A stretch of 64,000 bases of DNA from Methanospirillum hungatei (GCF_019263745.1 NZ_CP077107.1:2418001-2482000); one strand, 5' to 3'. Positions 1 through 64,000 are shown, counted from the first letter of the stretch. Notes: generated from the letters alone by a model not told the origin. Program-made: numbers and translations.

Positions 1-362
1 GCAAGGTCCATGTTGACGATGATAGTACGACGGATATCATCCCACATCTGCTGCATTGCCGGGTTGTTGACAAAGTGCAGGTCATCACCCTCTACAAAGG
101 TTCCGGTTCCGGAAACTTCGTAGGTCATGAGCTGACGCTGACCCATTGGCAGACCACCGAGGTGGCAGCGGTTGGGGTCGTACATGGAGATTCCACGGCG
201 AAGTTCTACCTTCTTGGATGCTTCCATGAACTCTTTCTTTCTTGCAGACTGGTTCAGGCCACCAAAGTTGTAAAAACCGGTCTTGGTGTCTGCGACGTCT
301 CCCTCGAATTTGGTCTTCAGTGCTTTGAGGAAAAGTTTCTGTGCTCTCTCTATTTTTGCCAT
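1..362 (-). CDS. mcrA: methyl-coenzyme M reductase subunit alpha (partial, N-terminal part)
   Basis: This is the N-terminal 120 residues of McrA, the large subunit of the enzyme that releases methane from methyl-coenzyme M and coenzyme B. The protein starts [16 protein letters not shown], and the start codon lies 8 bases after a strong Shine-Dalgarno AAGGAGG (plus-strand 368-374). The gene runs off the left edge of the window, so the catalytic domain and the F430-binding and modified residues cannot be inspected. It is the last gene of mcrBDCGA, only 13 bases after mcrG, and its ribosome site abuts the mcrG stop. The family call rests on the N-terminal sequence plus the unmistakable operon context. 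Confidence 0.96.
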
Positions 363-375
363 ATTTAGTACCTCC

Positions 376-1134
376 TTACTCCACCGGCATGAAACCGTAT
401 TTTGTTCTCAGGGAGTGGATCCGCTGGATATATTCAATGTACTCGGCGTCGCTCCGGTAAGAGGTACCAACGAGTGAGTGGAACATGGTAGTGTTTGCTT
501 TCAGCCAGGCATCATCCATTGGCTTACCAACATCGACCTTCTTGTCGAGTGGGGTACCAATCTGGTCCTTGACGTACTTGACGGATCCGCCTTCGAGGAC
601 ACACCGCTGCAGCATGTCGAACATCATACCATCTTCTGCAAGACGGAGTGAGTGACCGTGCACCGTTGCACCACGGATACCGACACGTGCCGGATCAAAG
701 AGGTTCGTGTTGATCAGGTCAGCGGAGATTTTTTCAAGGTCACGCTCACGGCACTCGACGATCTGACGGCCGGACAGAGTTCCTGGGTCGATACCACGGT
801 AGCGGTAACACTCGGTGTAGGTTCTCTGGTACGGCTGGGATGGTGCGTTAAACATTGAGTCTGCGAACTGGATGTACCGAACACGGTCTCCAGCCTTTGC
901 ACCGTCGGTTGGGGTGACAATCTTTCTGATTGGGCAGTCTGGCTCACCCTGTTCTGCAAGTGGTGGGTGTGCAGCCGGATATGCCTGACCTGGTGCACGG
1001 TGTCCGAGAATAAGGACAATGTCCTCGTCAGTGACATTGCGAATTTTTTCAAGCTTTACATTTGGGTTCATCTGCTTGCGCCGGTTTTCGGCGACAACAG
1101 ACTGGCCTGGACCATACTGTGGAGTATATGCCAT
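376..1134 (-). CDS. mcrG: methyl-coenzyme M reductase subunit gamma
   Basis: McrG is one of the three structural subunits of the (alpha-beta-gamma)2 methyl-coenzyme M reductase, which is cytoplasmic. The 252-residue length is normal for the family. The start [12 protein letters not shown] and internal segments such as [19 protein letters not shown] and [21 protein letters not shown] are characteristic. The C-terminus ([12 protein letters not shown]) is intact. It sits between mcrC (4-base gap) and mcrA (13-base gap) on the same strand, consistent with one transcript. No anomaly is seen. Confidence 0.97.
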
Positions 1135-1138
1135 ATCT

Positions 1139-1774
1139 TTATCTCTCCAAATTTGAAGTTTTCATAAGTTTCATGACTTCGTGAATGACTTCGCTGATCT
1201 TCTCACGAGACGGAGTCTGACCCCTTGTGATACCACTGACGATCGCCATTACTGTCCCTTTCGTCCGGACATTTGCTTCAGTCGGCATCACTAGCGCCGT
1301 TTTTACCCCTTCTTTTGCAAAATCCTCGTAATCGATGGGAGCCTGACAGACCACAATCGCCGGTATTTCACAGTCCTTTAAGATAGATCGGACTTTGTGG
1401 ACAACATGTGATCTGACATTTCCATGGTGCAAAACCGCAACTTTGTGACGGTTTATCTGGATAATTTCCTTCTCGTTCAGGCCGAAATATGCTCCCAGCA
1501 CATGACCGGCACTCTTAGGGGCATCAGGGGGAATCCCGGAGCCCGCGTTGAGAATCATGGTGCTGATACTATATTCGACCCCCTGTGCCCGCAGGGCGGA
1601 CGTAATATCACAGACCGGCTTTGTGACGTGCCGGCGACCGGGGGACATCCCTACTATGATGACGTCAGGATATCGGCATTCAGAGATAGTCCCCCTTTGG
1701 GCTAGGGCCCCTCCTTTTCCCATGCCCGCACTTTCGCGGCAGTCTACAATCTGTGTTACCCGTCCGATCGGCAT
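1139..1774 (-). CDS. mcrC: methyl-coenzyme M reductase operon protein C
   Basis: McrC (211 residues) is not a structural subunit. In methanogens it is reported to belong to the ATP-dependent assembly that activates the reductase, so an accessory or activation role is inferred. The sequence MPIGRVTQIVDCRESAGMGKGG at the start and VIIVGMSPGRRHVTKPVCDITSALR further on match the McrC family. Its start codon overlaps the last base of mcrD, implying translational coupling. The position between mcrD and mcrG follows the standard mcrBDCGA order. Confidence 0.95.
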   Translation of the reverse strand: MPIGRVTQIVDCRESAGMGKGGALAQRGTISECRYPDVIIVGMSPGRRHVTKPVCDITSALRAQGVEYSISTMILNAGSGIPPDAPKSAGHVLGAYFGLNEKEIIQINRHKVAVLHHGNVRSHVVHKVRSILKDCEIPAIVVCQAPIDYEDFAKEGVKTALVMPTEANVRTKGTVMAIVSGITRGQTPSREKISEVIHEVMKLMKTSNLER

Positions 1775-2244
1775 TATCTATTTCCCTGGATGAGTGTCGG
1801 TCCGGTTTTATTCTTGGGATCGACCAGACCTAGCATAATTTCGTTTGCATTCGGGCCGTACTTTGCATAATCAACCTGTGTTGGTGTTGATCTCATAAAC
1901 TTCCCTTCTTTTACTGAATAGGTAAAGTTTGTAAACACTTCTTTACAGGCTTCTTCGATTTGCTGTACGATATCCCGTGTTTCCAGTTCGAGAAGGAATG
2001 TTCCAACCTGCACCCGGAGGTCAACATCAGTTTCCCCGACCCGGATAGTTGCTTTTCCTGAGTGGGGGTTATCCAGGCCCCGTGCGGGGCCATAGGGGAC
2101 TTTCTGGGGTATACTCGGGCCATTTATGACGATCCTTCGGATCCCGGGTATGACCGCCAGTTTATTGAGGATTTTCTCTACTGTATCAGGTTTTAAGAGG
2201 CGCTCGGTGACGATCCTGCATTGCGGGAATTCAGCATCAGCCAT
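1774..2244 (-). CDS. mcrD: methyl-coenzyme M reductase operon protein D
   Basis: McrD (156 residues) is a small accessory protein conserved in mcr operons. It binds the reductase, and family work links it to delivery or assembly of the F430 cofactor; its exact reaction is not evident from sequence. The segment IPGIRRIVINGPSIPQKVPYGPARGLDNPHSG is partly family-diagnostic (RIVINGPSIP). It lies 18 bases after mcrB and overlaps mcrC by one base. Length and ends look intact. Confidence 0.94.
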   Translation of the reverse strand: MADAEFPQCRIVTERLLKPDTVEKILNKLAVIPGIRRIVINGPSIPQKVPYGPARGLDNPHSGKATIRVGETDVDLRVQVGTFLLELETRDIVQQIEEACKEVFTNFTYSVKEGKFMRSTPTQVDYAKYGPNANEIMLGLVDPKNKTGPTLIQGNR

Positions 2245-2262
2245 TGTGCGAAACCTTGGGGA

Positions 2263-3570
2263 TTATGCTCCCTGAGCAATGTGCTGAATCGGCTGGGCAA
2301 ACTCTGGGATCTTACCAAAGGTGTCCTGGTAGACCTTTGAGGTGCTCTCTGGAGTGAACATCTGGGTTCCTGCATCAAGAGCACAGGCAGCAACAATACA
2401 TGGGAGACCAACACCGGCTGCGTGACGAGTAACGACGTGGTTTCCGTTGAAGATACCTGGACCTCCACCACCATAGATAGAGTGGCTGAAGAATGAGAAT
2501 CCGACTGCTACACCCATTACACGACCGTAGTCACAACCCGGAAGTCCGGTCTCGTGCTCAATCAGGTCGTTGAAGTAGAGCAGGGTTGAGGAAACAGCCT
2601 GTGCAAATCGGCCAGCACCACAGTTTACCATAGTTGCTGCCATGGTTCCAGCTGCAGTGTAGGCGTTCCAGAGCATTGGATCCTTGGTCTCGTAGAAGGT
2701 GTATCCGGATGGTCCCTTCTTGCCTGCGGTGATAACCTTGTCTTCAATTGCTCTCTCGACAAGAGACTGGACAACGGTACCGATAGTTCCGGATGCACCG
2801 TTCTTCTTTACCAGGTCATAGACGAGGTTGTTTGCATTCAGACCCTGGTAGGCGTAGAGAAGCAGCTGTGCACGTTCGAATGGTCCGATTGCGGCTCCCA
2901 TTTCGAATTCTCCTGCCTGTTCAAAGGTTGCTGAGAGTGCTGCACCCTGCATTGCATTCTTGTTGGTGATCATTACACAGTGGTTTGCCTGGATGTTACG
3001 GAGAGCGTATCCCAGACCTTCATTGTTCTGTGGAATGGACAGGATGGATGCACAAGCTGAGCCTGATGGATCCATTGTCTGTGGGTAGGTACCCCAGAAT
3101 GCTGCCTTGACAGTAGAACCATTGAACATATCAACGTTAAACTGGTCAATGACTGCATATGTTGCTGCTGCTGAAACAGCGGTCATTGCTGCATCGTAGG
3201 TTGCTGCTGCATCAATACGAGCGGATGGGACCGTACAAAGCAGAAGTTTGCCGCCGCCGAATTCCTTGATCTCGGTGTCGTCACCCTCGGTGACCTGGAG
3301 CATCTTGAACATCTTTTCCTTGATTGCACCTGCATTTGCAACAAGGTCAAGGTTGAGTCCACGTCCGGGGATCTGGTTTTTACCAGCTTTTCCGGTCTTG
3401 AGAAATGCTTCTGCTCCACCAAGGTTCACTGCAACAGTTCTCTTGGTGAGGCTGATCATCTTCTTGATGCCGGGGTTGGTAAGCGGGCTGATTTTATCTA
3501 AGGCGACACCGCTTTTCAGCAGTTTGCCCTGATCGTCATAAAGATCGATTGTGTCGGAAAATTTTGCCAT
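2263..3570 (-). CDS. mcrB: methyl-coenzyme M reductase subunit beta
   Basis: McrB (435 residues) is the beta subunit of methyl-coenzyme M reductase. It starts MAKFSDTIDLYDDQGKLL and contains the conserved glycine-rich region near residues 360-385 (GFSFFSHSIYGGGGPGIFNG), where McrB lines the coenzyme-binding channel. Translation starts 8 bases after a GGAGG site (3575-3579 on the plus strand). It is the first gene of the operon, so the upstream 560 bases must hold the operon promoter. The gene is visibly richer in GC than the glycan cluster beside it. Confidence 0.97.
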   Translation of the reverse strand: MAKFSDTIDLYDDQGKLLKSGVALDKISPLTNPGIKKMISLTKRTVAVNLGGAEAFLKTGKAGKNQIPGRGLNLDLVANAGAIKEKMFKMLQVTEGDDTEIKEFGGGKLLLCTVPSARIDAAATYDAAMTAVSAAATYAVIDQFNVDMFNGSTVKAAFWGTYPQTMDPSGSACASILSIPQNNEGLGYALRNIQANHCVMITNKNAMQGAALSATFEQAGEFEMGAAIGPFERAQLLLYAYQGLNANNLVYDLVKKNGASGTIGTVVQSLVERAIEDKVITAGKKGPSGYTFYETKDPMLWNAYTAAGTMAATMVNCGAGRFAQAVSSTLLYFNDLIEHETGLPGCDYGRVMGVAVGFSFFSHSIYGGGGPGIFNGNHVVTRHAAGVGLPCIVAACALDAGTQMFTPESTSKVYQDTFGKIPEFAQPIQHIAQGA

Positions 3571-4130
3571 ATAGTTCCTCCGATGTTTCTTAAAACCTGT
3601 ACGATTCTGTCACTGTATACTGAAGGAATTGGTCACTGTTAGACTGTAATCACTCGTACACGTCCCCTTTACGGGACTGATGATATGTCGGAAGGTGTGA
3701 ATAAAAATGTAACGGTTTGTTTTTCAGAGAAACTTTATATCTTGAGTGAAGTTTTCTTTAATTATATGAAATAATTTTATATGTTAATCTATTTTTGTGA
3801 TGATCAATATTACGAATAAAATTATTATTAATTATGTAATTGTACTTCGCTTTTTGTTTGTGCTATTGGGTTGGGCGCTTTACTCTTTCTCCGGAGATTT
3901 AAATTTATATATAGCGTTATGAGGTTTACATAAAGTGTCAAGAATTAGATCTCTCTTTTTTTTAAGTTAGAAAAGAGTGGTAAAATACTAGAGTGAATGC
4001 CTTTATGCTTTAGCACCGAACTTGATGGATCAATCGGTAAAAAAATTATACACTGATAAAAATAGATCTGTTTCAGGAAAGTATATTACAATATTTTTCA
4101 TTTAATTTAAATTAAAAATGAGACTGGTTC
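3571..4130 (-). promoter_or_regulatory. mcr operon control region and probable long leader; divergent spacer
   Basis: No gene is seen in these 560 AT-rich bases, which separate mcrB (minus) from the glycan cluster (plus). Read on the minus strand, TATA-like boxes occur at about 3774-3784 (CATATAAAAT) and 3735-3742 (ATATAAAG), implying a leader of roughly 140-180 bases. The leader holds a possible hairpin, GTCCC-loop-GGGAC at 3662-3677, and the octamer GTCACTGT twice, at 3609-3616 and 3632-3639. A strongly AT-rich stretch with TTTATATATA near 3905-3914 could serve either direction. Promoter positions are inferred from base composition only. Confidence 0.55.
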
Positions 4131-5249
4131 ATGAATAATCATAAAAAAGTTACAATGCTCTCTTTACATCATTATTGTTCAGAAAGACGAGTTGATTTTC
4201 ATTATGTTGCTGATTCTTTCAGGAAAAAAGGATGGGAGGTAATTTTTGTTACAACTCCTCTTTCTCCATTTTCAATACTGTCTGGAGATCACAGGTGGAA
4301 ATATATAAAAATTTCTGATTTAAATAAACCAATAAAAATACAAGAGAACCTTATTCAATACTCCTATGCCCCTCTTTACTCCCCCCTTTCATTAACAGGT
4401 AATAAACTAATAGATACCATTTCTCCATTATTTTTTAAATTATTTCAATCGCGGATTCCAACTAATCTGAAAGAGTTAATAATTGATTCGGATTTATTTT
4501 TTCAGGAGAGTAACTCTGGAATCATTCTTTATGACTATCTTAAAAAAAATCACCCTGATGCGAAATTTGTTTATCGAGCAGATGATGCATTGGAGACTCT
4601 TCATCCCCATAAAAAAATTATAGAATATGAGAGAAAAATCACTCCATTAGTTGATTTAATCACCGTTCCTTCATCGTCATTGTATCAAAGATTTAGGAAT
4701 GGCAATGTTGTCCTTTTACATCATGGCATTAAAAAAGAACTCTTTTCTAAAGAGAATTTAAAACCCTTGGTTTACGATAATTACCAAAAAAATTTTGTTT
4801 TCATTGGAATAGCACATGTTGACCAGAGTTTCTTAAAAACGGCTGGAGAAGAGTTTCCGAAATATGGATTTCATGTCATCGGCCCACTCTCTCTCAATGA
4901 AATGCCAAAAAACGTCATATCCTATGGAGAACTTCCTCATCTTGATACTATTCCATATTTGGTTCACGCTGATGTTGGTCTCCATATCCTCAGGACATCT
5001 GTTGGACTAGACACCTACTCCGATAGTTTGAAAGTAATTCAATATACCTGGTGCAAACTTCCAATTATTGCACCTGATGGAATTCCCTCAAACAGGAAAC
5101 ATTTTATCAGGTATTCATATGATGACAAAAAATCGATCTGTGATGCAGTAGAGAAAGCTGCCGCGTTTGAACGAGATACAATTGATACCTCTGATGTTCG
5201 TGATTGGGATGAGTTTACAGATGTGATTCTAAATGAAGTTTCATTATAG
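4131..5249 (+). CDS. GumK-like (GT70) glycosyltransferase
   Basis: This 372-residue GT-B fold protein resembles Xanthomonas GumK, the membrane-associated glucuronosyltransferase of xanthan synthesis. Parallels include an N-terminal HYVADSFRKKGWEVIFVT segment, the middle block DAKFVYRADDALETL, IEYERKITPLVDLITVPS followed by a histidine pair (LLHHGI), FHVIGPL, and the C-terminal SDSLKVIQYTWCKLPIIAPDG. The residual similarity was judged by eye from memory of the family. It directly precedes a four-gene uronic-acid nucleotide-sugar pathway, so its donor is inferred to be that acidic sugar. No signal peptide or membrane helix is apparent. The ribosome site is weak and the start is the first ATG. 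Confidence 0.7.
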   Translation: MNNHKKVTMLSLHHYCSERRVDFHYVADSFRKKGWEVIFVTTPLSPFSILSGDHRWKYIKISDLNKPIKIQENLIQYSYAPLYSPLSLTGNKLIDTISPLFFKLFQSRIPTNLKELIIDSDLFFQESNSGIILYDYLKKNHPDAKFVYRADDALETLHPHKKIIEYERKITPLVDLITVPSSSLYQRFRNGNVVLLHHGIKKELFSKENLKPLVYDNYQKNFVFIGIAHVDQSFLKTAGEEFPKYGFHVIGPLSLNEMPKNVISYGELPHLDTIPYLVHADVGLHILRTSVGLDTYSDSLKVIQYTWCKLPIIAPDGIPSNRKHFIRYSYDDKKSICDAVEKAAAFERDTIDTSDVRDWDEFTDVILNEVSL

Positions 5250-5285
5250 GATAGCACGTAAAATAAATAGGGAATTCATAAAAAA

Positions 5286-5882
5286 ATGACACAATATGGT
5301 AAAAATGTTATCGGAAATGACTTGCGAATCTTTGATCCGGTGATACTTGGTTTTCCTCCACGTTATCATTTGAATAAAGAATCATATGATGGTTGTTCAA
5401 TTGGATCACATGGAATACTAAGACCTGGAACAACAATTTATGCGGATGTAAAAATCGGTGATCATTTTTCATCAGGTCATAATGTGTTGATTAGAGAAAA
5501 TACAGTTATTGGAAATCATGTCTCCCTGGGGACAAATGTAATCATTGAAGGTAATTGTTCAATCGGTGATTATGTGAATCTTCAGAGTCTGGTTTATATT
5601 CCAACAAATACGAAAATTGGTTCTCATGTATTTATCGGTCCGAATTCAGTGCTGACAAATGACAAATATCCACCAAATGGAGGTTCAGATTTATTTGGTC
5701 CGATATTAGAAGATTATGTTTCAATTGGTGCAAATACAACCATCCTTCCAGGAATAACAATAGGAAAGGGTTCACTTATTGCTGCAGGTTCTGTTGTAAC
5801 AAAAGATGTTCCACCTGGCACCCTTGCCATAGGTTCTCCTGCACGTATAAGAACACTACCCGAAGGAGCTGAACGAAAATGA
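5286..5882 (+). CDS. left-handed beta-helix N-acetyltransferase (WbpD-like)
   Basis: The 198-residue protein is dominated by hexapeptide repeats (IGSHGILRPG, IGNHVSLGTNVIIEGN, IGSHVFIGPNSVL, IGANTTILPG, IGKGSLIAAGSVVTKDVP), typical of trimeric acetyl-CoA-dependent acyltransferases. The ending PPGTLAIGSPARI is standard for the sugar O/N-acetyltransferase group. Next to a WbpE-type aminotransferase it most likely acetylates the 3-amino group of UDP-2-acetamido-3-amino-2,3-dideoxy-glucuronic acid, the WbpD step. The stop codon overlaps the next gene's start (ATGA at 5879-5882). An O-acetyltransferase role cannot be excluded from sequence alone. Confidence 0.8.
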   Translation: MTQYGKNVIGNDLRIFDPVILGFPPRYHLNKESYDGCSIGSHGILRPGTTIYADVKIGDHFSSGHNVLIRENTVIGNHVSLGTNVIIEGNCSIGDYVNLQSLVYIPTNTKIGSHVFIGPNSVLTNDKYPPNGGSDLFGPILEDYVSIGANTTILPGITIGKGSLIAAGSVVTKDVPPGTLAIGSPARIRTLPEGAERK

Positions 5883-6955
5883 TTCCAATTGCTCACCCCG
5901 TTTTTGATGATAATGAGATTGACGCTGTATCTGCAGTCATTCGTTCAGGTGTGATTGCAAGTGGTGAGCAAGTTCTCTCCTTTGAAAAAGAATTTGCTCA
6001 GTATTGTAGTACCTTAGATGCAATCGCCACTAATAATGGAACTACTGCACTTCATACTGGATTACTTGCATGTGGAATTCATCAGGGAGATGAAGTAATC
6101 GTACCTTCATTTACCTTTTTTGCCACCGCATCTTCTGTAAGTATGTGTGGTGCAAAACCCATTATGGTTGATGTATGTGAAGAATCCTTCGAAATTAATC
6201 CTGATGCGATTGTTGAATCAGTTACATCAAAAACAAAGGCGATTATCGGGGTACATCTATTCGGTCAACCATGTAATATTGCAGCGATCCTTGATGTTTG
6301 TGAGGATCATAATCTAATATTTATTGAAGATTGTGCACAGGCACATGGGGCGCAATATCATGGAAAAAAGGTTGGCTCATTCGGTGCTATTGGATGTTTT
6401 TCGTTTTATCCTACAAAAAATATGACAACCGGTGAAGGTGGGATGATTACGACCAATGACGTGTCTATTGCAGAACGTTGCCGTAGATTAATAAACCATG
6501 GTCAGGAAAAAAAATATCTCCATACTGAAATTGGATATAATTACAGATTAACAGATATCGGAGCTGCAATAGGGCGGGTGCAACTTCGGAAACTGGATGT
6601 TATGAATCAAAAAAGGAATAATAATGCGTCATTTTTTTCAAGAAATATTCACCATCCGGATATCACTTTGCCCACAATTCAAGAAGGATGCAGCCATGTA
6701 TTTCATCAGTACGTAATCAGAGTACGTGATAACAAGCGTGATGACCTGGTTTCATGGTTGTCAGAACATGGAGTCGGAACCGCTGTTCATTATCCCATTC
6801 CGGTGAATGAACAACCTGTTTATTCAGGTTCTCAAAATCCTCCGTGTCCCGTTTCTTCTAAATTGGCTAAAGAGGTTCTTAGCCTTCCGGTGTATCCGGA
6901 TTTATCTGAAATGGAATTATCTCATATCTGTGATTCAATTAACCGGTGGTCCTGA
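5879..6955 (+). CDS. DegT/DnrJ/EryC1-family sugar aminotransferase (WbpE-like)
   Basis: A 358-residue PLP-dependent nucleotide-sugar aminotransferase. The cofactor-binding aspartate lies in FIEDCAQAHGA, and the Schiff-base lysine is Lys180 in FYPTKNMTTGEGGM. GTTALHTGLLACGI and the C-terminal SLPVYPDLSEME are also family-typical. By context it would aminate the 3-keto intermediate made by the following oxidoreductase (WbpE reaction), with the preceding acetyltransferase acting next. It overlaps the acetyltransferase by four bases and the oxidoreductase by one base, so the three are probably translationally coupled. Confidence 0.88.
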   Translation: MIPIAHPVFDDNEIDAVSAVIRSGVIASGEQVLSFEKEFAQYCSTLDAIATNNGTTALHTGLLACGIHQGDEVIVPSFTFFATASSVSMCGAKPIMVDVCEESFEINPDAIVESVTSKTKAIIGVHLFGQPCNIAAILDVCEDHNLIFIEDCAQAHGAQYHGKKVGSFGAIGCFSFYPTKNMTTGEGGMITTNDVSIAERCRRLINHGQEKKYLHTEIGYNYRLTDIGAAIGRVQLRKLDVMNQKRNNNASFFSRNIHHPDITLPTIQEGCSHVFHQYVIRVRDNKRDDLVSWLSEHGVGTAVHYPIPVNEQPVYSGSQNPPCPVSSKLAKEVLSLPVYPDLSEMELSHICDSINRWS

Positions 6956-7860
6956 TGGATGTGGGAGTTATCGGGACCGGTATGATGGGACAAAACCATG
7001 TCCGTGTTTATTCTCAATTAAAGGAAGTCGATTCTGTTGTTATTTATGATGTAAATAATGAGCAGGCTAGAAAGGTGGCCTCCCTGAATAATGTGGAAGT
7101 AGCAGATTCTTATAGTGATTTATTTCATCGTGTTGAAGCGGTAAGTCTTTGTGTTCCAACGCAATTTCACTTTAATACTGCCCTAGAGGTTATTAAAGCT
7201 GGGGTTAATGTGCTTATCGAAAAACCAATCTGTCTCTCTTCTGATGAAGGAAAACAACTGGTACAAAATATTCCTGATGATCTCATCGTAGGAGTTGGTC
7301 ATATTGAACGGTTTAATCCTATTGTGAATGAAATCAGTCAGATCATTTCAGAACCTCTCTATATAGAATTTAAACGCCATAATCCTACTTCATCCCGAAT
7401 TACCGGAAGTTCAGTTGTTGAAGATCTTATGATCCATGATATTGACATTATGCTCCATGCACTTGGTTGTTCAGATGTGAATGTTCAGGCAAAAGGGAAT
7501 GAAGATGTTGCAGCTGCTTTATGCTCAAGTAAAAATACATTGATTTATCTGTCTGCCAGCAGGAAATCTTCTAAAAAAATCCGTATGATTCATATCGAGC
7601 AGGAAGATATGACAATTCAGGGGGATTTCATGTCGCAGGAGATCTATATTCATCGGAAACCTGGTCAGTATAAAGTCGACAGGGATCGGTATGTTCAGGA
7701 GAATATTGTTGAAAAAGTGCTGGTGGCAAAACAGGAACCTCTCCGGTCCGAATTATCCAGTTTCTTGAAATCAGTTAAAACAAATAAACCATTTTCTATA
7801 ACAACCAACGAAGCAATTCAGAATCTTGAATTATGTGAACAGATTAGAGGAATGTTCTAA
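6955..7860 (+). CDS. Gfo/Idh/MocA-family NAD(P)-dependent oxidoreductase (WbpB-like)
   Basis: About 301 residues with an N-terminal Rossmann motif (GVIGTGMMGQNH), the conserved EKPICLS block near residues 90-97 and VGHIERFNP, all typical of Gfo/Idh/MocA dehydrogenases. In this context it would oxidise carbon 3 of UDP-N-acetyl-glucuronic acid, the WbpB step. The ATG at 6955 is preferred because it overlaps the aminotransferase stop (TGATG) and sits just after GGTGGT; an in-frame GTG at 6946 is possible. It is followed without spacing by the UDP-sugar dehydrogenase. Confidence 0.84.
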   Translation: MDVGVIGTGMMGQNHVRVYSQLKEVDSVVIYDVNNEQARKVASLNNVEVADSYSDLFHRVEAVSLCVPTQFHFNTALEVIKAGVNVLIEKPICLSSDEGKQLVQNIPDDLIVGVGHIERFNPIVNEISQIISEPLYIEFKRHNPTSSRITGSSVVEDLMIHDIDIMLHALGCSDVNVQAKGNEDVAAALCSSKNTLIYLSASRKSSKKIRMIHIEQEDMTIQGDFMSQEIYIHRKPGQYKVDRDRYVQENIVEKVLVAKQEPLRSELSSFLKSVKTNKPFSITTNEAIQNLELCEQIRGMF

Positions 7861-9285
7861 ATGGGTAGGGTATTAGCAGATCTTTTTAAGAAAAGAGGAC
7901 CTATCAGGACTATCGGTGTTATTGGGATGGGATATGTAGGTATCCCGGCTGGAGCACTTTTTGCCAAATCTTTCGAGAAGGTTTATGGTTTTCAGCGTGA
8001 TTCATCAAGCTCAGGATATAAAATAAACCTACTTAATGCTGGGAAAAATCCTCTGAAGGGTGAAGAACCAGGGCTTGATGAACTATTAAATGAAGTTGTC
8101 CAAAAGAAAAAGTTCGAATGTACATCTGATTTTTCTAAAATTTCACACTGTGATGCAGTTACGATAGCGATACAGACTCCCTTTTTAAATCCTACAGATT
8201 TAATACCTGATTTCTCTGCTCTTGAAGAAGGAGTTCGCCAGGCAGGCAGGTATCTGTCAGAAGGTTCGTTAATAGTTCTTGAATCAACAATCACGCCTGG
8301 TACTACTGCAAACTGGGCGAGAAAGATATTGGAGGAAGAATCAGGCCTTGTCGCAGGCAGGGATTTTGGTCTTGCTCATGCTCCTGAAAGGGTTATGGTT
8401 GGCAGGCTGCTTCGGAATATTCAGGAACATGACCGAATAGTCGGGGGGATAGATGATGCTAGTACAAACCGGGCAATGGAGCTCTATGGTCCGGTTCTCA
8501 CCTCCGGAAAACTCATTCCAATGACTGCTACTGCAGCTGAAGTAACAAAAACTGCAGAAAATACCTTCCGTGATTTACAAATTGCAGCAGCAAATCAGTT
8601 GGCTCTTTATTGTGAGGCAATTGGTATTAATTTTTATGATGTCCGAAAAGGCATTGACTCGTTAAAAGGTGAAGGGATTACTCGTGCAATCCTCTGGCCG
8701 GGTGCAGGTGTTGGCGGACATTGTCTGACAAAAGACACGTATCATCTGGAACGGGGAGTTAAAATCTCTGATGAGCAGTCGGTGGACTTTCCTGACGGGA
8801 TTGAATCCCTCTATGTGACTGCCCGTCACATCAATGATTTTATGCCAATGCATATGGTTCATCTCCTGAAAAAGGGGCTGAATCGTTCAGGTAAGAAGAT
8901 TAAAGGGGCCAGGGTAGCCCTTCTGGGATGGTCATTTCTTGCGAATACCGATGATGCAAGAAATACTCCATCAGAATCCTTTTACCAGTTATGCATTGAG
9001 GAAGGTGCTGATATCCGGGTGCATGATCCCTGGGTTACCAATTGGCCCGGGATTGATTTAAGTCAGGATTTGGAATCAGTTTTATCCGGTGTTGATGCTG
9101 TAGTGATTTTTACCGGACACCGGATGTATTATCAGTTGGATTCCCATAAAGTCCTGGAATTATCCGGTTCATCCCGATGTGTAATTATTGATGGAAGAAA
9201 TGTCATTGATCCTGATGTTTTTATCCAGAATGGGTTCATCTACTTGGGTATAGGGAGAGGGGATAAGAATTCCCATCCCATTTAA
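7861..9285 (+). CDS. UDP-N-acetyl-hexosamine 6-dehydrogenase (WbpA/WecC family)
   Basis: A 474-residue UDP-sugar dehydrogenase. It has the N-terminal GVIGMGYVGIPAG dinucleotide-binding loop, TITPGTT, the lysine-containing AEVTKTAENTFRDLQIA helix, and the catalytic cysteine Cys288 in GAGVGGHCLTKDTYHL. The C-terminal UDP-binding domain (VALLGWSFLANTDDARNTPS) is complete. It would oxidise UDP-GlcNAc (or UDP-ManNAc) to the uronic acid, the entry step for the WbpB/E/D genes directly upstream. Substrate epimer cannot be decided from sequence. The start codon follows the previous stop with no gap. Confidence 0.86.
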   Translation: MGRVLADLFKKRGPIRTIGVIGMGYVGIPAGALFAKSFEKVYGFQRDSSSSGYKINLLNAGKNPLKGEEPGLDELLNEVVQKKKFECTSDFSKISHCDAVTIAIQTPFLNPTDLIPDFSALEEGVRQAGRYLSEGSLIVLESTITPGTTANWARKILEEESGLVAGRDFGLAHAPERVMVGRLLRNIQEHDRIVGGIDDASTNRAMELYGPVLTSGKLIPMTATAAEVTKTAENTFRDLQIAAANQLALYCEAIGINFYDVRKGIDSLKGEGITRAILWPGAGVGGHCLTKDTYHLERGVKISDEQSVDFPDGIESLYVTARHINDFMPMHMVHLLKKGLNRSGKKIKGARVALLGWSFLANTDDARNTPSESFYQLCIEEGADIRVHDPWVTNWPGIDLSQDLESVLSGVDAVVIFTGHRMYYQLDSHKVLELSGSSRCVIIDGRNVIDPDVFIQNGFIYLGIGRGDKNSHPI

Positions 9286-9458
9286 CCGGTGCATATAATG
9301 ACTATTATCCTGTCAATTGTTGGTGCATGACCACAGTTAATTTTGTGTGCTCCCTTGTCAAAAAAAATCATAGAATGGTGAATAGTGATGAAGGTTCACA
9401 GTAGATATTATTGCATAAAAAATAAGAATTTTCATCATTACGAGATGTTCTAAAAAAA
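9286..9458. other. spacer between the nucleotide-sugar genes and the glycosyltransferase genes
   Basis: A 173-base AT-rich spacer with no gene. Adenine-rich runs (9360-9367 and 9453-9459) are present but no clear promoter could be fixed. The following gene's start lies in an A-rich context without a Shine-Dalgarno match. Confidence 0.4.
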
Positions 9459-10673
9459 ATGAATATAATTATTTTAGATGTTCATCATCCTGGAGATGGT
9501 AGGATAAACCGTCATATGAAACATGTCCTGTATGAAGGACATGATGTGTATCATTTGCATATTAATAGATATTATTCTTCATTGAAATCAGGAAAATTTT
9601 CTCATAATGGTGAAAATGGATTTAGACTCAATATCGGTAATTTTTCAGACCATATTATTAATCGACTTTTTGTACTAATTATTTTGGTATTTCCAATATT
9701 GGGAACACTAGTTTTGTCTAATTTACGTAAATTAAATTTTGATGACTCAATTAAAACAATTATCCATATACACGATTATGAATTGCTATTTACTGGAATA
9801 TTCTTACGGTTCGCTCTATATCCCGTATCAGCCCTTGTATATGATCGTCATGAATTATTCGAGATGAATAAAAAAAATCAAAAATTATTCGATAAAATTC
9901 CAAGGATTTTTGAGATTATTTCTCTTCGGTGGATAGATGGATTGGTTGGAGTGTCTGATGAACATTTAATTTCCTTAAAAAAAAGGTTCAGAAAATCGAT
10001 TGTTACTATTGTTCCTAATTATCCAGATATTGATAATTACGATTCTAAAATAATAGATGGAAAAATATCTAAATTAGAAAAAGAGTCATTTTCATTAATT
10101 TATTTTGGTTCTCTTGATGTTTCATTGGATAGAGATATTTATCTTTTGTTGGAGGTTATGGATTCGGTTCTCGCTGATTTTCCTTTATCAGAGGCCTACA
10201 TTGGAGGATTAACTTCTGATGACGAATTAATATCTCGTTTTTCTTATCTTCAAAAAAAACACAGGGGAAGGTTTTTTTACTTAGGGCATATTGCACATCA
10301 TGATGTTTTGGAGTATACATCTCATGCACATCTTGGATTTCTTTTTATGAAAACTGATTATTGGGTAACAGTATCAGCGAATAAAATTTATGAATATTTA
10401 CGATATGGAGTTATTCCAATAATCAGGGCAGATGTCGAGAATCAAGATAAAATCGTTGAATGTTCTCTCCTTTTTTCTAAAAATGATAAAAAAGAGGAAA
10501 TTATTTCTTCAATAATTGGTTTATTAGGTGATAAACCAAGACTAGAAACTATGATTTTAAAGTCCCTTCATACTGGAGAATCATTCTCATTTAAATATAT
10601 TAAGTCGAGATATGATAAATTATATGAAAAAGTAGGACAATATGACGAATATATCCATAAAAATTTGAATTAA
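9459..10673 (+). CDS. GT4-like glycosyltransferase
   Basis: A 404-residue protein with the layout of a GT-B glycosyltransferase. The N-terminal half contains a hydrophobic segment (residues about 68-86, NRLFVLIILVFPILGTLVL) that may anchor it to the membrane, and the block IKTIIHIHDYELLF / ALVYDRHELFEMN typical of GT4-like enzymes. The C-terminal half shows LIYFGSLDVSLDRDIYLLLEVM and SANKIYEYLRYGVIPIIRAD in place of the usual E-x7-E donor loop. Substrate cannot be predicted. The gene is very AT-rich and its stop abuts the start of the next glycosyltransferase. Confidence 0.75.
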   Translation: MNIIILDVHHPGDGRINRHMKHVLYEGHDVYHLHINRYYSSLKSGKFSHNGENGFRLNIGNFSDHIINRLFVLIILVFPILGTLVLSNLRKLNFDDSIKTIIHIHDYELLFTGIFLRFALYPVSALVYDRHELFEMNKKNQKLFDKIPRIFEIISLRWIDGLVGVSDEHLISLKKRFRKSIVTIVPNYPDIDNYDSKIIDGKISKLEKESFSLIYFGSLDVSLDRDIYLLLEVMDSVLADFPLSEAYIGGLTSDDELISRFSYLQKKHRGRFFYLGHIAHHDVLEYTSHAHLGFLFMKTDYWVTVSANKIYEYLRYGVIPIIRADVENQDKIVECSLLFSKNDKKEEIISSIIGLLGDKPRLETMILKSLHTGESFSFKYIKSRYDKLYEKVGQYDEYIHKNLN

Positions 10674-11840
10674 ATGAGTAATATTAAAATCTTAATAGTA
10701 CCTTCCTGGTATCCCACTAAAAGTAATCCACTTCCTGGAACTTTTTTCAGAGAACAAGCTTTGGAATTGAGTAAAAAAGTAAATGTCGCGGTTCTATTTA
10801 TCCAGGAGCCGATAAGAATTATTGAGTTTTCTAAATTATTTCAAAAAAAAATCCATTTTTTTTATGATAATTCAATTTTCACAGTAAATTATGGGTATAT
10901 AAATTGGTTTCCTTATTGCGAATTTCTAAAAATATTTTTATATCGTAGAGCAGTAATAAAAGGTTACTCAATAATAAAAGAGGAATTTGGCAAACCTGAT
11001 GTAATACATGCACAATCAATTATTATGGGAGGATTTGGTGCAATAATTATCAACGATCAGGAACACATACCCGTCATTGTAACTGAACATTCTAGTATTT
11101 TTAATGATTTATTTAATTCTATACGAAAAAAAATTGCATATAATGTTTTAAAAAGGGCAGATTACTTTACGGCAGTTAGTAATTCCCTATGCAATTTGGT
11201 TAAATGTAAAGGGCGAAACCAATGTACGGTTATTCCCAATTTTATCAATGAAGATAAATTGTGTTTTTTTCTTGAAAAAATGTCGAATAATTCTATTTTT
11301 CATCTGTTAAACGTTTCCCGATTAGTTCCGATTAAGGGTATAGATATTTTAATTCGAGCGATGGAAATAGTCGTAAAGGAGAAAAAAATACTGAATTGCC
11401 ATCTGGATATTATTGGAGATGGACCTGAAAAGGAAAAATATTTGTCAATAGTAAAAAAATTATCATTAGAAAATTATTGTACTTTTCATGGTGAAAAAAT
11501 AACTGAAGAACTTTCTCAATTTTATCATCAAACAAATGCATTAGTTATCTCGAGTAGATCAGAAACCTTCGGCATTGTTGGAATTGAAGCAATGTCGTTA
11601 GGGAAACCGATAATCTCAACACGTTGTGGAGGACCGGAAGAATATGTCACACCTGATGTTGGATACCTTGTTGAGAATGAAAATCCTGAAAATCTTGCCG
11701 AAGGAATAATATACGTCATGAATAATTATCAAAAATATTCACCACAAAAAATTAGGGAAACATTTCTTAGTAATTATTCTTCAGATGTAGTAATTGAAAA
11801 ATGGATCAAGGTTTATACTGATCTAATGATCAAAAAATAA
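10674..11840 (+). CDS. GT4-family glycosyltransferase
   Basis: A 388-residue GT-B glycosyltransferase. The N-terminus IKILIVPSWYPTKSNPLPGTFF is the acceptor-side glycine loop region. The C-terminal half has LLNVSRLVPIKGIDILIRAM, LDIIGDGPEKEKY and the donor-binding loop SRSETFGIVGIEAMSLGKPIIS, with the E-x7-E motif. It is clearly a paralogue of the broken gene that follows (shared WYP...NP..G.F start and CGGPE loop, 388 versus about 390 residues). Donor and acceptor are unknown; a role in assembling the surface glycan is inferred from context. Confidence 0.85.
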   Translation: MSNIKILIVPSWYPTKSNPLPGTFFREQALELSKKVNVAVLFIQEPIRIIEFSKLFQKKIHFFYDNSIFTVNYGYINWFPYCEFLKIFLYRRAVIKGYSIIKEEFGKPDVIHAQSIIMGGFGAIIINDQEHIPVIVTEHSSIFNDLFNSIRKKIAYNVLKRADYFTAVSNSLCNLVKCKGRNQCTVIPNFINEDKLCFFLEKMSNNSIFHLLNVSRLVPIKGIDILIRAMEIVVKEKKILNCHLDIIGDGPEKEKYLSIVKKLSLENYCTFHGEKITEELSQFYHQTNALVISSRSETFGIVGIEAMSLGKPIISTRCGGPEEYVTPDVGYLVENENPENLAEGIIYVMNNYQKYSPQKIRETFLSNYSSDVVIEKWIKVYTDLMIKK

Positions 11841-12412
11841 TGAACAAATATCTGATAAAATATCAATTAAAATCGGAATAGGAGAAAACATAAATAATAC
11901 CTGAAATAGGAAAATAAGCAAAGTTTATCTTCAAAGAATTTATTGTTGGTATACTAAAGTGTATGAATTAGGTAAATATGCACTAACTGTAATTGATAAA
12001 TCTCCATTATAATTCCAAATAACTGGTATTCATAATATGACAAAAAGACTTAAGGTATTATTTTTAACAATTTGGTATCCTGATAGTAATCCTGTATCTG
12101 GTATATTTGTTAAAAGACACGCAGAAGCAGTTTCAAAAACTTGTGATATCACAGTATTATATGCAGTCCGTGATCCAACAATTCAAAAAATTAAAAAAAC
12201 TAGCCAGATAGAAGATGGCATTCGTGTCTATCGGTTGTATTTACCACTGGATTTATCAAGTAATTTCTCTGTTATTAATAATTTGCGCAATAATGTCTAT
12301 ATTCATATGTTCATGGTGTATAGAAAAATCGTGACCGAAATTGGATCCCATGATATTGTACAAGTGAATGTAATGTCGAATCATTTGATAAATATGGGAC
12401 TTTTTGCAATAT

Positions 12413-12425
12413 CCCACATTCCGCA
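12413..12425 (+). repeat. left terminal inverted repeat of the IS element
   Basis: CCCACATTCCGCA, the exact reverse complement of 14126-14138. The target copy AATAT precedes it at 12408-12412. Confidence 0.92.
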
Positions 12426-12430
12426 GTTTG

Positions 12431-14050
12431 TTATGTGAAATAATATTTTTCATGATGCGTCCCAAGCAATCGAATAATTTTCCGAATCGTTTTATCCAAA
12501 TTGAGAACTTTGGTGACGATTCTGCCTTCAATCCGAAGTGAGAGTTCTCTAACTCTTCGAAATAAAAAGAAAATCCAGCGTAATGTTGGTTTTTGAGTTG
12601 GTTTACCGGTTTGACTCGGCACTGTTTCATTAGTCTCTTTGAGACTTTTCCGTAACTTGTACTCTGTTACGGCGTATACATATAGACAAAGAACCATGAT
12701 CATTGCCAAAGCCTGAATTCTCCCAGTATTTTTAAGAAATACGTCAGATACCCGGAACGTTTTATCCTTCAGAAACCTGAATCCTTTTTCGACCTGTGAT
12801 TGACCTTTATAATAGTTTAACGTGGTTTCAGGATCCAAATCAAGATCATTTGTCGCAATAATAAATCTGCCAAGAATTGACTTTTCTTTTTCTAATTCAG
12901 TAAAATTTAGTGAGATATCAGCCTCAATAACATATTTCAGTATGAGCGTTTCATCTTTTCCAGGCCGTCCCCGTTTCTTCTCTAATCGCTCGTGAACTTG
13001 TTTTATAGAACAAGTATCAAAAATTACCCACGGGTGTTTCGAAACCCATTCGGCAGCAGCACTTCTGGCATCGGGTTCACAGGCAAAACGTTTACAGGCC
13101 AGGTGTTTTAGGGATTTTTGAGCTCGTATGAGTTCTTTCTCTACTTTTTTATCAAAATCCTTCTCTTTTTTTCTTTGTTGTTCACTTGAATGAAAGACAA
13201 TCCAAGTTTGTCTGACTCCGGCGTAATTGGATGATGAGCAATAGTATGAATAACGACTGTCTTCGCAGGAAGTGAAAGATTCAGAAGTTTTTCGAAGAGA
13301 CTCAGCTTCAGATATTGTTAAGGGAACACGTGATATCCAGAAGGTATGAAAGCCGAGCGTCTGAAGATTTTCTTCAGTATAGAATGCTGAATCTGCTACA
13401 TGAATGACTTTTTCTGCAACATTGAGGTTCTTTTTAACTTTCGTTATGATCTCAAGGAGTGCTTTTTTATCAGACTCATTCCCTGAGAATGTCTGAAGAA
13501 GAAGAGGAATTCCATGTTGATTGGTTGCCATTCCAAGTGCAAATCGTTTAAGATCCCAGCGACCATCCTTTGGATGACCATGCGTTATCTCAATTTCTTC
13601 AGTATTGCTGTCTGAGTCATAGTTTCCATGGACACTAAAGTTGGTAGTATCGTTATTTACTAAATTGATTGCGAATTGGTCTCTTTCAAGGCATTCCGAT
13701 ACAATATGATTGAACATTTCGGTTTCTCCAAACGCATGAATTGCATCTAAAGTCCGACCCAGAAGATCATCATTCAATTGTGTTGGAGTGATCTCCTTGT
13801 TAAAAAGACGAGTGAGGGAGATATCGGTAAAAAATGCAGGAAAAAGATAAAGCCGCCGTTCAATATATCCTAGGCCATTTATGACCATTGCTTTAACAAT
13901 ATCGCCATGTGTCAAGTGATGTGGACCTGTTTTTGGAATGAAATTATCAATTATCTGACCAATATTCAGTTCATCATAACTACCAGCAACAAGTCCAAGA
14001 TGACCGATTGTCCGATCTGAATCTGATACGAAGATATCATCGAAATCCAT
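12431..14050 (-). CDS. IS1634-family DDE transposase
   Basis: A 539-residue transposase of the IS4 superfamily. The likely catalytic triad is Asp134 (NLVNNDTTNF), Asp220 (VIHVADSAFY) and Glu421 (YKGQSQVEKGFRFLKD). The segment before the glutamate (IATNDLDLDPETTLNYYKGQ) is typical of IS1634 enzymes. The N-terminal domain (DELNIGQIIDNFIPKTGPHHLTHGDIV) matches the usual N-terminal region of these proteins. The gene is full length, and its stop lies just inside the left inverted repeat. It occupies the strand opposite to the glycosyltransferase gene it interrupts. Confidence 0.92.
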   Translation of the reverse strand: MDFDDIFVSDSDRTIGHLGLVAGSYDELNIGQIIDNFIPKTGPHHLTHGDIVKAMVINGLGYIERRLYLFPAFFTDISLTRLFNKEITPTQLNDDLLGRTLDAIHAFGETEMFNHIVSECLERDQFAINLVNNDTTNFSVHGNYDSDSNTEEIEITHGHPKDGRWDLKRFALGMATNQHGIPLLLQTFSGNESDKKALLEIITKVKKNLNVAEKVIHVADSAFYTEENLQTLGFHTFWISRVPLTISEAESLRKTSESFTSCEDSRYSYYCSSSNYAGVRQTWIVFHSSEQQRKKEKDFDKKVEKELIRAQKSLKHLACKRFACEPDARSAAAEWVSKHPWVIFDTCSIKQVHERLEKKRGRPGKDETLILKYVIEADISLNFTELEKEKSILGRFIIATNDLDLDPETTLNYYKGQSQVEKGFRFLKDKTFRVSDVFLKNTGRIQALAMIMVLCLYVYAVTEYKLRKSLKETNETVPSQTGKPTQKPTLRWIFFLFRRVRELSLRIEGRIVTKVLNLDKTIRKIIRLLGTHHEKYYFT

Positions 14051-14125
14051 CGTTTATCCATAGAGATCGATCAGGAAGTATTTATAGTTAAGCTTTTATG
14101 ATTAATTGAATTTTATAAAAGGATA

Positions 14126-14138
14126 TGCGGAATGTGGG
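14126..14138 (-). repeat. right terminal inverted repeat of the IS element
   Basis: TGCGGAATGTGGG, the exact reverse complement of 12413-12425, followed by the second AATAT copy at 14139-14143. An ATG at 14125-14127 overlaps its outer boundary, in frame with the downstream glycosyltransferase fragment. Confidence 0.92.
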
Positions 14139-14939
14139 AATATTATTAAAATTTTTATTTGGCATACCTTTTGTCATAGTTGAACATTCAGCTACTAGAT
14201 TAAATCCTCCGAGTGGAGTAAAAGAAACAATAAAAACTCGCCTGACATTAAAATTTGCAGGAATTGTCTTACCTGTTTCAACAATTCTTAAGAATGCATT
14301 AGAATCAGTTCAATCAGCGAATTATCAAATAATTGGTAATGTTGTAGATACTACTTTCTTTGTACCAAAAAAAGATGAAAAACATAACCTTAAAAAACGA
14401 ATTTTACATGTTTCTCTTCTTAATGACCGATATAAAAATGTCAGCGGTATAATTCGAGCGGTTGGATATTTAAGAAAAATTCGATCAGATTTCGAATTAC
14501 ATATTGTTGGAGACGGATTAGATAAAGAACCATTAATGGAGTTAGCACATCATATTCAAGGCCAGGATGAATATATTTTTTCCATGGTCTTTTATTGAAT
14601 GATTTATTACTGTCAGAATTCCAAAAAGCAGATCTATTTGTCTTAAATAGCAATTTAGAGACATTTGGTTGTGTTGTTATCGAAGCAATATCGTGTGGTT
14701 GTCCTGTAATTTCCACTCGCTGTGGTGGTCCTGAAGACATTATTACAGAAGAAAATGGGATTTTAGTAGATGTTGGGAATGATGATCAATTATGTAATGC
14801 GATGAATTATTGTTTAGACAATCTGTCTTCCTACGAACCACAGAAAATGCATGAATATGTAAATAAAAAGTATGGGTTTGATAGTATAGGGGTGCAATTT
14901 CGAGATGTATATAATGAAGCTTTACAGACAAAAACCTGA

Positions 14940-15284
14940 TCTTTTATTTTCATCCACATTGTCATAATAAGCTCTCTTTTTGGTATTTAACAAAAAAATG
15001 TATAATTATCGAATAATCTCTTTATAATCAGTGGACGGTTAAGCCTGGAGGAAAGAAGAATAGATAGATATTGTTTATTCCTTCTATTCATATTTTGATT
15101 AAATCGATATCTTGCCGAAATGTTTTTTCAGATATTATAATTATTGACTTATCAGTGATTATAAAGGGTTAAACATTAAATGATATTATGATAGAAAATT
15201 TTCAATTAATAAAATTCTGATTTTTCAGAAAAAATCTCACGTGAGTGCATAATAGAATTTATCTGATGATCAATATTTTAAGAA
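14940..15284. other. AT-rich spacer downstream of the broken glycosyltransferase
   Basis: This 345-base stretch shows no gene, RNA gene or clear repeat. It presumably holds the promoter for the GT2 gene that follows, but several AT-rich boxes compete and none can be singled out. Confidence 0.4.
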
Positions 15285-16274
15285 TTGCATAAATTTGAAA
15301 ATCTTAAGAAAACAAATAACTTGGTGAAAAACTTGGATCCTCTAGTCTCTATGGTTATGCCTGTATATAATGGAGAAAAATTTGTAGTGGAAACAATAAA
15401 TAGTATTTTAAATCAAAGTTATTCAAATTTTGAGTTTATTATTGTTGACGATGGGTCAACTGACTCAACCTATGCTCTTATTTCATCTATTTCTGATTCA
15501 CGAATAAAGATTATTAAAAATGAAGAAAATAAAGGCATTGCATATTCTTTCAATGTAGGTATAGCAAATTCAAAAGGAAAATATATCGCTCATATTGGAG
15601 CAGATGATCTTGCTCATAATGATCGATTTAAATACCAAGTTGACTTTTTAGAGAACAACCCAATGGTCGGGATATGTGGGACCCAGGCGACTTTTTTTGG
15701 AATAAAAAAAGGAGTTTCGAATATGCCATTAACTCATGATGAAATAGCTTCTTCAATAATTTTTCGATCCCCAATGATCCATGCAACAATAATGGGTAGA
15801 TCTGAAATATTTCGAGAAAACCAATACTTTTCAACACCCACAGGCGAAGACTGGAATTTATGGTACCGCTTAATTCCCAAAACAAAATTTGCAAATCTTA
15901 AGCAAAATCTTGGATCAATCAGGTACCATTACGAATCCACGACACAAAAAAATTTGTCAAAAGGTCTGATTGTTGAAAGAGAATGGAGAAAAAAAATGTT
16001 ATCTGATTTAGGAATTAAATTAAAAAACAATCATGAAACGATTTTTATTGAATGCTTTTCTAAATGTAATTTTCATAGATATTACATCTTCCCCTTCTTT
16101 TCATTAACATATATAGCCATAATTTTAATACAAGGTAATTTCATGAAAAAAATATATCCAAAAAGGGGATTTGCAATTACGATGATGAAAAGACTTGGAC
16201 GTTGCTTAATAGAATGGGTCAGATATATTGGAGGATTTTTTAAAAAAGGATTATCCCATGTTGATAGCGTTTGA
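15285..16274 (+). CDS. GT2-family glycosyltransferase
   Basis: About 329 residues with the GT-A fold signatures of family 2: VSMVMPVYNGEKFVVETINSIL, the nucleotide-binding FIIVDDGSTDST, and GADD in the place of the metal-binding DxD (KYIAHIGADDLAHNDRF). The downstream TGEDWNLWYRLI supplies the ED catalytic-base motif. The C-terminus has a hydrophobic stretch (YYIFPFFSLTYIAIILIQG) suggesting membrane association. The listed start is a TTG; an in-frame GTG at 15321 (VKNLDPLVSMV) is an alternative and no ribosome site decides it. It converges on the ABC transporter gene. Confidence 0.82.
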   Translation: MHKFENLKKTNNLVKNLDPLVSMVMPVYNGEKFVVETINSILNQSYSNFEFIIVDDGSTDSTYALISSISDSRIKIIKNEENKGIAYSFNVGIANSKGKYIAHIGADDLAHNDRFKYQVDFLENNPMVGICGTQATFFGIKKGVSNMPLTHDEIASSIIFRSPMIHATIMGRSEIFRENQYFSTPTGEDWNLWYRLIPKTKFANLKQNLGSIRYHYESTTQKNLSKGLIVEREWRKKMLSDLGIKLKNNHETIFIECFSKCNFHRYYIFPFFSLTYIAIILIQGNFMKKIYPKRGFAITMMKRLGRCLIEWVRYIGGFFKKGLSHVDSV

Positions 16275-16310
16275 TTCCCTCAAACAGATAAAAATCTGTA
16301 AAAATCCATC

Positions 16311-18134
16311 TTAATTTGAGGGATAATCAGAATTAAAATATTCATTTTTTTCAGATAGTTGAATACTTCGATACATTTTCCAATATTTTCCTTCTATTTC
16401 CAACAATTCATCATGGCTTCCTTCTTCTACTATCTTCCCCTTCTCAATTACAATAATTTTATCGGCGTTTCTTATTGTTGTCAATCGATGAGCAATCACA
16501 AGAGTCGTACACTCTTTCGAAACCTGATCAATTGCTTCCTGAACTGCTGCTTCAGAAATATTATCCAGTGCACTTGTTGCCTCATCAAGAATTAACAAAT
16601 CTGGTCTTCTGATCATAGCCCGGGCTATTACTATCCGCTGTTTCTCCCCACCAGATAAGGTAACTCCCTGGTCCCCAACAATTGTATCGAATCCATCCGG
16701 AAAATTCATAATAAATTCATGAGCATGAGCAAGTTTTGAGGCTTCAATTAATTCCGTTTCAGAATAATCATGCCCAAAAAAAATATTCTCTCGAATTGTA
16801 GCATTAAATATAAAAGGATCCTGACTTACATATCCAATAATGTCCCGGTAAGAATTGATGTCATACTCTTTTAGATCTCTCCCGTTTAATATGATTTTTC
16901 CAGATGAGGGATCGTAGAGCCTCAACATCAGGTTAACGATTGTTGATTTTCCTGATCCTGAAGAACCCACAAGAGCTGTCATTTCTCCTCTTCGTATTTG
17001 GATAGATACATCTGTGAGAATTTTTGCATGACCATAGGAGAAATTTACATTTTCAAAAACAATATCTGATTCTATTTCGTTACATGTGATACTTCCATTT
17101 AATATTTTTTGATATCTTTCTTCTTGAAGGGTACCATACACTTTCATTAGGTGGGGGAGATAGTTTTTCAGCTCAAGTTTATACGTCCCCATATTCATCG
17201 CTTTTGGAAGAATTTTCATCATTCCTGCGGCAAAAGTTCCAAGGACCGGAATAACTAATATAAAATTGTCTGCATAAAACATGTACAGCAATAATACAAT
17301 TACGCCAATTGTTATGTAGAAAAGAGAGTTGATAGCAATAATCGGGATCCTCTGAATAAACATGAATTCTGCAAAACGATCCCAATATACTTTCAAAGCA
17401 TGAATATATTGTTCCTTCCAGTGTTCTGATGCATGAGTTGCCTTTATTGGTTTAATACCCGAAATATATTCATTGATTACTTTATTTTCGGATTGACCAG
17501 ATGCAATCTGAAGATTTCCTAACTTTTCTGAAATATTCTTCCCGATAGAATTGATAATCAGATAAAAAATACCACCCCCAATTATCACAAGTAAAAGACC
17601 TCCGGGAGAAATAACAAAAAGCATTACGATTACAATGAAAGATGTCATTAAATCTGCACAGAGAGAAAGTAATCGATCGTATGAGTTTTGAACATAAAGG
17701 GGACTCTGGTTAAACAGGTTTATCAAATCACCCTGTTTCGAATCAACAAAAAATTTATAATCATTTGATTCTATTTTTGAAAAAATCGCCGTTTTCGTTT
17801 TAATAATAATTTCTCGTTGGAATATGAATGCTATTTTCCAATATCCAAGTTGAAGGCATAGAGAAGTAGCCGTTAATATGACAAATAGTAATCCAATATG
17901 GACGAAAGTTGATCCAATGGGAATGAGAGAACTCACACTCTCAATAATGCTATATAATGGTATTTTATCGGCCTGGATATTAAATCCTTCAGAAATCATC
18001 GGATAAAAGAGTGCAATACTTGCTGCATCTATTATTCCAATTATTACTGCAATTGTAAATAGAAAAATAAGATAATATTCATATCCCTGGACAAAAAAAT
18101 GCAATTGGTGAATATATTCTTTTAATGTAACCAT
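16311..18134 (-). CDS. ABC exporter, fused membrane and ATPase domains (MsbA/PglK-like flippase)
   Basis: A 607-residue half-transporter. Residues 1-320 hold about six membrane helices; the C-terminal ATPase has Walker A GSSGSGKST, the signature LSGGEKQR, Walker B LLILDEATSALD and the switch histidine in VIAHRLTT. Family members flip lipid-linked sugars or lipids; PglK flips undecaprenyl-linked oligosaccharide in Campylobacter. At the end of a glycan cluster, flipping a dolichyl-linked glycan is the reasonable inference, though export of another lipid-like substrate is possible. It is convergent with the GT2 gene, 36 bases apart. Confidence 0.83.
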   Translation of the reverse strand: MVTLKEYIHQLHFFVQGYEYYLIFLFTIAVIIGIIDAASIALFYPMISEGFNIQADKIPLYSIIESVSSLIPIGSTFVHIGLLFVILTATSLCLQLGYWKIAFIFQREIIIKTKTAIFSKIESNDYKFFVDSKQGDLINLFNQSPLYVQNSYDRLLSLCADLMTSFIVIVMLFVISPGGLLLVIIGGGIFYLIINSIGKNISEKLGNLQIASGQSENKVINEYISGIKPIKATHASEHWKEQYIHALKVYWDRFAEFMFIQRIPIIAINSLFYITIGVIVLLLYMFYADNFILVIPVLGTFAAGMMKILPKAMNMGTYKLELKNYLPHLMKVYGTLQEERYQKILNGSITCNEIESDIVFENVNFSYGHAKILTDVSIQIRRGEMTALVGSSGSGKSTIVNLMLRLYDPSSGKIILNGRDLKEYDINSYRDIIGYVSQDPFIFNATIRENIFFGHDYSETELIEASKLAHAHEFIMNFPDGFDTIVGDQGVTLSGGEKQRIVIARAMIRRPDLLILDEATSALDNISEAAVQEAIDQVSKECTTLVIAHRLTTIRNADKIIVIEKGKIVEEGSHDELLEIEGKYWKMYRSIQLSEKNEYFNSDYPSN

Positions 18135-19071
18135 TGCTAAGAGTACCTATTATTTGTTAAGCAAAGTAAGTTGTGGAGAGATGATTTATTTTCTGTTTAT
18201 TAATTGGTATCATCTCCCTGTCATCATTGAATTAATTAATATATTTTAACTTTGGGTACACTTATTGTCAGGTATTCGTCACGATATAAAACACTCGAAA
18301 TCTCCGATATTTCTTATTTTAAGGCTGATTTGTACATTTGGATATATGGGAAATCTCTCTCCTATAAATCTAATTGCATAATTCTTATTTTTACCTAAAA
18401 CTCATTTTAACCTCACTTCTCAAGGCCTGCTATTCTCACGATAATAGATCCATATAATATCATGGCCTGAAAAAGATAGTGGCATAGAACCCCTTTATAA
18501 AAACATGAATCAAACTCCTTTTTAAATTGCATACTGTCTCTCTTTTTAACAAAAAGTTTCAAAATGTCTTTTATTTTGAAAATAAATGTAAAATTTGGCC
18601 CGAAAAATATGGATTATATTACAATCTCTAACTCAACCCTTGAAGGGAATAATAATATGTGACTACAATTAAGTCATTTTGGAAGAAAAACGGTATCCTT
18701 CTTTAAAAAATAATCAAATATTATATCACGGCGCTAAATACCTTCTAATTGGTGTATAATTTTCTTGAAGTAAGTAGTAGTCACTGGATTCCAAACATGG
18801 TAGAAAGTATTACTGACCCTCTTTTGGATTAGAGGGAGTTATAAATTTTTATTTTCAGTTGAAAAGAAGGCCAATAATAAAATTTCTAGAGAGGCAATTA
18901 TTTCCATCCAACTCTCATATGAAAGCCTGAACAGTGACCATTTCTTCACTACATTTTTGATTACCGGGCGTATATGAAACAAAATGGGTTCTCTCATGGC
19001 TCTTGAAGCGTCCCTAGATAAACCGGCAGATTTATATGGTGATATTCTATGTCCTTTTCAGGAGTATACCA
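18135..19071. other. 937-base gene-free stretch
   Basis: No open reading frame of useful length, tRNA-like cloverleaf, CRISPR repeat or insertion sequence is visible. The stretch is AT-rich. It contains the divergent start of the ABC exporter at its left end. At its right end is a plausible promoter for the secreted protein gene (TTTATATGG near 19030-19038, about 35-40 bases before the start). The centre could be decayed coding sequence or an unrecognised small RNA. Confidence 0.4.
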
Positions 19072-19914
19072 ATGAAGTTGAAAATCTTTCTGGTCGTGGT
19101 GCTTGGTATGATCATGATAATGGCAGGAGTGTCTGCCATGAATGAGATGAATGAATCAGAATCCGTTACCGGTTCTGAAGAAAACGCTTATCAGAATATA
19201 TCTCTTTTCACAGAAGAAGCAAAAGATGCATTCAGTCCGATTGATGATAAAATCATGATGGTGGCAGAGGGAGCATATGATTACTTAGTTTCAGGAGACG
19301 GTGAGAGCAAACAGGTATTCTTTGATACGTATGCATCGCTTGAAGGGGACATGGCAGCATTTGAAGAGAAAGCCGATCTGAAATCTGAAGGCGCTGGTGA
19401 GTTCAAGGCTAGCTATGATGAATTAACCGGGGCGGTCATTACCATGGAAACGCTCGCGGAGAAGGTGTTTGACTCATATGAGATGAATGAGACGATCGAT
19501 TCCAGAGATTTCGATGCTTTTGAGGCCGAAGTGGAACGGGCAATGACAGCTCAGGAGGCAGCATGGGATCTTGGATTCGACTCTGGGACGGGACTGATGA
19601 AACCAGGAACATACAGGGTTTTCCTTGCCGAATCACTCCATAAAGCAATCAAGGAATCCTATGCGTACCTGGTTTTGGGATCTGTGTCCGAGAAGGAAGA
19701 AGTTTTTGCTGCTTTTTCTGACTTTAATGAGACTGTTGCTGCAGCAGAAGAGCAGTACCCGGATGAATCCTTTGATGATCTAAAGAAGATCAAATCAGAT
19801 CTCATGCAAAGTGTAGAGAGGATCTTTGCCACCTATGAGGTAAAGGGTGTAGTCGATGTTGATGAATTTGCAGATCTTAAGAGCCTTGTTGAATCATTCT
19901 ATAGAATTACCTAA
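19072..19914 (+). CDS. secreted helical protein with an internal duplication, function unknown
   Basis: The protein, about 280 residues, begins with a signal peptide (MKLKIFLVVVLGMIMIMAGVSA), so it is exported. The start at 19072 is chosen because an AGGAG site lies at the right distance upstream; an in-frame upstream ATG at 19036 is not supported. The mature part is acidic and almost wholly helical. It appears to contain two related halves, as KQVFFDTYASLEGDMAAFEE in the first resembles EEVFAAFSDFNETVAAAEEQ in the second, each preceded by a Y-(D/A)-YLV segment. That looks like two four-helix-bundle sensory-type modules, but with no kinase or receptor part. No family was recognised. Confidence 0.7.
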   Translation: MKLKIFLVVVLGMIMIMAGVSAMNEMNESESVTGSEENAYQNISLFTEEAKDAFSPIDDKIMMVAEGAYDYLVSGDGESKQVFFDTYASLEGDMAAFEEKADLKSEGAGEFKASYDELTGAVITMETLAEKVFDSYEMNETIDSRDFDAFEAEVERAMTAQEAAWDLGFDSGTGLMKPGTYRVFLAESLHKAIKESYAYLVLGSVSEKEEVFAAFSDFNETVAAAEEQYPDESFDDLKKIKSDLMQSVERIFATYEVKGVVDVDEFADLKSLVESFYRIT

Positions 19915-20441
19915 TCGTGCAAACAACCAGAGAAGCAGGTTCCGGAAAAATTGAGGGGTATATGGTGCTCTTTCTTAATCATCCGGCGACTGCAATTCTT
20001 TAATTGATTCTTTTTTACATGGATCCGGGTCAGAAAGAATCTGTGGGTAATGCGTAGTTGCCGGAATTTTCAATGAAATTAACGGATTATATTTTGTTGA
20101 TACCGTACATAACCGAGGATTTCCTCTGAATGATGACCCGGACTAGGTCTGCTCCAACTTCGATCATCAACGATTGTTCTATTCCGACGACTGCCTGAAA
20201 AGAGGCTTATTTATACCTTTATCAGGAAGATCTCTCTAGGTTTTTATTTTTTTACCGGATTTATCTGGTAGATGGTATTTGTGGGATCCTCAATTATCAA
20301 ACAGTTTTGAATGGAGAATTTTTCTTATCTGATGATTTTTAATCTCTTCTTTTTATCGGGGCTTGTTCTCAACTCTTAAATACTTTCTTTGTGGGGTGTT
20401 TCTCGTTATTTCAAATCATGCCATCCGTAGATTTTTCATAA
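19915..20441. other. 527-base convergent intergenic region
   Basis: This lies between the secreted-protein gene (plus) and the end of fwdC (minus), so it should hold two terminators. A T-rich run at about 20239-20252 could terminate plus-strand transcription. No gene, RNA gene or repeat is seen. Confidence 0.4.
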
Positions 20442-21203
20442 TCATGTGCTATCTTCAGTTGACATTTCAATTATCATCTCCCCCTTCCCTTTGTTTGCAA
20501 CATCCCCGTGGTATATCATCATACCCTCCTTCTCCTCTATCTTCTCAAATGATGGGAGCATATTATATACCCTTCCCCGGATTACTAACGTCCCTTTTGC
20601 CATATTCGCTCCGGGAATCCAGACATCTCCATCAATTATTAACGAGCCTCCCCGCATTTCGGCCCCGGCAAACATTCCTGCATTTCCATGCACATGAATC
20701 TCTCCTCCGGTCAGGTATTCTCCAAGATAGTCTCCAGCGTTTCCAAACACTTCTATCTTACCACCTCGCATACCTCTTTTTTCACCACGGTACCCGGATC
20801 CACAATAATCGCCGGCATTCCCATGACATACTATTGATCCGGCCCGCATCTCACGGCCAAGCCAGCCATCAGCATTCCCGTGAATCGCAATATTTCCACC
20901 TCGCATGAAATTACCGCAATGCATTCCGATATCACCTTCGATGGTGATCGTTCCGGAGGACATATACTCACCAACCCTTTTAACCCGGCTTGTATCTCCC
21001 CTTAAGACTACAACGATATTCTCCGGGGAGTTGACGTTCCCTTCCTTTCTGACAGTAAAAATATCTTCAAGACGGCGTTTTTTGTTACCTTCCCATACAA
21101 AAAGCTCCCGATTACCAATAAAATTCATTGGAATGATCATTTCAGCCTCTATGGGTATGAATGGCTTTGCCCTTGATTTCATGGTAAGGGTGACCTGCAT
21201 CAT
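20442..21203 (-). CDS. fwdC: formylmethanofuran dehydrogenase subunit C
   Basis: A 253-residue subunit with the repeated glycine-rich beta-helix typical of FwdC/FmdC and of the glutamate synthase alpha C-terminal domain: GNAGDYCGSGYRGEKRG, GNAGDYLGEYLTGG, GNAGMFAGAEMRGG. FwdC holds the FwdA and FwdB subunits together in the complex that reduces CO2 to formylmethanofuran. It is the last gene of the eha-fwd run, overlapping fwdA by four bases. Whether the enzyme is the tungsten (Fwd) or molybdenum (Fmd) isoform cannot be settled from sequence. Confidence 0.92.
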   Translation of the reverse strand: MMQVTLTMKSRAKPFIPIEAEMIIPMNFIGNRELFVWEGNKKRRLEDIFTVRKEGNVNSPENIVVVLRGDTSRVKRVGEYMSSGTITIEGDIGMHCGNFMRGGNIAIHGNADGWLGREMRAGSIVCHGNAGDYCGSGYRGEKRGMRGGKIEVFGNAGDYLGEYLTGGEIHVHGNAGMFAGAEMRGGSLIIDGDVWIPGANMAKGTLVIRGRVYNMLPSFEKIEEKEGMMIYHGDVANKGKGEMIIEMSTEDST

Positions 21204-22900
21204 TTGTCAACACCCGTCTTTATCGCGACACCCCGTTTGACATATTCATCCTGCACTAAGTAATTCTCAAGATCCACCGAGTAAAACCGTGAAAATTTTT
21301 CAACAAACCGGGGACTTTTCATGATATCCATGTCGTCAGGCAAATCAGAATGTACCCAGAATGTTCGATTTGCAACACCCCGAATAACCTCTCCATCCTT
21401 ACTTACTACAATCCCGTCTTTTAATGTATACAAAGTCTGCTGAAATGCTCCAATAACCTCTTCATATTGTAGGGAAGGATCTGTTTGATCTGGTTTTAAT
21501 GGATAAATTGCAATATCTGCAAGAGATCCTTCTCTGAAGTGCCCCTTTCCCTGCTCGATAAGACCAAGAGCTTTTGCCTGTCCTGAACGAGTCATTACCG
21601 CGATATCTTCATAGCTCAGCTCGCGATCGATGGTTCCGAGTGATGTTCGTTCAGTTGTCAGTTTATGAACCTGTCCAAGTTCTTTTTCCCGATATTTATT
21701 GGACATCAAAAGGCCAATTATCTCCGGATATTTAACAAATGGGGCCCCATTTGGATTATCTGTCGTGAGCATACACTGCCAGGGGTTTTTGATAAGAAGG
21801 GCAAGTTCAAGACCAATTGCCCACATGATACTGTTCACTAAACTCTTTCGGCTATAATAAACGGGAATAACTCCTGACCCGGTCTCAAGCTCAACATCAT
21901 GATTGCTCCATTTGTTACGATGGAGGGTATAGAGCCGGAATTCCATCGGACCGTCGGCTGTCATCGTCATCGTGCGGCCAAACATGACCTGGCCCATATC
22001 AATAACAACCTGTGGTTTGATATTTACTGATCCAGCGATCTTTTCAGCTTCAGAACGAATGTCTCCCCAAGTATTCCCCCCATAGGAATGGAACTGAACA
22101 TGGGTGAGATACAATGTCTGTCGGTCCGAATTCAGGTCAGATGGAATGTCAAGGGTCTGTAGTGTCGTTCGATAATTTCCCGGCATCCCAAGGTTATTGC
22201 AGTGGAGGTGAACCGAGTGGGGAAGGTGCAGGTATTCGCAGGCTTTTATCGTGACATCAATGATCTGTCTGGGGGTAATATCCCAGTTTGGAACCACCTC
22301 ATCAATTCCTGAAAGATCATCACCAAATCCCCAAGCTTCAGTTCCTCCCGGATTCGTTAATTTAATACCAAAACCCTTGACTGCAGAAAGTGTCCATCCG
22401 ATAACAGCCGCCGCTTGTCTGATATCATTGTCACCCACTGCTTCAAAAAGACTCCAATTTCCATCAAAAAGAGTATTTGCAAGCATATCCTGCATGGGAG
22501 TTGCAGCAAACTCCTCATGGGTGTGGCGGGCTTCCATAGGTGCCATTGCCCCTTCAAGGAGCGTTGTGTACCCCATTTTGCTGTACCGGTAACTGTTCCC
22601 ATACGTAGTCGGTACAGTATATCCTGATGTAGGATACATAGGCCCACGTCGTGGAGTTCTTCCGGCCCTCATATCTTCAGGGCTCATATATCTGCCAAAA
22701 TTCACTTTTGTTCCACAAACATGGGTATGTGAATCAATTCCACCCGGAAGAGTGAGATTTTTTCCAGCGTCAATGACCTGACTGGTTCCAGAGACTTTGT
22801 CGACAATCCGGCCATCACGGATGGGAATATCCATAATATCCCCATGGATTCCCTGAAGAGGATCAATAACAAAGGCATTTTTTATCAGGAGCTCACGCAT
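21200..22900 (-). CDS. fwdA: formylmethanofuran dehydrogenase subunit A
   Basis: A 566-residue amidohydrolase-fold subunit that condenses formate, made in FwdB, with methanofuran at a binuclear metal site. Visible ligands are His58 and His60 (GGIDSHTHV), a lysine in VKGFGIKLTNPGG that would be carboxylated, histidines in SVHLHCNN and YLTHVQFH, and an aspartate in LTTDNPNGAPF. The length matches family members. It overlaps fwdB by eight bases and fwdC by four, indicating coupled translation. No truncation or odd residue was noticed. Confidence 0.95.
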   Translation of the reverse strand: MRELLIKNAFVIDPLQGIHGDIMDIPIRDGRIVDKVSGTSQVIDAGKNLTLPGGIDSHTHVCGTKVNFGRYMSPEDMRAGRTPRRGPMYPTSGYTVPTTYGNSYRYSKMGYTTLLEGAMAPMEARHTHEEFAATPMQDMLANTLFDGNWSLFEAVGDNDIRQAAAVIGWTLSAVKGFGIKLTNPGGTEAWGFGDDLSGIDEVVPNWDITPRQIIDVTIKACEYLHLPHSVHLHCNNLGMPGNYRTTLQTLDIPSDLNSDRQTLYLTHVQFHSYGGNTWGDIRSEAEKIAGSVNIKPQVVIDMGQVMFGRTMTMTADGPMEFRLYTLHRNKWSNHDVELETGSGVIPVYYSRKSLVNSIMWAIGLELALLIKNPWQCMLTTDNPNGAPFVKYPEIIGLLMSNKYREKELGQVHKLTTERTSLGTIDRELSYEDIAVMTRSGQAKALGLIEQGKGHFREGSLADIAIYPLKPDQTDPSLQYEEVIGAFQQTLYTLKDGIVVSKDGEVIRGVANRTFWVHSDLPDDMDIMKSPRFVEKFSRFYSVDLENYLVQDEYVKRGVAIKTGVDK

Positions 22901-24197
22901 TTCCTTTCAACTCCTTAATTCTGCTATATATCTGTTCTAATAGGGAGGTATCGGTTGGATAGCCGTTGTCAAGGAATTTCCGGGTTCTGATTGGAATGCC
23001 ATCCATACGGTATGCTGTTCCTTCTGCATCAATGCCATTGACTGCTGATGGTATCTGGAGGGTACAAAGGTGGGTTGTTGCACTTGGATATGGATCAAAG
23101 AGAATGGTGGGTATCTTTGCAAGATGTTCTGAACACACACGAGGAAAATGAGCACCAGGATCACTTGCCATAATCAGGGCTGCATCAGCTTCTCCACGAG
23201 CCAGGATATCCACCGCGGTTGTCTCACCAGGATTATAAAATGCGATTCCTCGTGAATAATCTACAGCAAATGGATACCCACTTATCCAGGTGAAGACTTC
23301 GTTTGATCCGTATACATTTGAATGTCCTCGCATCGGGGATATGGTCCATTTCGTATGACGATTTAATTCATCAACAAATTCGATTGCATTCCGAATATTT
23401 TTGTATTTACCCCCGGTCATCGTAACACCGACCCCAAAGAAAAGGGCCCCAAATTTTGCTTGTTTACAGATATCTGCAACCCTGATAAGCTGACTTTTTG
23501 GAACCCCTGCAACCATATCCGGGATAATGTCTGCTCTTCCCCTGATTATTGTTCGAAGAGCTGAAAGGACGTGATAATCACCACCCTGTTCTAACTGGAC
23601 ATACTCAGTTGCGATCTCTGCGGTTGCAGTTTTCCTGACATCAACTACGATAACCTTACGTTCACGAAATGCGTTATGAAAAAAATATGCATCTGCGTAA
23701 TTTGTATACCTGCTTAGATGCCTCGGGTGGGCCTCGATTGGATTGGAACCCCAATAAATTATGGTATCCGCCCGGTTCTTTACCTGTCCGAGTGTGCATC
23801 CCGGATGACCTACTTCTTGAATCGCCAGAATAGAGGGTCCATGACACACTGATGTTGTACTATCAACGACACCTCCGATAAGTTCCGCCAGATGAGCACC
23901 GATTGCCTGAGTTTCTGTCACACATCCGGACCATCCATACAGAAGGGGGCGATCTGCTTCTGATAGTATTTGTACAGCGTAATCGATTGCTTCTTCATAG
24001 GAGACATCTATCCATTGATCCCCTTTTCGCATAATCGGCCCTTTTAGGCGGTTTCCTGCATCATCTAAAAATTTGTGGGCACCTAATGTACAGGCATTCT
24101 CAACGCCGGATATTTTTCTGTCGGTCAATTCTATGAGAATATCATCACAAAGACAACCACAATACGGGCAGACAACATGTCTTATATTATCTACCAT
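22893..24197 (-). CDS. fwdB: formylmethanofuran dehydrogenase subunit B
   Basis: This is the molybdopterin-containing catalytic subunit that reduces CO2 to formate. Near the N-terminus is a [4Fe-4S] cysteine set (HVVCPYCGCLCDD with a further cysteine in ENACTLG). The metal-ligand cysteine is in TTSVCHGPS (Cys122 counting from the upstream GTG, Cys118 from the chosen ATG). It is a cysteine, not a selenocysteine codon. The ATG at 24197 is preferred because it follows GGTGGTG at ribosome-site distance; an in-frame GTG at 24209 would add four residues. It overlaps the end of fwdD. Confidence 0.95.
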   Translation of the reverse strand: MVDNIRHVVCPYCGCLCDDILIELTDRKISGVENACTLGAHKFLDDAGNRLKGPIMRKGDQWIDVSYEEAIDYAVQILSEADRPLLYGWSGCVTETQAIGAHLAELIGGVVDSTTSVCHGPSILAIQEVGHPGCTLGQVKNRADTIIYWGSNPIEAHPRHLSRYTNYADAYFFHNAFRERKVIVVDVRKTATAEIATEYVQLEQGGDYHVLSALRTIIRGRADIIPDMVAGVPKSQLIRVADICKQAKFGALFFGVGVTMTGGKYKNIRNAIEFVDELNRHTKWTISPMRGHSNVYGSNEVFTWISGYPFAVDYSRGIAFYNPGETTAVDILARGEADAALIMASDPGAHFPRVCSEHLAKIPTILFDPYPSATTHLCTLQIPSAVNGIDAEGTAYRMDGIPIRTRKFLDNGYPTDTSLLEQIYSRIKELKGNA

Positions 24198-24576
24198 ATG
24201 GGACACCACCCAGTTTTCGCATTAGTTCACCAACACTTGGAATTTTGTCCCCGGTCCCCTCTATCTCTCCTTCTGCCTCTTTAAAATCAGGCATCCCTGT
24301 GCTATGAGTGGTTCCTCCGACAAGGTAATTTGCATATGGTCCGAGTGGTAGAAATCCGGTTCCTCTTTTTATAGTTTCATCAGAAATGGCCCGGAGTACA
24401 ACTGATCCATCTGATACCGTAACCATGACCCGTTCACCATCATCGACCCCCATCTCCATCATATCAACAGGATTGAGTCGTATTGTGGATGCCTCCCGGT
24501 AATATTCTGATGAATTTTTCTGATCTACGTGAGAACCCTGCACAACAGTTCTGCCAGTATTTATTCGGATTTTCAT
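24187..24576 (-). CDS. fwdD: formylmethanofuran dehydrogenase subunit D
   Basis: A 129-residue protein with the molybdopterin-dinucleotide binding fold that completes the active site together with FwdB. Diagnostic blocks are TIRLNPVDMMEMGVDDGERV, VVLRAISDE and GFLPLGPYANYLVGGTTH with the terminal glycine-rich loop. It overlaps the preceding polyferredoxin gene by four bases and fwdB by eleven. Its position directly after a hydrogenase polyferredoxin is the joint of the eha-fwd supercluster. Confidence 0.92.
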   Translation of the reverse strand: MKIRINTGRTVVQGSHVDQKNSSEYYREASTIRLNPVDMMEMGVDDGERVMVTVSDGSVVLRAISDETIKRGTGFLPLGPYANYLVGGTTHSTGMPDFKEAEGEIEGTGDKIPSVGELMRKLGGVPYGR

Positions 24577-25184
24577 GACTCCTCCTCAATCTGGAGAGGT
24601 TCAAGAACCCGTGCTACGAGAATTGATCGGGTAGGGCATTGCTCTTCACAGGTCTTGCATCCGGTACATTTGTCCTCATGAAACACCGTGTTGATCCCTT
24701 TGTATACCCTCATAATGACCTCATCTGAGGTGCTTGTCCCTTTGGCGGCAAGTTGGGGATCTATCTCTTTGTTGACCGGGCAAGCAACTGTGCAACTTCC
24801 ACAACCCATGCAGGTAACCGGATTTACCGTGATGTGGAACTGGAACTGCATGTATGTGCCATCCTGAGCATTTTTTGTATGAACCCGTCCAGCATCAAGA
24901 ACCAGTTCCGGGCAAATCTCAACACACAGGCCACACCTGATGCAATGCCCAAGGTGTATCACTGGTTTCCATTCTCCAGGCTTCTCAGTTCTGACAATTT
25001 CTATTGCTCCAGGAGCCGGGCACACCATCATACATTGAAAACAATGCGTACACTCTCTTCCAGTCAGATGGGGAAATTCCCTGAAATGGGGTGGAGTTGT
25101 CAGAGGGGCGGTTTTCGCGAGGAAAAATGTTTTAATCCACTCCGGCCTGGCCATATGTTGAATATATGATAGGATGGATCTCAT
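24573..25184 (-). CDS. polyferredoxin with four [4Fe-4S] motifs linking Eha and Fwd
   Basis: 203 residues with four cysteine motifs: CTHCFQCMMVCP, CIRCGLCVEICP, CMGCGSCTVACP and CTGCKTCEEQCP, enough for four [4Fe-4S] clusters. The N-terminal part before the first motif resembles NuoI/MbhN-type subunits that dock on a hydrogenase membrane arm. It lies 3 bases after the hydrogenase large-subunit gene and overlaps fwdD. It is therefore well placed to carry electrons from the [NiFe] module to ferredoxin or directly to formylmethanofuran dehydrogenase. It would be an EhaP/EhaQ-type subunit; which one cannot be decided. Confidence 0.88.
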   Translation of the reverse strand: MRSILSYIQHMARPEWIKTFFLAKTAPLTTPPHFREFPHLTGRECTHCFQCMMVCPAPGAIEIVRTEKPGEWKPVIHLGHCIRCGLCVEICPELVLDAGRVHTKNAQDGTYMQFQFHITVNPVTCMGCGSCTVACPVNKEIDPQLAAKGTSTSDEVIMRVYKGINTVFHEDKCTGCKTCEEQCPTRSILVARVLEPLQIEEES

Positions 25185-25187
25185 GGG

Positions 25188-26273
25188 TTACCTCTCAGTA
25201 CAGGCAATACACGGGTCAGAGCTGATATATGCCGCAGTGACATCTGCAACCGATGTTACACCCGGAATCATGTATCGTGCACATGCTTCGATGTTCATAA
25301 TAGACGGGGTCTGGATAGATATCTCCTGGATTCTTCCATGGGTGTCTGATTTTACCCGGTAGGTTAGTTCTCCCCGGGGTGCTTCACCCTGATGAGTGGT
25401 CTCTCCTCTTCCAATAGTACCTCCTCCCCGTATTTTTCCCTCTGGCAGGGTACGGATAACTGATCTAATCAGATCCACACTCTGTAATATTTCCTGGAAA
25501 CGAAGCATAACCCTGGCATAGTTATCCCCTTCAGTCCGTACGAGAGGCGAGAAGTTCAGTCTCTGGTATGTCGGATGATCTGACCTGCAGTCGGTTGTAA
25601 TACCACAGGCCCGTGCAGTGGGCCCGACTGCGTGGATGAGCTCTGCCTGCTCCCGTGTCATCACTCCGATTCCCTTACTTCGAAGTCCGATAAGCGGTCC
25701 GGATTCAAACATATTCATGTACCGGCGGGTTTCACGCTCAACATCATCCATGGCGTTCATAATCCGCGTAAGGTCTTCACTATCAGGGTCAAACCGTACT
25801 CCTCCCGGAATGATATATGCACAGGTAACCCTGGCACCGGTAAGATATTCGAGCATGTCCATGACCGTTTCACGGATATTGAGGAGATACATCCCGATGG
25901 TCTCATGTTCGATGGTATAACAGTACGAGAAGTTTGCAATGAGGTGACTTTGCATCCGGTCTAGCTCATTTGCCAACACCCGGAGGTATGCTGCCCGATC
26001 TGGAACCATGACTCCTGATATCTTCTCCATCGTCTCGATAAACACAAAGTTATGGATGACTGAACAGATTCCACACACCCGTTCAGCAAGGAACATGACT
26101 TCCTGCCAGGGTCTGCCGACCATTATCCGTTCTATTCCTTTCTTCATGTATCCAAGCTCTACTTCTGCTGCAAGGATCTGTTCGCCGAATGTCTCACACT
26201 TTATCCGGCATGGTTCCTTGAAGATGGGATGTACTGGTCCGAGCGGAATTGATACATCAACTGTTTTTCTCAT
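25188..26273 (-). CDS. ehaO: energy-converting hydrogenase A large subunit
   Basis: The 361-residue [NiFe] catalytic subunit. Both nickel-ligand pairs are intact: Cys67/Cys70 in ERVCGICS and Cys355/Cys358 in DPCIACTER. The protein ends at that arginine, so there is no C-terminal extension of the kind removed by hydrogenase maturation proteases. Together with EhaN and the membrane subunits it should oxidise H2 and reduce low-potential ferredoxin at the expense of the ion gradient. Its stop is 3 bases from the polyferredoxin start, and the small-subunit stop overlaps its start. Confidence 0.93.
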
Positions 26274-26722
26274 CTCCGGATCTCCCAGTCTTTGAAAATC
26301 AGAGGAGCTACTGATAGGATTGCCTGAATGATCTCTGTAGGTCGTGGAGGACAGCCGGGAACCTCTGCAGCAATCGGGATATAACTCTTAGCAGGAGCTT
26401 TTGTGAGTGTCTGTGGCCTTGAAAAGACACATCCCGATATCGGGCAGTTTCCAATGGACACCGCTACCTTGGGTTCAGGGATTTTATCCCATACCATTTT
26501 CAATTTGTCTTCCCACTGGGGCGTCACACCTCCGATAACCAGAAGTACATCCGCTTCACGGGGATTATTATGGACATAGATACCGTATTGTTCAAGATCA
26601 TAACGGGGAGACAGACATGCCAGGACTTCGATATCACACCCATTACAAGAACCAGTATCTACATAACAGACATGAATGGATCGTTGTCTGACAGCATTTT
26701 TTACTGACTGAAGCAATGTCAT
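26270..26722 (-). CDS. ehaN: energy-converting hydrogenase A small subunit
   Basis: A 150-residue small subunit carrying one proximal [4Fe-4S] cluster. Its likely ligands are Cys26 and Cys29 ([10 protein letters not shown]), Cys93 (GNCPISG) and Cys124 (PGCPPRP). The length matches the compact NuoB-like small subunits of membrane-bound energy-converting hydrogenases. It overlaps EhaM and EhaO by four bases each. Confidence 0.93.
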
Positions 26723-27096
26723 GATGAAATCTCCCCAAATAGTAATCTTCGAAGGATTACCCGAACGTTTTCAGGATCATCGGGGTTATCTGTGACTTCC
26801 CTGAGTGATTTGTCCAAATCCGCCTGGGATATAACGGGGATAAATCTGGTAAAAAGATCATACCCGATTTCTCGTCTGACACCTTCATTTCGATCTACCT
26901 GATTCATCCAGCTGTCAAATCTTGCTCCAAGAGATTCAAGCATCATCATATCAAGGTTTTCTATAAGGAGCCGTCGCATCTTCATAGGAGGGATTTCAAG
27001 CAGATCTGCACAGGCTGTGATCACTTTTTTATGATATGGACTTTTGAGAATAGCATATTTCATCTCATACAGGTCACGTTCGTATACTTCTGTCAT
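26719..27096 (-). CDS. ehaM: Eha subunit M (DUF1959-type soluble subunit)
   Basis: About 125 residues, soluble, rich in charged helices, of the DUF1959/EhaM type found between the membrane genes and the hydrogenase pair. The start at 27096 is chosen over the longer frame beginning at 27153. The ATG has a GGAGG site eight bases upstream and overlaps the previous stop as ATGA, whereas the longer frame would overlap the previous gene by 60 bases. Its biochemical role is unknown. Confidence 0.82.
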
Positions 27097-27338
27097 ACCA
27101 GTCCTCCGGATTTTAAAATCGCGTACAGCCCGAAAAGGAGAATACATATCCATATTGCGATCATTTCACCCGTATGAAGCATGTGATCTTCCTTTGTATA
27201 TGGGAGAACTGCAAGAAAAGCCAGAAGGGCAATTCCAATAATTGCCTGCCACAAAACATGCCCCTGAATGAGTTCCATGGCAAATAGCAATCCATAAACA
27301 ATTGCTCCTCCCAGGAGGGTTATCTGAATCCGGTTCAT
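27093..27338 (-). CDS. Eha small membrane subunit (EhaK/EhaL-like)
   Basis: An 81-residue protein with three predicted membrane helices (LLGGAIVYGLLFAMELI, AIIGIALLAFLAVL, MIAIWICILLFGLYAIL). It is placed where EhaK or EhaL occurs in other eha operons; sequence alone does not tell which. It overlaps ehaJ and ehaM by four bases. It is presumably part of the membrane arm. Confidence 0.75.
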   Translation of the reverse strand: MNRIQITLLGGAIVYGLLFAMELIQGHVLWQAIIGIALLAFLAVLPYTKEDHMLHTGEMIAIWICILLFGLYAILKSGGLV

Positions 27339-28177
27339 CCCATCACTCCTGTGAATATGATGTATATTGCAAGAATTCCTGTAATGACTGTTTGCAGGGC
27401 TACGGCATCAAATGGTGAGAGCATGGGAGTAAAAGCACAAACGAATGAGAGGGAGACAAGGAGAACCAGCATTGCGAGCAGCATCAGATACCAGGGAAGC
27501 CCTCCGATAAAGAGCAGAACGAACACTGATAGTAAAACAAATGTTTTGAGAGCATAGGCAACCTCTAGCCCTGCCCTCCAGACACCGAAGTGTTCAGTCC
27601 GGTTTCCTGAAACAATCTCCTTCGCTTCAATAATCGAAAATGGTCCGTAATGCATTTTTGATAGAATAACGATATAAAGAGCGATGGCGATAGGAAATGC
27701 CCCGATTAATAATGGCCCATGTGCCTGCTGGTATGCAATGATGTCACTGATCATAAGCGATCCGGTAACTACATAAATTCCAGCAATTGTTGCAAATAGG
27801 GGGATCTCTGATGCTGCCGACATGACTGATCGGATAGCCCCGAATTTACCATATGGGGATCCAGATGAGAGTCCAAGCCCATGTTCAGTAATTTTGTGAA
27901 GCATAAATACAGCAAAGAGGAGAAGAAGGCTCCCACCACTAAATACAATATAGAATGCCCCGGTCCAGATTGCGATGGATACTGCCACTATGAAAACGAA
28001 CATTGGCATACTCGCTGTTTTCGGTATCCATGTCTGTTTAAACGAAAATTTTAGAGTGTGTAATATTTCCTGCCAAACCGGCGGTCCGGGTCGTCCCTGT
28101 ATTCTGGCGATTACTTTCCGATGTATGCCATGAAAGAGAAGGCCGATAAAAACTGCTGGAATTATCAGTGTTATCAT
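27335..28177 (-). CDS. ehaJ: energy-converting hydrogenase A subunit J (NuoH-like)
   Basis: About 280 residues, seven or eight membrane helices, homologous to complex I subunit NuoH. Visible family traits are RKVIARIQGRPGPPVWQEI after the first helix, the acidic SSAASEIPLF-type loop (here VMSAASEIPLF), and the glutamate-rich GPFSIIEAKEIVSGNRTEH. It links the hydrogenase module to the ion-translocating arm. The start at 28177 (MITLIIPAVFIGLL) is preferred. A longer frame reaching 28270 would run 93 bases into ehaI and add a non-helical leader. Confidence 0.9.
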   Translation of the reverse strand: MITLIIPAVFIGLLFHGIHRKVIARIQGRPGPPVWQEILHTLKFSFKQTWIPKTASMPMFVFIVAVSIAIWTGAFYIVFSGGSLLLLFAVFMLHKITEHGLGLSSGSPYGKFGAIRSVMSAASEIPLFATIAGIYVVTGSLMISDIIAYQQAHGPLLIGAFPIAIALYIVILSKMHYGPFSIIEAKEIVSGNRTEHFGVWRAGLEVAYALKTFVLLSVFVLLFIGGLPWYLMLLAMLVLLVSLSFVCAFTPMLSPFDAVALQTVITGILAIYIIFTGVMG

Positions 28178-28178
28178 G

Positions 28179-28382
28179 TTAATACCCGGTAAAGGGGATA
28201 TCCCCATCTGTATTCGATGCATTCCACCAGAGAAAGAGTGCCAGGATGAAGAGCGGAAAGGTAAGTACAATTATTACAACTGCAAGCCATCCCGGTTCAA
28301 TTCCGATAGAAACGGCATATGATGCAAGTCCAAGAATTATTGCCGTGATGATTGTTACTATCAGATATGACTCTTTTTTCAT
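28179..28382 (-). CDS. ehaI: Eha small membrane subunit I
   Basis: A 67-residue protein with two hydrophobic helices (YLIVTIITAIILGLASYAV and WLAVVIIVLTFPLFILALFLW). It sits between ehaH and ehaJ, where EhaI is expected, with only 2-base gaps. Function within the membrane arm is unknown. Confidence 0.8.
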   Translation of the reverse strand: MKKESYLIVTIITAIILGLASYAVSIGIEPGWLAVVIIVLTFPLFILALFLWWNASNTDGDIPFTGY

Positions 28383-28384
28383 TA

Positions 28385-29041
28385 TTACACCGTCAGAATA
28401 ATTTCGATGACCCGAAGGAAGATGAGCAGTGAACTAACATGGATCATAAGAACGTACGGAGCTCCTGGAGCTCGTGTAATTTCTGCTTTTGCAATGTAAA
28501 AGGGAGCCATCCCTTCTCCCATTACACCAAGAACCAAAAACATTTTTGCAGCCAGGGGAACCATCCCCATACCGGCAAGCTCCCAAATAGACAGTGTTCC
28601 ACAGGTTCCAAGGGCTGTTGCTGCACCACCAAAGAGAAATGTTGTAGCAACCATGGCCACTATCCCATAATTATACGCAGCATTCAGGACATACCGGTTA
28701 TTGACTCCGGCAACGATTCCAATATTGGTAATACCGATTAGTGCGGTAAAGAGAGAAAAATTAAAAAGATCGCCGGAACTTACTGCACCAAGAGTAGCAA
28801 GACCACAGGCAATTGCCATGAACCTTTGGAACCTGAGGTTCTCTGGGTTTATTTCTTTTGTATAGATAGCATCGGTTCCAAATACGATATCAGTCTGTCT
28901 TTCTGGTCGTGCAATTATGGCGATGATGATAAAAGCTGTCGCAAACAAAAACAATGTCGTGGTATACAGACTGAAATAGTTGACTATGTCTCCAAACTCC
29001 AGGACAAAGAGTTCCTCTCCTTCGATAGGCAGATCAAACAT
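28385..29041 (-). CDS. ehaH: energy-converting hydrogenase A subunit H (antiporter-like)
   Basis: A 218-residue membrane protein resembling part of the NuoL/MrpD-type antiporter subunits. FNFSLFTALIGITNIGIVAG corresponds to the helix before the discontinuous helix, and PLAAKMFLVLGVMGEGMAPFYIAKAEI to the lysine-bearing helix and its loop. It is likely the proton- or sodium-conducting subunit of Eha. It overlaps ehaG by eight bases. Confidence 0.85.
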   Translation of the reverse strand: MFDLPIEGEELFVLEFGDIVNYFSLYTTTLFLFATAFIIIAIIARPERQTDIVFGTDAIYTKEINPENLRFQRFMAIACGLATLGAVSSGDLFNFSLFTALIGITNIGIVAGVNNRYVLNAAYNYGIVAMVATTFLFGGAATALGTCGTLSIWELAGMGMVPLAAKMFLVLGVMGEGMAPFYIAKAEITRAPGAPYVLMIHVSSLLIFLRVIEIILTV

Positions 29042-29630
29042 TTCGTCCCTCCCGCATGGTGCCGATAAGTGCCATTTTGGTGGTTACTTTTACGAGGATC
29101 GCTCCTCCGGAGAGCATCACGGCAATCATCCATGCCTGTGGCAGTATCATGAAAATAAAGAATGCCACAATCCAGAGTGCCCATGCGTACCCGGATATCG
29201 TCTCAAGCAGCACAAACCGTTCTTCATATCCCTTGCAGAGGAAGTAGAATACAAGCCCTATTCCTGCAACTGCACCACCTGAAAAACCTGAAAGGATTAT
29301 TCCATACACTACCAGGGCAAAGGTAATAATGGGTGGTGCTGTCCGCATGACCTCAATCCGGATTGGTTGAAATGTCGGAAGAGGGAGTTTCTCTTTCCGG
29401 ATATACAACTCAGTGAGCATCAACAGTTCAGATATACCGACTACAAGCCCCGGGAGGATCAGGGCTTCTGCAAGATCAGTTGCAACAAGGCAGATGAGAA
29501 CAAGACCTGTGGTTTCTATCAGGTCCACAACCAGAATTTTATGGATATCATCCCGTTCGAAGAAAAGAGCAATGAATGATATGGCAACACAACTCAGGGT
29601 GCCTAATAAACCGATCTGATAAAAATCCAT
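29034..29630 (-). CDS. ehaG: Eha membrane subunit G
   Basis: A 198-residue integral membrane protein with about six helices. The acidic residues in ILVVDLIETTGL and VGISELLMLTELYIRKEKLPLP are characteristic of EhaG. Its start overlaps the last base of ehaF. Individual function is not known. Confidence 0.83.
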   Translation of the reverse strand: MDFYQIGLLGTLSCVAISFIALFFERDDIHKILVVDLIETTGLVLICLVATDLAEALILPGLVVGISELLMLTELYIRKEKLPLPTFQPIRIEVMRTAPPIITFALVVYGIILSGFSGGAVAGIGLVFYFLCKGYEERFVLLETISGYAWALWIVAFFIFMILPQAWMIAVMLSGGAILVKVTTKMALIGTMREGRNV

Positions 29631-30097
29631 CAGTCTTTCCTCCTGAAAAGAAATGATGCAATGGCAAATGCAGTAAAAAGAATGCTCGTCTCTACCACGG
29701 TATCAAGGCCCCGTGTGTTATAGAGGATTTCATCAAGGATTCCTCCTGGATGTGCAACAATTGTTGTTCCGAGGAAATGCGTATTATTTGCCAGGAACCA
29801 GGAGAAAGGTGTCAGGTATGTTGTCACGTACCCGGCTGTAGGGGAGTTATCCGGGTACTGTGATTTAATATCGACTCTGGTAAACGGAATTCCTCCCCGG
29901 TCATAGGGATCAAGTGTTGAATCCCGGTTAATTGTTTTTGAATAGATCTGGTCCTCATGATAACTTAACATCGGAACCATAATTACCCCGCATATGGCAA
30001 CTACAATGCCTAATGCAGCGTACACTGCAACGAGGTTTTCATAGGTGGACATCCAGTTCGAGAATATCCGAAAGCCACGTCCTATCCACCGTATCAT
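29630..30097 (-). CDS. ehaF: Eha membrane subunit F (MnhB-like)
   Basis: 155 residues, with helices at both ends and a polar centre. The sequence GGILDEILYNTRGLDTVVETSILF matches the RGLDT-x-x-E signature shared with MnhB/MrpB and MbhE-type subunits, so this is part of the Mrp-like module of the hydrogenase. It overlaps ehaE by four bases. Confidence 0.85.
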   Translation of the reverse strand: MIRWIGRGFRIFSNWMSTYENLVAVYAALGIVVAICGVIMVPMLSYHEDQIYSKTINRDSTLDPYDRGGIPFTRVDIKSQYPDNSPTAGYVTTYLTPFSWFLANNTHFLGTTIVAHPGGILDEILYNTRGLDTVVETSILFTAFAIASFLFRRKD

Positions 30098-30330
30098 TCT
30101 TTTGCCCTCCTTTCAATCAACAACACGAGAACAAAGGTAGTCAGGGTTGATACTGCGATGAATGTCAATAATGCCAGCGTTTCATCAAATGACAATGCAA
30201 CGAGGAGCAGTCCGAATGCCGGAATCTCCAGGTTGATAAGACGGGTCAGGTACTCCCGGTCACGGGGAAAGGCACTTACCCACGTTCCGATGATGAGCAG
30301 AATCAGACCTATAAAAAACTCAGGGCTCAT
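30094..30330 (-). CDS. ehaE: Eha membrane subunit E
   Basis: 78 residues with three hydrophobic helices and the polar motif LTRLINLEIPAFGLLLVALSFDE, typical of small Mrp-like subunits in eha operons. It overlaps both neighbours by four bases. Confidence 0.82.
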   Translation of the reverse strand: MSPEFFIGLILLIIGTWVSAFPRDREYLTRLINLEIPAFGLLLVALSFDETLALLTFIAVSTLTTFVLVLLIERRAKE

Positions 30331-30557
30331 TCAGCCCCCTTTTTACAGAGCTGAAGAACGAAAATTGTTGAAAGTGGTATTATCACTGCAAGGGCTGCTG
30401 CCACATCCACATACCCACGTGCAACAATGAGGGGCATTATACCTCCTCCAATAATTCCGATTGCGATAAGTTTTGCATAGGGATCCCGTGCGAATCCTGC
30501 ATATATCCCTCCGATTAGGATAATGATACAAAATAATAGGATCAACAGGATGTTCAT
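30327..30557 (-). CDS. ehaD: Eha membrane subunit D
   Basis: About 76 residues, three helices, with FARDPYAKLIAIGIIGGG resembling the DP-x-x-KLIA signature of MrpF/MbhC-like subunits. The ATG at 30557 overlaps the ehaC stop (ATGA), which supports it over a frame opening seven codons earlier. Confidence 0.82.
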   Translation of the reverse strand: MNILLILLFCIIILIGGIYAGFARDPYAKLIAIGIIGGGIMPLIVARGYVDVAAALAVIIPLSTIFVLQLCKKGAE

Positions 30558-30880
30558 TCCTCTACCCCTCCGGCCCATGTGCTTGCTATAGCATTTGATT
30601 CAAATGTTGAGCCGACGAAGTAGGCTGCAGCGGCAATAATTCCAAGCGGGTGAGGAATAAGAAGGGCCATTATCCCTGCAATTGCAAAACTAAATACATT
30701 CAGGAATGGCAGTTTTCGCATGACATCCTGTTCAAGAATAATTCTGATGACTGCATAGAGAGCAATCAGCCCACAGATTAATGCAGCAAGTTCTGCACTT
30801 TCAGATGGGGGGCTAATCTGTGAGGTAGAAAATGGCCCGGAAACCATGTTGAGCAGTTCTTCTGATCCACTGATGCTCAT
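30554..30880 (-). CDS. ehaC: Eha membrane subunit C
   Basis: About 108 residues, with a short polar N-terminus and then three helices (ELAALICGLIALYAVIRIIL, FAIAGIMALLIPHPLGIIAAAAYF). The ATG at 30880 has a GGAGG site eight bases upstream and overlaps the ehaB stop (ATGA), so it is preferred to an ATG five codons upstream. It is larger than some EhaC proteins because of the N-terminal extension. Confidence 0.8.
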   Translation of the reverse strand: MSISGSEELLNMVSGPFSTSQISPPSESAELAALICGLIALYAVIRIILEQDVMRKLPFLNVFSFAIAGIMALLIPHPLGIIAAAAYFVGSTFESNAIASTWAGGVEE

Positions 30881-31362
30881 CTCCGGATCCTCCATAATGC
30901 TCCAAGAAGCCTGCTTGCGTGTTTATGTGAAATCCCCTGAATTGTCAGAATAGCGATGACCATCCCGGCGATAAAATATTCTGCGGGTATTCCGCCAAGG
31001 GTTCCAAGATATACCATAAAAGTAGCAAAAAAACATCCTGTTGTTCCGGCATAACCTGGATCATAGCAGATCCGGTTGCCGATATATACCAGGATAGTTG
31101 CCATCAAACCACCTGGAATTCCTAAACAGTACACTCCACAAGCAGCCAGGAGAGTACCTGCAGATGCATCAGGGGAGGATACGATATTTCCCATCATAGT
31201 TCCTCCTCTGATGTCACCTCCAGCTTTTTCGACTGCCGTTGCAATTGCTTTAGCTCCGACAACCCCCCCTTCACGGGGCAGTGCCCAAATTATATCAATA
31301 GTGATAAAGAGAACCCAGCAGCAGAGGGCCGCAAAGGCAATCTGAAGGAACGAAGTAATCAT
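30877..31362 (-). CDS. ehaB: Eha membrane subunit B, first recognised gene of the operon
   Basis: 161 residues, about four helices, with the glycine-rich loop GGDIRGGTMMGNIVSSPDAS and GNRICYDPGYAGTTGCFFATF typical of EhaB. No EhaA-like frame precedes it; the next minus-strand frame upstream is not membrane-like. There is no clear ribosome site, and the probable TATA box (31421-31427) implies a leader of only about 36 bases. Confidence 0.82.
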   Translation of the reverse strand: MITSFLQIAFAALCCWVLFITIDIIWALPREGGVVGAKAIATAVEKAGGDIRGGTMMGNIVSSPDASAGTLLAACGVYCLGIPGGLMATILVYIGNRICYDPGYAGTTGCFFATFMVYLGTLGGIPAEYFIAGMVIAILTIQGISHKHASRLLGALWRIRR

Positions 31363-31504
31363 GCCGGTTATGTAACGTACGCTTCGTCCGGGTAGAGATT
31401 AAAGGTTGTGATCTGTGATGATATACCCGTATGAGGAAAAAATGGGCAGGAATTACAGGTATGTTCTGCGAGTTGAGTCATTATTTTCCTCATATGAGGA
31501 AAAT
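31363..31504 (-). promoter_or_regulatory. eha-fwd operon promoter region with candidate operator sites
   Basis: On the minus strand a TATA-like GTATATC (plus 31421-31427) lies about 60 bases before ehaB. Four bases upstream of it is TTTTCCTCAT (31431-31440). The same decamer recurs as half of a perfect palindrome at 31483-31504. The two copies of ATGAGGAAAA are 63 bases apart, close to six helical turns. This is the layout expected for a regulator that contacts the promoter and an upstream site. The assignment is inferred from sequence only. Confidence 0.6.
31483..31504. repeat. perfect 22-bp palindrome (candidate operator)
   Basis: Each half reads ATTTTCCTCAT towards the centre, with no mismatch over 22 bases. 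It begins one base after the zincin-like gene's stop (31505, minus strand) and lies 121 bases before ehaB. It could be an operator for eha-fwd, or act in RNA as a 3-prime hairpin for the upstream gene. Confidence 0.65.
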
Positions 31505-32440
31505 TTAGTATTCTGGGCATGACGAATATGTTTCTTTCAGAGCTTTCCAAAGCTCACTTTTCCATATCTTTCCAGTCTTCGGATTATAGATTGCTGACCA
31601 TGAGTCCATTAGAATATCTTCTCTGCCCGTTTCCATGAGGACATAAAATTCTGCCATATATGCCTCATATTCTCGTTCAATAGTGCATCCAAAGGTCTTT
31701 TCATCACTAGTGAGGTGCTGTACTGCATGTGTCAGTTCGTGTGCGAGGGTCCCACTGACTTCTTCCCAGGATTTTCTTTTCCAATAATCCCAGGCTATGT
31801 ATACCTTCCCGGGTTCCTTTTTTTCATGAACATAAACATACTGCCCATTTGAATCAATCTCTTCAGTGAGTACAAGCTCAATTCCATAATCTGTTACAAG
31901 CCCTGCTAGATCTTCGAGGAGGTCATTATTTGAATAGGCAAGTATCTCCCATGCTTGCATGAGATCAGGATCAATTAAGTCTTCCAGGTTTCTGGAGGGC
32001 TCAGTAGTTACCTCTTCTTCTGGTTGCAAAACTTCAATTTCTGCAGATCTTGCAAGTTGATCATTAATTAAAAGCTGGAGTGTATAAGTTCCCGAATCTA
32101 GGACCCTGTCATCTTCCCAGGAAATGGTTCGATGGGTAATCCCTTCTTCTCCTTCATCCCATTCTTCTTCTGTTGAATAAAACCATTCACCATTATAGAG
32201 CCATAGAACATCGACAGTTATCCCATCTTCCATAAACATGTAAGGGAAAATTGCACTGATCTTGGTCGTTCCATATTGGTATTCTGATACAGGACCAATT
32301 GGAACACTCTCATCAGTGACATCTTCGGAGAATGAAATTTGTCCAAAAGCTGCAAAACTTGGGGATTGCTCATCTGCGAAACAACACTCAGATAGAATAA
32401 ACAGGATTAAAATGATTGCCAGAATGTGAAATTTTTCCAT
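31505..32440 (-). CDS. secreted zincin-like protein with HExxH motif
   Basis: About 311 residues. The start at 32440 gives a signal peptide (MEKFHILAIILILFILSECCFADE); a longer frame to 32503 would bury it and overlap the previous gene. Residues about 30-150 look like a beta-sandwich, and the C-terminal part has TLAHELTHAVQHLTSDE, an HExxH zinc motif, followed by IEREYEAYMAEFYVLM. That acidic helix, about 20 residues after the motif, could supply the third zinc ligand, as in gluzincins. It is likely an extracellular metalloprotease or protease-like protein. No specific family was recognised. Confidence 0.68.
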   Translation of the reverse strand: MEKFHILAIILILFILSECCFADEQSPSFAAFGQISFSEDVTDESVPIGPVSEYQYGTTKISAIFPYMFMEDGITVDVLWLYNGEWFYSTEEEWDEGEEGITHRTISWEDDRVLDSGTYTLQLLINDQLARSAEIEVLQPEEEVTTEPSRNLEDLIDPDLMQAWEILAYSNNDLLEDLAGLVTDYGIELVLTEEIDSNGQYVYVHEKKEPGKVYIAWDYWKRKSWEEVSGTLAHELTHAVQHLTSDEKTFGCTIEREYEAYMAEFYVLMETGREDILMDSWSAIYNPKTGKIWKSELWKALKETYSSCPEY

Positions 32441-32456
32441 GAGAAATCGTGAGATT

Positions 32457-34313
32457 TTAATCCTTTTGTTCTTTTTTGTACTCACTCTTCTGGTGGATTC
32501 CATAATGCTTTATAAGGAAAAGACGAACTTTATCAGTATTAATAAAGTGTTTGTCAACTTCATTGATTAGTTCATCGATAGCTTTTACTTGCTCCTGTAT
32601 TTTTATTTTAAATTCCCCGTCCTGCATTTCGTTTAAGATAGAAATTGCTGTGAGGGGATTTCTGATCTGATCATTAATTGCCGCCAGGTTTACAAGATTA
32701 TCTTCAATCTGAATTATTGCCTTTATTTCTCTTTTTCGCATCTCTTTTAGTTCAGTGACATCCCGGAATAATGCCATAACCATAATATCGTCGCCTGACA
32801 AGACAGCACTACACTGTGCTTCTGTTTCAATAATAGTGCCATCTTTTCTCTCTAAATCCCATTCGATTTTAGAAATCTCACCTTGTATGACCTTATTCAT
32901 AATCCGTGTACAAGCAGTGCTTGATACAGAACCATCCTGCTGGATAGGTGGAGATAATTCGTAAATCTCTTTCCCAATCACTTCTTTGAGATTTCTACCC
33001 ACAAGATTAGTTGCAGCATTATTACAACTCTCAATTGTTGTCCCCTTTAGTATGAAGATAGCCTCATGGGCAGATTCAAAGAGTCTTCGATAATTTTGTT
33101 CAGCCCTCCATCTCTTGCTGAGTTCATCCATCAGTTCTTCTTCTCTCTTCTTCAAACTGGCAATTGTTTGTTTGAGGCTGGTTACAAGCTGGGTAATCGC
33201 TTTTTCAATGACCAGAAATTCTGAAGAACCTGATTCTCGTATTTTGTGGTCAAGATCTCCATCTGCGATATATTGAATATCCTCCACAATCCGGTTAATT
33301 GGTTTGGAAAGATACCGTGAACCTGCAATTGCGACTCCGGATGCAACAAACCCGGTGAGCAGTAAAAATCCACCCAAAATGATTGTCAGTGCAACTTTTT
33401 TCTGATCCCGGTTCTCTGTTGAGTATTCAGTCCGTGCAACCAGGAACATTTCAGAAGCTGATGGAGAGTCAGTATCATTTATTGCGAGATGCGTGTATCG
33501 AACAATGTTTCCACTTTCTATATCCGTTTCCTCAGAATTTTTTCTTTCTGAGAATGTACGGATGATCTGCTGAAGTGTATTGGTTGTCGGATTTTTGGGT
33601 GTGTTGTCTGATGTAAATCTAGATACAACTTCATATTTAGAATTGTACAACTCAAGGGAGATTATATCCGGATTTAGTTGAGGAAGGTTATGGATCAGTT
33701 CCTTATACGATGCCCCTGATGCCTTTGGAAGGAGATACTGAAAATTCCTGCTCACTTCTAATAAATACCGCCCATCAGGAGTTCCCATATATGCGAATTT
33801 CCGATATGGTGCATTTTGCGCATAGCCTTTCACCATCCGGTCAGGAACAAAAGTGCCATTTGTCCTGATTTGACTCACAAGTTCATAAAATGAAGGCCAG
33901 ATTTTAAAGTCAAGTCCTATATCATTTTTGAAAGTGCTTTTCAGGACAATTCCATTTTCGTCGACAAGATAAAAGTCCCAACTGTCTCCAAGCTCTCTCT
34001 CAGCCTGTTGTTTTAATAGTTCAAGATCAAGATCAGTAATATTTCCGCCGGATTTTAGGTATGCATCCTGATATAATTCCATCGCCTTTTCGAGTGAGGG
34101 GATATATTGTAGTTCATAGAGGGATATCCCACGGTCGATCCATATTATTGATTGCATCAGGATCTGATCAGTCAGGTTCTGACGATTATGGAATTCATCA
34201 TCAATTATATCTAATGAACCGGCATACCAGAGAAAAACAAGGGCTATCAATGAAAAAAGGAGTAAAATTAGAATCAGACCTGCAAGTCTTCGTGAAAAAG
34301 TAGAAAAAATCAA
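32457..34313 (-). CDS. membrane sensor: Cache-like, HAMP and PAS domains without a kinase ATPase domain
   Basis: 618 residues. A first membrane helix (RLAGLILILLLFSLIALVFLWYAG) precedes an extracellular domain of about 270 residues resembling a dCache sensor (WDFYLVDENGIVLKSTF, KFAYMGTPDGRYLLEVSR). A second helix lies near residue 310-332, followed by a HAMP segment (SRYLSKPINRIVEDIQYIADGDLDHKI), a coiled coil and one PAS domain (LFESAHEAIFILKGTTIESCNNAA). The last 85 residues resemble the methanogen HisKA-like segment (AAINDQIRNPLTAISIL), but the histidine position is not a clear phospho-acceptor and no ATPase follows. It probably signals through a partner protein. Confidence 0.78.
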   Translation of the reverse strand: MIFSTFSRRLAGLILILLLFSLIALVFLWYAGSLDIIDDEFHNRQNLTDQILMQSIIWIDRGISLYELQYIPSLEKAMELYQDAYLKSGGNITDLDLELLKQQAERELGDSWDFYLVDENGIVLKSTFKNDIGLDFKIWPSFYELVSQIRTNGTFVPDRMVKGYAQNAPYRKFAYMGTPDGRYLLEVSRNFQYLLPKASGASYKELIHNLPQLNPDIISLELYNSKYEVVSRFTSDNTPKNPTTNTLQQIIRTFSERKNSEETDIESGNIVRYTHLAINDTDSPSASEMFLVARTEYSTENRDQKKVALTIILGGFLLLTGFVASGVAIAGSRYLSKPINRIVEDIQYIADGDLDHKIRESGSSEFLVIEKAITQLVTSLKQTIASLKKREEELMDELSKRWRAEQNYRRLFESAHEAIFILKGTTIESCNNAATNLVGRNLKEVIGKEIYELSPPIQQDGSVSSTACTRIMNKVIQGEISKIEWDLERKDGTIIETEAQCSAVLSGDDIMVMALFRDVTELKEMRKREIKAIIQIEDNLVNLAAINDQIRNPLTAISILNEMQDGEFKIKIQEQVKAIDELINEVDKHFINTDKVRLFLIKHYGIHQKSEYKKEQKD

Positions 34314-34530
34314 TGATTGTTACTCCTGTATGGATTATTCTTAGAATTGGAGTTGGGGATTGAATTACTTAATAACTCCTCTGAAAAGAATCTGAACATA
34401 AAGATATACTATGGAGCGCTTTGTTCTATTTTCTTTATTGATTAATTATTCTCCACGGATTATATCACCTTATTTAAAAAAAAGTGATTACCTATAGGAT
34501 CGTATATTGTCCGGAGGTATCATCTTCTGA
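34314..34530. promoter_or_regulatory. divergent promoter region between the sensor gene and mobB
   Basis: 217 AT-rich bases separate the divergent genes. For mobB, TTATTTAAAAAAAAGTG near 34470-34486 is a plausible TATA region and GGAGG occurs at 34511-34515. No strong minus-strand promoter was singled out. Confidence 0.45.
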
Positions 34531-35265
34531 ATGAAAATCCTTCATATAGCCGGGTGGTCAGGCTCTGGGAAAACAACATATATTCTTCAGCTCTGTTCAC
34601 ACCTTGTTTTACTTGGGAGAACAGCGACTATCAAACATATTGGAAGTCATCACAGTAAACTACCGGTTGGAAAGGACACAACACTGCACTTTCAGTCTGG
34701 AGCTGATCCTGCAATTGGGATTGATGAAGAAAAAACATCTGCTTGTTTTCACAGTGTAAACCTTGACGACGCCCTGAATTTTCTTTCCGATGCAGGTGTT
34801 CAATATGCAGTTATTGAAGGTTTTAAGAGCAGACCATTTCAAAAGATTCTTATTGGAGATTTGGATTGTTCGTTCCTGTTAAAAAGTCCAGAGATTCCAC
34901 AGGTTTTATCCGTTCTCGATCAGTTTGATGATTGGTATACACTCCCCGGTCTTGTAAATGAGATGCGAGTTCAGCACCCTGATGATAATATCCTGACATG
35001 GTCAGGATATACAACAGATTATAAAAATACTGTTGATTTTTGTGCAGAGGTTGAAAAAGATTTTTTAGCTAAATCACATATCACTAGTATTCGGATTCGC
35101 GTTCAAAAATGGTCTGATTCCGACAATTTTCCGGTGTATGTGGCATTATCTGCAAAAGATCCACTTATTGCTGTACAATATTTGTCTGACGCCATGCAGA
35201 GAATTTCTCCTTATGTGATGCAATCAATGCAGGATAATCGTTCTGAAAAAGATCCACGTATATGA
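34531..35265 (+). CDS. mobB: molybdopterin-guanine dinucleotide biosynthesis protein B-like, with C-terminal extension
   Basis: 244 residues. The first 150 match the MobB GTPase: P-loop AGWSGSGKTTYI, TATIKHIGSHH, DTTLHFQSGADPAIGID and VIEGFKSRPFQKI. MobB assists attachment of GMP to molybdopterin, the dinucleotide cofactor required by FwdB/FwdD, which fits the nearby eha-fwd operon. The last 80 residues (TSIRIRVQKWSDSDNF, VYVALSAKDPLIAVQYLSDAMQRISPYVM) extend beyond MobB and faintly recall the MoaE C-terminal region; that fusion is tentative. A GGAGG site lies 13 bases upstream of the chosen ATG. Confidence 0.82.
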   Translation: MKILHIAGWSGSGKTTYILQLCSHLVLLGRTATIKHIGSHHSKLPVGKDTTLHFQSGADPAIGIDEEKTSACFHSVNLDDALNFLSDAGVQYAVIEGFKSRPFQKILIGDLDCSFLLKSPEIPQVLSVLDQFDDWYTLPGLVNEMRVQHPDDNILTWSGYTTDYKNTVDFCAEVEKDFLAKSHITSIRIRVQKWSDSDNFPVYVALSAKDPLIAVQYLSDAMQRISPYVMQSMQDNRSEKDPRI

Positions 35266-35269
35266 TGAT

Positions 35270-36232
35270 ATGATTCGTAAACATTTATCTTCAGATGGAG
35301 AAAACCGGATTTCAGAATTGATTGCCTTGATGGCTCAACCACCATCACATGATCCTGAAATGATTAAAAAGGTCACATGTGATCTGGTTAGAGTTGTTGC
35401 CTCTGCGTTAATGAGATTGCGGGAAAATAATCCCCGGTTTGGGGAATCTGAGTGCTCAATCTTGGGTGAAGCGTCAACTGTTCCAATGGGAAGAAAAGAG
35501 GCGAATGCATTTCTTTGTGCCTGTTTCCTTGAGATAAGATCCGGGAATACTGATATATGGGATAATGTTGAGTTTTTTGCCGAAGAGGTTCTGGACGATC
35601 CTGAAAATCTCTGGCAATCCATTCTTGATCATACTGAAGAGGGGTGGAATGAACGTTTTTTTGATTATAATCTCCATCCGGATGAGAAGGTACATGCCCG
35701 GATTTATCATATCGCAAATTTAATCGTTAGGTTTTATGCAGGCGATGGTCGGCAGATCTGGATGGGGTATGAGCAGGATCCTGAGTCAGTATACAAACGA
35801 CTATTGATGCTCCAAATTCCTCGTTCAATTGCCTGTCTCATTGTTGGGATATTAAAGGACAAGGGGTATATTCAGGGCCCATTTGATATCGTTGGGGATA
35901 TTGTTGATTCCCGGGTCCTGGGCCGGATGATATGTGGTGATGGAAGCAGCATCACTCCTATGAAGGCCCGTCGTCTTGCCAGGATGATTGCACCAGTTGA
36001 TCCGTGGGTATTAGATCGTCCTCTTTATCTGATAGGTTCTTCCTGGTGTGGACCCGGACCAAAATGCAGGGCATGTCCAGTGAGAGATGTATGCGTTTTT
36101 TCAATTTTTGAGGAACGTGGCATCCGACCTGATCCTATCTTTCGAGATCATCTTTTTGGAAAAAAATCAGTTCAAAAGACCTTAAAAAAATGGCAGGATC
36201 CTGATATGGATCACAGTCTTGATCGTCAATAA
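35270..36232 (+). CDS. Fe-S protein with endonuclease III-type cysteine loop, function unknown
   Basis: 320 residues, mostly helical. Near the C-terminus is C-X5-C-X2-C-X5-C (Cys260, 266, 269 and 275, SSWCGPGPKCRACPVRDVC). It is close to the C-X6-C-X2-C-X5-C loop that holds the [4Fe-4S] cluster of endonuclease III-like DNA glycosylases. However, no helix-hairpin-helix with catalytic Lys/Asp of the LPGVG...K type was found upstream. The gene starts 4 bases after mobB and is probably cotranscribed with it. It may be a helical methanogen protein that shares only the cluster loop. Confidence 0.6.
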   Translation: MIRKHLSSDGENRISELIALMAQPPSHDPEMIKKVTCDLVRVVASALMRLRENNPRFGESECSILGEASTVPMGRKEANAFLCACFLEIRSGNTDIWDNVEFFAEEVLDDPENLWQSILDHTEEGWNERFFDYNLHPDEKVHARIYHIANLIVRFYAGDGRQIWMGYEQDPESVYKRLLMLQIPRSIACLIVGILKDKGYIQGPFDIVGDIVDSRVLGRMICGDGSSITPMKARRLARMIAPVDPWVLDRPLYLIGSSWCGPGPKCRACPVRDVCVFSIFEERGIRPDPIFRDHLFGKKSVQKTLKKWQDPDMDHSLDRQ

Positions 36233-36330
36233 TAGAGAAATCTTCATTTTTTTGATTTTGATTTTTGACATTGAATGAAAATCTGTTTTTTAGCTGATAG
36301 CTTTATTGCGAATCATATCCATTATCATCT

Positions 36331-36753
36331 ATGGCAATCCGGATCGATACACCACAAAAAATCCGGTTTTTAAAGTTTATTTATTCACAAAAAGATGGGG
36401 TAAAGTCCGGAGATATTGCAGGGAAATTTGGGATCCGGACATCTACTGTCACCCGTTCTCTGCATGAACTTGGGGAGGCCGGGTATATCAGGTATGATCC
36501 CTATCAGAAAGTGGTACTTACTACCGAAGGGGAGAATATAACTCGTTTTATTCAGAGGAGACATCGGATTCTTTCTCTGATGTTAAATAGAGCGGGCCTT
36601 TCTGAGCATGATGCATGTGAACAGGCCGAAAAAATCGAGCATCTGGTACCAAAAGAGCATGTTGATCAGATATGCCGGTCACTTGGACATCCAAGGAAAG
36701 CCGCTTGTGGTATTATTGAGCGTGATCCGGCCTGTTGTGGAGATTTTATATGA
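36331..36753 (+). CDS. DtxR/MntR-like metal-dependent transcriptional regulator
   Basis: 140 residues. An N-terminal winged helix (SGDIAGKFGIRTSTVTRSLHELGEAGYIRYDPYQKVVLT) is followed by the dimerisation segment HRILSLMLNRAGLSEHDACEQAEKIEHLVPKEHVDQICRSLGHP, with the histidine, glutamate and cysteine residues expected at DtxR-family metal sites (EHDACEQAEKIEH). The stop overlaps the start of a metal ABC importer (ATGA), so it very likely controls that operon in response to the imported metal. There is no SH3-like third domain, as in short MntR-type members. Confidence 0.85.
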   Translation: MAIRIDTPQKIRFLKFIYSQKDGVKSGDIAGKFGIRTSTVTRSLHELGEAGYIRYDPYQKVVLTTEGENITRFIQRRHRILSLMLNRAGLSEHDACEQAEKIEHLVPKEHVDQICRSLGHPRKAACGIIERDPACCGDFI

Positions 36754-37742
36754 AAAAAGTAAGCTTAAAGCTAAAATCAAGTCTTTCTCCTGTATCAACA
36801 ATGGTGAGAGATCCTAATAACTCTCTAAAAATTTTTATTTCTCTTTTGATTGTTACGATTTTTATAATTCTATCCGGGGGCTGTCTTGGAACTGACCTCC
36901 AAAATGGACCACAATCAGATTTCATTATTGCCTGCACCATTCCACCCCAGGAAGAATTTATTCGGGCGATCACCGGTAATGAGGAGGTGTCGGTACTAGT
37001 TATGGTTCCACAAAGTGCAAGCCCACACACATTTGAACCAACACCATCACAAATTGCAGCACTGGAAAAAGCTGATCTCTATCTGTCATTGGGATCTGGA
37101 ATAGAATTTGAAAACAGATGGCTATCCAGAATTCAAAACCAGTACCCAAAACTTCCAATTGTGAATACATCAAAAAATGTTCATTTCTTACCTGCATCTC
37201 ATGATAGCCATGATGCTCAAGATATGACTGATTTGATACATGAGAACGGGAATACAGAGCGTAATGATCCTCATGTCTGGGTATCTTTACGAAATGCGGC
37301 TCTTATCATAAACGAATCTTGTGGTGCCATCTCTGGAATTAGGCCTGAAATGAAGAATTCGTTTGAAATAAACAGGGATGTATATCTGCGTAAGTTATCT
37401 GATTTGGATAATACAATACTTCAGTCTCTGAAAGATCGATCTTCACAGACCATTTTGGTCTATCATCCGGCATTTGGATATTTATGTAGGGATTATAATC
37501 TTACTCAACTTGCTGTCGAAGAAAACGGGCAAGAGCCATCAGCACAAAAACTTGCTGAAATCGTTACCCGAGCAAAAGAAGAGGGTATTGAATATGTTTT
37601 TACTGAACCAGAAAGCTCAACCCGGGAAGCTGAGACCCTTGCACGGGAAATCAATGGAACCATAATACTTATAAGTCCCCTGGCATCAGATTATCTTGAA
37701 AATATGCATCGTGTTGCTCAAAAAATTTCAGGTACCTTATGA
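36750..37742 (+). CDS. ZnuA/TroA-type metal-binding lipoprotein of an ABC importer
   Basis: About 330 residues. The lipobox-like LSGGC follows a hydrophobic segment, so the protein should be anchored outside the membrane. The metal ligands of the cluster A-I family are all present: SPHTFEPTPSQ, DPHVW, VYHPAFGYL and the C-terminal aspartate in ISPLASDYL. Zinc or manganese is the expected cargo. The ATG at 36750 has GGAG upstream and overlaps the regulator stop; a frame opening five codons earlier is less likely. The ATPase gene overlaps its end. Confidence 0.87.
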   Translation: MKKVSLKLKSSLSPVSTMVRDPNNSLKIFISLLIVTIFIILSGGCLGTDLQNGPQSDFIIACTIPPQEEFIRAITGNEEVSVLVMVPQSASPHTFEPTPSQIAALEKADLYLSLGSGIEFENRWLSRIQNQYPKLPIVNTSKNVHFLPASHDSHDAQDMTDLIHENGNTERNDPHVWVSLRNAALIINESCGAISGIRPEMKNSFEINRDVYLRKLSDLDNTILQSLKDRSSQTILVYHPAFGYLCRDYNLTQLAVEENGQEPSAQKLAEIVTRAKEEGIEYVFTEPESSTREAETLAREINGTIILISPLASDYLENMHRVAQKISGTL

Positions 37743-38515
37743 GACAGGACCCGATTATCGAAGTCAGAAATATATGCATTTCTAATGGGAAACAATGCAT
37801 ACTTGATTCAGTTTCCCTTTCTGTATTCAAAGGGGATTTTTTCGCTATTATCGGGCCAAATGGTGCTGGAAAAACAACTCTTCTCCGTGCTATGCTCGGT
37901 CTCATCCCTTATGAATCAGGTGAAATTTTTCTGTTTGGAAAACCTGCAGATAAAACTACCCGGGCACGGATAGGTTATGTGCCACAGCATCATCCTTTTG
38001 ACTTTTCCTTCCCCATTACCGTACATGAAATGGTAATGACCGGAAGACTTGGAAAAAAACCTGGTTTTATAAAAAGGTACTCTCGTGAGGATTATAATGC
38101 TGCATCACAGGCACTTTCACGTATTTCTGCTGAAAATCTAAAAAATCGTCCGATCCATGATCTTTCAGGCGGAGAGAGACAACGGATCCTGATAGCTCGT
38201 GCACTTGCCGGAGAACCGGAAATACTCATTCTTGATGAACCGACGGTATTTGTAGACACACCGACTGAAGAACATTTTTATAATCTTCTTACCGCACTTT
38301 CTCAAGAAATCACAATTCTTATGATAACTCATGATATCGGGGTTGTATCAAGACATGTAAACAGGGTGGCCTGTCTGAACAGACGCCTGTACCAACATGA
38401 GAGTGATCAGATATCATCTGACATGATCTCGAAAACATATGGTTGTCCTGTTGATCTTATCACCCATGGGGATATTCCTCACCGGGTACTAGAAAAGCAC
38501 GGTGATGAATCATGA
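37739..38515 (+). CDS. metal ABC importer ATPase (ZnuC-like)
   Basis: 258 residues with Walker A IGPNGAGKTT, Q-loop GYVPQHHPFDFSFPITVHEMV, signature LSGGERQR, Walker B ILILDEPTVFVD and the switch histidine in MITHDIGVV. It overlaps the binding-protein and permease genes by four bases on each side. It energises uptake of the metal bound by the upstream lipoprotein. Confidence 0.9.
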   Translation: MRQDPIIEVRNICISNGKQCILDSVSLSVFKGDFFAIIGPNGAGKTTLLRAMLGLIPYESGEIFLFGKPADKTTRARIGYVPQHHPFDFSFPITVHEMVMTGRLGKKPGFIKRYSREDYNAASQALSRISAENLKNRPIHDLSGGERQRILIARALAGEPEILILDEPTVFVDTPTEEHFYNLLTALSQEITILMITHDIGVVSRHVNRVACLNRRLYQHESDQISSDMISKTYGCPVDLITHGDIPHRVLEKHGDES

Positions 38516-39345
38516 TAGAGGCACTCGGGTTTGAATTTTTTCGTTCTGCTTTGGTAGCAGGACTCCTTGCATCCGTTATCTGTGGTATTATTGGCAGTTA
38601 CGTTGTTGTCAAACACATGATTTCAGTTGCAGGAGGAATTTCACATGCAGCATTCGGTGGAATTGGGCTTGGATATCTGATAGGCATCGATCCACTCGTG
38701 GGAGCTTTTTGGTTCACACTAGGAATAGCATCTCTTATATGGGTACTTGTAGAACGAGCAAAAGAGCATATTGATACTCTTATTGGGGCATTTTGGGCTG
38801 GGGGTATGGCTTTTGGTATATTGTGCCTCTCCCTGACACCTGGATACACCCCTGATTTGTTCAGTTATCTCTTTGGTAATATCCTGCTTGTTCCACCTGA
38901 ACATTTAACCATAATCGCAGTACTTGGGTGTCTGGTTTTTTTTCTGTTCCTCGTGTTATATCCGGTAATGCAGGCAGTTGCCTTTGATTCAGAATATGCA
39001 CAGATATCTGGTCTTCCAACCAGGTGGCTTCACTTGTTAATTCTTGTCCTTATTGCAATCTCTGTTGTTGTTTTGATCCAGGTGGTTGGCATTATTCTTG
39101 TTATTGCTCTTCTGACTCTTCCGGCAGCAATAGCGCGTCCATTTTCTAAAACCCTGAAAGGAATGATGATCCTGGCAACATGTACCAGTATGGTTCTTAC
39201 CACTACAGGCATCATGCTCTCATGGTTGTATGATGTGCCATCTGGTTCAACAATAATTCTCCTTGGAGTGGCTTTTTATCTCCTTGTTTCATTTGGAAGG
39301 AGTATTCTGATCAGAAGGAATTCAATCAGCTTGAATTTTACTTGA
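38512..39345 (+). CDS. metal ABC importer permease (ZnuB-like)
   Basis: 277 residues with seven to nine membrane helices and family-typical stretches GSYVVVKHMISVAGGISHAAFGGIGLGY, ERAKEHIDTLIGAFWAGGMAFGI and LPAAIARPFSKTL. It forms the channel of the importer encoded by the two preceding genes and ends this operon. Confidence 0.9.
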   Translation: MIEALGFEFFRSALVAGLLASVICGIIGSYVVVKHMISVAGGISHAAFGGIGLGYLIGIDPLVGAFWFTLGIASLIWVLVERAKEHIDTLIGAFWAGGMAFGILCLSLTPGYTPDLFSYLFGNILLVPPEHLTIIAVLGCLVFFLFLVLYPVMQAVAFDSEYAQISGLPTRWLHLLILVLIAISVVVLIQVVGIILVIALLTLPAAIARPFSKTLKGMMILATCTSMVLTTTGIMLSWLYDVPSGSTIILLGVAFYLLVSFGRSILIRRNSISLNFT

Positions 39346-39667
39346 TTTTTAAAAACGTCAGGCATGTATAATAATCCCTGTCCCTTATTGAGTATTTTGA
39401 GACGAATTTGGATATAAAAACAGTATTTCTACAATATTCTGTATTGTATCCTATAACTCGTAATACTGTGATGACCAGATTATCTGGCAGAACTTGCCCG
39501 GGTGTTTTTTATGGGGCATTTTTTGATGAAACGGTTGATCGGTTGTGTATCATATGATGTATATATTTTCCACGCAGGATCTGAAGGTCATCACAGTAAT
39601 ACTATTCTCTATTGGGTAACAAAATATATGAAAATTTTCTCTATAGTTCATTGAGAGAAAAAAGGGG
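39346..39667. other. convergent intergenic region between two metal-importer operons
   Basis: 322 AT-rich bases with no gene. Transcription from both sides ends here. T-rich and A-rich runs near 39345-39351 and 39657-39663 could serve as terminators. No repeat or RNA gene was recognised. Confidence 0.4.
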
Positions 39668-40549
39668 TTACTGAAGTATCAGGTTTTTGTTGTATTTCAG
39701 TACATCCGGAATAGAATTTACTCCTTCCACTGACTTTGGGAAATTGGTAAAAATGACCCTGTTCGAATAAATTGCCATGTCCTCTAGTGCTTCTGCAATT
39801 CCTTTAGCCATCTCCCCGGATTGCATATTTTCAATAACGTAGATCTTTCCGCCACCTGGCAGGAGGTCAAGTGCATAAAGTTTCTGCGGGTCAGCTTTTA
39901 AGGCATCAACAATCTTTGCAGGGGTCTTATTTCCACCGAGTGCAAACTCCGGGGCAAATACATCGATAACGTTTATTCCAAGCCAGTTCTCAACCGAATC
40001 TCTCTGCCAGGCAATGGCAACGGCATACTTCTTTGCAAGCAGACCCTTTTCTTCATCGGTCAGGTTTCCAGCCGCCATAATCTTCTCTTTGTATGCCTGT
40101 GCACGTTCCTCAAATGCGTTGGCTTTGGTTGTATCTGCTGCTTTCAGCCATCCAAGGACGGTATCGGCGAGTTCCACGGCGGTATCAGGAGTATTCCAGA
40201 CTGTATCGGGTTTTAATACCTTCCAGGTGGTCTTTCCATATCCATTGGAATCACGGAATTTTTCAATCGCCTGCATGGTAGCAATATCCATGCTTGCATT
40301 ATGTGCCAAAAACAGGTCTGCTTTCTCAAGATTTTCAGCATTCTTCTGAATCAGGCCGGGCAGAATATCTCCCTGCAGGTGCGGGCAGACGGTTGGATCA
40401 GCGATGTACACCACATTTACATCCTCTCCTCCAATCTCCTGCACCGGATCCCAAAGAACACTTGTCGTTGTAACAACGTTCAGGGCCATTGCCCCTGGAA
40501 TAAGAGCAATGATGATCCCCAGAATAAGTAATAATCCTGAATACTTCAT
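39668..40549 (-). CDS. atypical metal-type ABC substrate-binding protein
   Basis: 293 residues with a signal peptide (YSGLLLILGIIIALIPGAMALN) and the overall layout of cluster A-I binding proteins. The usual ligand set is mostly gone. The first site reads VCPHLQGDILPG, with a cysteine before the one conserved histidine. The DPHxW position reads DTVWNTPD, the third histidine region reads AWQRDSVENWLG, and no terminal SPLxxD is present. The cargo is therefore unlikely to be held as in ZnuA. It is encoded with a permease, an ATPase and an FmdE-family protein. Confidence 0.78.
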   Translation of the reverse strand: MKYSGLLLILGIIIALIPGAMALNVVTTTSVLWDPVQEIGGEDVNVVYIADPTVCPHLQGDILPGLIQKNAENLEKADLFLAHNASMDIATMQAIEKFRDSNGYGKTTWKVLKPDTVWNTPDTAVELADTVLGWLKAADTTKANAFEERAQAYKEKIMAAGNLTDEEKGLLAKKYAVAIAWQRDSVENWLGINVIDVFAPEFALGGNKTPAKIVDALKADPQKLYALDLLPGGGKIYVIENMQSGEMAKGIAEALEDMAIYSNRVIFTNFPKSVEGVNSIPDVLKYNKNLILQ

Positions 40550-40574
40550 AATTATTACTTCTGCAGTTTTCGTA

Positions 40575-41405
40575 TTAATGCTTGTGAAATATTATTTTTC
40601 TTTTTGGTGATATTGCTACAGCAAAAATAAAAACACCGCTAAAAATAACTGCTGTTAATGGCCCAACTGGAAGAGAATATACAATCCCACATACTGCGCC
40701 AGCCACACTGATTATTATTGCAATAAGTGGTGCAATGATGAACATATTCTGCATAGTATTACAGAACTGGTAGGCAATCGCTGCAGGTGTTACCAGCCAG
40801 ACATACAGGAGTAATCCACCGACAATTGGAATACTAAGAGCTACCATAACAGAAATGAGAAACAGGATTCCGTAGTATACTGGTTTCACTTTTATACCTG
40901 CAATTTCTGCAAGACGTTTGTGAAAAACAATTGCCGTTACCTCTTTGTAAAATGCGAAAAGAAAAATGACGATTATCAAAGACATGAGTGCCAGGGCATA
41001 GATCTCCTCCCGATAGAGGGAGATGACATTCCCATAAAGCAGTGAACTTGCATCAAATCCTTTACCGGTTCCCTGCATGAGTGCAATAAAAAAAATCGCT
41101 ACAGCCATCATAGTCCCAAAGAGCACCCCGAGGGTAGTATCGGTATGCATCCTGGTCCGGTCACTGAGTGGTCCCATCAGAAAAGCGGTAAGAATGCTTA
41201 CAATAACTGCCGATGGAAGTACAGCATACCCAAAAAATGCCCCGACTGAACCTCCTGCAAAAGCAGCATGAGACATAGTAAATCCGATGGATGAGATGTT
41301 CATCTGGGTGATCAGAACACTTAAAAGAGCACAGCCCAGGGAGGCAAACAGCATCGCCTCCACTGCATGGCACATAACATTATTTGGGATAAGAAATTCC
41401 AGCAT
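40575..41405 (-). CDS. metal-type ABC importer permease
   Basis: 276 residues, multiple helices. ISSIGFTMSHAAFAGGSVGAFFG and TRMHTDTTLGVLFGTMMAVAIFF correspond to the SHAAFGG and D-(T/S)-L regions of ZnuB-like permeases. Its ATG overlaps the ATPase stop (TGATG). It forms the membrane channel for the importer with the atypical binding protein that follows 25 bases later. Confidence 0.86.
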   Translation of the reverse strand: MLEFLIPNNVMCHAVEAMLFASLGCALLSVLITQMNISSIGFTMSHAAFAGGSVGAFFGYAVLPSAVIVSILTAFLMGPLSDRTRMHTDTTLGVLFGTMMAVAIFFIALMQGTGKGFDASSLLYGNVISLYREEIYALALMSLIIVIFLFAFYKEVTAIVFHKRLAEIAGIKVKPVYYGILFLISVMVALSIPIVGGLLLYVWLVTPAAIAYQFCNTMQNMFIIAPLIAIIISVAGAVCGIVYSLPVGPLTAVIFSGVFIFAVAISPKRKIIFHKH

Positions 41406-42148
41406 CAGGCTGCCACCGAAGCAGATCGAACCAGGTTTCCTACTTCAGATGGATGTGAGAGCTGATTAAGGATGATTTCCCCATGTTGCATGACAACGAC
41501 CCTGATCTCCCGGTCAGGCAGGGCATCAAATGCATGAGAGACGATCAGGACCGGAATGCCTCCATCCGCAATCTGACAGAGGAGTTTGCTGACCTCTTCC
41601 CTGGTTATCATGTCAAGGTTGCTGAACGGCTCGTCAAGCAGGAGGACTTCCGGCTCTTTTGCAAGGTTTTGTGCAATAAGCACCTTTTGCTGCTGACCTC
41701 CGGAGAGTTTACCAATCTGGTTCTTCTGCATGAGAGTAAGGCCCAGCTGGTGAATGGCCGACGTGACCTTGTCCATGTCCCTACTGGAATGACGTTTCAG
41801 CCATCCGATCTTTCCAAACCGCCCCATGAGAACAACTTCCTCAACGGTGAAGGGAGTATATGGGTGAAAATCAAAATTCTGGATGACATATCCGATCTTC
41901 TTTCGTGCAGCACACCCGTCCTTCACAACATCATGACCGCAGACCTGAACACTCCCATCAACGATGGGAAGCAGTCCTGCAATGGTCTCTAACAAGGTCG
42001 TTTTTCCCGCACCGTTTGGTCCTCCAATCACCACAAATTCACCATGTTTGATTTCGAGCGTGACGTCTTTAATAACTGGTAGGTCTGCGCCCTCATAGGT
42101 CGTCCAGACATTCTCTAATTGAATGATATCGTCTGTTCCCCTGGTCAT
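41405..42148 (-). CDS. metal-type ABC importer ATPase
   Basis: 247 residues with Walker A GGPNGAGKTT, Q-loop GYVIQNFDFHPYTPFTVEEVV, signature LSGGQQQK, Walker B VLLLDEPFSNLD and switch histidine IVSHAFDAL. It overlaps the FmdE-family gene by four bases and the permease by one, so the four genes are tightly coupled. Confidence 0.88.
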   Translation of the reverse strand: MTRGTDDIIQLENVWTTYEGADLPVIKDVTLEIKHGEFVVIGGPNGAGKTTLLETIAGLLPIVDGSVQVCGHDVVKDGCAARKKIGYVIQNFDFHPYTPFTVEEVVLMGRFGKIGWLKRHSSRDMDKVTSAIHQLGLTLMQKNQIGKLSGGQQQKVLIAQNLAKEPEVLLLDEPFSNLDMITREEVSKLLCQIADGGIPVLIVSHAFDALPDREIRVVVMQHGEIILNQLSHPSEVGNLVRSASVAA

Positions 42149-42588
42149 GAGAGTACCTCAACCGAGAAGAGCTGGTCATCAGGGAGGGTATACAAGTCAG
42201 CAGCATATTTCTCGATCTCAAGCTCATAATCCGGTGTATCCTGGGGTAACTGTTTTAATCCAAGTGGTTTCAGACGAATTTTTGCACCGTCAGATGAGAA
42301 CTCGCTGTATACGACATCAGATTTCACGATCTCGATATTGCCTTTTCCAAGGGTGCACCCGCTTCCAAGCTGAATGCCATCAGCAAGGCATGACTGTGGG
42401 GTAGTGCCTGAACAGTACACACTGGCTTTGATAGCAAAAGGATTGTCACCTAGGTTTTGCAACGCATATCTCCCCATCCGATATCCGATAACAATAAACG
42501 GGCCCAGATGTCCATGAAATCTGGCGAGTTCCGTAACAGGGTATTCACGGGGGAGTTCCATATAGTGGCAGTGCTCATGCCATTTCAT
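42145..42588 (-). CDS. FmdE-family protein heading an ABC importer operon
   Basis: 147 residues with the FmdE fold signatures ARFHGHLGPFIVIGYRMGRYALQNL and SCLADGIQLGSGCTLGKGNIEI. FmdE was first seen in a molybdenum formylmethanofuran dehydrogenase operon; homologues bind metal through the HGH and cysteine motifs. Here the common GHLCPG cysteine is replaced (GHLGPF), while the second cysteine pair is kept. It is the first gene of the importer operon, so a cytoplasmic metal acceptor or sensor role is inferred. It is not adjacent to the fwd genes. Confidence 0.8.
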   Translation of the reverse strand: MKWHEHCHYMELPREYPVTELARFHGHLGPFIVIGYRMGRYALQNLGDNPFAIKASVYCSGTTPQSCLADGIQLGSGCTLGKGNIEIVKSDVVYSEFSSDGAKIRLKPLGLKQLPQDTPDYELEIEKYAADLYTLPDDQLFSVEVLS

Positions 42589-42797
42589 TATTATCTATCT
42601 TGTTTTGTAACACAAATAATATACTCATGTTAACAATTGAGAAGAACGATCACTTTGTAATAATATACACAAAATTTTCTCTAAAATTAGATATATGGTA
42701 TCAAGAAGGAAAAACCTGTATGAATTGGGTGAACAGGAGATGAATCTAGTACTTATGCAAATCAAAATTAAATTTTATTGATAGTATTCTTCCAGAT

Positions 42798-45700
42798 TCA
42801 GGGCAATAATATTTTACTCCTCCCGTTTGTCCCTTTCTCTATAGATATCCGAACAGGAATCCTCTCTTTGAGTGCTGAAACGTGAGAAATCACTCCGATG
42901 AGTTTTCCCTCCTGTTCAAGACCAGATAACGTTGAAAGAGCGGTTTCAAGAGCATCATCGTCAAGCGTTCCAAATCCTTCATCTAGGAAGAGTGAATCAA
43001 CTCTGACATTCTGACTTGCCATATGTGAAAGCCCAAGAGCCAGGGCAAGACTGACCATGAATATCTCCCCGCCGGATAGGTTCTTAACAGACCGTATCAC
43101 ACCGCCTTGCCAGGTATCGATCACCTGCATGTCAAGGGGGAGATCCTTGTCCTGGACAAGGATGTACCGGTCGGTAATACGTTTTAAGTGTTGGTTCGCA
43201 TGGCTGAGAAGGATGCAGAACGTGAGTCCCTGGGCAAATACCCTGAATTTTTTCCCATCTGCTGAGCCAATAAGGTCATAGAGTCGGTGCCATTTATCCA
43301 CCTCACGCTGATGGGCATCCCGGATGGCAATCCTCTCACTCTGCTCCCTCACCATCTCTTCATGCCGGATAAGTTTCTCCTGGTTTTTTCCTATATCTTC
43401 CTTGAACTGGTCCTTTTGTTTTTGAAATAAGTCGAGTACTTCTTTCAGTTCCTGGACCGGTTTGGTTGTGAGGTTTTTCTTTTGCTCTTCCTCATACCTG
43501 GTTTGTGCAGACGTTTTCCGTTCACCGATTCTGGTCTCTTCTGTTCTGATATCTTCCCATACCTTTTCAAGCCGGAGGATCTCTTCCTGTTTCATCAGAG
43601 CAGCTGTATAGGTCTCTTCGTCTGCAAACCCTGCCTGCCGAATGAGTGTGAGAAATTCTTCAAGACATGAACGGATGTCATGGTGAGCTCCTGAAATTCG
43701 TTTCTCAAGGTCTGAAAGAAGGTCTTCAAGTGACTGGATCCGGGTAAGGAGATCATTTTTCTCCTTCTGTCTGGTCTCGAAGATCTCGCTGGCATTTTTA
43801 ACCGCTTCGGTCAGGCGTTTCTCTTCACTCTCTGTATCCTTCTCTCCAAACCGGTCCTTTCGCTCGTTTTTCAGAGTCTGCAAAGTAGATTCCTTCTCCC
43901 TGATCTCTCCGAACTTTCTGGATACTTCATCTATTTTTTCAGATATCTTCCCCTGGATGCCGCTTATGTCTTTATCTACTGCCCGAAGCTGCTCTTCACA
44001 GGCCTTTATCCGATCTTCCTGTTCCTGGAATTTTTTCTGGCGATTTTTCAGGGTAAGGAGGTAGGCTACAAAGTTGGTTTCCCGATTGATGGAGCAGCCG
44101 AGATCGGCAAGGGTTGGTTTTAGTTCATCAAAACAGGTCTTAATTTTTAATTCACCTGATTTGATACGTTCCTGGTATTGCTCAACTTTGCTTTTCCTTG
44201 TTGTAACCTCAAACTCCTTTTCTCTGCATTCTTTCTCAAGGGAGGTCAGGGTTTTTTGGCCGTTAGTAAAAAGGGGAGCTGCTTTTTTGATCTTCTCCTC
44301 GTGTTCTTCTGCAGTACGGATTGTTATCTCCAAGGCTCCCAGTTCTGATGCAGTGGCATTTTTATAAGATATAAGGGTTGCATCATCAATTTCAGGATCA
44401 ATGCCCAGGGCGTCAGTTCCATCTCTCCATGCCTGGTTCAGTTCATTCAGTTTCGCTTCACAGTCGGTGATATCCTCAGTGCATCTTCTGAGTTCACCCT
44501 CTTTTTCAGCAGTTGTTGCCGTAAGGGTGTTCAGTTTCCTGGTGAGATCCTTGATTATCTTCTCTTCTTCGACGAAATCACTGATGATATCGTCAGGCTT
44601 TATATCCTGTTCTGTTACAAACGGATGATGAACGGAGCCACAGAGTGGACAGGGCTCCCCGTCTGTGAGCTGGTTTCGCTCTTCGGTCAGATCCCTGACT
44701 TTCGCAGCAAGGAATGCGGCCGTCCGTTTTGTTGCAAGAAGATCTTCATGATGTTTAAGATCTGATTCTTTGCGTTCTTTTTCATATCCGGATGTCTGCA
44801 GGTAATGGATGAGGTCGTCCTGTTTCTGGGTTAATGCTTCTTTTTTTGCATAGATGTCCTTTATCCCGGCCAATATCTCACTCAACCGGTTCAGATGTTC
44901 TATTCTGACCTTTTTCCTATCACGACTCTGTCGCAGATCTGACAGAGTGGTGCCGGAGAGGAGTCTTTCGAGATCTTCCTCTCTGTTTTTTTGCTGCTCC
45001 TCCAGTTCCTGCACTGACTTTTGAAGAATCTCCCGTTTCTTATGGAAAACTGCCAGTTCCAGTTCCTTTACCTGAATCAGTCTTTTCTGTTCGGTGCAAT
45101 CTGCTTCATCCTTCTGATGTACCTTCAGTTCTTCACGGATCTGATGAATCTTTTCTTCTATTCCTGAATAGATATCCCTGATTATTGCATCCCTGGCGTT
45201 TTGATCAATATACCTGGCAGCATCGTTCTTTTCATTCTGAATTTCCTGCTGTCTCTTCTGTGCCAGTTCCTGCTCACTTTTATACTTTGCAAGGAGGTTT
45301 TGAAGCCCGGTTAATTCTTCTTTCCTTTTGAGAACTTCAGCATTTTTCTCATGTATATCCTTATCGAGTATTCGGATACTCTGAATGAGTCTATTTCCTT
45401 CATTCCGTTCCCGTTCCGCCTGTTCTATTGCGGTTTTTGCAATAAGAACTGAATTCTCAAGATCCGGAAGAGTAGTACGGAGGGAATCTCTCATACTGAT
45501 TGTCTGTTTCTGCTGCCCGGTATCCTTTTGAAGTGTCTCGCGTTTCAGTATAAGGGGAGCATATAATCCCTGGAATGATGCCGCTATCTGTCCTGCAACA
45601 AGAGTCTGTCTGGAAGGTTCAAATGCAGCCTTTTTCTCTCCAAGGTGCTGTGCATCAATTTCAAGGCCATCAATTTCAGACTGGAGTTTTTCAACCGTCT

Positions 45701-46448
45701 CTCTCCACCGGATGGCTTCAGTGGTCCTGGCGATCTCCCCGTCCTTTCCGGTCGCAGCCCTCCGGAGTTCCTCTATCTGCTGCTCTATGTTCTCTTTCTC
45801 TTCGGGGGAGAGGACTGCTATGAGATCACATTCCCGGCTTATCTGGTCAAGTTTTTCCCGCTCACTGGTATATCGCTCATAAGTCTTTTGTGACAACTTA
45901 GAATAGATGGCTGTTCCGGTGATCTGCTCAAGTATGGGTGCCCGTTCATCTGCCCCGGCCTGAAGGAAAGCGGCAAATCCTCCCTGGGCAAGAAGGATGG
46001 ACCTGGTAAATTGGTCATAGTCCATCCCGGTTACTTCTTCTACTATCTCCTGGACCTGGTTTATCTTTGATGCCAGAATTTCTTTGGTATCGGCCCTGCT
46101 GATCTCATGCTGTGGGGGCTGCAGCTCTCCGTCCGGTTTATTTCTTGCCCTTCGCTGGTTCCAGTGACAGATAAATCTCCCTTTTTGTGATTCAAAGACG
46201 ACTTCAGCTGAGCATTCACCGGTATGCCTGGTCATAATATGGTTGCTTGACTTGGTGACTTTCCCAAGCCGGGGAGTTCTGCCATAGAGTGCCAGAGAGA
46301 TGGCATCTAGAACGGTTGTTTTCCCTGATCCGGTCGGGCCGGTGATCACAAAAATTCCTGAAGAGGTGAATGCGGGATTCGTGAAATCAATATCCCAGGT
46401 TCCGGCAAGAGAATTCAGGTTGGAAAATTTCAATTTCAGGATCTTCAT
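42798..46448 (-). CDS. sbcC: exonuclease SbcC, bacterial-type SMC-like ATPase
   Basis: 1216 residues. The N-terminal ATP-binding domain has ITGPTGSGKTTVLDAISLALYG. Long coiled coils flank a zinc hook with Cys600 and Cys603 (GEPCPLCGSVHHP). The C-terminal domain has the signature NLSGGEIFMVSLALALGLS and Walker B SLFLDEGFGTLD. With SbcD it processes DNA ends and hairpins. Its size and the YGRTPR block resemble bacterial SbcC more than the roughly 900-residue archaeal Rad50. It follows sbcD by 5 bases on the same strand. Confidence 0.92.
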   Translation of the reverse strand: MKILKLKFSNLNSLAGTWDIDFTNPAFTSSGIFVITGPTGSGKTTVLDAISLALYGRTPRLGKVTKSSNHIMTRHTGECSAEVVFESQKGRFICHWNQRRARNKPDGELQPPQHEISRADTKEILASKINQVQEIVEEVTGMDYDQFTRSILLAQGGFAAFLQAGADERAPILEQITGTAIYSKLSQKTYERYTSEREKLDQISRECDLIAVLSPEEKENIEQQIEELRRAATGKDGEIARTTEAIRWRETVEKLQSEIDGLEIDAQHLGEKKAAFEPSRQTLVAGQIAASFQGLYAPLILKRETLQKDTGQQKQTISMRDSLRTTLPDLENSVLIAKTAIEQAERERNEGNRLIQSIRILDKDIHEKNAEVLKRKEELTGLQNLLAKYKSEQELAQKRQQEIQNEKNDAARYIDQNARDAIIRDIYSGIEEKIHQIREELKVHQKDEADCTEQKRLIQVKELELAVFHKKREILQKSVQELEEQQKNREEDLERLLSGTTLSDLRQSRDRKKVRIEHLNRLSEILAGIKDIYAKKEALTQKQDDLIHYLQTSGYEKERKESDLKHHEDLLATKRTAAFLAAKVRDLTEERNQLTDGEPCPLCGSVHHPFVTEQDIKPDDIISDFVEEEKIIKDLTRKLNTLTATTAEKEGELRRCTEDITDCEAKLNELNQAWRDGTDALGIDPEIDDATLISYKNATASELGALEITIRTAEEHEEKIKKAAPLFTNGQKTLTSLEKECREKEFEVTTRKSKVEQYQERIKSGELKIKTCFDELKPTLADLGCSINRETNFVAYLLTLKNRQKKFQEQEDRIKACEEQLRAVDKDISGIQGKISEKIDEVSRKFGEIREKESTLQTLKNERKDRFGEKDTESEEKRLTEAVKNASEIFETRQKEKNDLLTRIQSLEDLLSDLEKRISGAHHDIRSCLEEFLTLIRQAGFADEETYTAALMKQEEILRLEKVWEDIRTEETRIGERKTSAQTRYEEEQKKNLTTKPVQELKEVLDLFQKQKDQFKEDIGKNQEKLIRHEEMVREQSERIAIRDAHQREVDKWHRLYDLIGSADGKKFRVFAQGLTFCILLSHANQHLKRITDRYILVQDKDLPLDMQVIDTWQGGVIRSVKNLSGGEIFMVSLALALGLSHMASQNVRVDSLFLDEGFGTLDDDALETALSTLSGLEQEGKLIGVISHVSALKERIPVRISIEKGTNGRSKILLP

Positions 46449-46453
46449 CTCTG

Positions 46454-47686
46454 TTACTCCGAATTATTGTCCTCTTCCTGCAGTTCTGTGTAGATCTCAC
46501 GGAATGATTCAAGAAGTTCCTGACGGTCCTTACCGGAAATTTCTGCAGCATCAAGTCGTCTTTTAAATACCTCTTCAGGAGAGAGCCCGGCAAGCGACTC
46601 TTCATCACTGCCCGGTTGCAATGCCTGTGCAGATACCCGCTGAGCTTTCACCCTCAAAACTTCAATGGGCGATCCCTGAATGGTGGTTCGGATCCTCTCA
46701 GATGCATCCGGAATGATACGGGGATCTTCAAGAATTACTTCAACAAGGGCCGGGGAGTACTCCATCTTCAGTCTGCACAGTTCCTCTATTACCTCATCGA
46801 ACGTTCCGGATATTCTGTCCATTCTTTGAAATGCCGGGACTGCGATCTCTTTCACCGACATATTTCGTGAATCCTGAACATCAAGCATAAGGACTGATTT
46901 CGTCTGTCCTGCCTCCCCAAATCCCATGGGCAAAGGTGCACCACTATATCGCATCCGGTCATTTCCACAGACTCTCTGGGGGAGGTGAAGGTGGCCAAGT
47001 GCCAGGTAATCGATGCAGGAGGGAAATGCATCAGTCCCGACACAGGCGAGCGTTCCCAGGTACAGGTCACGACATCCGTCATCCTCCCTGGTTATACCTC
47101 CTGCAGCAAACAAATGGCCGGTTGCAATAATCGGGATGGAATTATCGATCTCCTCCCGCATTGTTTCTGCACATGAACCAATTGCATGGTATCGGGCTTT
47201 TATCCCTGCAACCAGGTTTGCCGCCTTCTCTCCGGCACTCTCCCCCGCCTGCATGGTTCGCACGTCCCGGTCACGAAGGTACGGGACCGGACAGATGATG
47301 AGTTCAGGCATTCCGTCCCGGTCTTTTAGTATGGTAACAAGTTCCTCAGGGTAATCCGGAACATGGCCGACGATGGTGATATTCAGGTATTTACAGAGTT
47401 CTCGTGGTGCTGCAATAAGGGAGGGTGAGTCATGGTTTCCAGCGGTAATGACGATATGCCTGCAGGAGGATCCGGCAGCCCGTGCAAGGAACTGGTAATA
47501 TTGTTCCAGGGAACGGTTCGGCGGGGTGGTTGTATCGAATATATCCCCTGCAACGATGAGGATATCAACTCCTTCCTGGTTGATGAGGGATAACAGCCAT
47601 GAGAGGAATTGTTCGTGTTCATCGTACCGTTTGTGCCCGCAGATCTGGTTTCCCAGGTGCCAGTCCGAGGTATGGAGGATCTTCAT
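46454..47686 (-). CDS. sbcD: exonuclease SbcD, Mre11-family nuclease subunit
   Basis: 410 residues with the calcineurin-type metallophosphoesterase motifs: MKILHTSDWHLGNQI, DILIVAGDIFDT, VITAGNHDSPS, IATGHLFAAGG and LALGHLHLPQ. These supply the two-metal site for nuclease action on DNA ends. The capping region after residue 270 is as in bacterial SbcD. It is encoded immediately upstream of sbcC. Confidence 0.93.
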   Translation of the reverse strand: MKILHTSDWHLGNQICGHKRYDEHEQFLSWLLSLINQEGVDILIVAGDIFDTTTPPNRSLEQYYQFLARAAGSSCRHIVITAGNHDSPSLIAAPRELCKYLNITIVGHVPDYPEELVTILKDRDGMPELIICPVPYLRDRDVRTMQAGESAGEKAANLVAGIKARYHAIGSCAETMREEIDNSIPIIATGHLFAAGGITREDDGCRDLYLGTLACVGTDAFPSCIDYLALGHLHLPQRVCGNDRMRYSGAPLPMGFGEAGQTKSVLMLDVQDSRNMSVKEIAVPAFQRMDRISGTFDEVIEELCRLKMEYSPALVEVILEDPRIIPDASERIRTTIQGSPIEVLRVKAQRVSAQALQPGSDEESLAGLSPEEVFKRRLDAAEISGKDRQELLESFREIYTELQEEDNNSE

Positions 47687-47881
47687 ATTCTATTCACCTG
47701 GCCTTACACTCAATATGACGATTTCTTCGGTACACATCTCTCAAAATAGTTGGAGAAGAGGTAATAAGTAATATTGGAATTTGTGTGTTTTTATGCTTTT
47801 TAATAAGATAAAGTCAATAATTGACTTATTTTTGTTGGTTTTTTTAGGTAAGGGTAATTATCTCTGGAAAGAAGAAATTAT

Positions 47882-50026
47882 TTATCTGTAATGGAATTTC
47901 CCAATTGCTCTGGAAACTTCAGTTATTATTTTATTCAGATCTTCAATAACCGTAACAATCTGACTAGTTCCTGCAGAACTTTGTTCTGCTGCGGATGCTG
48001 CAGATATTGCTTCGGTTGCGATTTCACCGACCAGATTATTTACTTCATGAGCACTTGCTGTAATCTCTTCAACAGATGCTGCCTGCTGTTCGGTGGTCTT
48101 TGAAACATCCTCCATGTTCCGGGCAATTTGGCCTACAGATTCAACGATCTGGTTAAAAATCTGTAAAGTTTCAAGGACAGCGCTATTTCCTTGTGATACT
48201 GCCACATCTGCCTGGTCCATGGCTTTTGAGGCTTCATCAGACTTTTTCTGCAGGCTGGTAATCATCTCGGCAATGTTTTCTGCAGATCGCCGGGACTCAA
48301 GTGCCAGGGCTTTGACTTCACTCGCAACTACGGCAAATCCTCTCCCTGCTTCACCGGCACGTGCTGCTTCAATGGCAGCATTCAGGGCAAGAAGGTTGGT
48401 CTGGCTTGCAATGTCAGTAATGACATTCACAATCTTTCCTATCTGTGCCATTTCGCCTTTAATTTCTATGATGATCCGCTCTACCTCACCGGATGATGCC
48501 ATTATCCCTTTCATTCCATTTTCTGCATTGTGGGCAAGTTCAACCCCTTTCTTGGAGAGTTCATCGGTGTCATGGGTGACTTTACTGACTGATTCGGTGC
48601 TTGATGCAACTTCTTCCACATTTGCCGAGAGATCCATCATGGCCCGGAGAACCTGATCAATGTTTTCTTTTCCCCGTTCACTCTGGTTGCCAACGTCTGC
48701 AGCATTCTTAGCAACCATCGCTGATCCTTCTGCAACGTCCTTTACTCCGGCATTTGCTTCTTCGGCACGGCTCGTAAGTTCTTCCATCTCCCGGTCTATC
48801 TCGTTTAGTACTGCAGAGACCTGAACCCCGATATTCATCAATGCATTCTTTAAGATCAGGAAATCTCCCTGGACACTGATATTCGGTGGTTCAGCCGAAA
48901 AATTTCCTTTTGCATATTCACCGGAAAGGGCGATTGATGCTGATATTGGGTTTTGAACAGATTCCATTACGCGGTTTAGACCACTTATGATATCCCTATA
49001 TGTTCCTGCAAACTGCTCTGCATCTCCCCTTATTTTTAGATCACCTGCAACAATGGCCTGGATAAAATATTCCATCTCTTCGGTGACTTTCACAAGATTA
49101 TCACCCGCCCCTTTCAGATTATTCTGAATGGTAGTAAACTGATCATGTGCATTTTTCGTATATTCATCAGGTTCTCCTGTTCTAAGATCAAATTCAAGGT
49201 TACCTTCAGCTAAATTCTCCAGATTTTTTGAGAGACGAATCACTTCTGTCTGGAGATAATCTGCCAGATGTTTTTGAGCAGTCAAGTCAACGCAGGTGAT
49301 AAGAACTGATGCTACGTCACTATTTTCATCTAAAATGGGGATAGAATAGATTCGGATATGTTTTTTCCCAGAAGGAAAATCAATGAGTGATTCACTTATC
49401 GCTTCTTTTTTAGTGGTTACGCATTCTTTGGATGATGTTCCCTCTATTTTTAAAATTTTAAAGTCTCCAAGATTCATCTTGAACAGTTGATCTTTTGAAT
49501 ATCCTGAAAGCGTAAAAAAAGCCAGGTTTGAGCCTTCAATGGTAAGATCTGGTTTAAGGATGAGAAACGGAATTGGATTGTTATCAATTATCTGATTCGT
49601 TTTCAATCTTTCCCGTTCTTCAGCAGTAATATCTGTATACACCCCTAAAGCAGAGGTAACCCGCTGATTGGAATCAAGAATGGGGATTGTGTACGCATTC
49701 AGGATTTTATATCCGGTTGGGAATTCTACCTCAATTCTTGCTTTCCCCCTTCTTTTGTATTCTATTGCGGCTTTCGATCCCTCTCCCTCTAACTTAAGAA
49801 TTTTTAAGTCAGCAATCCGGCTATGTGTTAATTTTTCAAATGACATTCCGGAAAGATCACAGAAAGCCTGATTTACATATAAAAAATTAAAATTTACATC
49901 GAATTGGGCCATTGCAACAGGGTTCTGGTCAAGAAGTACACGAAGAACCTCAAAACTCATCACCTCATCACTGGTCTGTTCCATCATTAGTAATGGATTA
50001 CCACCGAACCAATATAAAAGATTCAC
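47882..50026 (-). CDS. soluble methyl-accepting chemotaxis protein with two PAS domains
   Basis: Up to 714 residues, with no convincing membrane helix, so it is probably cytoplasmic. Two PAS domains ([22 protein letters not shown] and [22 protein letters not shown]) are followed by HAMP-like helical repeats. A full signalling domain then follows, whose tip reads [32 protein letters not shown], the CheA/CheW contact region. It ends with methylation-type helices. ATGs at 49987 or 49984 ([12 protein letters not shown]) are alternative starts; no ribosome site decides. PAS sensing suggests an internal redox or ligand cue. A cheW lies about 4 kb away at 54149. Confidence 0.87.
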
Positions 50027-50178
50027 ATTACGATCAACAAATATTCATAAATGGCGCAAAAAAAGATTTTCTTCTTGGAGTAGCGGTTGGAACGAGGGCC
50101 GGATCTTTCATGGCAAAGAGCCCGTCATCAACAAAAAATAGTGTGGAGTTATCCATACATACACGGAATATTAGATTA

Positions 50179-50577
50179 TCAAACAATCTCTGTATTTCTT
50201 ACTTTAAGTAATTCCCTGACCTTTTCGATCTCAATTATTTTCTCTTCATAATCCCCAACGATCGTACTTTTTAATTCATCAAGAATGTCATCAAGAGTCT
50301 TAATCAGGTGATAAATCATTATTGGTCTTCCTTTTCCTTCTCTGACATGTCTGACATCCTTCACCCATTTACGTTTCATCAGGTCAGTTAGGGCAATACT
50401 TACTTCTGGTTGTCGAAGATCACATGCCCGTTCCATATCGCGTGATGTCAGATCCACATCTCTGATCAACAAAACCAGAACCCGGGCAGTATTCCTCTTT
50501 AGCCCGATGTCCCAGAATAAATCTGCAATCTCCTCTTCCCCCTTGGAAAATTGCAGAGACAAAGTATCTCCCACCAT
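50179..50577 (-). CDS. winged-helix transcriptional regulator
   Basis: About 132 residues. A predicted winged helix (NTARVLVLLIRDVDLTSRDMERACDLRQPEVSIALTDLMKRKWVKD) is followed by a wing with basic residues (VREGKGRPIMIYHL) and a coiled coil (LKSTIVGDYEEKIIEIEKVRELLK) for dimerisation. It resembles methanogen MarR/TrmB-like regulators. The start at 50577 (MVGDTLSLQF) is preferred over a frame opening 13 codons earlier, but without a strong ribosome site. Targets are unknown. Confidence 0.72.
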   Translation of the reverse strand: MVGDTLSLQFSKGEEEIADLFWDIGLKRNTARVLVLLIRDVDLTSRDMERACDLRQPEVSIALTDLMKRKWVKDVRHVREGKGRPIMIYHLIKTLDDILDELKSTIVGDYEEKIIEIEKVRELLKVRNTEIV

Positions 50578-50616
50578 AGAACACCCGAGTATTTTACTTA
50601 TCGAATAATATATCAC

Positions 50617-50889
50617 AGAGACGATATAACTTCCCCTTCACTATGGTCATCTATGAAAAATTTCATCTCTTATTATTTTAATCCTTTAGATGATTAAATC
50701 ACAAAAAACGCATATTTAGATCTCTTGACTCGTACTATTATTCTCCTGGTATCTTTATACCGAGAGAAAGAAACCTCCAACCCTGCGTTCTGCACCAAAA
50801 TAGATAATCTCAGAAAATAACCGTTCATTTAAAAAAGCCGGATATTATAGTATTGAATTATAGTATTAAATGAGTCCTTCATATCTTAT
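50617..50889. other. spacer upstream of the HTH regulator
   Basis: 273 AT-rich bases without a gene. It contains the upstream region of the minus-strand regulator and the 3-prime end of the unknown gene at 50890. TTTATAC near 50754-50760 could be a weak box, but no promoter is certain. Confidence 0.35.
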
Positions 50890-51414
50890 TTACAACTGAA
50901 GGGTCTGTTGTCCATACGATAATATTTCCATGTTTTCATTCACAAAAAGAGGTGTCTGTGGCAGAACATGTTGAGATGGGATCTGAACCTGATGAAGTGG
51001 TATGACAGGGCCGATGAATGGCTCCAGTGCCCGGATAACATAGTTTAATCGAACTGAAAGGAGCACAATTGTACCTTTTTTTCGTGAATATTCTTTACAT
51101 TCTTCACCAAATCGGGCAATTCTATGTGGATTATCCAAAAACCACTCCTCGCAATATTCAATCAGAAGCAAGTCTCCCTTGGTATTTGAAATGTGGGTAA
51201 TAAGATCTTCATACCCGGACGCCTGCAAAAATTTAATCGCACGATGAGCATGAAGTTTCAATAGTCTGGTTCCTGTATAACCATGGAGATATACAACCGA
51301 TCGGAACGGTTCTGTAGCATGTGGTAAAGCGGTTTGTATAGTGTCTCTATCCGCTACATAAACCGAAAATGTCCATGGAGTGATTGTTAGTAGAGGTGAG
51401 GATATAGGCATCAT
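50890..51414 (-). CDS. protein of unknown function, probably from a leaderless transcript
   Basis: 174 residues, soluble, not recognised. It alternates predicted strands and helices (SVVYLHGYTGTRLLKLHAHRAIKFL, DLLLIEYCEEWFLDNPHRIARFGEEC, GTIVLLSVRLNYVIRALEPFIG), suggesting an alpha/beta domain. A strong TATA box (plus 51438-51445) is centred about 27 bases before the ATG. That leaves no room for a leader, consistent with leaderless translation. It is isolated from its neighbours by spacers. No function is proposed. Confidence 0.62.
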   Translation of the reverse strand: MMPISSPLLTITPWTFSVYVADRDTIQTALPHATEPFRSVVYLHGYTGTRLLKLHAHRAIKFLQASGYEDLITHISNTKGDLLLIEYCEEWFLDNPHRIARFGEECKEYSRKKGTIVLLSVRLNYVIRALEPFIGPVIPLHQVQIPSQHVLPQTPLFVNENMEILSYGQQTLQL

Positions 51415-51437
51415 ACCTTGTTGGTCATAATAGCGAC

Positions 51438-51445
51438 TATATAAA
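51438..51445 (-). promoter_or_regulatory. TATA box for the leaderless gene at 50890-51414
   Basis: TTTATATA on the minus strand, centred about 27 bases upstream of the ATG at 51414. The spacing places the transcription start at or beside the start codon. Confidence 0.6.
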
Positions 51446-51535
51446 TTTCTGGGGTGCAGTGTGAAAGTGAAATATTCAATATCACATTGCAGTAAGTCAA
51501 ATAATTAAATGGATTTTAAAAAAGTAATGAGATTA

Positions 51536-51904
51536 TCAGAGATCGCCCATTGCAAGTGAAATTCCTTTTCTGATGTGTTCCAGACCCTCCTCATGTCGTC
51601 CTGTTTTTCTCAGAGTCATACCCTTGTTATACCAAACCTCTGCATTGTGAGGATCACATTCAAGTGCAGAACTATAGCATCTGATAGCATCTGAGTAATT
51701 ACCCATTAGATCAAGAACGTTTGCCTTATGAAGTAAGGCACGTGCATTTGATGGATCATTCTCAATAATCTTATTATATAGATTCAGGGCAAGCTGATAA
51801 TCCCCTGCCATTTTACAATTTTGTGCATCACGGAGAGCACATTCAATGTTTGGATCAAGTCTGGACATTATCCGGTCGCTTGTTGGTTGTACTTCGGTTA
51901 CCAT
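51536..51904 (-). CDS. tetratricopeptide-repeat protein
   Basis: 122 residues made of three TPR units: ECALRDAQNCKMAGDYQLALNLYNKIIENDP, ARALLHKANVLDLMGNYSDAIRCYSSALECDP and AEVWYNKGMTLRKTGRHEEGLEHIRKGISLA. TPRs mediate protein-protein contacts; the partner is unknown. An AAAGGAGAG site lies upstream of the ATG and an inverted repeat at 51921-51939 precedes it, suggesting regulation. No signal peptide. Confidence 0.82.
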   Translation of the reverse strand: MVTEVQPTSDRIMSRLDPNIECALRDAQNCKMAGDYQLALNLYNKIIENDPSNARALLHKANVLDLMGNYSDAIRCYSSALECDPHNAEVWYNKGMTLRKTGRHEEGLEHIRKGISLAMGDL

Positions 51905-51920
51905 CTTTCATCTCTCCTTT

Positions 51921-51939
51921 AATCCTGAAATTCAGGATT
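51921..51939. repeat. inverted repeat upstream of the TPR gene
   Basis: AATCCTGAA-A-TTCAGGATT, a perfect 9+1+9 inverted repeat ending 17 bases before the TPR start codon. It could be an operator or a leader hairpin next to the ribosome site. Confidence 0.55.
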
Positions 51940-52249
51940 TAATCCCGCAGATTGGAGTTTTTATCATGCCCGGATTATACTGAAAGCCCGGTTCTTTCTC
52001 TCATGATCACTGTCCGCACTGACCTGTTATGTCAGCCAGATATGTAACTCTCTTCTAAGGGTGAATGAGAATAGAACGGGTGAAAAATTAAGGATTTGCC
52101 AACCAATAACGCAATTCAGGACTGCAAAACACTCCTGCTTCCTGAACTGCTATACAGCAACGCAATCCAGGTATGCCATGCATATGTGGAACATGCCTCT
52201 CGCAAAAGAATAATGTATATACCGTTTCTTGCATAGGATCCCTATTGCA
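51940..52249. other. divergent intergenic region with imperfect direct repeats
   Basis: No gene is seen. Two related 18-base units, AACGCAATTCAGGACTGC (52109-52126) and AACGCAATCCAGGTATGC (52159-52176), match at 15 positions and are 50 bases apart. The second lies about 40 bases upstream of the TATA box of the response regulator. They may be binding sites for a regulator of one or both divergent genes. Confidence 0.45.
52215..52222 (+). promoter_or_regulatory. TATA box of the response-regulator gene
   Basis: GTATATAC, centred about 31 bases before the ATG at 52250, giving a transcription start a few bases before the start codon and hence an almost leaderless message. Confidence 0.5.
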
Positions 52250-52696
52250 ATGTCTGGTGTATTAATCCGGGTACTTCATATAGATGATCATCAAAAATGG
52301 AGATCATCGGTTCTCCATTATTTAAATCAGGATGGCTGCTTTCAGGTTACCTCTTCAGTATCCGGTAAGGATTCTCTTAAAATTCTTCAACACTGTCCCT
52401 TTGATGTTATCATTTCTGATTACCAGATGCCTGAAATGGATGGGATCGAGTTACTCAAATATATTCGTTCTCAAGGTAACATGACACCTTTCATCCTCTT
52501 CACCGAAAGTAAAAGTGAGAATATTCAAAAACAGTTTCTGGAGTCTGGTGGGAATTTTTACATTATGAAATCAGGAGATCCGGATCTTATTTTTTATGAG
52601 ATTTGTCAAAATATTCGGCAGGTCGTGTCTCTTCACCAAACAAGGGAAGCACTTATTCGTCATCGTCAGAATGAGGTATCTTTTTCTCATTTCTGA
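52250..52696 (+). CDS. stand-alone receiver-domain response regulator
   Basis: About 148 residues consisting of a single CheY-like receiver. Acidic pocket Asp12/Asp13 (VLHIDDHQKW), phospho-acceptor Asp57 (VIISDYQMPEMDG), the threonine in FILFTES and the lysine in YIMKSGD are all present. There is no output domain. The ATG at 52250 is chosen because an in-frame TTG at 52229 lies within a few bases of the TATA box. A partner kinase is not in this window. Confidence 0.83.
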   Translation: MSGVLIRVLHIDDHQKWRSSVLHYLNQDGCFQVTSSVSGKDSLKILQHCPFDVIISDYQMPEMDGIELLKYIRSQGNMTPFILFTESKSENIQKQFLESGGNFYIMKSGDPDLIFYEICQNIRQVVSLHQTREALIRHRQNEVSFSHF

Positions 52697-52736
52697 ATCC
52701 AGATAACCTGACTATTCTAGTCTGAATTATGTCCAG

Positions 52737-53987
52737 ATGATACCTATGCTTTATCGAACTGTACCCCGGACACAGGAGAAAGTGCCCATACTTGGATTTG
52801 GGTGTATGCGGTTTCCTGAAAAAAACGGTGTAATAGATGAAGAACGTTCCATATACCTACTGAAATATGCTATTGATAACGGAGTAACTTACCTTGATAC
52901 CGCCTGGCCTTATCATCATGGTCAGTCGGAAACCTTTCTGGGGAAGGCACTTTCAGACGGATATCGGGAAAAAGTGCAACTGGCTACAAAACTCCCTCAT
53001 TGGTTGGTGAAAACCCGCGAAGATATGGACACCTTTTTGAATCTCCAACTATCCCGTTTGAATACTAATCACATTGACTATTATCTCATTCATTCTATCG
53101 GACAGGAAAGCTGGGAGCGAATGAAAAAACTTGGAATCCTTGAATTTCTAGATCTGGCTAAAAGGGATGGTCGGATCAGGAATACTGGCTTTTCATTTCA
53201 TGAAGATACCCGGACATTTAAAAAAATCGTTGATGATTACAATTGGGAATGTTGCCTGATTCAATATAATATTCTTGACGAATTGAGCCAGGCAGGAAGG
53301 GATGGCCTGTACTATGCAACTCAAAAGGATCTGGCAGTTTTTATCATGGAACCACTCAGGGGAGGAAAACTTGCACAGATACCTCCCCCTGATATTACAA
53401 AAATTCTCGAAGAAGCACCTGTAGAAAGAACCCCTGCAGAATGGGCTCTTCGATGGCTTTGGGATCAGCCGGAGGTCACCATGGTCCTTTCTGGAATGAA
53501 TGATATCTCACAGGTAGATGAGAATTGTTCTATAGCAAATGTGGCCTATCCTGGCAGTCTGACTCAGGATGAGCAGGATCTGATAACAAAAGTATCCGAA
53601 ACCTGGAGATCACTTATGAAAATTCCCTGTACTGGTTGTCAGTATTGCATGCCTTGTCCATTTGGGGTAAATATCCCGTCGTGCTTTGAGATGTATAACA
53701 ATGTGTATATGTTTGGGGACACTTGGAGAACAAATGCTGTGTATGCAGCACGATTGGGGGGAGTAATGAGTGGGATTGCTCATGCATCTGTTTGTGCTGA
53801 ATGTGGCTCCTGCATGTCTTCATGTCCTCAAGGTATCGTAATTCCGGATCGACTCAAAGATGTTTCTGCAAGACTTGAAGGCCCATTTTTCCACCTTATT
53901 GTTTTTGGTGCGAAATTAACCCTCCCAATTATCCGGTATGTAGAACTGTTTAAAAACAGGAGGTTAAATAGGATCATGAACAAGTAG
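52737..53987 (+). CDS. aldo/keto reductase with C-terminal Fe-S cluster motifs
   Basis: 416 residues. Residues 1-290 form an aldo/keto reductase barrel (LGFGCMRFP, YLDTAWPYHHGQSE, YYLIHSIG, YNILDEL). The catalytic tyrosine is probably in WPYHHGQSE and a lysine in LATKLPH. The C-terminal part carries two cysteine groups, CTGCQYCMPC (Cys298-307) followed by CPFGVNIPSCFE, and CAECGSCMSSCP (Cys353-363). Such fusions occur widely in anaerobes, where the clusters may link the oxidoreductase to ferredoxin. The physiological substrate is unknown. Confidence 0.85.
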   Translation: MIPMLYRTVPRTQEKVPILGFGCMRFPEKNGVIDEERSIYLLKYAIDNGVTYLDTAWPYHHGQSETFLGKALSDGYREKVQLATKLPHWLVKTREDMDTFLNLQLSRLNTNHIDYYLIHSIGQESWERMKKLGILEFLDLAKRDGRIRNTGFSFHEDTRTFKKIVDDYNWECCLIQYNILDELSQAGRDGLYYATQKDLAVFIMEPLRGGKLAQIPPPDITKILEEAPVERTPAEWALRWLWDQPEVTMVLSGMNDISQVDENCSIANVAYPGSLTQDEQDLITKVSETWRSLMKIPCTGCQYCMPCPFGVNIPSCFEMYNNVYMFGDTWRTNAVYAARLGGVMSGIAHASVCAECGSCMSSCPQGIVIPDRLKDVSARLEGPFFHLIVFGAKLTLPIIRYVELFKNRRLNRIMNK

Positions 53988-54148
53988 ATATTTGTTGGAA
54001 ACATTCGTCTTCAGGTGGATTATTGAATGGTATCATCTGAAATCTCTCTAAAAAGAAACTTGATGACCATATACCTGGCAGGAATATGGGTAGAAATACA
54101 GCGCTTTAGGGGGAGAATGTATTATATTACGATTCGGGTGAGGAATAA

Positions 54149-54673
54149 ATGGTTCTGGCAATGAAAGAACAGTCCGGGATTATTACAAATGAGCATGGGA
54201 ATGAAGAAGTTCAGGTAGTAGAATTCATAATTGGTGACGATAAATTTGCAGTAAACCTCTTTGATGTAAAAGAGATCGTTGAAGCATCGAAGATTACTCC
54301 ACTTCCTCATGCACCTCCATATATCAGGGGGATTATCGATCTTAGGGGTGAAATTACAACAATTGTAGATCTAAGGCAGTTGCTCAGAATTACTAAAGGA
54401 AACTCAGCCGACACAGAAGATCTCCGGTTTATCGTGCTTGATGAATCTGTTACAGATGGAAAAACCGGAGTTGTTGTAGATGAGGTCACATCAGTTCTGA
54501 CGGTAAATGTTGCTGATATAGATCAGCATTCACATGGTGCAGGTGATGATTCACACATTCTTGGAGTAATAAAGAAAGATGTCGGAGAGAAGGGAGAGAG
54601 CAGGAAAGATCTGGTTATCTGGATTGACATGAGTGGCCTTATTCGGGAGGCTGGCGGAGTTGTTCAGTCTTGA
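54149..54673 (+). CDS. cheW: chemotaxis coupling protein CheW
   Basis: 174 residues with the CheW fold: VVEFIIGDDKFAVNLFDVKEIVEASKITPLPHAPPYIRGIIDLRGEI followed by TIVDLRQLL. CheW bridges chemoreceptors and CheA. GTGAGG lies at ribosome-site distance from the ATG. A chemoreceptor is encoded about 4 kb upstream on the other strand, but no cheA is in the window. The stop overlaps the convergent flavoprotein gene by ten bases. Confidence 0.9.
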   Translation: MVLAMKEQSGIITNEHGNEEVQVVEFIIGDDKFAVNLFDVKEIVEASKITPLPHAPPYIRGIIDLRGEITTIVDLRQLLRITKGNSADTEDLRFIVLDESVTDGKTGVVVDEVTSVLTVNVADIDQHSHGAGDDSHILGVIKKDVGEKGESRKDLVIWIDMSGLIREAGGVVQS

Positions 54674-55914
54674 ACTCTCTCTATTTTTCTCATTTTTTTG
54701 AGAATACTGTCTGCAGCAAGAGCACCTGTTGAAAATGCCGCCTGCAAATTATATCCTCCACAATCACCATCTATATCTAAAACCTCACCAATGCAATACA
54801 ATCCTGGAATGTGCACTGATTCCATTGTGTCTTTCTTTATATCTTTAAGTGAAACTCCGCCCCTTGTTACCATAGCTTCATCCTGGCCCCCCAGAGTGAA
54901 TGAGGCAAATGGATACTCTAAAAGCATTGAAATGACTCGTGTTCTGAGTTGTTTTGAAAATTGGGCGCAGGTTGTTTCGGTTGATATCAATGCAATCTCT
55001 AGTATTTTTTTTACAAACCGATCAGGTAAATGAAGGTCGGTAAGTATTTTTTTTACCTTTTTGGACCCCCCGGTTGAGAAGAGGTTGATTAAATCATCAC
55101 GTGCAGAATTGATATTCTGGTATTGAATAAATGAAATTCTGAGTTCGTCTCCATTTCGAATATGACGGGAGAGATCAAGAATCCCCGGACCTGAAAAACC
55201 CTGATGGGTGATGAGTAAATCTCCTTGAATCTCCCTGATTTTTTTATTATTTCTATATAATGAAAGGGGGACTGTAGGAAATGATATTCCTGCAAGATCT
55301 GAAAGAGGAAAGTGGTGAATGTAAATTGGAGTCAGGGCGGGGCCTGTCTCCTCAATTGTATGTCCAAGGTTTTTTGCTAATTGATATCCGTCCCCTGTAG
55401 ATCCCGTTACCGGATATGTATACCCGCCGGTTGCAAGGACGACATGTGAACTATGATAGGATTCTATGCTTGATGTGATCATAAATCCTGATGATCCATA
55501 ACAGATATTCAGGACTGGTTCATGCGTATGAATGACAACTCCAGCCTGTTTTGCTTCACATAACAAGGTATCTAAAATATCCCGGGATTTTCCGGACTTT
55601 GGAAAATATTTTCCATTTCCATCTTCACAAAAATGAATTTTTCTTTCTTCAAAAAACTGTAAAAGGGCAACATTTGAAAAATTCATGAGAGCAGGTTTTA
55701 TAAATTTCCCATTATCACCATAATGAGTTAAAAAATCAGATACTGTGCCAGTATGAGTCAGATTGCACTGGCCAGATCCAGAGATAAGAAGTTTTCTTCC
55801 ACAATTTTGCATCTTCTCTAATAAAAGTACCTTTGCTCCCTCTTTTGCCAGAAGGAATGAACAAAATAGTCCGGAAGGCCCTCCTCCAATAATAATGGCT
55901 GTGTAAATTTTCAT
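54664..55914 (-). CDS. HI0933-family FAD-dependent oxidoreductase
   Basis: 416 residues with the N-terminal FAD loop IIIGGGPSGLFCSFLLAKEGAKVLLLEK, the family mark GRKLLISGSGQCNLTH, LATGGYTYPVTGSTGDGYQLA and the C-terminal GLYCIGEVLDIDGDCGGYNLQAAFSTGALAA. This matches the HI0933/BaiN-like flavoproteins, whose substrates are mostly undefined (NAD(P)H-dependent reductions are proposed). It is convergent with cheW, and no functional link to its neighbours is seen. Confidence 0.88.
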   Translation of the reverse strand: MKIYTAIIIGGGPSGLFCSFLLAKEGAKVLLLEKMQNCGRKLLISGSGQCNLTHTGTVSDFLTHYGDNGKFIKPALMNFSNVALLQFFEERKIHFCEDGNGKYFPKSGKSRDILDTLLCEAKQAGVVIHTHEPVLNICYGSSGFMITSSIESYHSSHVVLATGGYTYPVTGSTGDGYQLAKNLGHTIEETGPALTPIYIHHFPLSDLAGISFPTVPLSLYRNNKKIREIQGDLLITHQGFSGPGILDLSRHIRNGDELRISFIQYQNINSARDDLINLFSTGGSKKVKKILTDLHLPDRFVKKILEIALISTETTCAQFSKQLRTRVISMLLEYPFASFTLGGQDEAMVTRGGVSLKDIKKDTMESVHIPGLYCIGEVLDIDGDCGGYNLQAAFSTGALAADSILKKMRKIERVQD

Positions 55915-56009
55915 ATCTGCTTCTAAAAAGGGAACGAAACTTTTTAATTTGGTTTATTCGGAATATTTCAATAATAAAAATGATACTTTGGGGTGTGTCT
56001 TCTGATAAT

Positions 56010-57032
56010 TCAGGAGCTGAGCTCACCATATTTAAAGTTATCAAACGCAACATGAACCGGCTGTTCTTTAACAAATCCCTGCTCAGCCAGTCTTGATACA
56101 TAAAATCCGACATCTCCATGAGAAATAGAGGTATCGCCAATTGCCCTGACCATTTTTCCATTTATATACATACTCAAAGTATTTCCTTCAGCCTTCACTC
56201 CTAATTTGTTGGTTTCATATCCCTTATTGAGAATATATGTTTCTGTCAAGGGGATGAGTTCATAAATTTTTCCATCGATATGTTTTCGAACAGAATACCA
56301 TCCACGTCCATTGATTACAAAGGAATAGTAATTTCCATTATCAAACCGGAAAATGATTCCATATTGTCCGGTGAGTGGTCCTGAATCCAGCCTGGCATCA
56401 ACATTAGTGACAAAATTTTCCACATCCTTACCAAACAATACCCGGTCAGAAAGATCCTCACCTTTCTGAATCATGTGATATTCTCCTGATGAGTAATACC
56501 TCAGGAATGAATCACTCTCGTAAGATCCCCACCCACTTTCTTTATCTGAAAAATTATCAAATACGGAGAATCCATCTTCAGATGTACTTTTTTGTGTGGG
56601 AACAGGCGTTATTGGTTCTGTTGTTGTTGTCGTGTTCTCTGGTGCTATTTCTACCGGGGTCATGTTACTCTGAACATCTGATGGTGGTGTAGTAGGTAAA
56701 AAAAACAAAGCAATTAAGAGAATAACAACAATACTAACTATTCCTGCCACAAATAAGATCTCTCTATTCGCCAGAACAGGAACGCTCCCCCCTTTCCTAT
56801 ATGCTGGTTCAGAAAAATCCGAATCAGAAGGAAGCTCAGGACCTTTTATCGGTGGCTTTACTTTCTTAGGCTTTTCTGGTATAACATCATCAGAAAAGAG
56901 GTCATCATAGGGCGATATCGGCTCAACTACCGGTGTCTGCTTTTGACCAGTAACTGGGTTTTTACAATAATCGCATAGATCTGAATCAGGACGAATTTCT
57001 CTTCCACAAGAAGGACAATGAACCTTTTGCAT
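56010..57032 (-). CDS. zinc-ribbon membrane protein with an extracellular lectin-like domain
   Basis: 340 residues. The N-terminal zinc ribbon has CPSCGREIRPDSDLCDYCKNP. A proline- and charge-rich linker follows, then one helix (ILFVAGIVSIVVILLIALFFLP), a threonine/proline-rich stalk and a C-terminal beta-sandwich (residues about 155-335; FRFDNGNYYSFVINGRGWYS, LGVKAEGNTLSMYINGKMVRAI). That domain resembles concanavalin A-like or DUF1080-type folds seen on surface proteins. By topology the ribbon is cytoplasmic and the sandwich outside. A GGAG ribosome site precedes the ATG. Confidence 0.72.
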   Translation of the reverse strand: MQKVHCPSCGREIRPDSDLCDYCKNPVTGQKQTPVVEPISPYDDLFSDDVIPEKPKKVKPPIKGPELPSDSDFSEPAYRKGGSVPVLANREILFVAGIVSIVVILLIALFFLPTTPPSDVQSNMTPVEIAPENTTTTTEPITPVPTQKSTSEDGFSVFDNFSDKESGWGSYESDSFLRYYSSGEYHMIQKGEDLSDRVLFGKDVENFVTNVDARLDSGPLTGQYGIIFRFDNGNYYSFVINGRGWYSVRKHIDGKIYELIPLTETYILNKGYETNKLGVKAEGNTLSMYINGKMVRAIGDTSISHGDVGFYVSRLAEQGFVKEQPVHVAFDNFKYGELSS

Positions 57033-57043
57033 TCTTTTCTCTC

Positions 57044-57967
57044 CTATGAAAACCGGCTATTCTGCTCATGCAGGAATGGCAATGGTATGGTTGTTCCTTT
57101 TCCAAGAGCGAGATGTGCCGCAGCAAGATCGGTAATTGCTATTCCGGTTGAATCAAAGATAGTGATACCATCAGGAGATGAACGGTGGACTACTCCGTTT
57201 AGTATTTCACCCAGGGTTCCGGATATCTCCTCTGGATAATATTTTCCGTCACGAATAGGTACATTTATCTCACCAGAATGAACCGCCTGATTTACATCAT
57301 CAACAAAGACCTCGGCACGCTTTAAAATATCCGGGTCAAGTTCCTGCTTACCTGGAGCGTCTGCTCCCATTGCATTGATATGTGCTCCATCAGCAATCCA
57401 TTCATCATGAATGAGCGGAGTTTTTGATGGTGTCACGGTTAGCAGAACATCTGCACCTGCTGCGGTTTTAATGTCTGTTGACCTGATTGAAATATCTGAG
57501 TGCCTTTCTGCAAATTTATCTGCATGATGTGTATTCCGCGACCAGACCAGAACCTCTTCTGGTTCATAAACCTGAGACACCGCCAAAAGCCCAGATTCTG
57601 CCTGCCTTCCTGATCCTATTATTCCGAGGGTCCCGGTTTTTTTTCTGGTGAGAACACTCGTAGCTACTGCTGCAGATGCCCCGGTTCGAAGATCAGTCAG
57701 GGAAGTTGCATTCATAACCGCAAGTGGTTTTCCAGTCGGAGGATCAAGGAGTATCATGAGTGCCATGACAGTTGGAAGTCCGATTGTCCTGTTTTCAGGA
57801 TGGACATTTACAATTTTTACTCCTGCGGTATTCAATGAAGGGATATACGAAGGCATTGTTCTGAAATCTCCTCCGGGGAGAGTAACATAACTTTTCGGAG
57901 GCATAATGCTCTCTCCTGCTCCGTGATCCTTGAACGCAGAGGTAACAGCAGAAATCAGATCTTTCAT
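57044..57967 (-). CDS. ornithine cyclodeaminase / alanine dehydrogenase family (mu-crystallin type)
   Basis: About 307 residues. The Rossmann loop is TLGIIGSGRQAESGLLAV. The substrate-side residues typical of the family are SLTDLRTGASAAVA and the GADAPGKQELDP loop. Archaeal members include an NAD-dependent alanine dehydrogenase, so alanine is a reasonable substrate; ornithine cyclodeaminase activity is the alternative. The ATG at 57967 follows an almost perfect GGAGGTGATC ribosome site and is preferred over a frame opening 12 codons upstream. Confidence 0.85.
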   Translation of the reverse strand: MKDLISAVTSAFKDHGAGESIMPPKSYVTLPGGDFRTMPSYIPSLNTAGVKIVNVHPENRTIGLPTVMALMILLDPPTGKPLAVMNATSLTDLRTGASAAVATSVLTRKKTGTLGIIGSGRQAESGLLAVSQVYEPEEVLVWSRNTHHADKFAERHSDISIRSTDIKTAAGADVLLTVTPSKTPLIHDEWIADGAHINAMGADAPGKQELDPDILKRAEVFVDDVNQAVHSGEINVPIRDGKYYPEEISGTLGEILNGVVHRSSPDGITIFDSTGIAITDLAAAHLALGKGTTIPLPFLHEQNSRFS

Positions 57968-58124
57968 ATTGATCACCTCCTCTGGTGCTGGATAGTACTG
58001 CATAGTGAGTTTTGTTCCTCTTTTTCTATTTTCTTATTATTCAGATTGTTCAGGTATTGCTTTATTAATCCTCATCTATTTAATTTGGATCAGTTGTCCC
58101 TTCTTAGTATTTTCCTATTATTGG

Positions 58125-59351
58125 TTATCTTTTCTCCAGCATTAATTTAATAAGTGGAATAGCAACATCGGATTCTACATGATTATCTGAAAAATATGCA
58201 GTATTGGAAAATACGACAACTCCTATCCCCTTATCCCTCACAAATGCAATATCTGCCATGAAACGGTTCGTCTCTCCAGCTTTGAGATGTGTCCATGGAT
58301 TGTCCTCTGTTTCAAACGTGTCCCAGAAGAGCGATTGCCAGAGTTTTACTCCATCTGTTGACCGGACTGTTCGAGGTTCATGTGACATGTTGACTGCGTT
58401 TAAAAGCCCATCTGGTGTATCGATGAAACCTAATTGAAGGGCCAGATACACAGCCATATCATCCGCATCTGAAATAATACCGGCAGTCGGTGACCAGAAC
58501 TCGTTGTACCTGATGATCATACCTTCATCATTATCAGGGGCATATCCACGATATCCAGCAGCCGAGCGCTCCAAAAGATCCGTTCTCCATCCGGCAGCAG
58601 TATTGTTCATTCCCAGTGGACGAAGGATTCGTTCATCTACTAGTTCTGAAAAGGATTTGTTCTGTGTTCTTGCTACGATATCCCCCGCAATTGCTGTCCC
58701 GGCATTTGAGTACTCCCATGATTCACCTGGGCCTCGCTCTAATGTCAGGGTTGACAACCAGGTATATACATCATCTGCAGATATTTCTTCATATCCCCTA
58801 AAAGTGGATTCAGCCTGTGTTTCGATGGGATCAAATATATTCTGGTATCGGAAAAAATCGTCAGGTACATTGGGAAGTGCTGAAGTGTGGGTAGCAAGAT
58901 CAGACAGGGTAATGTCTCTTCCGAGCCATGTAGGAACAGTCACTCCATTTGGTACATAGATCTGAATTGGCGCAGATAAATTTAGAATTCCCCGGATTTC
59001 TGCATCGGCGAGCAGCAGCCCGGTGAAGGTTTTTGAAACCGATCCAATCTCGAAGGTAGTATGGTTATCAGGGATTGCATTCGTGGTCCGGTTTGACAAT
59101 CCGTACGTATAAAGTGCTGATCCGTTGCGATCTTCCAGGATGATGACCAGACAGGGATAAGTACCATTATTGACGAAAGGTTCTGCAACCAGGTCTACTT
59201 CTTCGGCGGAGAGAGTTGAAAAATTTCCTGGAGTTGTCATCCGCCATTCTTCCGGGCTCATGATTCCAACAACCGGAAAGCACACCTGCAGGAATGTCAG
59301 GATAAGAATGAGTGGTATTATGCCTTTGACATTTCCTGTTATTTTTCTCAT
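58125..59351 (-). CDS. secreted serine beta-lactamase-like hydrolase
   Basis: 408 residues with an N-terminal signal segment (KGIIPLILILTFLQVCFPVVG). The S-x-x-K catalytic motif is in FEIGSVSKTFTGLLLA and the Y-x-N motif in WEYSNAGTAIAGD, placing it in the beta-lactamase class C / DD-peptidase-like family. Because archaea of this group lack murein, a peptidase or esterase role on another substrate is inferred. It overlaps the SdpI-like gene by four bases (ATGA), so the two are cotranslated. Confidence 0.85.
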   Translation of the reverse strand: MRKITGNVKGIIPLILILTFLQVCFPVVGIMSPEEWRMTTPGNFSTLSAEEVDLVAEPFVNNGTYPCLVIILEDRNGSALYTYGLSNRTTNAIPDNHTTFEIGSVSKTFTGLLLADAEIRGILNLSAPIQIYVPNGVTVPTWLGRDITLSDLATHTSALPNVPDDFFRYQNIFDPIETQAESTFRGYEEISADDVYTWLSTLTLERGPGESWEYSNAGTAIAGDIVARTQNKSFSELVDERILRPLGMNNTAAGWRTDLLERSAAGYRGYAPDNDEGMIIRYNEFWSPTAGIISDADDMAVYLALQLGFIDTPDGLLNAVNMSHEPRTVRSTDGVKLWQSLFWDTFETEDNPWTHLKAGETNRFMADIAFVRDKGIGVVVFSNTAYFSDNHVESDVAIPLIKLMLEKR

Positions 59352-59986
59352 TCGGTTTTCTCCTTTTTCCAGACAATATACGAATACACAACTAGATATA
59401 TTGTCCCGATAATAACCGGGAGAAGGATAAAGAGATATGCGTACTCAGGGATGAAGACACCAAGCAGACAGAAAAGTGCAATGACAAGAAATACTCTGAA
59501 TCCACGTTGATGAGTCTCATTCCATACGGTTTCACTCTCCATTGTCCATGGAGTCCTGATTCCTGCAAACCAGTTTGGTTTCACTCCTCGAATAAAGAAT
59601 GCAATTCCACCCATCAGGATAGCAAAAAGAACTGAGATAAATTGATTCATAGGAATCTCAATACCGAGAGACCAGAGTATGGTGATGACAAATAACATAA
59701 AGCAAAAGATATTAATGAGGAAAATTAAGCCATCATGTGCTCCCTGAAACTCTTTATAATGTGCTTTTTTTGGATCATATCGGGGAACAAGAGCCATCAT
59801 TAGTGTGATACCCACCATAAGGGCGGGAAGAAGAAAGAGACCTGGGATGAGAGGGGCTGTTCCATCAACATCACCATGGATATTCCAATGGGTTGGAATT
59901 TCATCTGGAAGGCTTGGGAAGAGGATTAAAGTAAGTAAGCAGGAAATTACGATGAGTAGTATTGAGAGAATTCGAAAGATATGCAT
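59348..59986 (-). CDS. SdpI/DUF1648-family membrane protein
   Basis: 212 residues with about six membrane helices. The start FPSLPDEIPTHWNIHGDVDGTAP is the DUF1648 signature, and the later block FFIRGVKPNWFAGIRTPWTMESETVWNETHQRG is the SdpI signature. In Bacillus SdpI confers immunity to the SdpC toxin and acts as a signal transducer. In archaea its role is unknown. It is coupled to the secreted serine hydrolase that follows. Confidence 0.82.
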   Translation of the reverse strand: MHIFRILSILLIVISCLLTLILFPSLPDEIPTHWNIHGDVDGTAPLIPGLFLLPALMVGITLMMALVPRYDPKKAHYKEFQGAHDGLIFLINIFCFMLFVITILWSLGIEIPMNQFISVLFAILMGGIAFFIRGVKPNWFAGIRTPWTMESETVWNETHQRGFRVFLVIALFCLLGVFIPEYAYLFILLPVIIGTIYLVVYSYIVWKKEKTE

Positions 59987-60001
59987 AATGGTATTTATAT
60001 T

Positions 60002-60547
60002 TTAGATGATAGGTTCTTTTCTTCTTTCATATTCTGATCGGAAAAGCACATACATGTATTCATCCAGAAATTCATCATTTTTAAAAATCGCTTTTTCCCG
60101 AATCGACTCTAAAGTAAAGCCGCATTTTTCAAGAACTCTTCTTGATGCCAGATTTGAATGAAAAACGCCGGCCTGAATTCTGATAATATCCTGATGTTCA
60201 AATGCGACTGGAATCAAGGCCAAGACTGCATCAGAAATGATTCCCTTGCCCTGATATTCCTTTGAAAGCCAGTATCCGATTTCTGAGGTTTTTCTATAAA
60301 TATCATAAAGTTGATGAGTTCCAATTCCTCCAATTGCCATTCCGTCAACTTCTATTGCAAGAATGATTCCGTTTTCCTCCTTTGTTGCCATTGTGATAAA
60401 CCGGTCTGCATCAATGTCGGTATAGGGGTACGGAAATCCATCCCGCATCCATTTTGCAATTTCTGGATTATTGGCATGGAACACCAGGGAAGGAATATCT
60501 GCATATGACCATTTGCGTAAAATACTGGAGGGTGTGATAATGTGCAT
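60002..60547 (-). CDS. GNAT-family N-acetyltransferase (RimJ/RimL-like)
   Basis: 181 residues with the GNAT topology: LRKWSYADIPSLVFHANNPEIAKWM at the start, then VDGMAIGGIGTHQ, EIGYWLSKEYQGKGIISDAVLALIP (acetyl-CoA pyrophosphate loop) and NLASRRVLEKCGFTLESIREKA. The RimJ/RimL subgroup acetylates protein N-termini or small amines; the substrate is unknown. It stands alone next to the SdpI-like gene. Confidence 0.84.
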   Translation of the reverse strand: MHIITPSSILRKWSYADIPSLVFHANNPEIAKWMRDGFPYPYTDIDADRFITMATKEENGIILAIEVDGMAIGGIGTHQLYDIYRKTSEIGYWLSKEYQGKGIISDAVLALIPVAFEHQDIIRIQAGVFHSNLASRRVLEKCGFTLESIREKAIFKNDEFLDEYMYVLFRSEYERRKEPII

Positions 60548-60699
60548 AATGCTACTTCCTATAAATTGACATACGAATATACGTGATATTGCCAGGATTA
60601 TTCCTGTTTTGTTTTGATGTTCACAGAGGTTTTTCTCCTTCTATTTCTAATATTGAACTGTGTTCATTAACTGGAATATGTTGTTCCAGGGAGATCTCT

Positions 60700-62517
60700 A
60701 TGCTTTCTGAATATATATATGATAAAAAAATTCTCTTTCATTCAGGAATGTGGCAATTTTTTTGCTTTTTCTGCTGTATTCTGACGATAGTGCCAGGATC
60801 AGTTCTTGCCGCATCTGATGTTTTTGAAATTCCTTCACTCACCCCAGATACCGGATATGCCGGGTATTCATACCTTGTATCTATCACAGGTAACAACCTA
60901 TCCGAGAATCACAGTGTGGGTTTTTCTCTTGATGACTCAGTGTTGAATACGACAAATCTGACCCGAACTGACTCGGCTCTTACGTTCCGGATCATCATCC
61001 CTTTTGATGCGAAACCAGGATTATACCAGATGAGCATCGCCTCACCGGATGGAACCGTTGAACGGTATAACCAGGTTTTCCATGTTCAGCCACCAGCAGC
61101 ACCAAAAATTGAAAATATATCTCCATCAGTTGGAATGGCGGGAACCCTGGTGCCAGTGCAGATATCTGGAGCATATTTCCGGTCAGGAGGGCAAATTTTC
61201 CTGAACTATGGGGATCAACAGGTTAACCTTACCAATCAGTCTGTTACATATGACACGATCGATGGAACATTTCTCCTCCCGGTGAGTGCTAAACCGGGTG
61301 TATGGAATCTTTCTGTGATTAATCCTGACGGGCAATATAATGACCATACAGTAGCATTTACGGTTACCTCTCTGCCATCTCCGCAGATAATCGCAATAAC
61401 TCCTGACCAGGGAGATATGGATACCTCAGTATTAGTAGCAATTACTGGTAGTAATTTCCTTCAGGGTGCCTCATTTACATTATCCCGAAAAGACCTGACA
61501 GTTTCCGGAACAGATGTCAGAGTGGATAACTCTCGTAGAATTGTTGGTTCTGTTCAGATTCCAGGGAAGTATCATGATGGTTTGTGGGATTTGTCTGTTA
61601 CAAACCCGGATGGCCAATCATCTCACATGATGAATGCATACATGAGTGGTGAGCCGTATGCTCCATTCAGCCTGCACATTGCACCACTATGGGGGATTCA
61701 GGGAACTCAACGGACCGTCACCATCAGGGGTATGGCATTTTTAGATGGTGATACTGTCTCATTACAACGGGGAGAAAAAATAATATCTGCAAAAAATATC
61801 TCTGTAGTATCTGATACTCAGATAACCTGCATAATTCCGATTCCTGAAGATGCTGAACCTGGTGCATGGGATGTTGTAGTGACCAGCAGATATAATAAAA
61901 GCGACATACTCAGGTCCGGTTTTACAATATATAGTAGTACATCCTTGATTCTTGCTGGAATTGAACCAGGTACTGGTGAACAAGGACAATACCTTTCTGC
62001 AAAAATAATAGGTAATAATCTGGAGAATGGGTCAGTTATTACTCTTACGACTGAAGGAGATGATCCAATTATAAGCGAAGCTGCACAACTTGTAAAGCCT
62101 GATGAATTAAAAACCTGGCTCCACATACCATCTGAAGCGATGCCGGATCTTTGGGATCTCAATATGAAAACTCCATCCGGTAAAACTCTTTCAAAGCCAG
62201 ACGCATTTAAAATTTTATATAATAATACTCCGGTTATCACTGCCATAAAGCCTGATCGTGCACCAGTTGGAACTGATGATCTCAAGATTGAAGTTTCTGG
62301 TAAAAATTTTGGAGATGGAGAATACCTTAACCTGAATCTTACGATGAATAGCACAACTATTCCCGTTGCAGGGGCGATCTCATATAAAGGAGATCTGATT
62401 ACTGGTTATCTGAGTCTCCCGAATGGAACAGAACCAGGATGGTATGATCTTCAGGTAACACGTGATGCAGGCCGGGGAAAAACATCATTAAAATCAGAAA
62501 TGTTCAGGGTTTTGTAA
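60700..62517 (+). CDS. secreted surface protein with six IPT/TIG-type repeats
   Basis: About 605 residues. The start at 60700 is chosen for its GGGAG ribosome site; a longer frame from 60583 lacks one. A hydrophobic export signal (MWQFFCFFCCILTIVPGSVLA) precedes six Ig-like units of 90-100 residues. They open with IPSLTPDTGYAG, IENISPSVGMAG, IIAITPDQGDMD, IAPLWGIQG, LAGIEPGTGEQG and ITAIKPDRAPVG, and each continues to a (I/V)(S/T)GNNL-like edge and a PG-x-W/Y-(D/N)L stretch. IPT/TIG repeats mediate binding or structural roles at the surface. The C-terminus has no visible anchor. Confidence 0.8.
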   Translation: MLSEYIYDKKILFHSGMWQFFCFFCCILTIVPGSVLAASDVFEIPSLTPDTGYAGYSYLVSITGNNLSENHSVGFSLDDSVLNTTNLTRTDSALTFRIIIPFDAKPGLYQMSIASPDGTVERYNQVFHVQPPAAPKIENISPSVGMAGTLVPVQISGAYFRSGGQIFLNYGDQQVNLTNQSVTYDTIDGTFLLPVSAKPGVWNLSVINPDGQYNDHTVAFTVTSLPSPQIIAITPDQGDMDTSVLVAITGSNFLQGASFTLSRKDLTVSGTDVRVDNSRRIVGSVQIPGKYHDGLWDLSVTNPDGQSSHMMNAYMSGEPYAPFSLHIAPLWGIQGTQRTVTIRGMAFLDGDTVSLQRGEKIISAKNISVVSDTQITCIIPIPEDAEPGAWDVVVTSRYNKSDILRSGFTIYSSTSLILAGIEPGTGEQGQYLSAKIIGNNLENGSVITLTTEGDDPIISEAAQLVKPDELKTWLHIPSEAMPDLWDLNMKTPSGKTLSKPDAFKILYNNTPVITAIKPDRAPVGTDDLKIEVSGKNFGDGEYLNLNLTMNSTTIPVAGAISYKGDLITGYLSLPNGTEPGWYDLQVTRDAGRGKTSLKSEMFRVL

Positions 62518-62627
62518 CCTTTTCTCTCATTTCTTGTTCCTTTTTTCTATCTCCATGATGATCATTTACACATGAATCATAGTAAAAAACTATCCTGGAC
62601 AATATATGTACATCTTAAGGTGGAAGC

Positions 62628-63251
62628 ATGGATTGTGGTCTTTATATCATAACCGATGAGGTTCTTGCTCCTGGTTGTTCCCATATTCAGATTGCGAAAG
62701 AATCTCTTTCCGGTGGTGCTAAGATTGTTCAACTTCGGGATAAACGAAGGAGTGGGGCTGAATTGTTTGCCATCGCAAGTGTGATTCGGTCATTATGTAC
62801 TGAGAATAATGCGAAATTTATCGTAAATGACCGGCTTGATATCGCCCTTGCAACGTGTGCTGACGGAGTCCATCTTGGACAGGATGATCTCCCGTTATCT
62901 GCTGCAAGAGCTCTTGCTCCTCGTCCGTTTATCATTGGTGTTTCTGTTGGTACAGTCGAAGAAGCTGTGATAGCAGAGAAGGGCGGAGCTGATTATCTGG
63001 GTGTTGGCCCAGTGTATCCTACCGGAACAAAGGCAGATGCAGGTCCAGCGGTAGGGACTGCACTTGTATCAAATATACGAGAAAAGACCACCATCCCTAT
63101 TGTTGCTATCGGGGGAATTAATCTCTCCAACGCAAAAGATGTGCTTGCAGCCGGAGCAGACAGTATTGCTGTAATATCTGCTGTTATATGTAGTCCTGAT
63201 ATCGCAGCAGCATCCAGAAAATTTGTACGTCTTATTAATCCTCAGGATTGA
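62628..63251 (+). CDS. thiE: thiamine-phosphate synthase
   Basis: 207 residues forming a TIM barrel. It joins hydroxymethylpyrimidine diphosphate and thiazole phosphate to give thiamine phosphate. Family motifs are KIVQLRDKRRSG, FIVNDRLDIALATCADGVHLGQDDLP, YLGVGPVYPTGTK and VAIGGINLSNAKDVLAAGADSIAVISA. A GGTGG ribosome site precedes the ATG. The stop is followed 68 bases later by a thiazole synthase gene, so the two form a thiamine unit. No TPP riboswitch was recognised upstream. Confidence 0.93.
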   Translation: MDCGLYIITDEVLAPGCSHIQIAKESLSGGAKIVQLRDKRRSGAELFAIASVIRSLCTENNAKFIVNDRLDIALATCADGVHLGQDDLPLSAARALAPRPFIIGVSVGTVEEAVIAEKGGADYLGVGPVYPTGTKADAGPAVGTALVSNIREKTTIPIVAIGGINLSNAKDVLAAGADSIAVISAVICSPDIAAASRKFVRLINPQD

Positions 63252-63319
63252 AGATTTCGGAAATCATTTCACAGCGTGTTCAAAAATTAGATATAGTTCG
63301 AAAGAGAGGCAATAGGGAC

Positions 63320-64000
63320 ATGACTCTTGATGAAATTACCATTAGCAGGGCAATTATTTCAGATCACATGGAAACCCTCCTTGATTACATGGAGATGGAT
63401 GTTGCCGTGGTGGGAGGTGGGCCATCCGGCCTTGTGTGTTCCGCCCTGATTGCAGAAAAAGGGTATAAGGTTGGCCTCATTGAAAAGAAACTCTCGATTG
63501 GTGGGGGCATGTGGGGAGGAGGCATGATGTTTCCCCGTATTGTTGTTCAAGAGGAAGCCAGACGTCTGCTTGATCGGTTTCACATAAATTATTCGGAGTT
63601 CTCATCTGGATATTATACTGCCAGATCGATTGAAGCTGTTTCAAAACTTACCGCCGCTGCATCAGATGCGGGAGTCGAATTTTTTAACCTGACAACTGTG
63701 GAAGATGTGATGGTTAAAGGAGATGGAGTGTTATCTGGACTGGTCATTAACTGGCAGCCGGTTGAAGCGACAGGTCTCCATGTTGATCCTCTCACCCTTG
63801 CATGTAAAATAACTGTAGATGCTACCGGGCATGATGCGGTTATTTCTCACCAGGTTGCAAAAAAATGTGGAAAACCAGAGATCAAAGGAGAAGGAACTAT
63901 GTGGGCTGAGAATGCCGAGACTGCGGTTGTGTCTCATACGAAAGAAGTATTTCCAGGTCTGTATGTCTGTGGCATGGCAGCCAATGCAGTTCTGGGGGGT
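63320..64000 (+). CDS. thi4: Thi4-type thiazole synthase (partial, runs off the window)
   Basis: The first 227 residues of a Thi4/ThiC4-like FAD/NAD-binding thiazole synthase: VAVVGGGPSGLVCSALIAEKGYKVGLIEKKLSIGGGMWGGGMMFPRIVV, then ATGHDAVISHQVAK and MWAENAETAVVSHTKEV with GLYVCGMAANAVLGG at the edge. Yeast Thi4 donates sulfur from an active-site cysteine; here that position holds His154 (ATGLHVDPL), as in the sulfide-dependent archaeal enzymes. An in-frame TTG upstream at 63248 could extend it, but the ATG at 63320 with nearby GAGAGG is preferred. The C-terminus lies beyond position 64000. Confidence 0.92.
   Translation, partial: MTLDEITISRAIISDHMETLLDYMEMDVAVVGGGPSGLVCSALIAEKGYKVGLIEKKLSIGGGMWGGGMMFPRIVVQEEARRLLDRFHINYSEFSSGYYTARSIEAVSKLTAAASDAGVEFFNLTTVEDVMVKGDGVLSGLVINWQPVEATGLHVDPLTLACKITVDATGHDAVISHQVAKKCGKPEIKGEGTMWAENAETAVVSHTKEVFPGLYVCGMAANAVLGG

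Follow-up and report, generated by a model that had tools for sequence, protein, structure and literature searches.

The window, i.e., the whole stretch of DNA analysed here (64,000 nucleotides, G000:C1:2418001-2482000), belongs to the closed 3.39-Mb genome of a Methanospirillum. Between positions 20442 and 31362 it carries 18 genes on the minus strand: ehaB-L, ehaN and ehaO, a gene for a ferredoxin (Pfd), and fwdD, fwdB, fwdA and fwdC. These 13 eha genes, the ferredoxin and the four fwd genes had been described in an earlier note on this DNA; coordinates and strand are as given there, and the Pfam and NCBIfam families agree.

The first gene of the operon, ehaB (30877-31362), was assigned by gene order and by 52-89% identity to the EhaB proteins of relatives. 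It is followed by ehaC (30554-30880; PF09882, 2.7e-33), whose ATG overlaps the stop of ehaB by 4 bases, ehaD (30327-30557; PF09881, 1.7e-23), ehaE (30094-30330; PF09880, 2e-29), ehaF (29630-30097; PF09879, 2.4e-60), ehaG (29034-29630; PF09878, 3.4e-77) and ehaH for an antiporter-like membrane subunit (28385-29041; PF10125, 7e-103); each of EhaC-H was matched by its own specific DUF family in Pfam. Like EhaB, EhaI (28179-28382) and EhaK (27093-27338) were assigned by position and homology to relatives, and ehaL (26719-27096) by position, homology and a weak match to PF09218 (DUF1959). The remaining subunits are the NuoH-like membrane protein EhaJ (27335-28177; PF00146, NADHdh, 1e-32), the [NiFe] hydrogenase small subunit EhaN (26270-26722; PF01058, Oxidored_q6, 1.4e-26) and the large subunit EhaO (25188-26273; PF00346, Complex1_49kDa, 3.3e-49, and PF00374, NiFeSe). 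EhaO contains both NiFe-binding CxxC motifs (RVCGIC and DPCIAC), as do all relatives compared, and its nearest solved structures are Mbh (6cfw_L) and HycE of FHL (7z0s_E). With EhaB-O in conserved order and with Eha-specific DUF families, the hydrogenase is an Eha (group 4h energy-converting hydrogenase). No ehaA or ehaM was present in the operon; the same absence was published for Methanomicrobiales (PMC2686161).

Pfd (24573-25184) occupies the EhaP position and is followed by fwdD (24187-24576; NF042908, 6.5e-28, and PF01568), fwdB for the Mo/W-bis-MGD subunit (22893-24197; TIGR03129, 604.6 bits), fwdA for the amidohydrolase subunit (21200-22900; TIGR03121, 815.5 bits) and, as the last gene, fwdC (20442-21203; TIGR03122, 282 bits). 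The curated NCBIfam cut-offs were exceeded by FwdB, FwdA and FwdC; FwdD matched its family with a score under the cut-off. Subunits A, B, C and D of an Fwd/Fmd core are thus all encoded, with catalytic residues conserved in FwdB (the cysteines for [4Fe4S] and the metal ligand Cys118) and in FwdA (zinc-ligand motifs). The operon contains no separate gene for FwdF, FwdG or FwdH, in accordance with the earlier note, except that a likely FwdG counterpart is present as the C-terminal half of Pfd (see below); G (and F) are therefore not encoded as such with the core, a FwdG-like domain being situated within Pfd instead. The FwdF-FwdG pair of the genome is located about 330 kb away, inside an HdrABC-MvhD cluster.

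With the best start codons, the junctions from ehaB to fwdC are -4, -4, -4, -4, -1, -8, +2, +1, -4, -4, -4, -4, +3, -4, -11, -8 and -4 bases (range -11 to +3). Ten of the 17 are 4-base overlaps and no gap exceeds 3 bases, which bears out the tight spacing; four further overlaps of 1-11 bases make it slightly looser than had been claimed. A bacterial-type scan revealed no terminator-like site on the minus strand from ehaO to fwdB, and bacterial-type promoter matches were at chance level (24 versus 27 expected). By the count of archaeal BRE/TATA matches the region upstream of ehaB could not be distinguished from gene interiors.

The ferredoxin between ehaO and fwdD

Pfd consists of 203 residues, and the four CxxCxxCxxxC motifs counted in its sequence confirm that a polyferredoxin with four clusters is placed exactly at the joint of the eha and fwd genes. 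Where fwd is located elsewhere in Methanomicrobiales, and also outside the order, Pfd stays beside ehaO. Since it remains with Eha when Fwd is apart, Pfd is a subunit of Eha in the position of EhaP, and its place between the eha and fwd genes follows from its being the last subunit of Eha.

Ferredoxins are all alike (noted in PMC11493965 as well), and specificity for FwdG was judged weak from sequence alone; therefore fold comparison, motif spacing and the gene inventory of Ca. Mnemosynella (see below) were added to the searches. Residues 116-190 of Pfd matched full-length FwdG proteins with 8.5e-16 and 7.5e-13 in single-sequence searches, and the C-terminal half did so with 1.1e-22 (9sfi_U) and 3.1e-17 (5t5i_G) in profile searches, where multi-domain FwdF proteins scored high as well. 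A profile HMM built from true FwdG and applied to 127 ferredoxin ORFs ranked Pfd next after true FwdG; in most loci the C-terminal halves of Pfd scored above the domains of FwdF and HdrA, by a margin from nil to about 18 bits. Once the Pfd family is set aside, FwdG is the best match of Pfd in its own genome. The AlphaFold2 model (mean pLDDT 82, pTM 0.65, with a relative placement of the two halves that is not trustworthy) superimposes in its C-terminal half on FwdG of 5T5I with 1.5 A over 78 columns, a TM score of 0.88 of FwdG, and 37% identity. Residues 116-190 thus show the two-cluster fold of about 80 residues and the long insert between motifs which are typical of FwdG; motifs 3 and 4 are spaced by 48 residues in Pfd and by 46 in FwdG, a spacing not seen in class I EhaP. 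From sequence and model, the C-terminal half of Pfd is the likely counterpart of the missing fwdG.

The N-terminal half (residues 1-105) appears NuoI/HycF-like (NuoI 3e-12, HycF 4.6e-10), but multi-cluster FwdF scored higher than NuoI, and the model, with a pair of N-terminal helices, gave a weak fold match to NuoI/EchF/HycF; its assignment is less certain than that of the C-terminal half. Taken together, Pfd resembles a fusion of one half of a hydrogenase subunit with one half of an Fwd subunit, pointing to a direct passage of electrons from the hydrogenase to Fwd. This chimeric reading was not found in the open-licence papers searched.

Class I Eha (Methanothermobacter; PMC3087415) has the same core subunits in the same order, and its EhaP follows EhaO and starts similarly at the N-terminus. 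However, class I EhaP carries 6-8 clusters without showing a clear FwdG-like half, additional polyferredoxins come next, and fwd is unlinked. The window differs from the class I arrangement of an EhaP with at least six clusters followed by EhaQ, since Pfd has four clusters and is directly followed by fwdD, with no EhaQ. Median scores against FwdG were 13 bits for class I EhaP versus 35 for Pfd, although one EhaP from Methanothermococcus reached 31 bits.

Distribution of Eha and Eha-type Fwd

The linkage of eha and fwd is no discovery, having been in print since 2009. According to Anderson 2009 (PMC2686161), eha and fmd are neighbours in M. labreanum, M. marisnigri and M. hungatei; the authors proposed Eha as the supplier of Fwd, and a coupling of the first step to the membrane gradient. 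In Methanocorpusculum parvum, Gilmore 2017 found two sets of Fwd genes, associated with Eha and with Hdr, respectively; a dedicated isoform of Fwd and different ferredoxin partners for each set were proposed there (PMC5563889); eha flanked by fmd is also on record for Methanospirillum (PMC11346949). The clusters of Anderson 2009 (Methanospirillum hungatei, Methanoculleus marisnigri, Methanocorpusculum labreanum) are like that of the window, with eha lacking A and M and with fmd adjacent; that paper contains no mention of the polyferredoxin, and it neither surveys the order nor deals with co-loss, a tree of isoforms or a chimera. These four points, i.e., the survey of the order, the co-loss, the tree of FwdB isoforms and the chimeric ferredoxin, are what is added here to the published arrangement.

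The survey covered 150 genomes of Methanomicrobiales, many of them drafts, of which 109 were near-complete. EhaO was present in 94 of the 109, and all 94 contained a FwdB close to that of the window (Eha-type). The synteny search proposed earlier revealed the linkage in nearly all of Methanomicrobiales: the same gene order recurs in 70 of the 94 genomes, from 19 genera, with FwdB following EhaO directly after a median gap of 998 bases. This arrangement is therefore not due to chance. Linkage was counted from coordinates; many rows marked "unl" in the FwdB tree are short loci which end before ehaO.

Among the 24 genomes without direct linkage, 12 are Methanocorpusculum-like (g24); in the loci read, eha, pfd, fwdA and fwdC are together, and FwdD-FwdB is one fused gene at 8-10 kb from EhaO. 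(A ferredoxin fusion was considered for the long FwdB frames of Methanocorpusculum-type genomes and rejected, as the frames are FwdD-FwdB fusions.) Nine genomes belong to Methanomicrobiaceae-like genera (g13, g18, g20, g27), where the loci read have fwdDBAC next to the other Fwd operon; in three a contig break accounts for the missing linkage. Eha-Pfd and Eha-type Fwd are thus found at separate loci in four genera. In the FwdB tree, Eha-type and Hdr-type clades are divided by a branch of 0.92 with a support of 100/100, and the Eha-type clade includes every linked copy as well as the relocated and the fused copies.

All 15 near-complete genomes without EhaO are also without Eha-type FwdB; their FwdB scores are at the Hdr-type level only, those placed in the tree all fall into the Hdr-type clade, and all 15 genomes keep Hdr-type Fwd. 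Since they span three families, at least three joint losses of Eha and Eha-type FwdB took place; the counts of co-loss are not phylogenetically independent. A loss of the cluster as a neat unit in one genome (G039) was considered and rejected, because the gene that precedes ehaB in relatives has disappeared as well, leaving no clean scar. Co-presence and co-loss support a functional tie between Eha and Fwd.

Beyond Methanomicrobiales, true EhaH was found within the phylum in only two small families; in the loci read there, those of Ca. Mnemosynella included, Pfd is beside Eha and fwd does not adjoin. Class I loci read from Methanobacteriaceae and Methanococci contained no fwd core gene within the stored flanks. 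Since loci outside the order have Eha and a ferredoxin but no adjacent fwd, the eha-fwd linkage is a trait of Methanomicrobiales, and the ferredoxin next to EhaO is older. In two genomes of Mnemosynella (one rated 100% complete) Fwd was present, but neither FwdF nor a separate FwdG was found; the top match to FwdG was the four-cluster Pfd adjoining Eha.

Proposed electron transfer from Eha to Fwd

The earlier note had taken co-encoding as a sign of a shared complex or electron channel. Co-encoding alone would be insufficient, since four genera keep Eha and Eha-type Fwd unlinked; the chimeric ferredoxin, the co-presence and the co-loss favour the proposal. We consider it fairly probable that the locus encodes a direct membrane complex of Eha, Pfd and Fwd, which would function as an ion-gradient-driven H2:CO2/methanofuran reductase. 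H2 would be oxidised by Eha at EhaO, and H+ or Na+ entering via the membrane arm of EhaH and EhaJ would lower the potential of the electrons sufficiently for CO2 reduction. H2 alone (-414 mV) is too weak a donor for the Fwd enzyme class (PMC11656701), thus an ion-driven hydrogenase would solve the shortfall in potential. The wire would run from the [NiFe] site of EhaO via the EhaN cluster, clusters 1-4 of Pfd and the FwdB cluster to tungsto- or molybdopterin, with electrons entering Pfd at the NuoI/HycF-like N-terminal half and leaving by the FwdG-like C-terminal half, which should dock on FwdB at the site used by FwdG in other Fwd complexes. FwdBD would then reduce CO2 to formate, which would tunnel to FwdA and be condensed there to formyl-methanofuran. 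Such a private supply could replenish the cycle independently of bifurcation by Hdr, for which the genome encodes a different Fwd equipped with FwdF and FwdG. Genetic work on M. maripaludis (Lie 2012, cited in PMC11346949) ascribes to Eha a ferredoxin-reducing, anaplerotic function. We infer the physical complex, the direction of the electrons, the stoichiometry, the coupling ion and the anaplerotic use. Whether in Methanomicrobiales and Mnemosynella alike the Pfd fusion plugs Eha into Fwd, forming a single ion-driven membrane complex with no free ferredoxin, appears evenly balanced to us; free ferredoxin could still shuttle between Eha and Fwd, and the single FwdG/FwdF pair of the genome could serve the Eha-linked Fwd as well.

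Other Fwd complexes can be compared. In the Fwd of M. hungatei (7BKB), which shares the FwdA-D core and its residues, FwdG-type clusters adjoin FwdB; there, FwdG and FwdF are separate, and Hdr electron bifurcation, not an ion-driven hydrogenase, feeds Fwd. According to a 2024 review, subunit G is the docking site of the polyferredoxin F, and the structure from Ca. Ethanoperedens shows the partner on G to be exchangeable (8RJA, PMC11493965): in this F420-reducing Fwd the donor FwdF is likewise replaced, another electron module, the flavoprotein FwdI, being attached via FwdG, whereas in the window FwdG itself is apparently fused to a hydrogenase subunit. In its mode of action the system would resemble formate hydrogenlyase operating in reverse, although it falls outside that family. 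E. coli FHL-1 (7Z0S/7Z0T) works alike in connecting a group 4 [NiFe] hydrogenase by an iron-sulfur link to a bis-MGD formate/CO2 subunit, but it possesses two separate ferredoxin subunits (HycF, HycB), lacks FwdA and FwdC, and evolves H2; instead of FdhF with separate HycB and HycF, the window encodes FwdBD and a single four-cluster protein.

A reading near to the published one (PMC2686161, PMC5563889) would be co-regulation only: Eha would reduce the pool of soluble ferredoxin through Pfd, the Eha-type Fwd would draw on this pool, and the operon would set their proportion. This is possible, if rather unlikely in our opinion; it is consistent with the persistence of an Fwd located elsewhere in the four Methanomicrobiaceae-like genera, but leaves unexplained why a FwdG-type half is fused to the hydrogenase ferredoxin, and why a separate FwdG or FwdF is missing in Mnemosynella and fwdG in this operon. 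It is improbable that the Eha-type Fwd borrows FwdG/FwdF of the Hdr cluster, being an isoenzyme of the bifurcating supercomplex (e.g., for other metal supply) with a merely historical linkage to eha. One FwdG/FwdF pair has to suffice for several Fwd sets in the genome, so that some must share; on the other hand, Eha-type Fwd disappeared along with Eha from all 15 genomes concerned, each of which kept the Hdr-type, and Mnemosynella is without any FwdG/FwdF to borrow.

Both Fwd and the hydrogenases of group 4 can operate in either direction, and the architecture is akin to that of the H2-evolving formate hydrogenlyase; thus formyl-methanofuran oxidation might drive H2 evolution and ion export via Eha. 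This direction seems very improbable, since the hosts are CO2-reducing methanogens and the Eha of M. maripaludis, according to Lie 2012 as cited in PMC11346949, operates towards ferredoxin.

Should the direct Eha-Pfd-Fwd complex exist, it would be a third power source for step 1 of methanogenesis, besides Hdr bifurcation and soluble ferredoxin, and the hand-over of electrons from Eha to CO2 would occur in a defined, purifiable complex rather than by a diffusing ferredoxin. It could explain the H2-fed replenishing of methanogenesis in Methanospirillum, without Mvh, and about 80 residues of Pfd would be a concrete target for structural and genetic work.

A divergent locus was noticed in one genome of the survey (G077). 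It retains EhaJ-K-L-N-O, Pfd, FwdD, FwdB and FwdC, with EhaB-H at a distance of 43 kb; FwdA is missing from the locus, and the sole FwdA of the genome belongs to the other Fwd set. In its FwdB the metal-ligand Cys is replaced by Tyr, the only case among 76. Judging from these residues and genes, Eha persists here beside an Fwd which looks catalytically dead.

Cluster ligands and a paralogue of the chimeric ferredoxin

The motif of the first cluster in Pfd, the chimeric ferredoxin of the eha-fwd operon, is changed at its second cysteine in several lineages, reading CxxE, CxxH or CxxS instead of CxxC (e.g., in loci L071, L072, L088, L089 and L093). Judging from these motifs, cluster 1 may be held there by three cysteines, or by another ligand at the second position. 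A stand-alone Pfd paralogue with 58–63% identity, covering both halves, is encoded on the minus strand at G000:C1:2514150-2514815 (L184 14150-14815) of the Methanospirillum hungatei genome; it adjoins moeA-like genes and a sulfite-reductase-like gene, and hydrogenase genes were not found in its vicinity.

Fwd copies, fusion and degeneration

The same genome contains five FwdB copies versus one FwdF/FwdG pair. Its Hdr cluster (L068, G000:C1:2759001-2776000) comprises fwdDBAC, a second fwdD-fwdB pair, MvhD, HdrABC, FwdF and FwdG. In Methanocorpusculum-like genomes FwdD and FwdB are fused in a single gene (L085 3291-4997; L086 15340-17046; L099 15170-16876), with FwdD preceding FwdB; the fusion belongs to the Eha-type clade and lies a few kilobases away from eha-pfd-fwdA-fwdC. 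The degenerate Eha-linked Fwd of the relative G077 (L092 6020-12170, and L140) lacks fwdA, and its FwdB, which forms a long branch in the tree, carries Tyr in place of the metal-ligand Cys; ehaB-H have moved to another site on that contig, at a distance of 43 kb.

Other genes in or near the fwd part

In two genomes fwdA and fwdC are separated by an insertion, whose genes were named by eye from the sequence: M. stamsii (L069 4631-5348) has a PIN-domain-like pair of toxin-antitoxin-like genes at this site, and a Methanocalculus (L101 3518-4573) has a gene for an RRXRR/IscB-like protein. A MobB-like gene, also recognized by eye, is situated near the eha-fwd operon (window 34531-35265, plus strand), and a relative from the Methanospirillaceae has a similar one separating its fwdC from fwdA (L090 3687-4547, plus strand).
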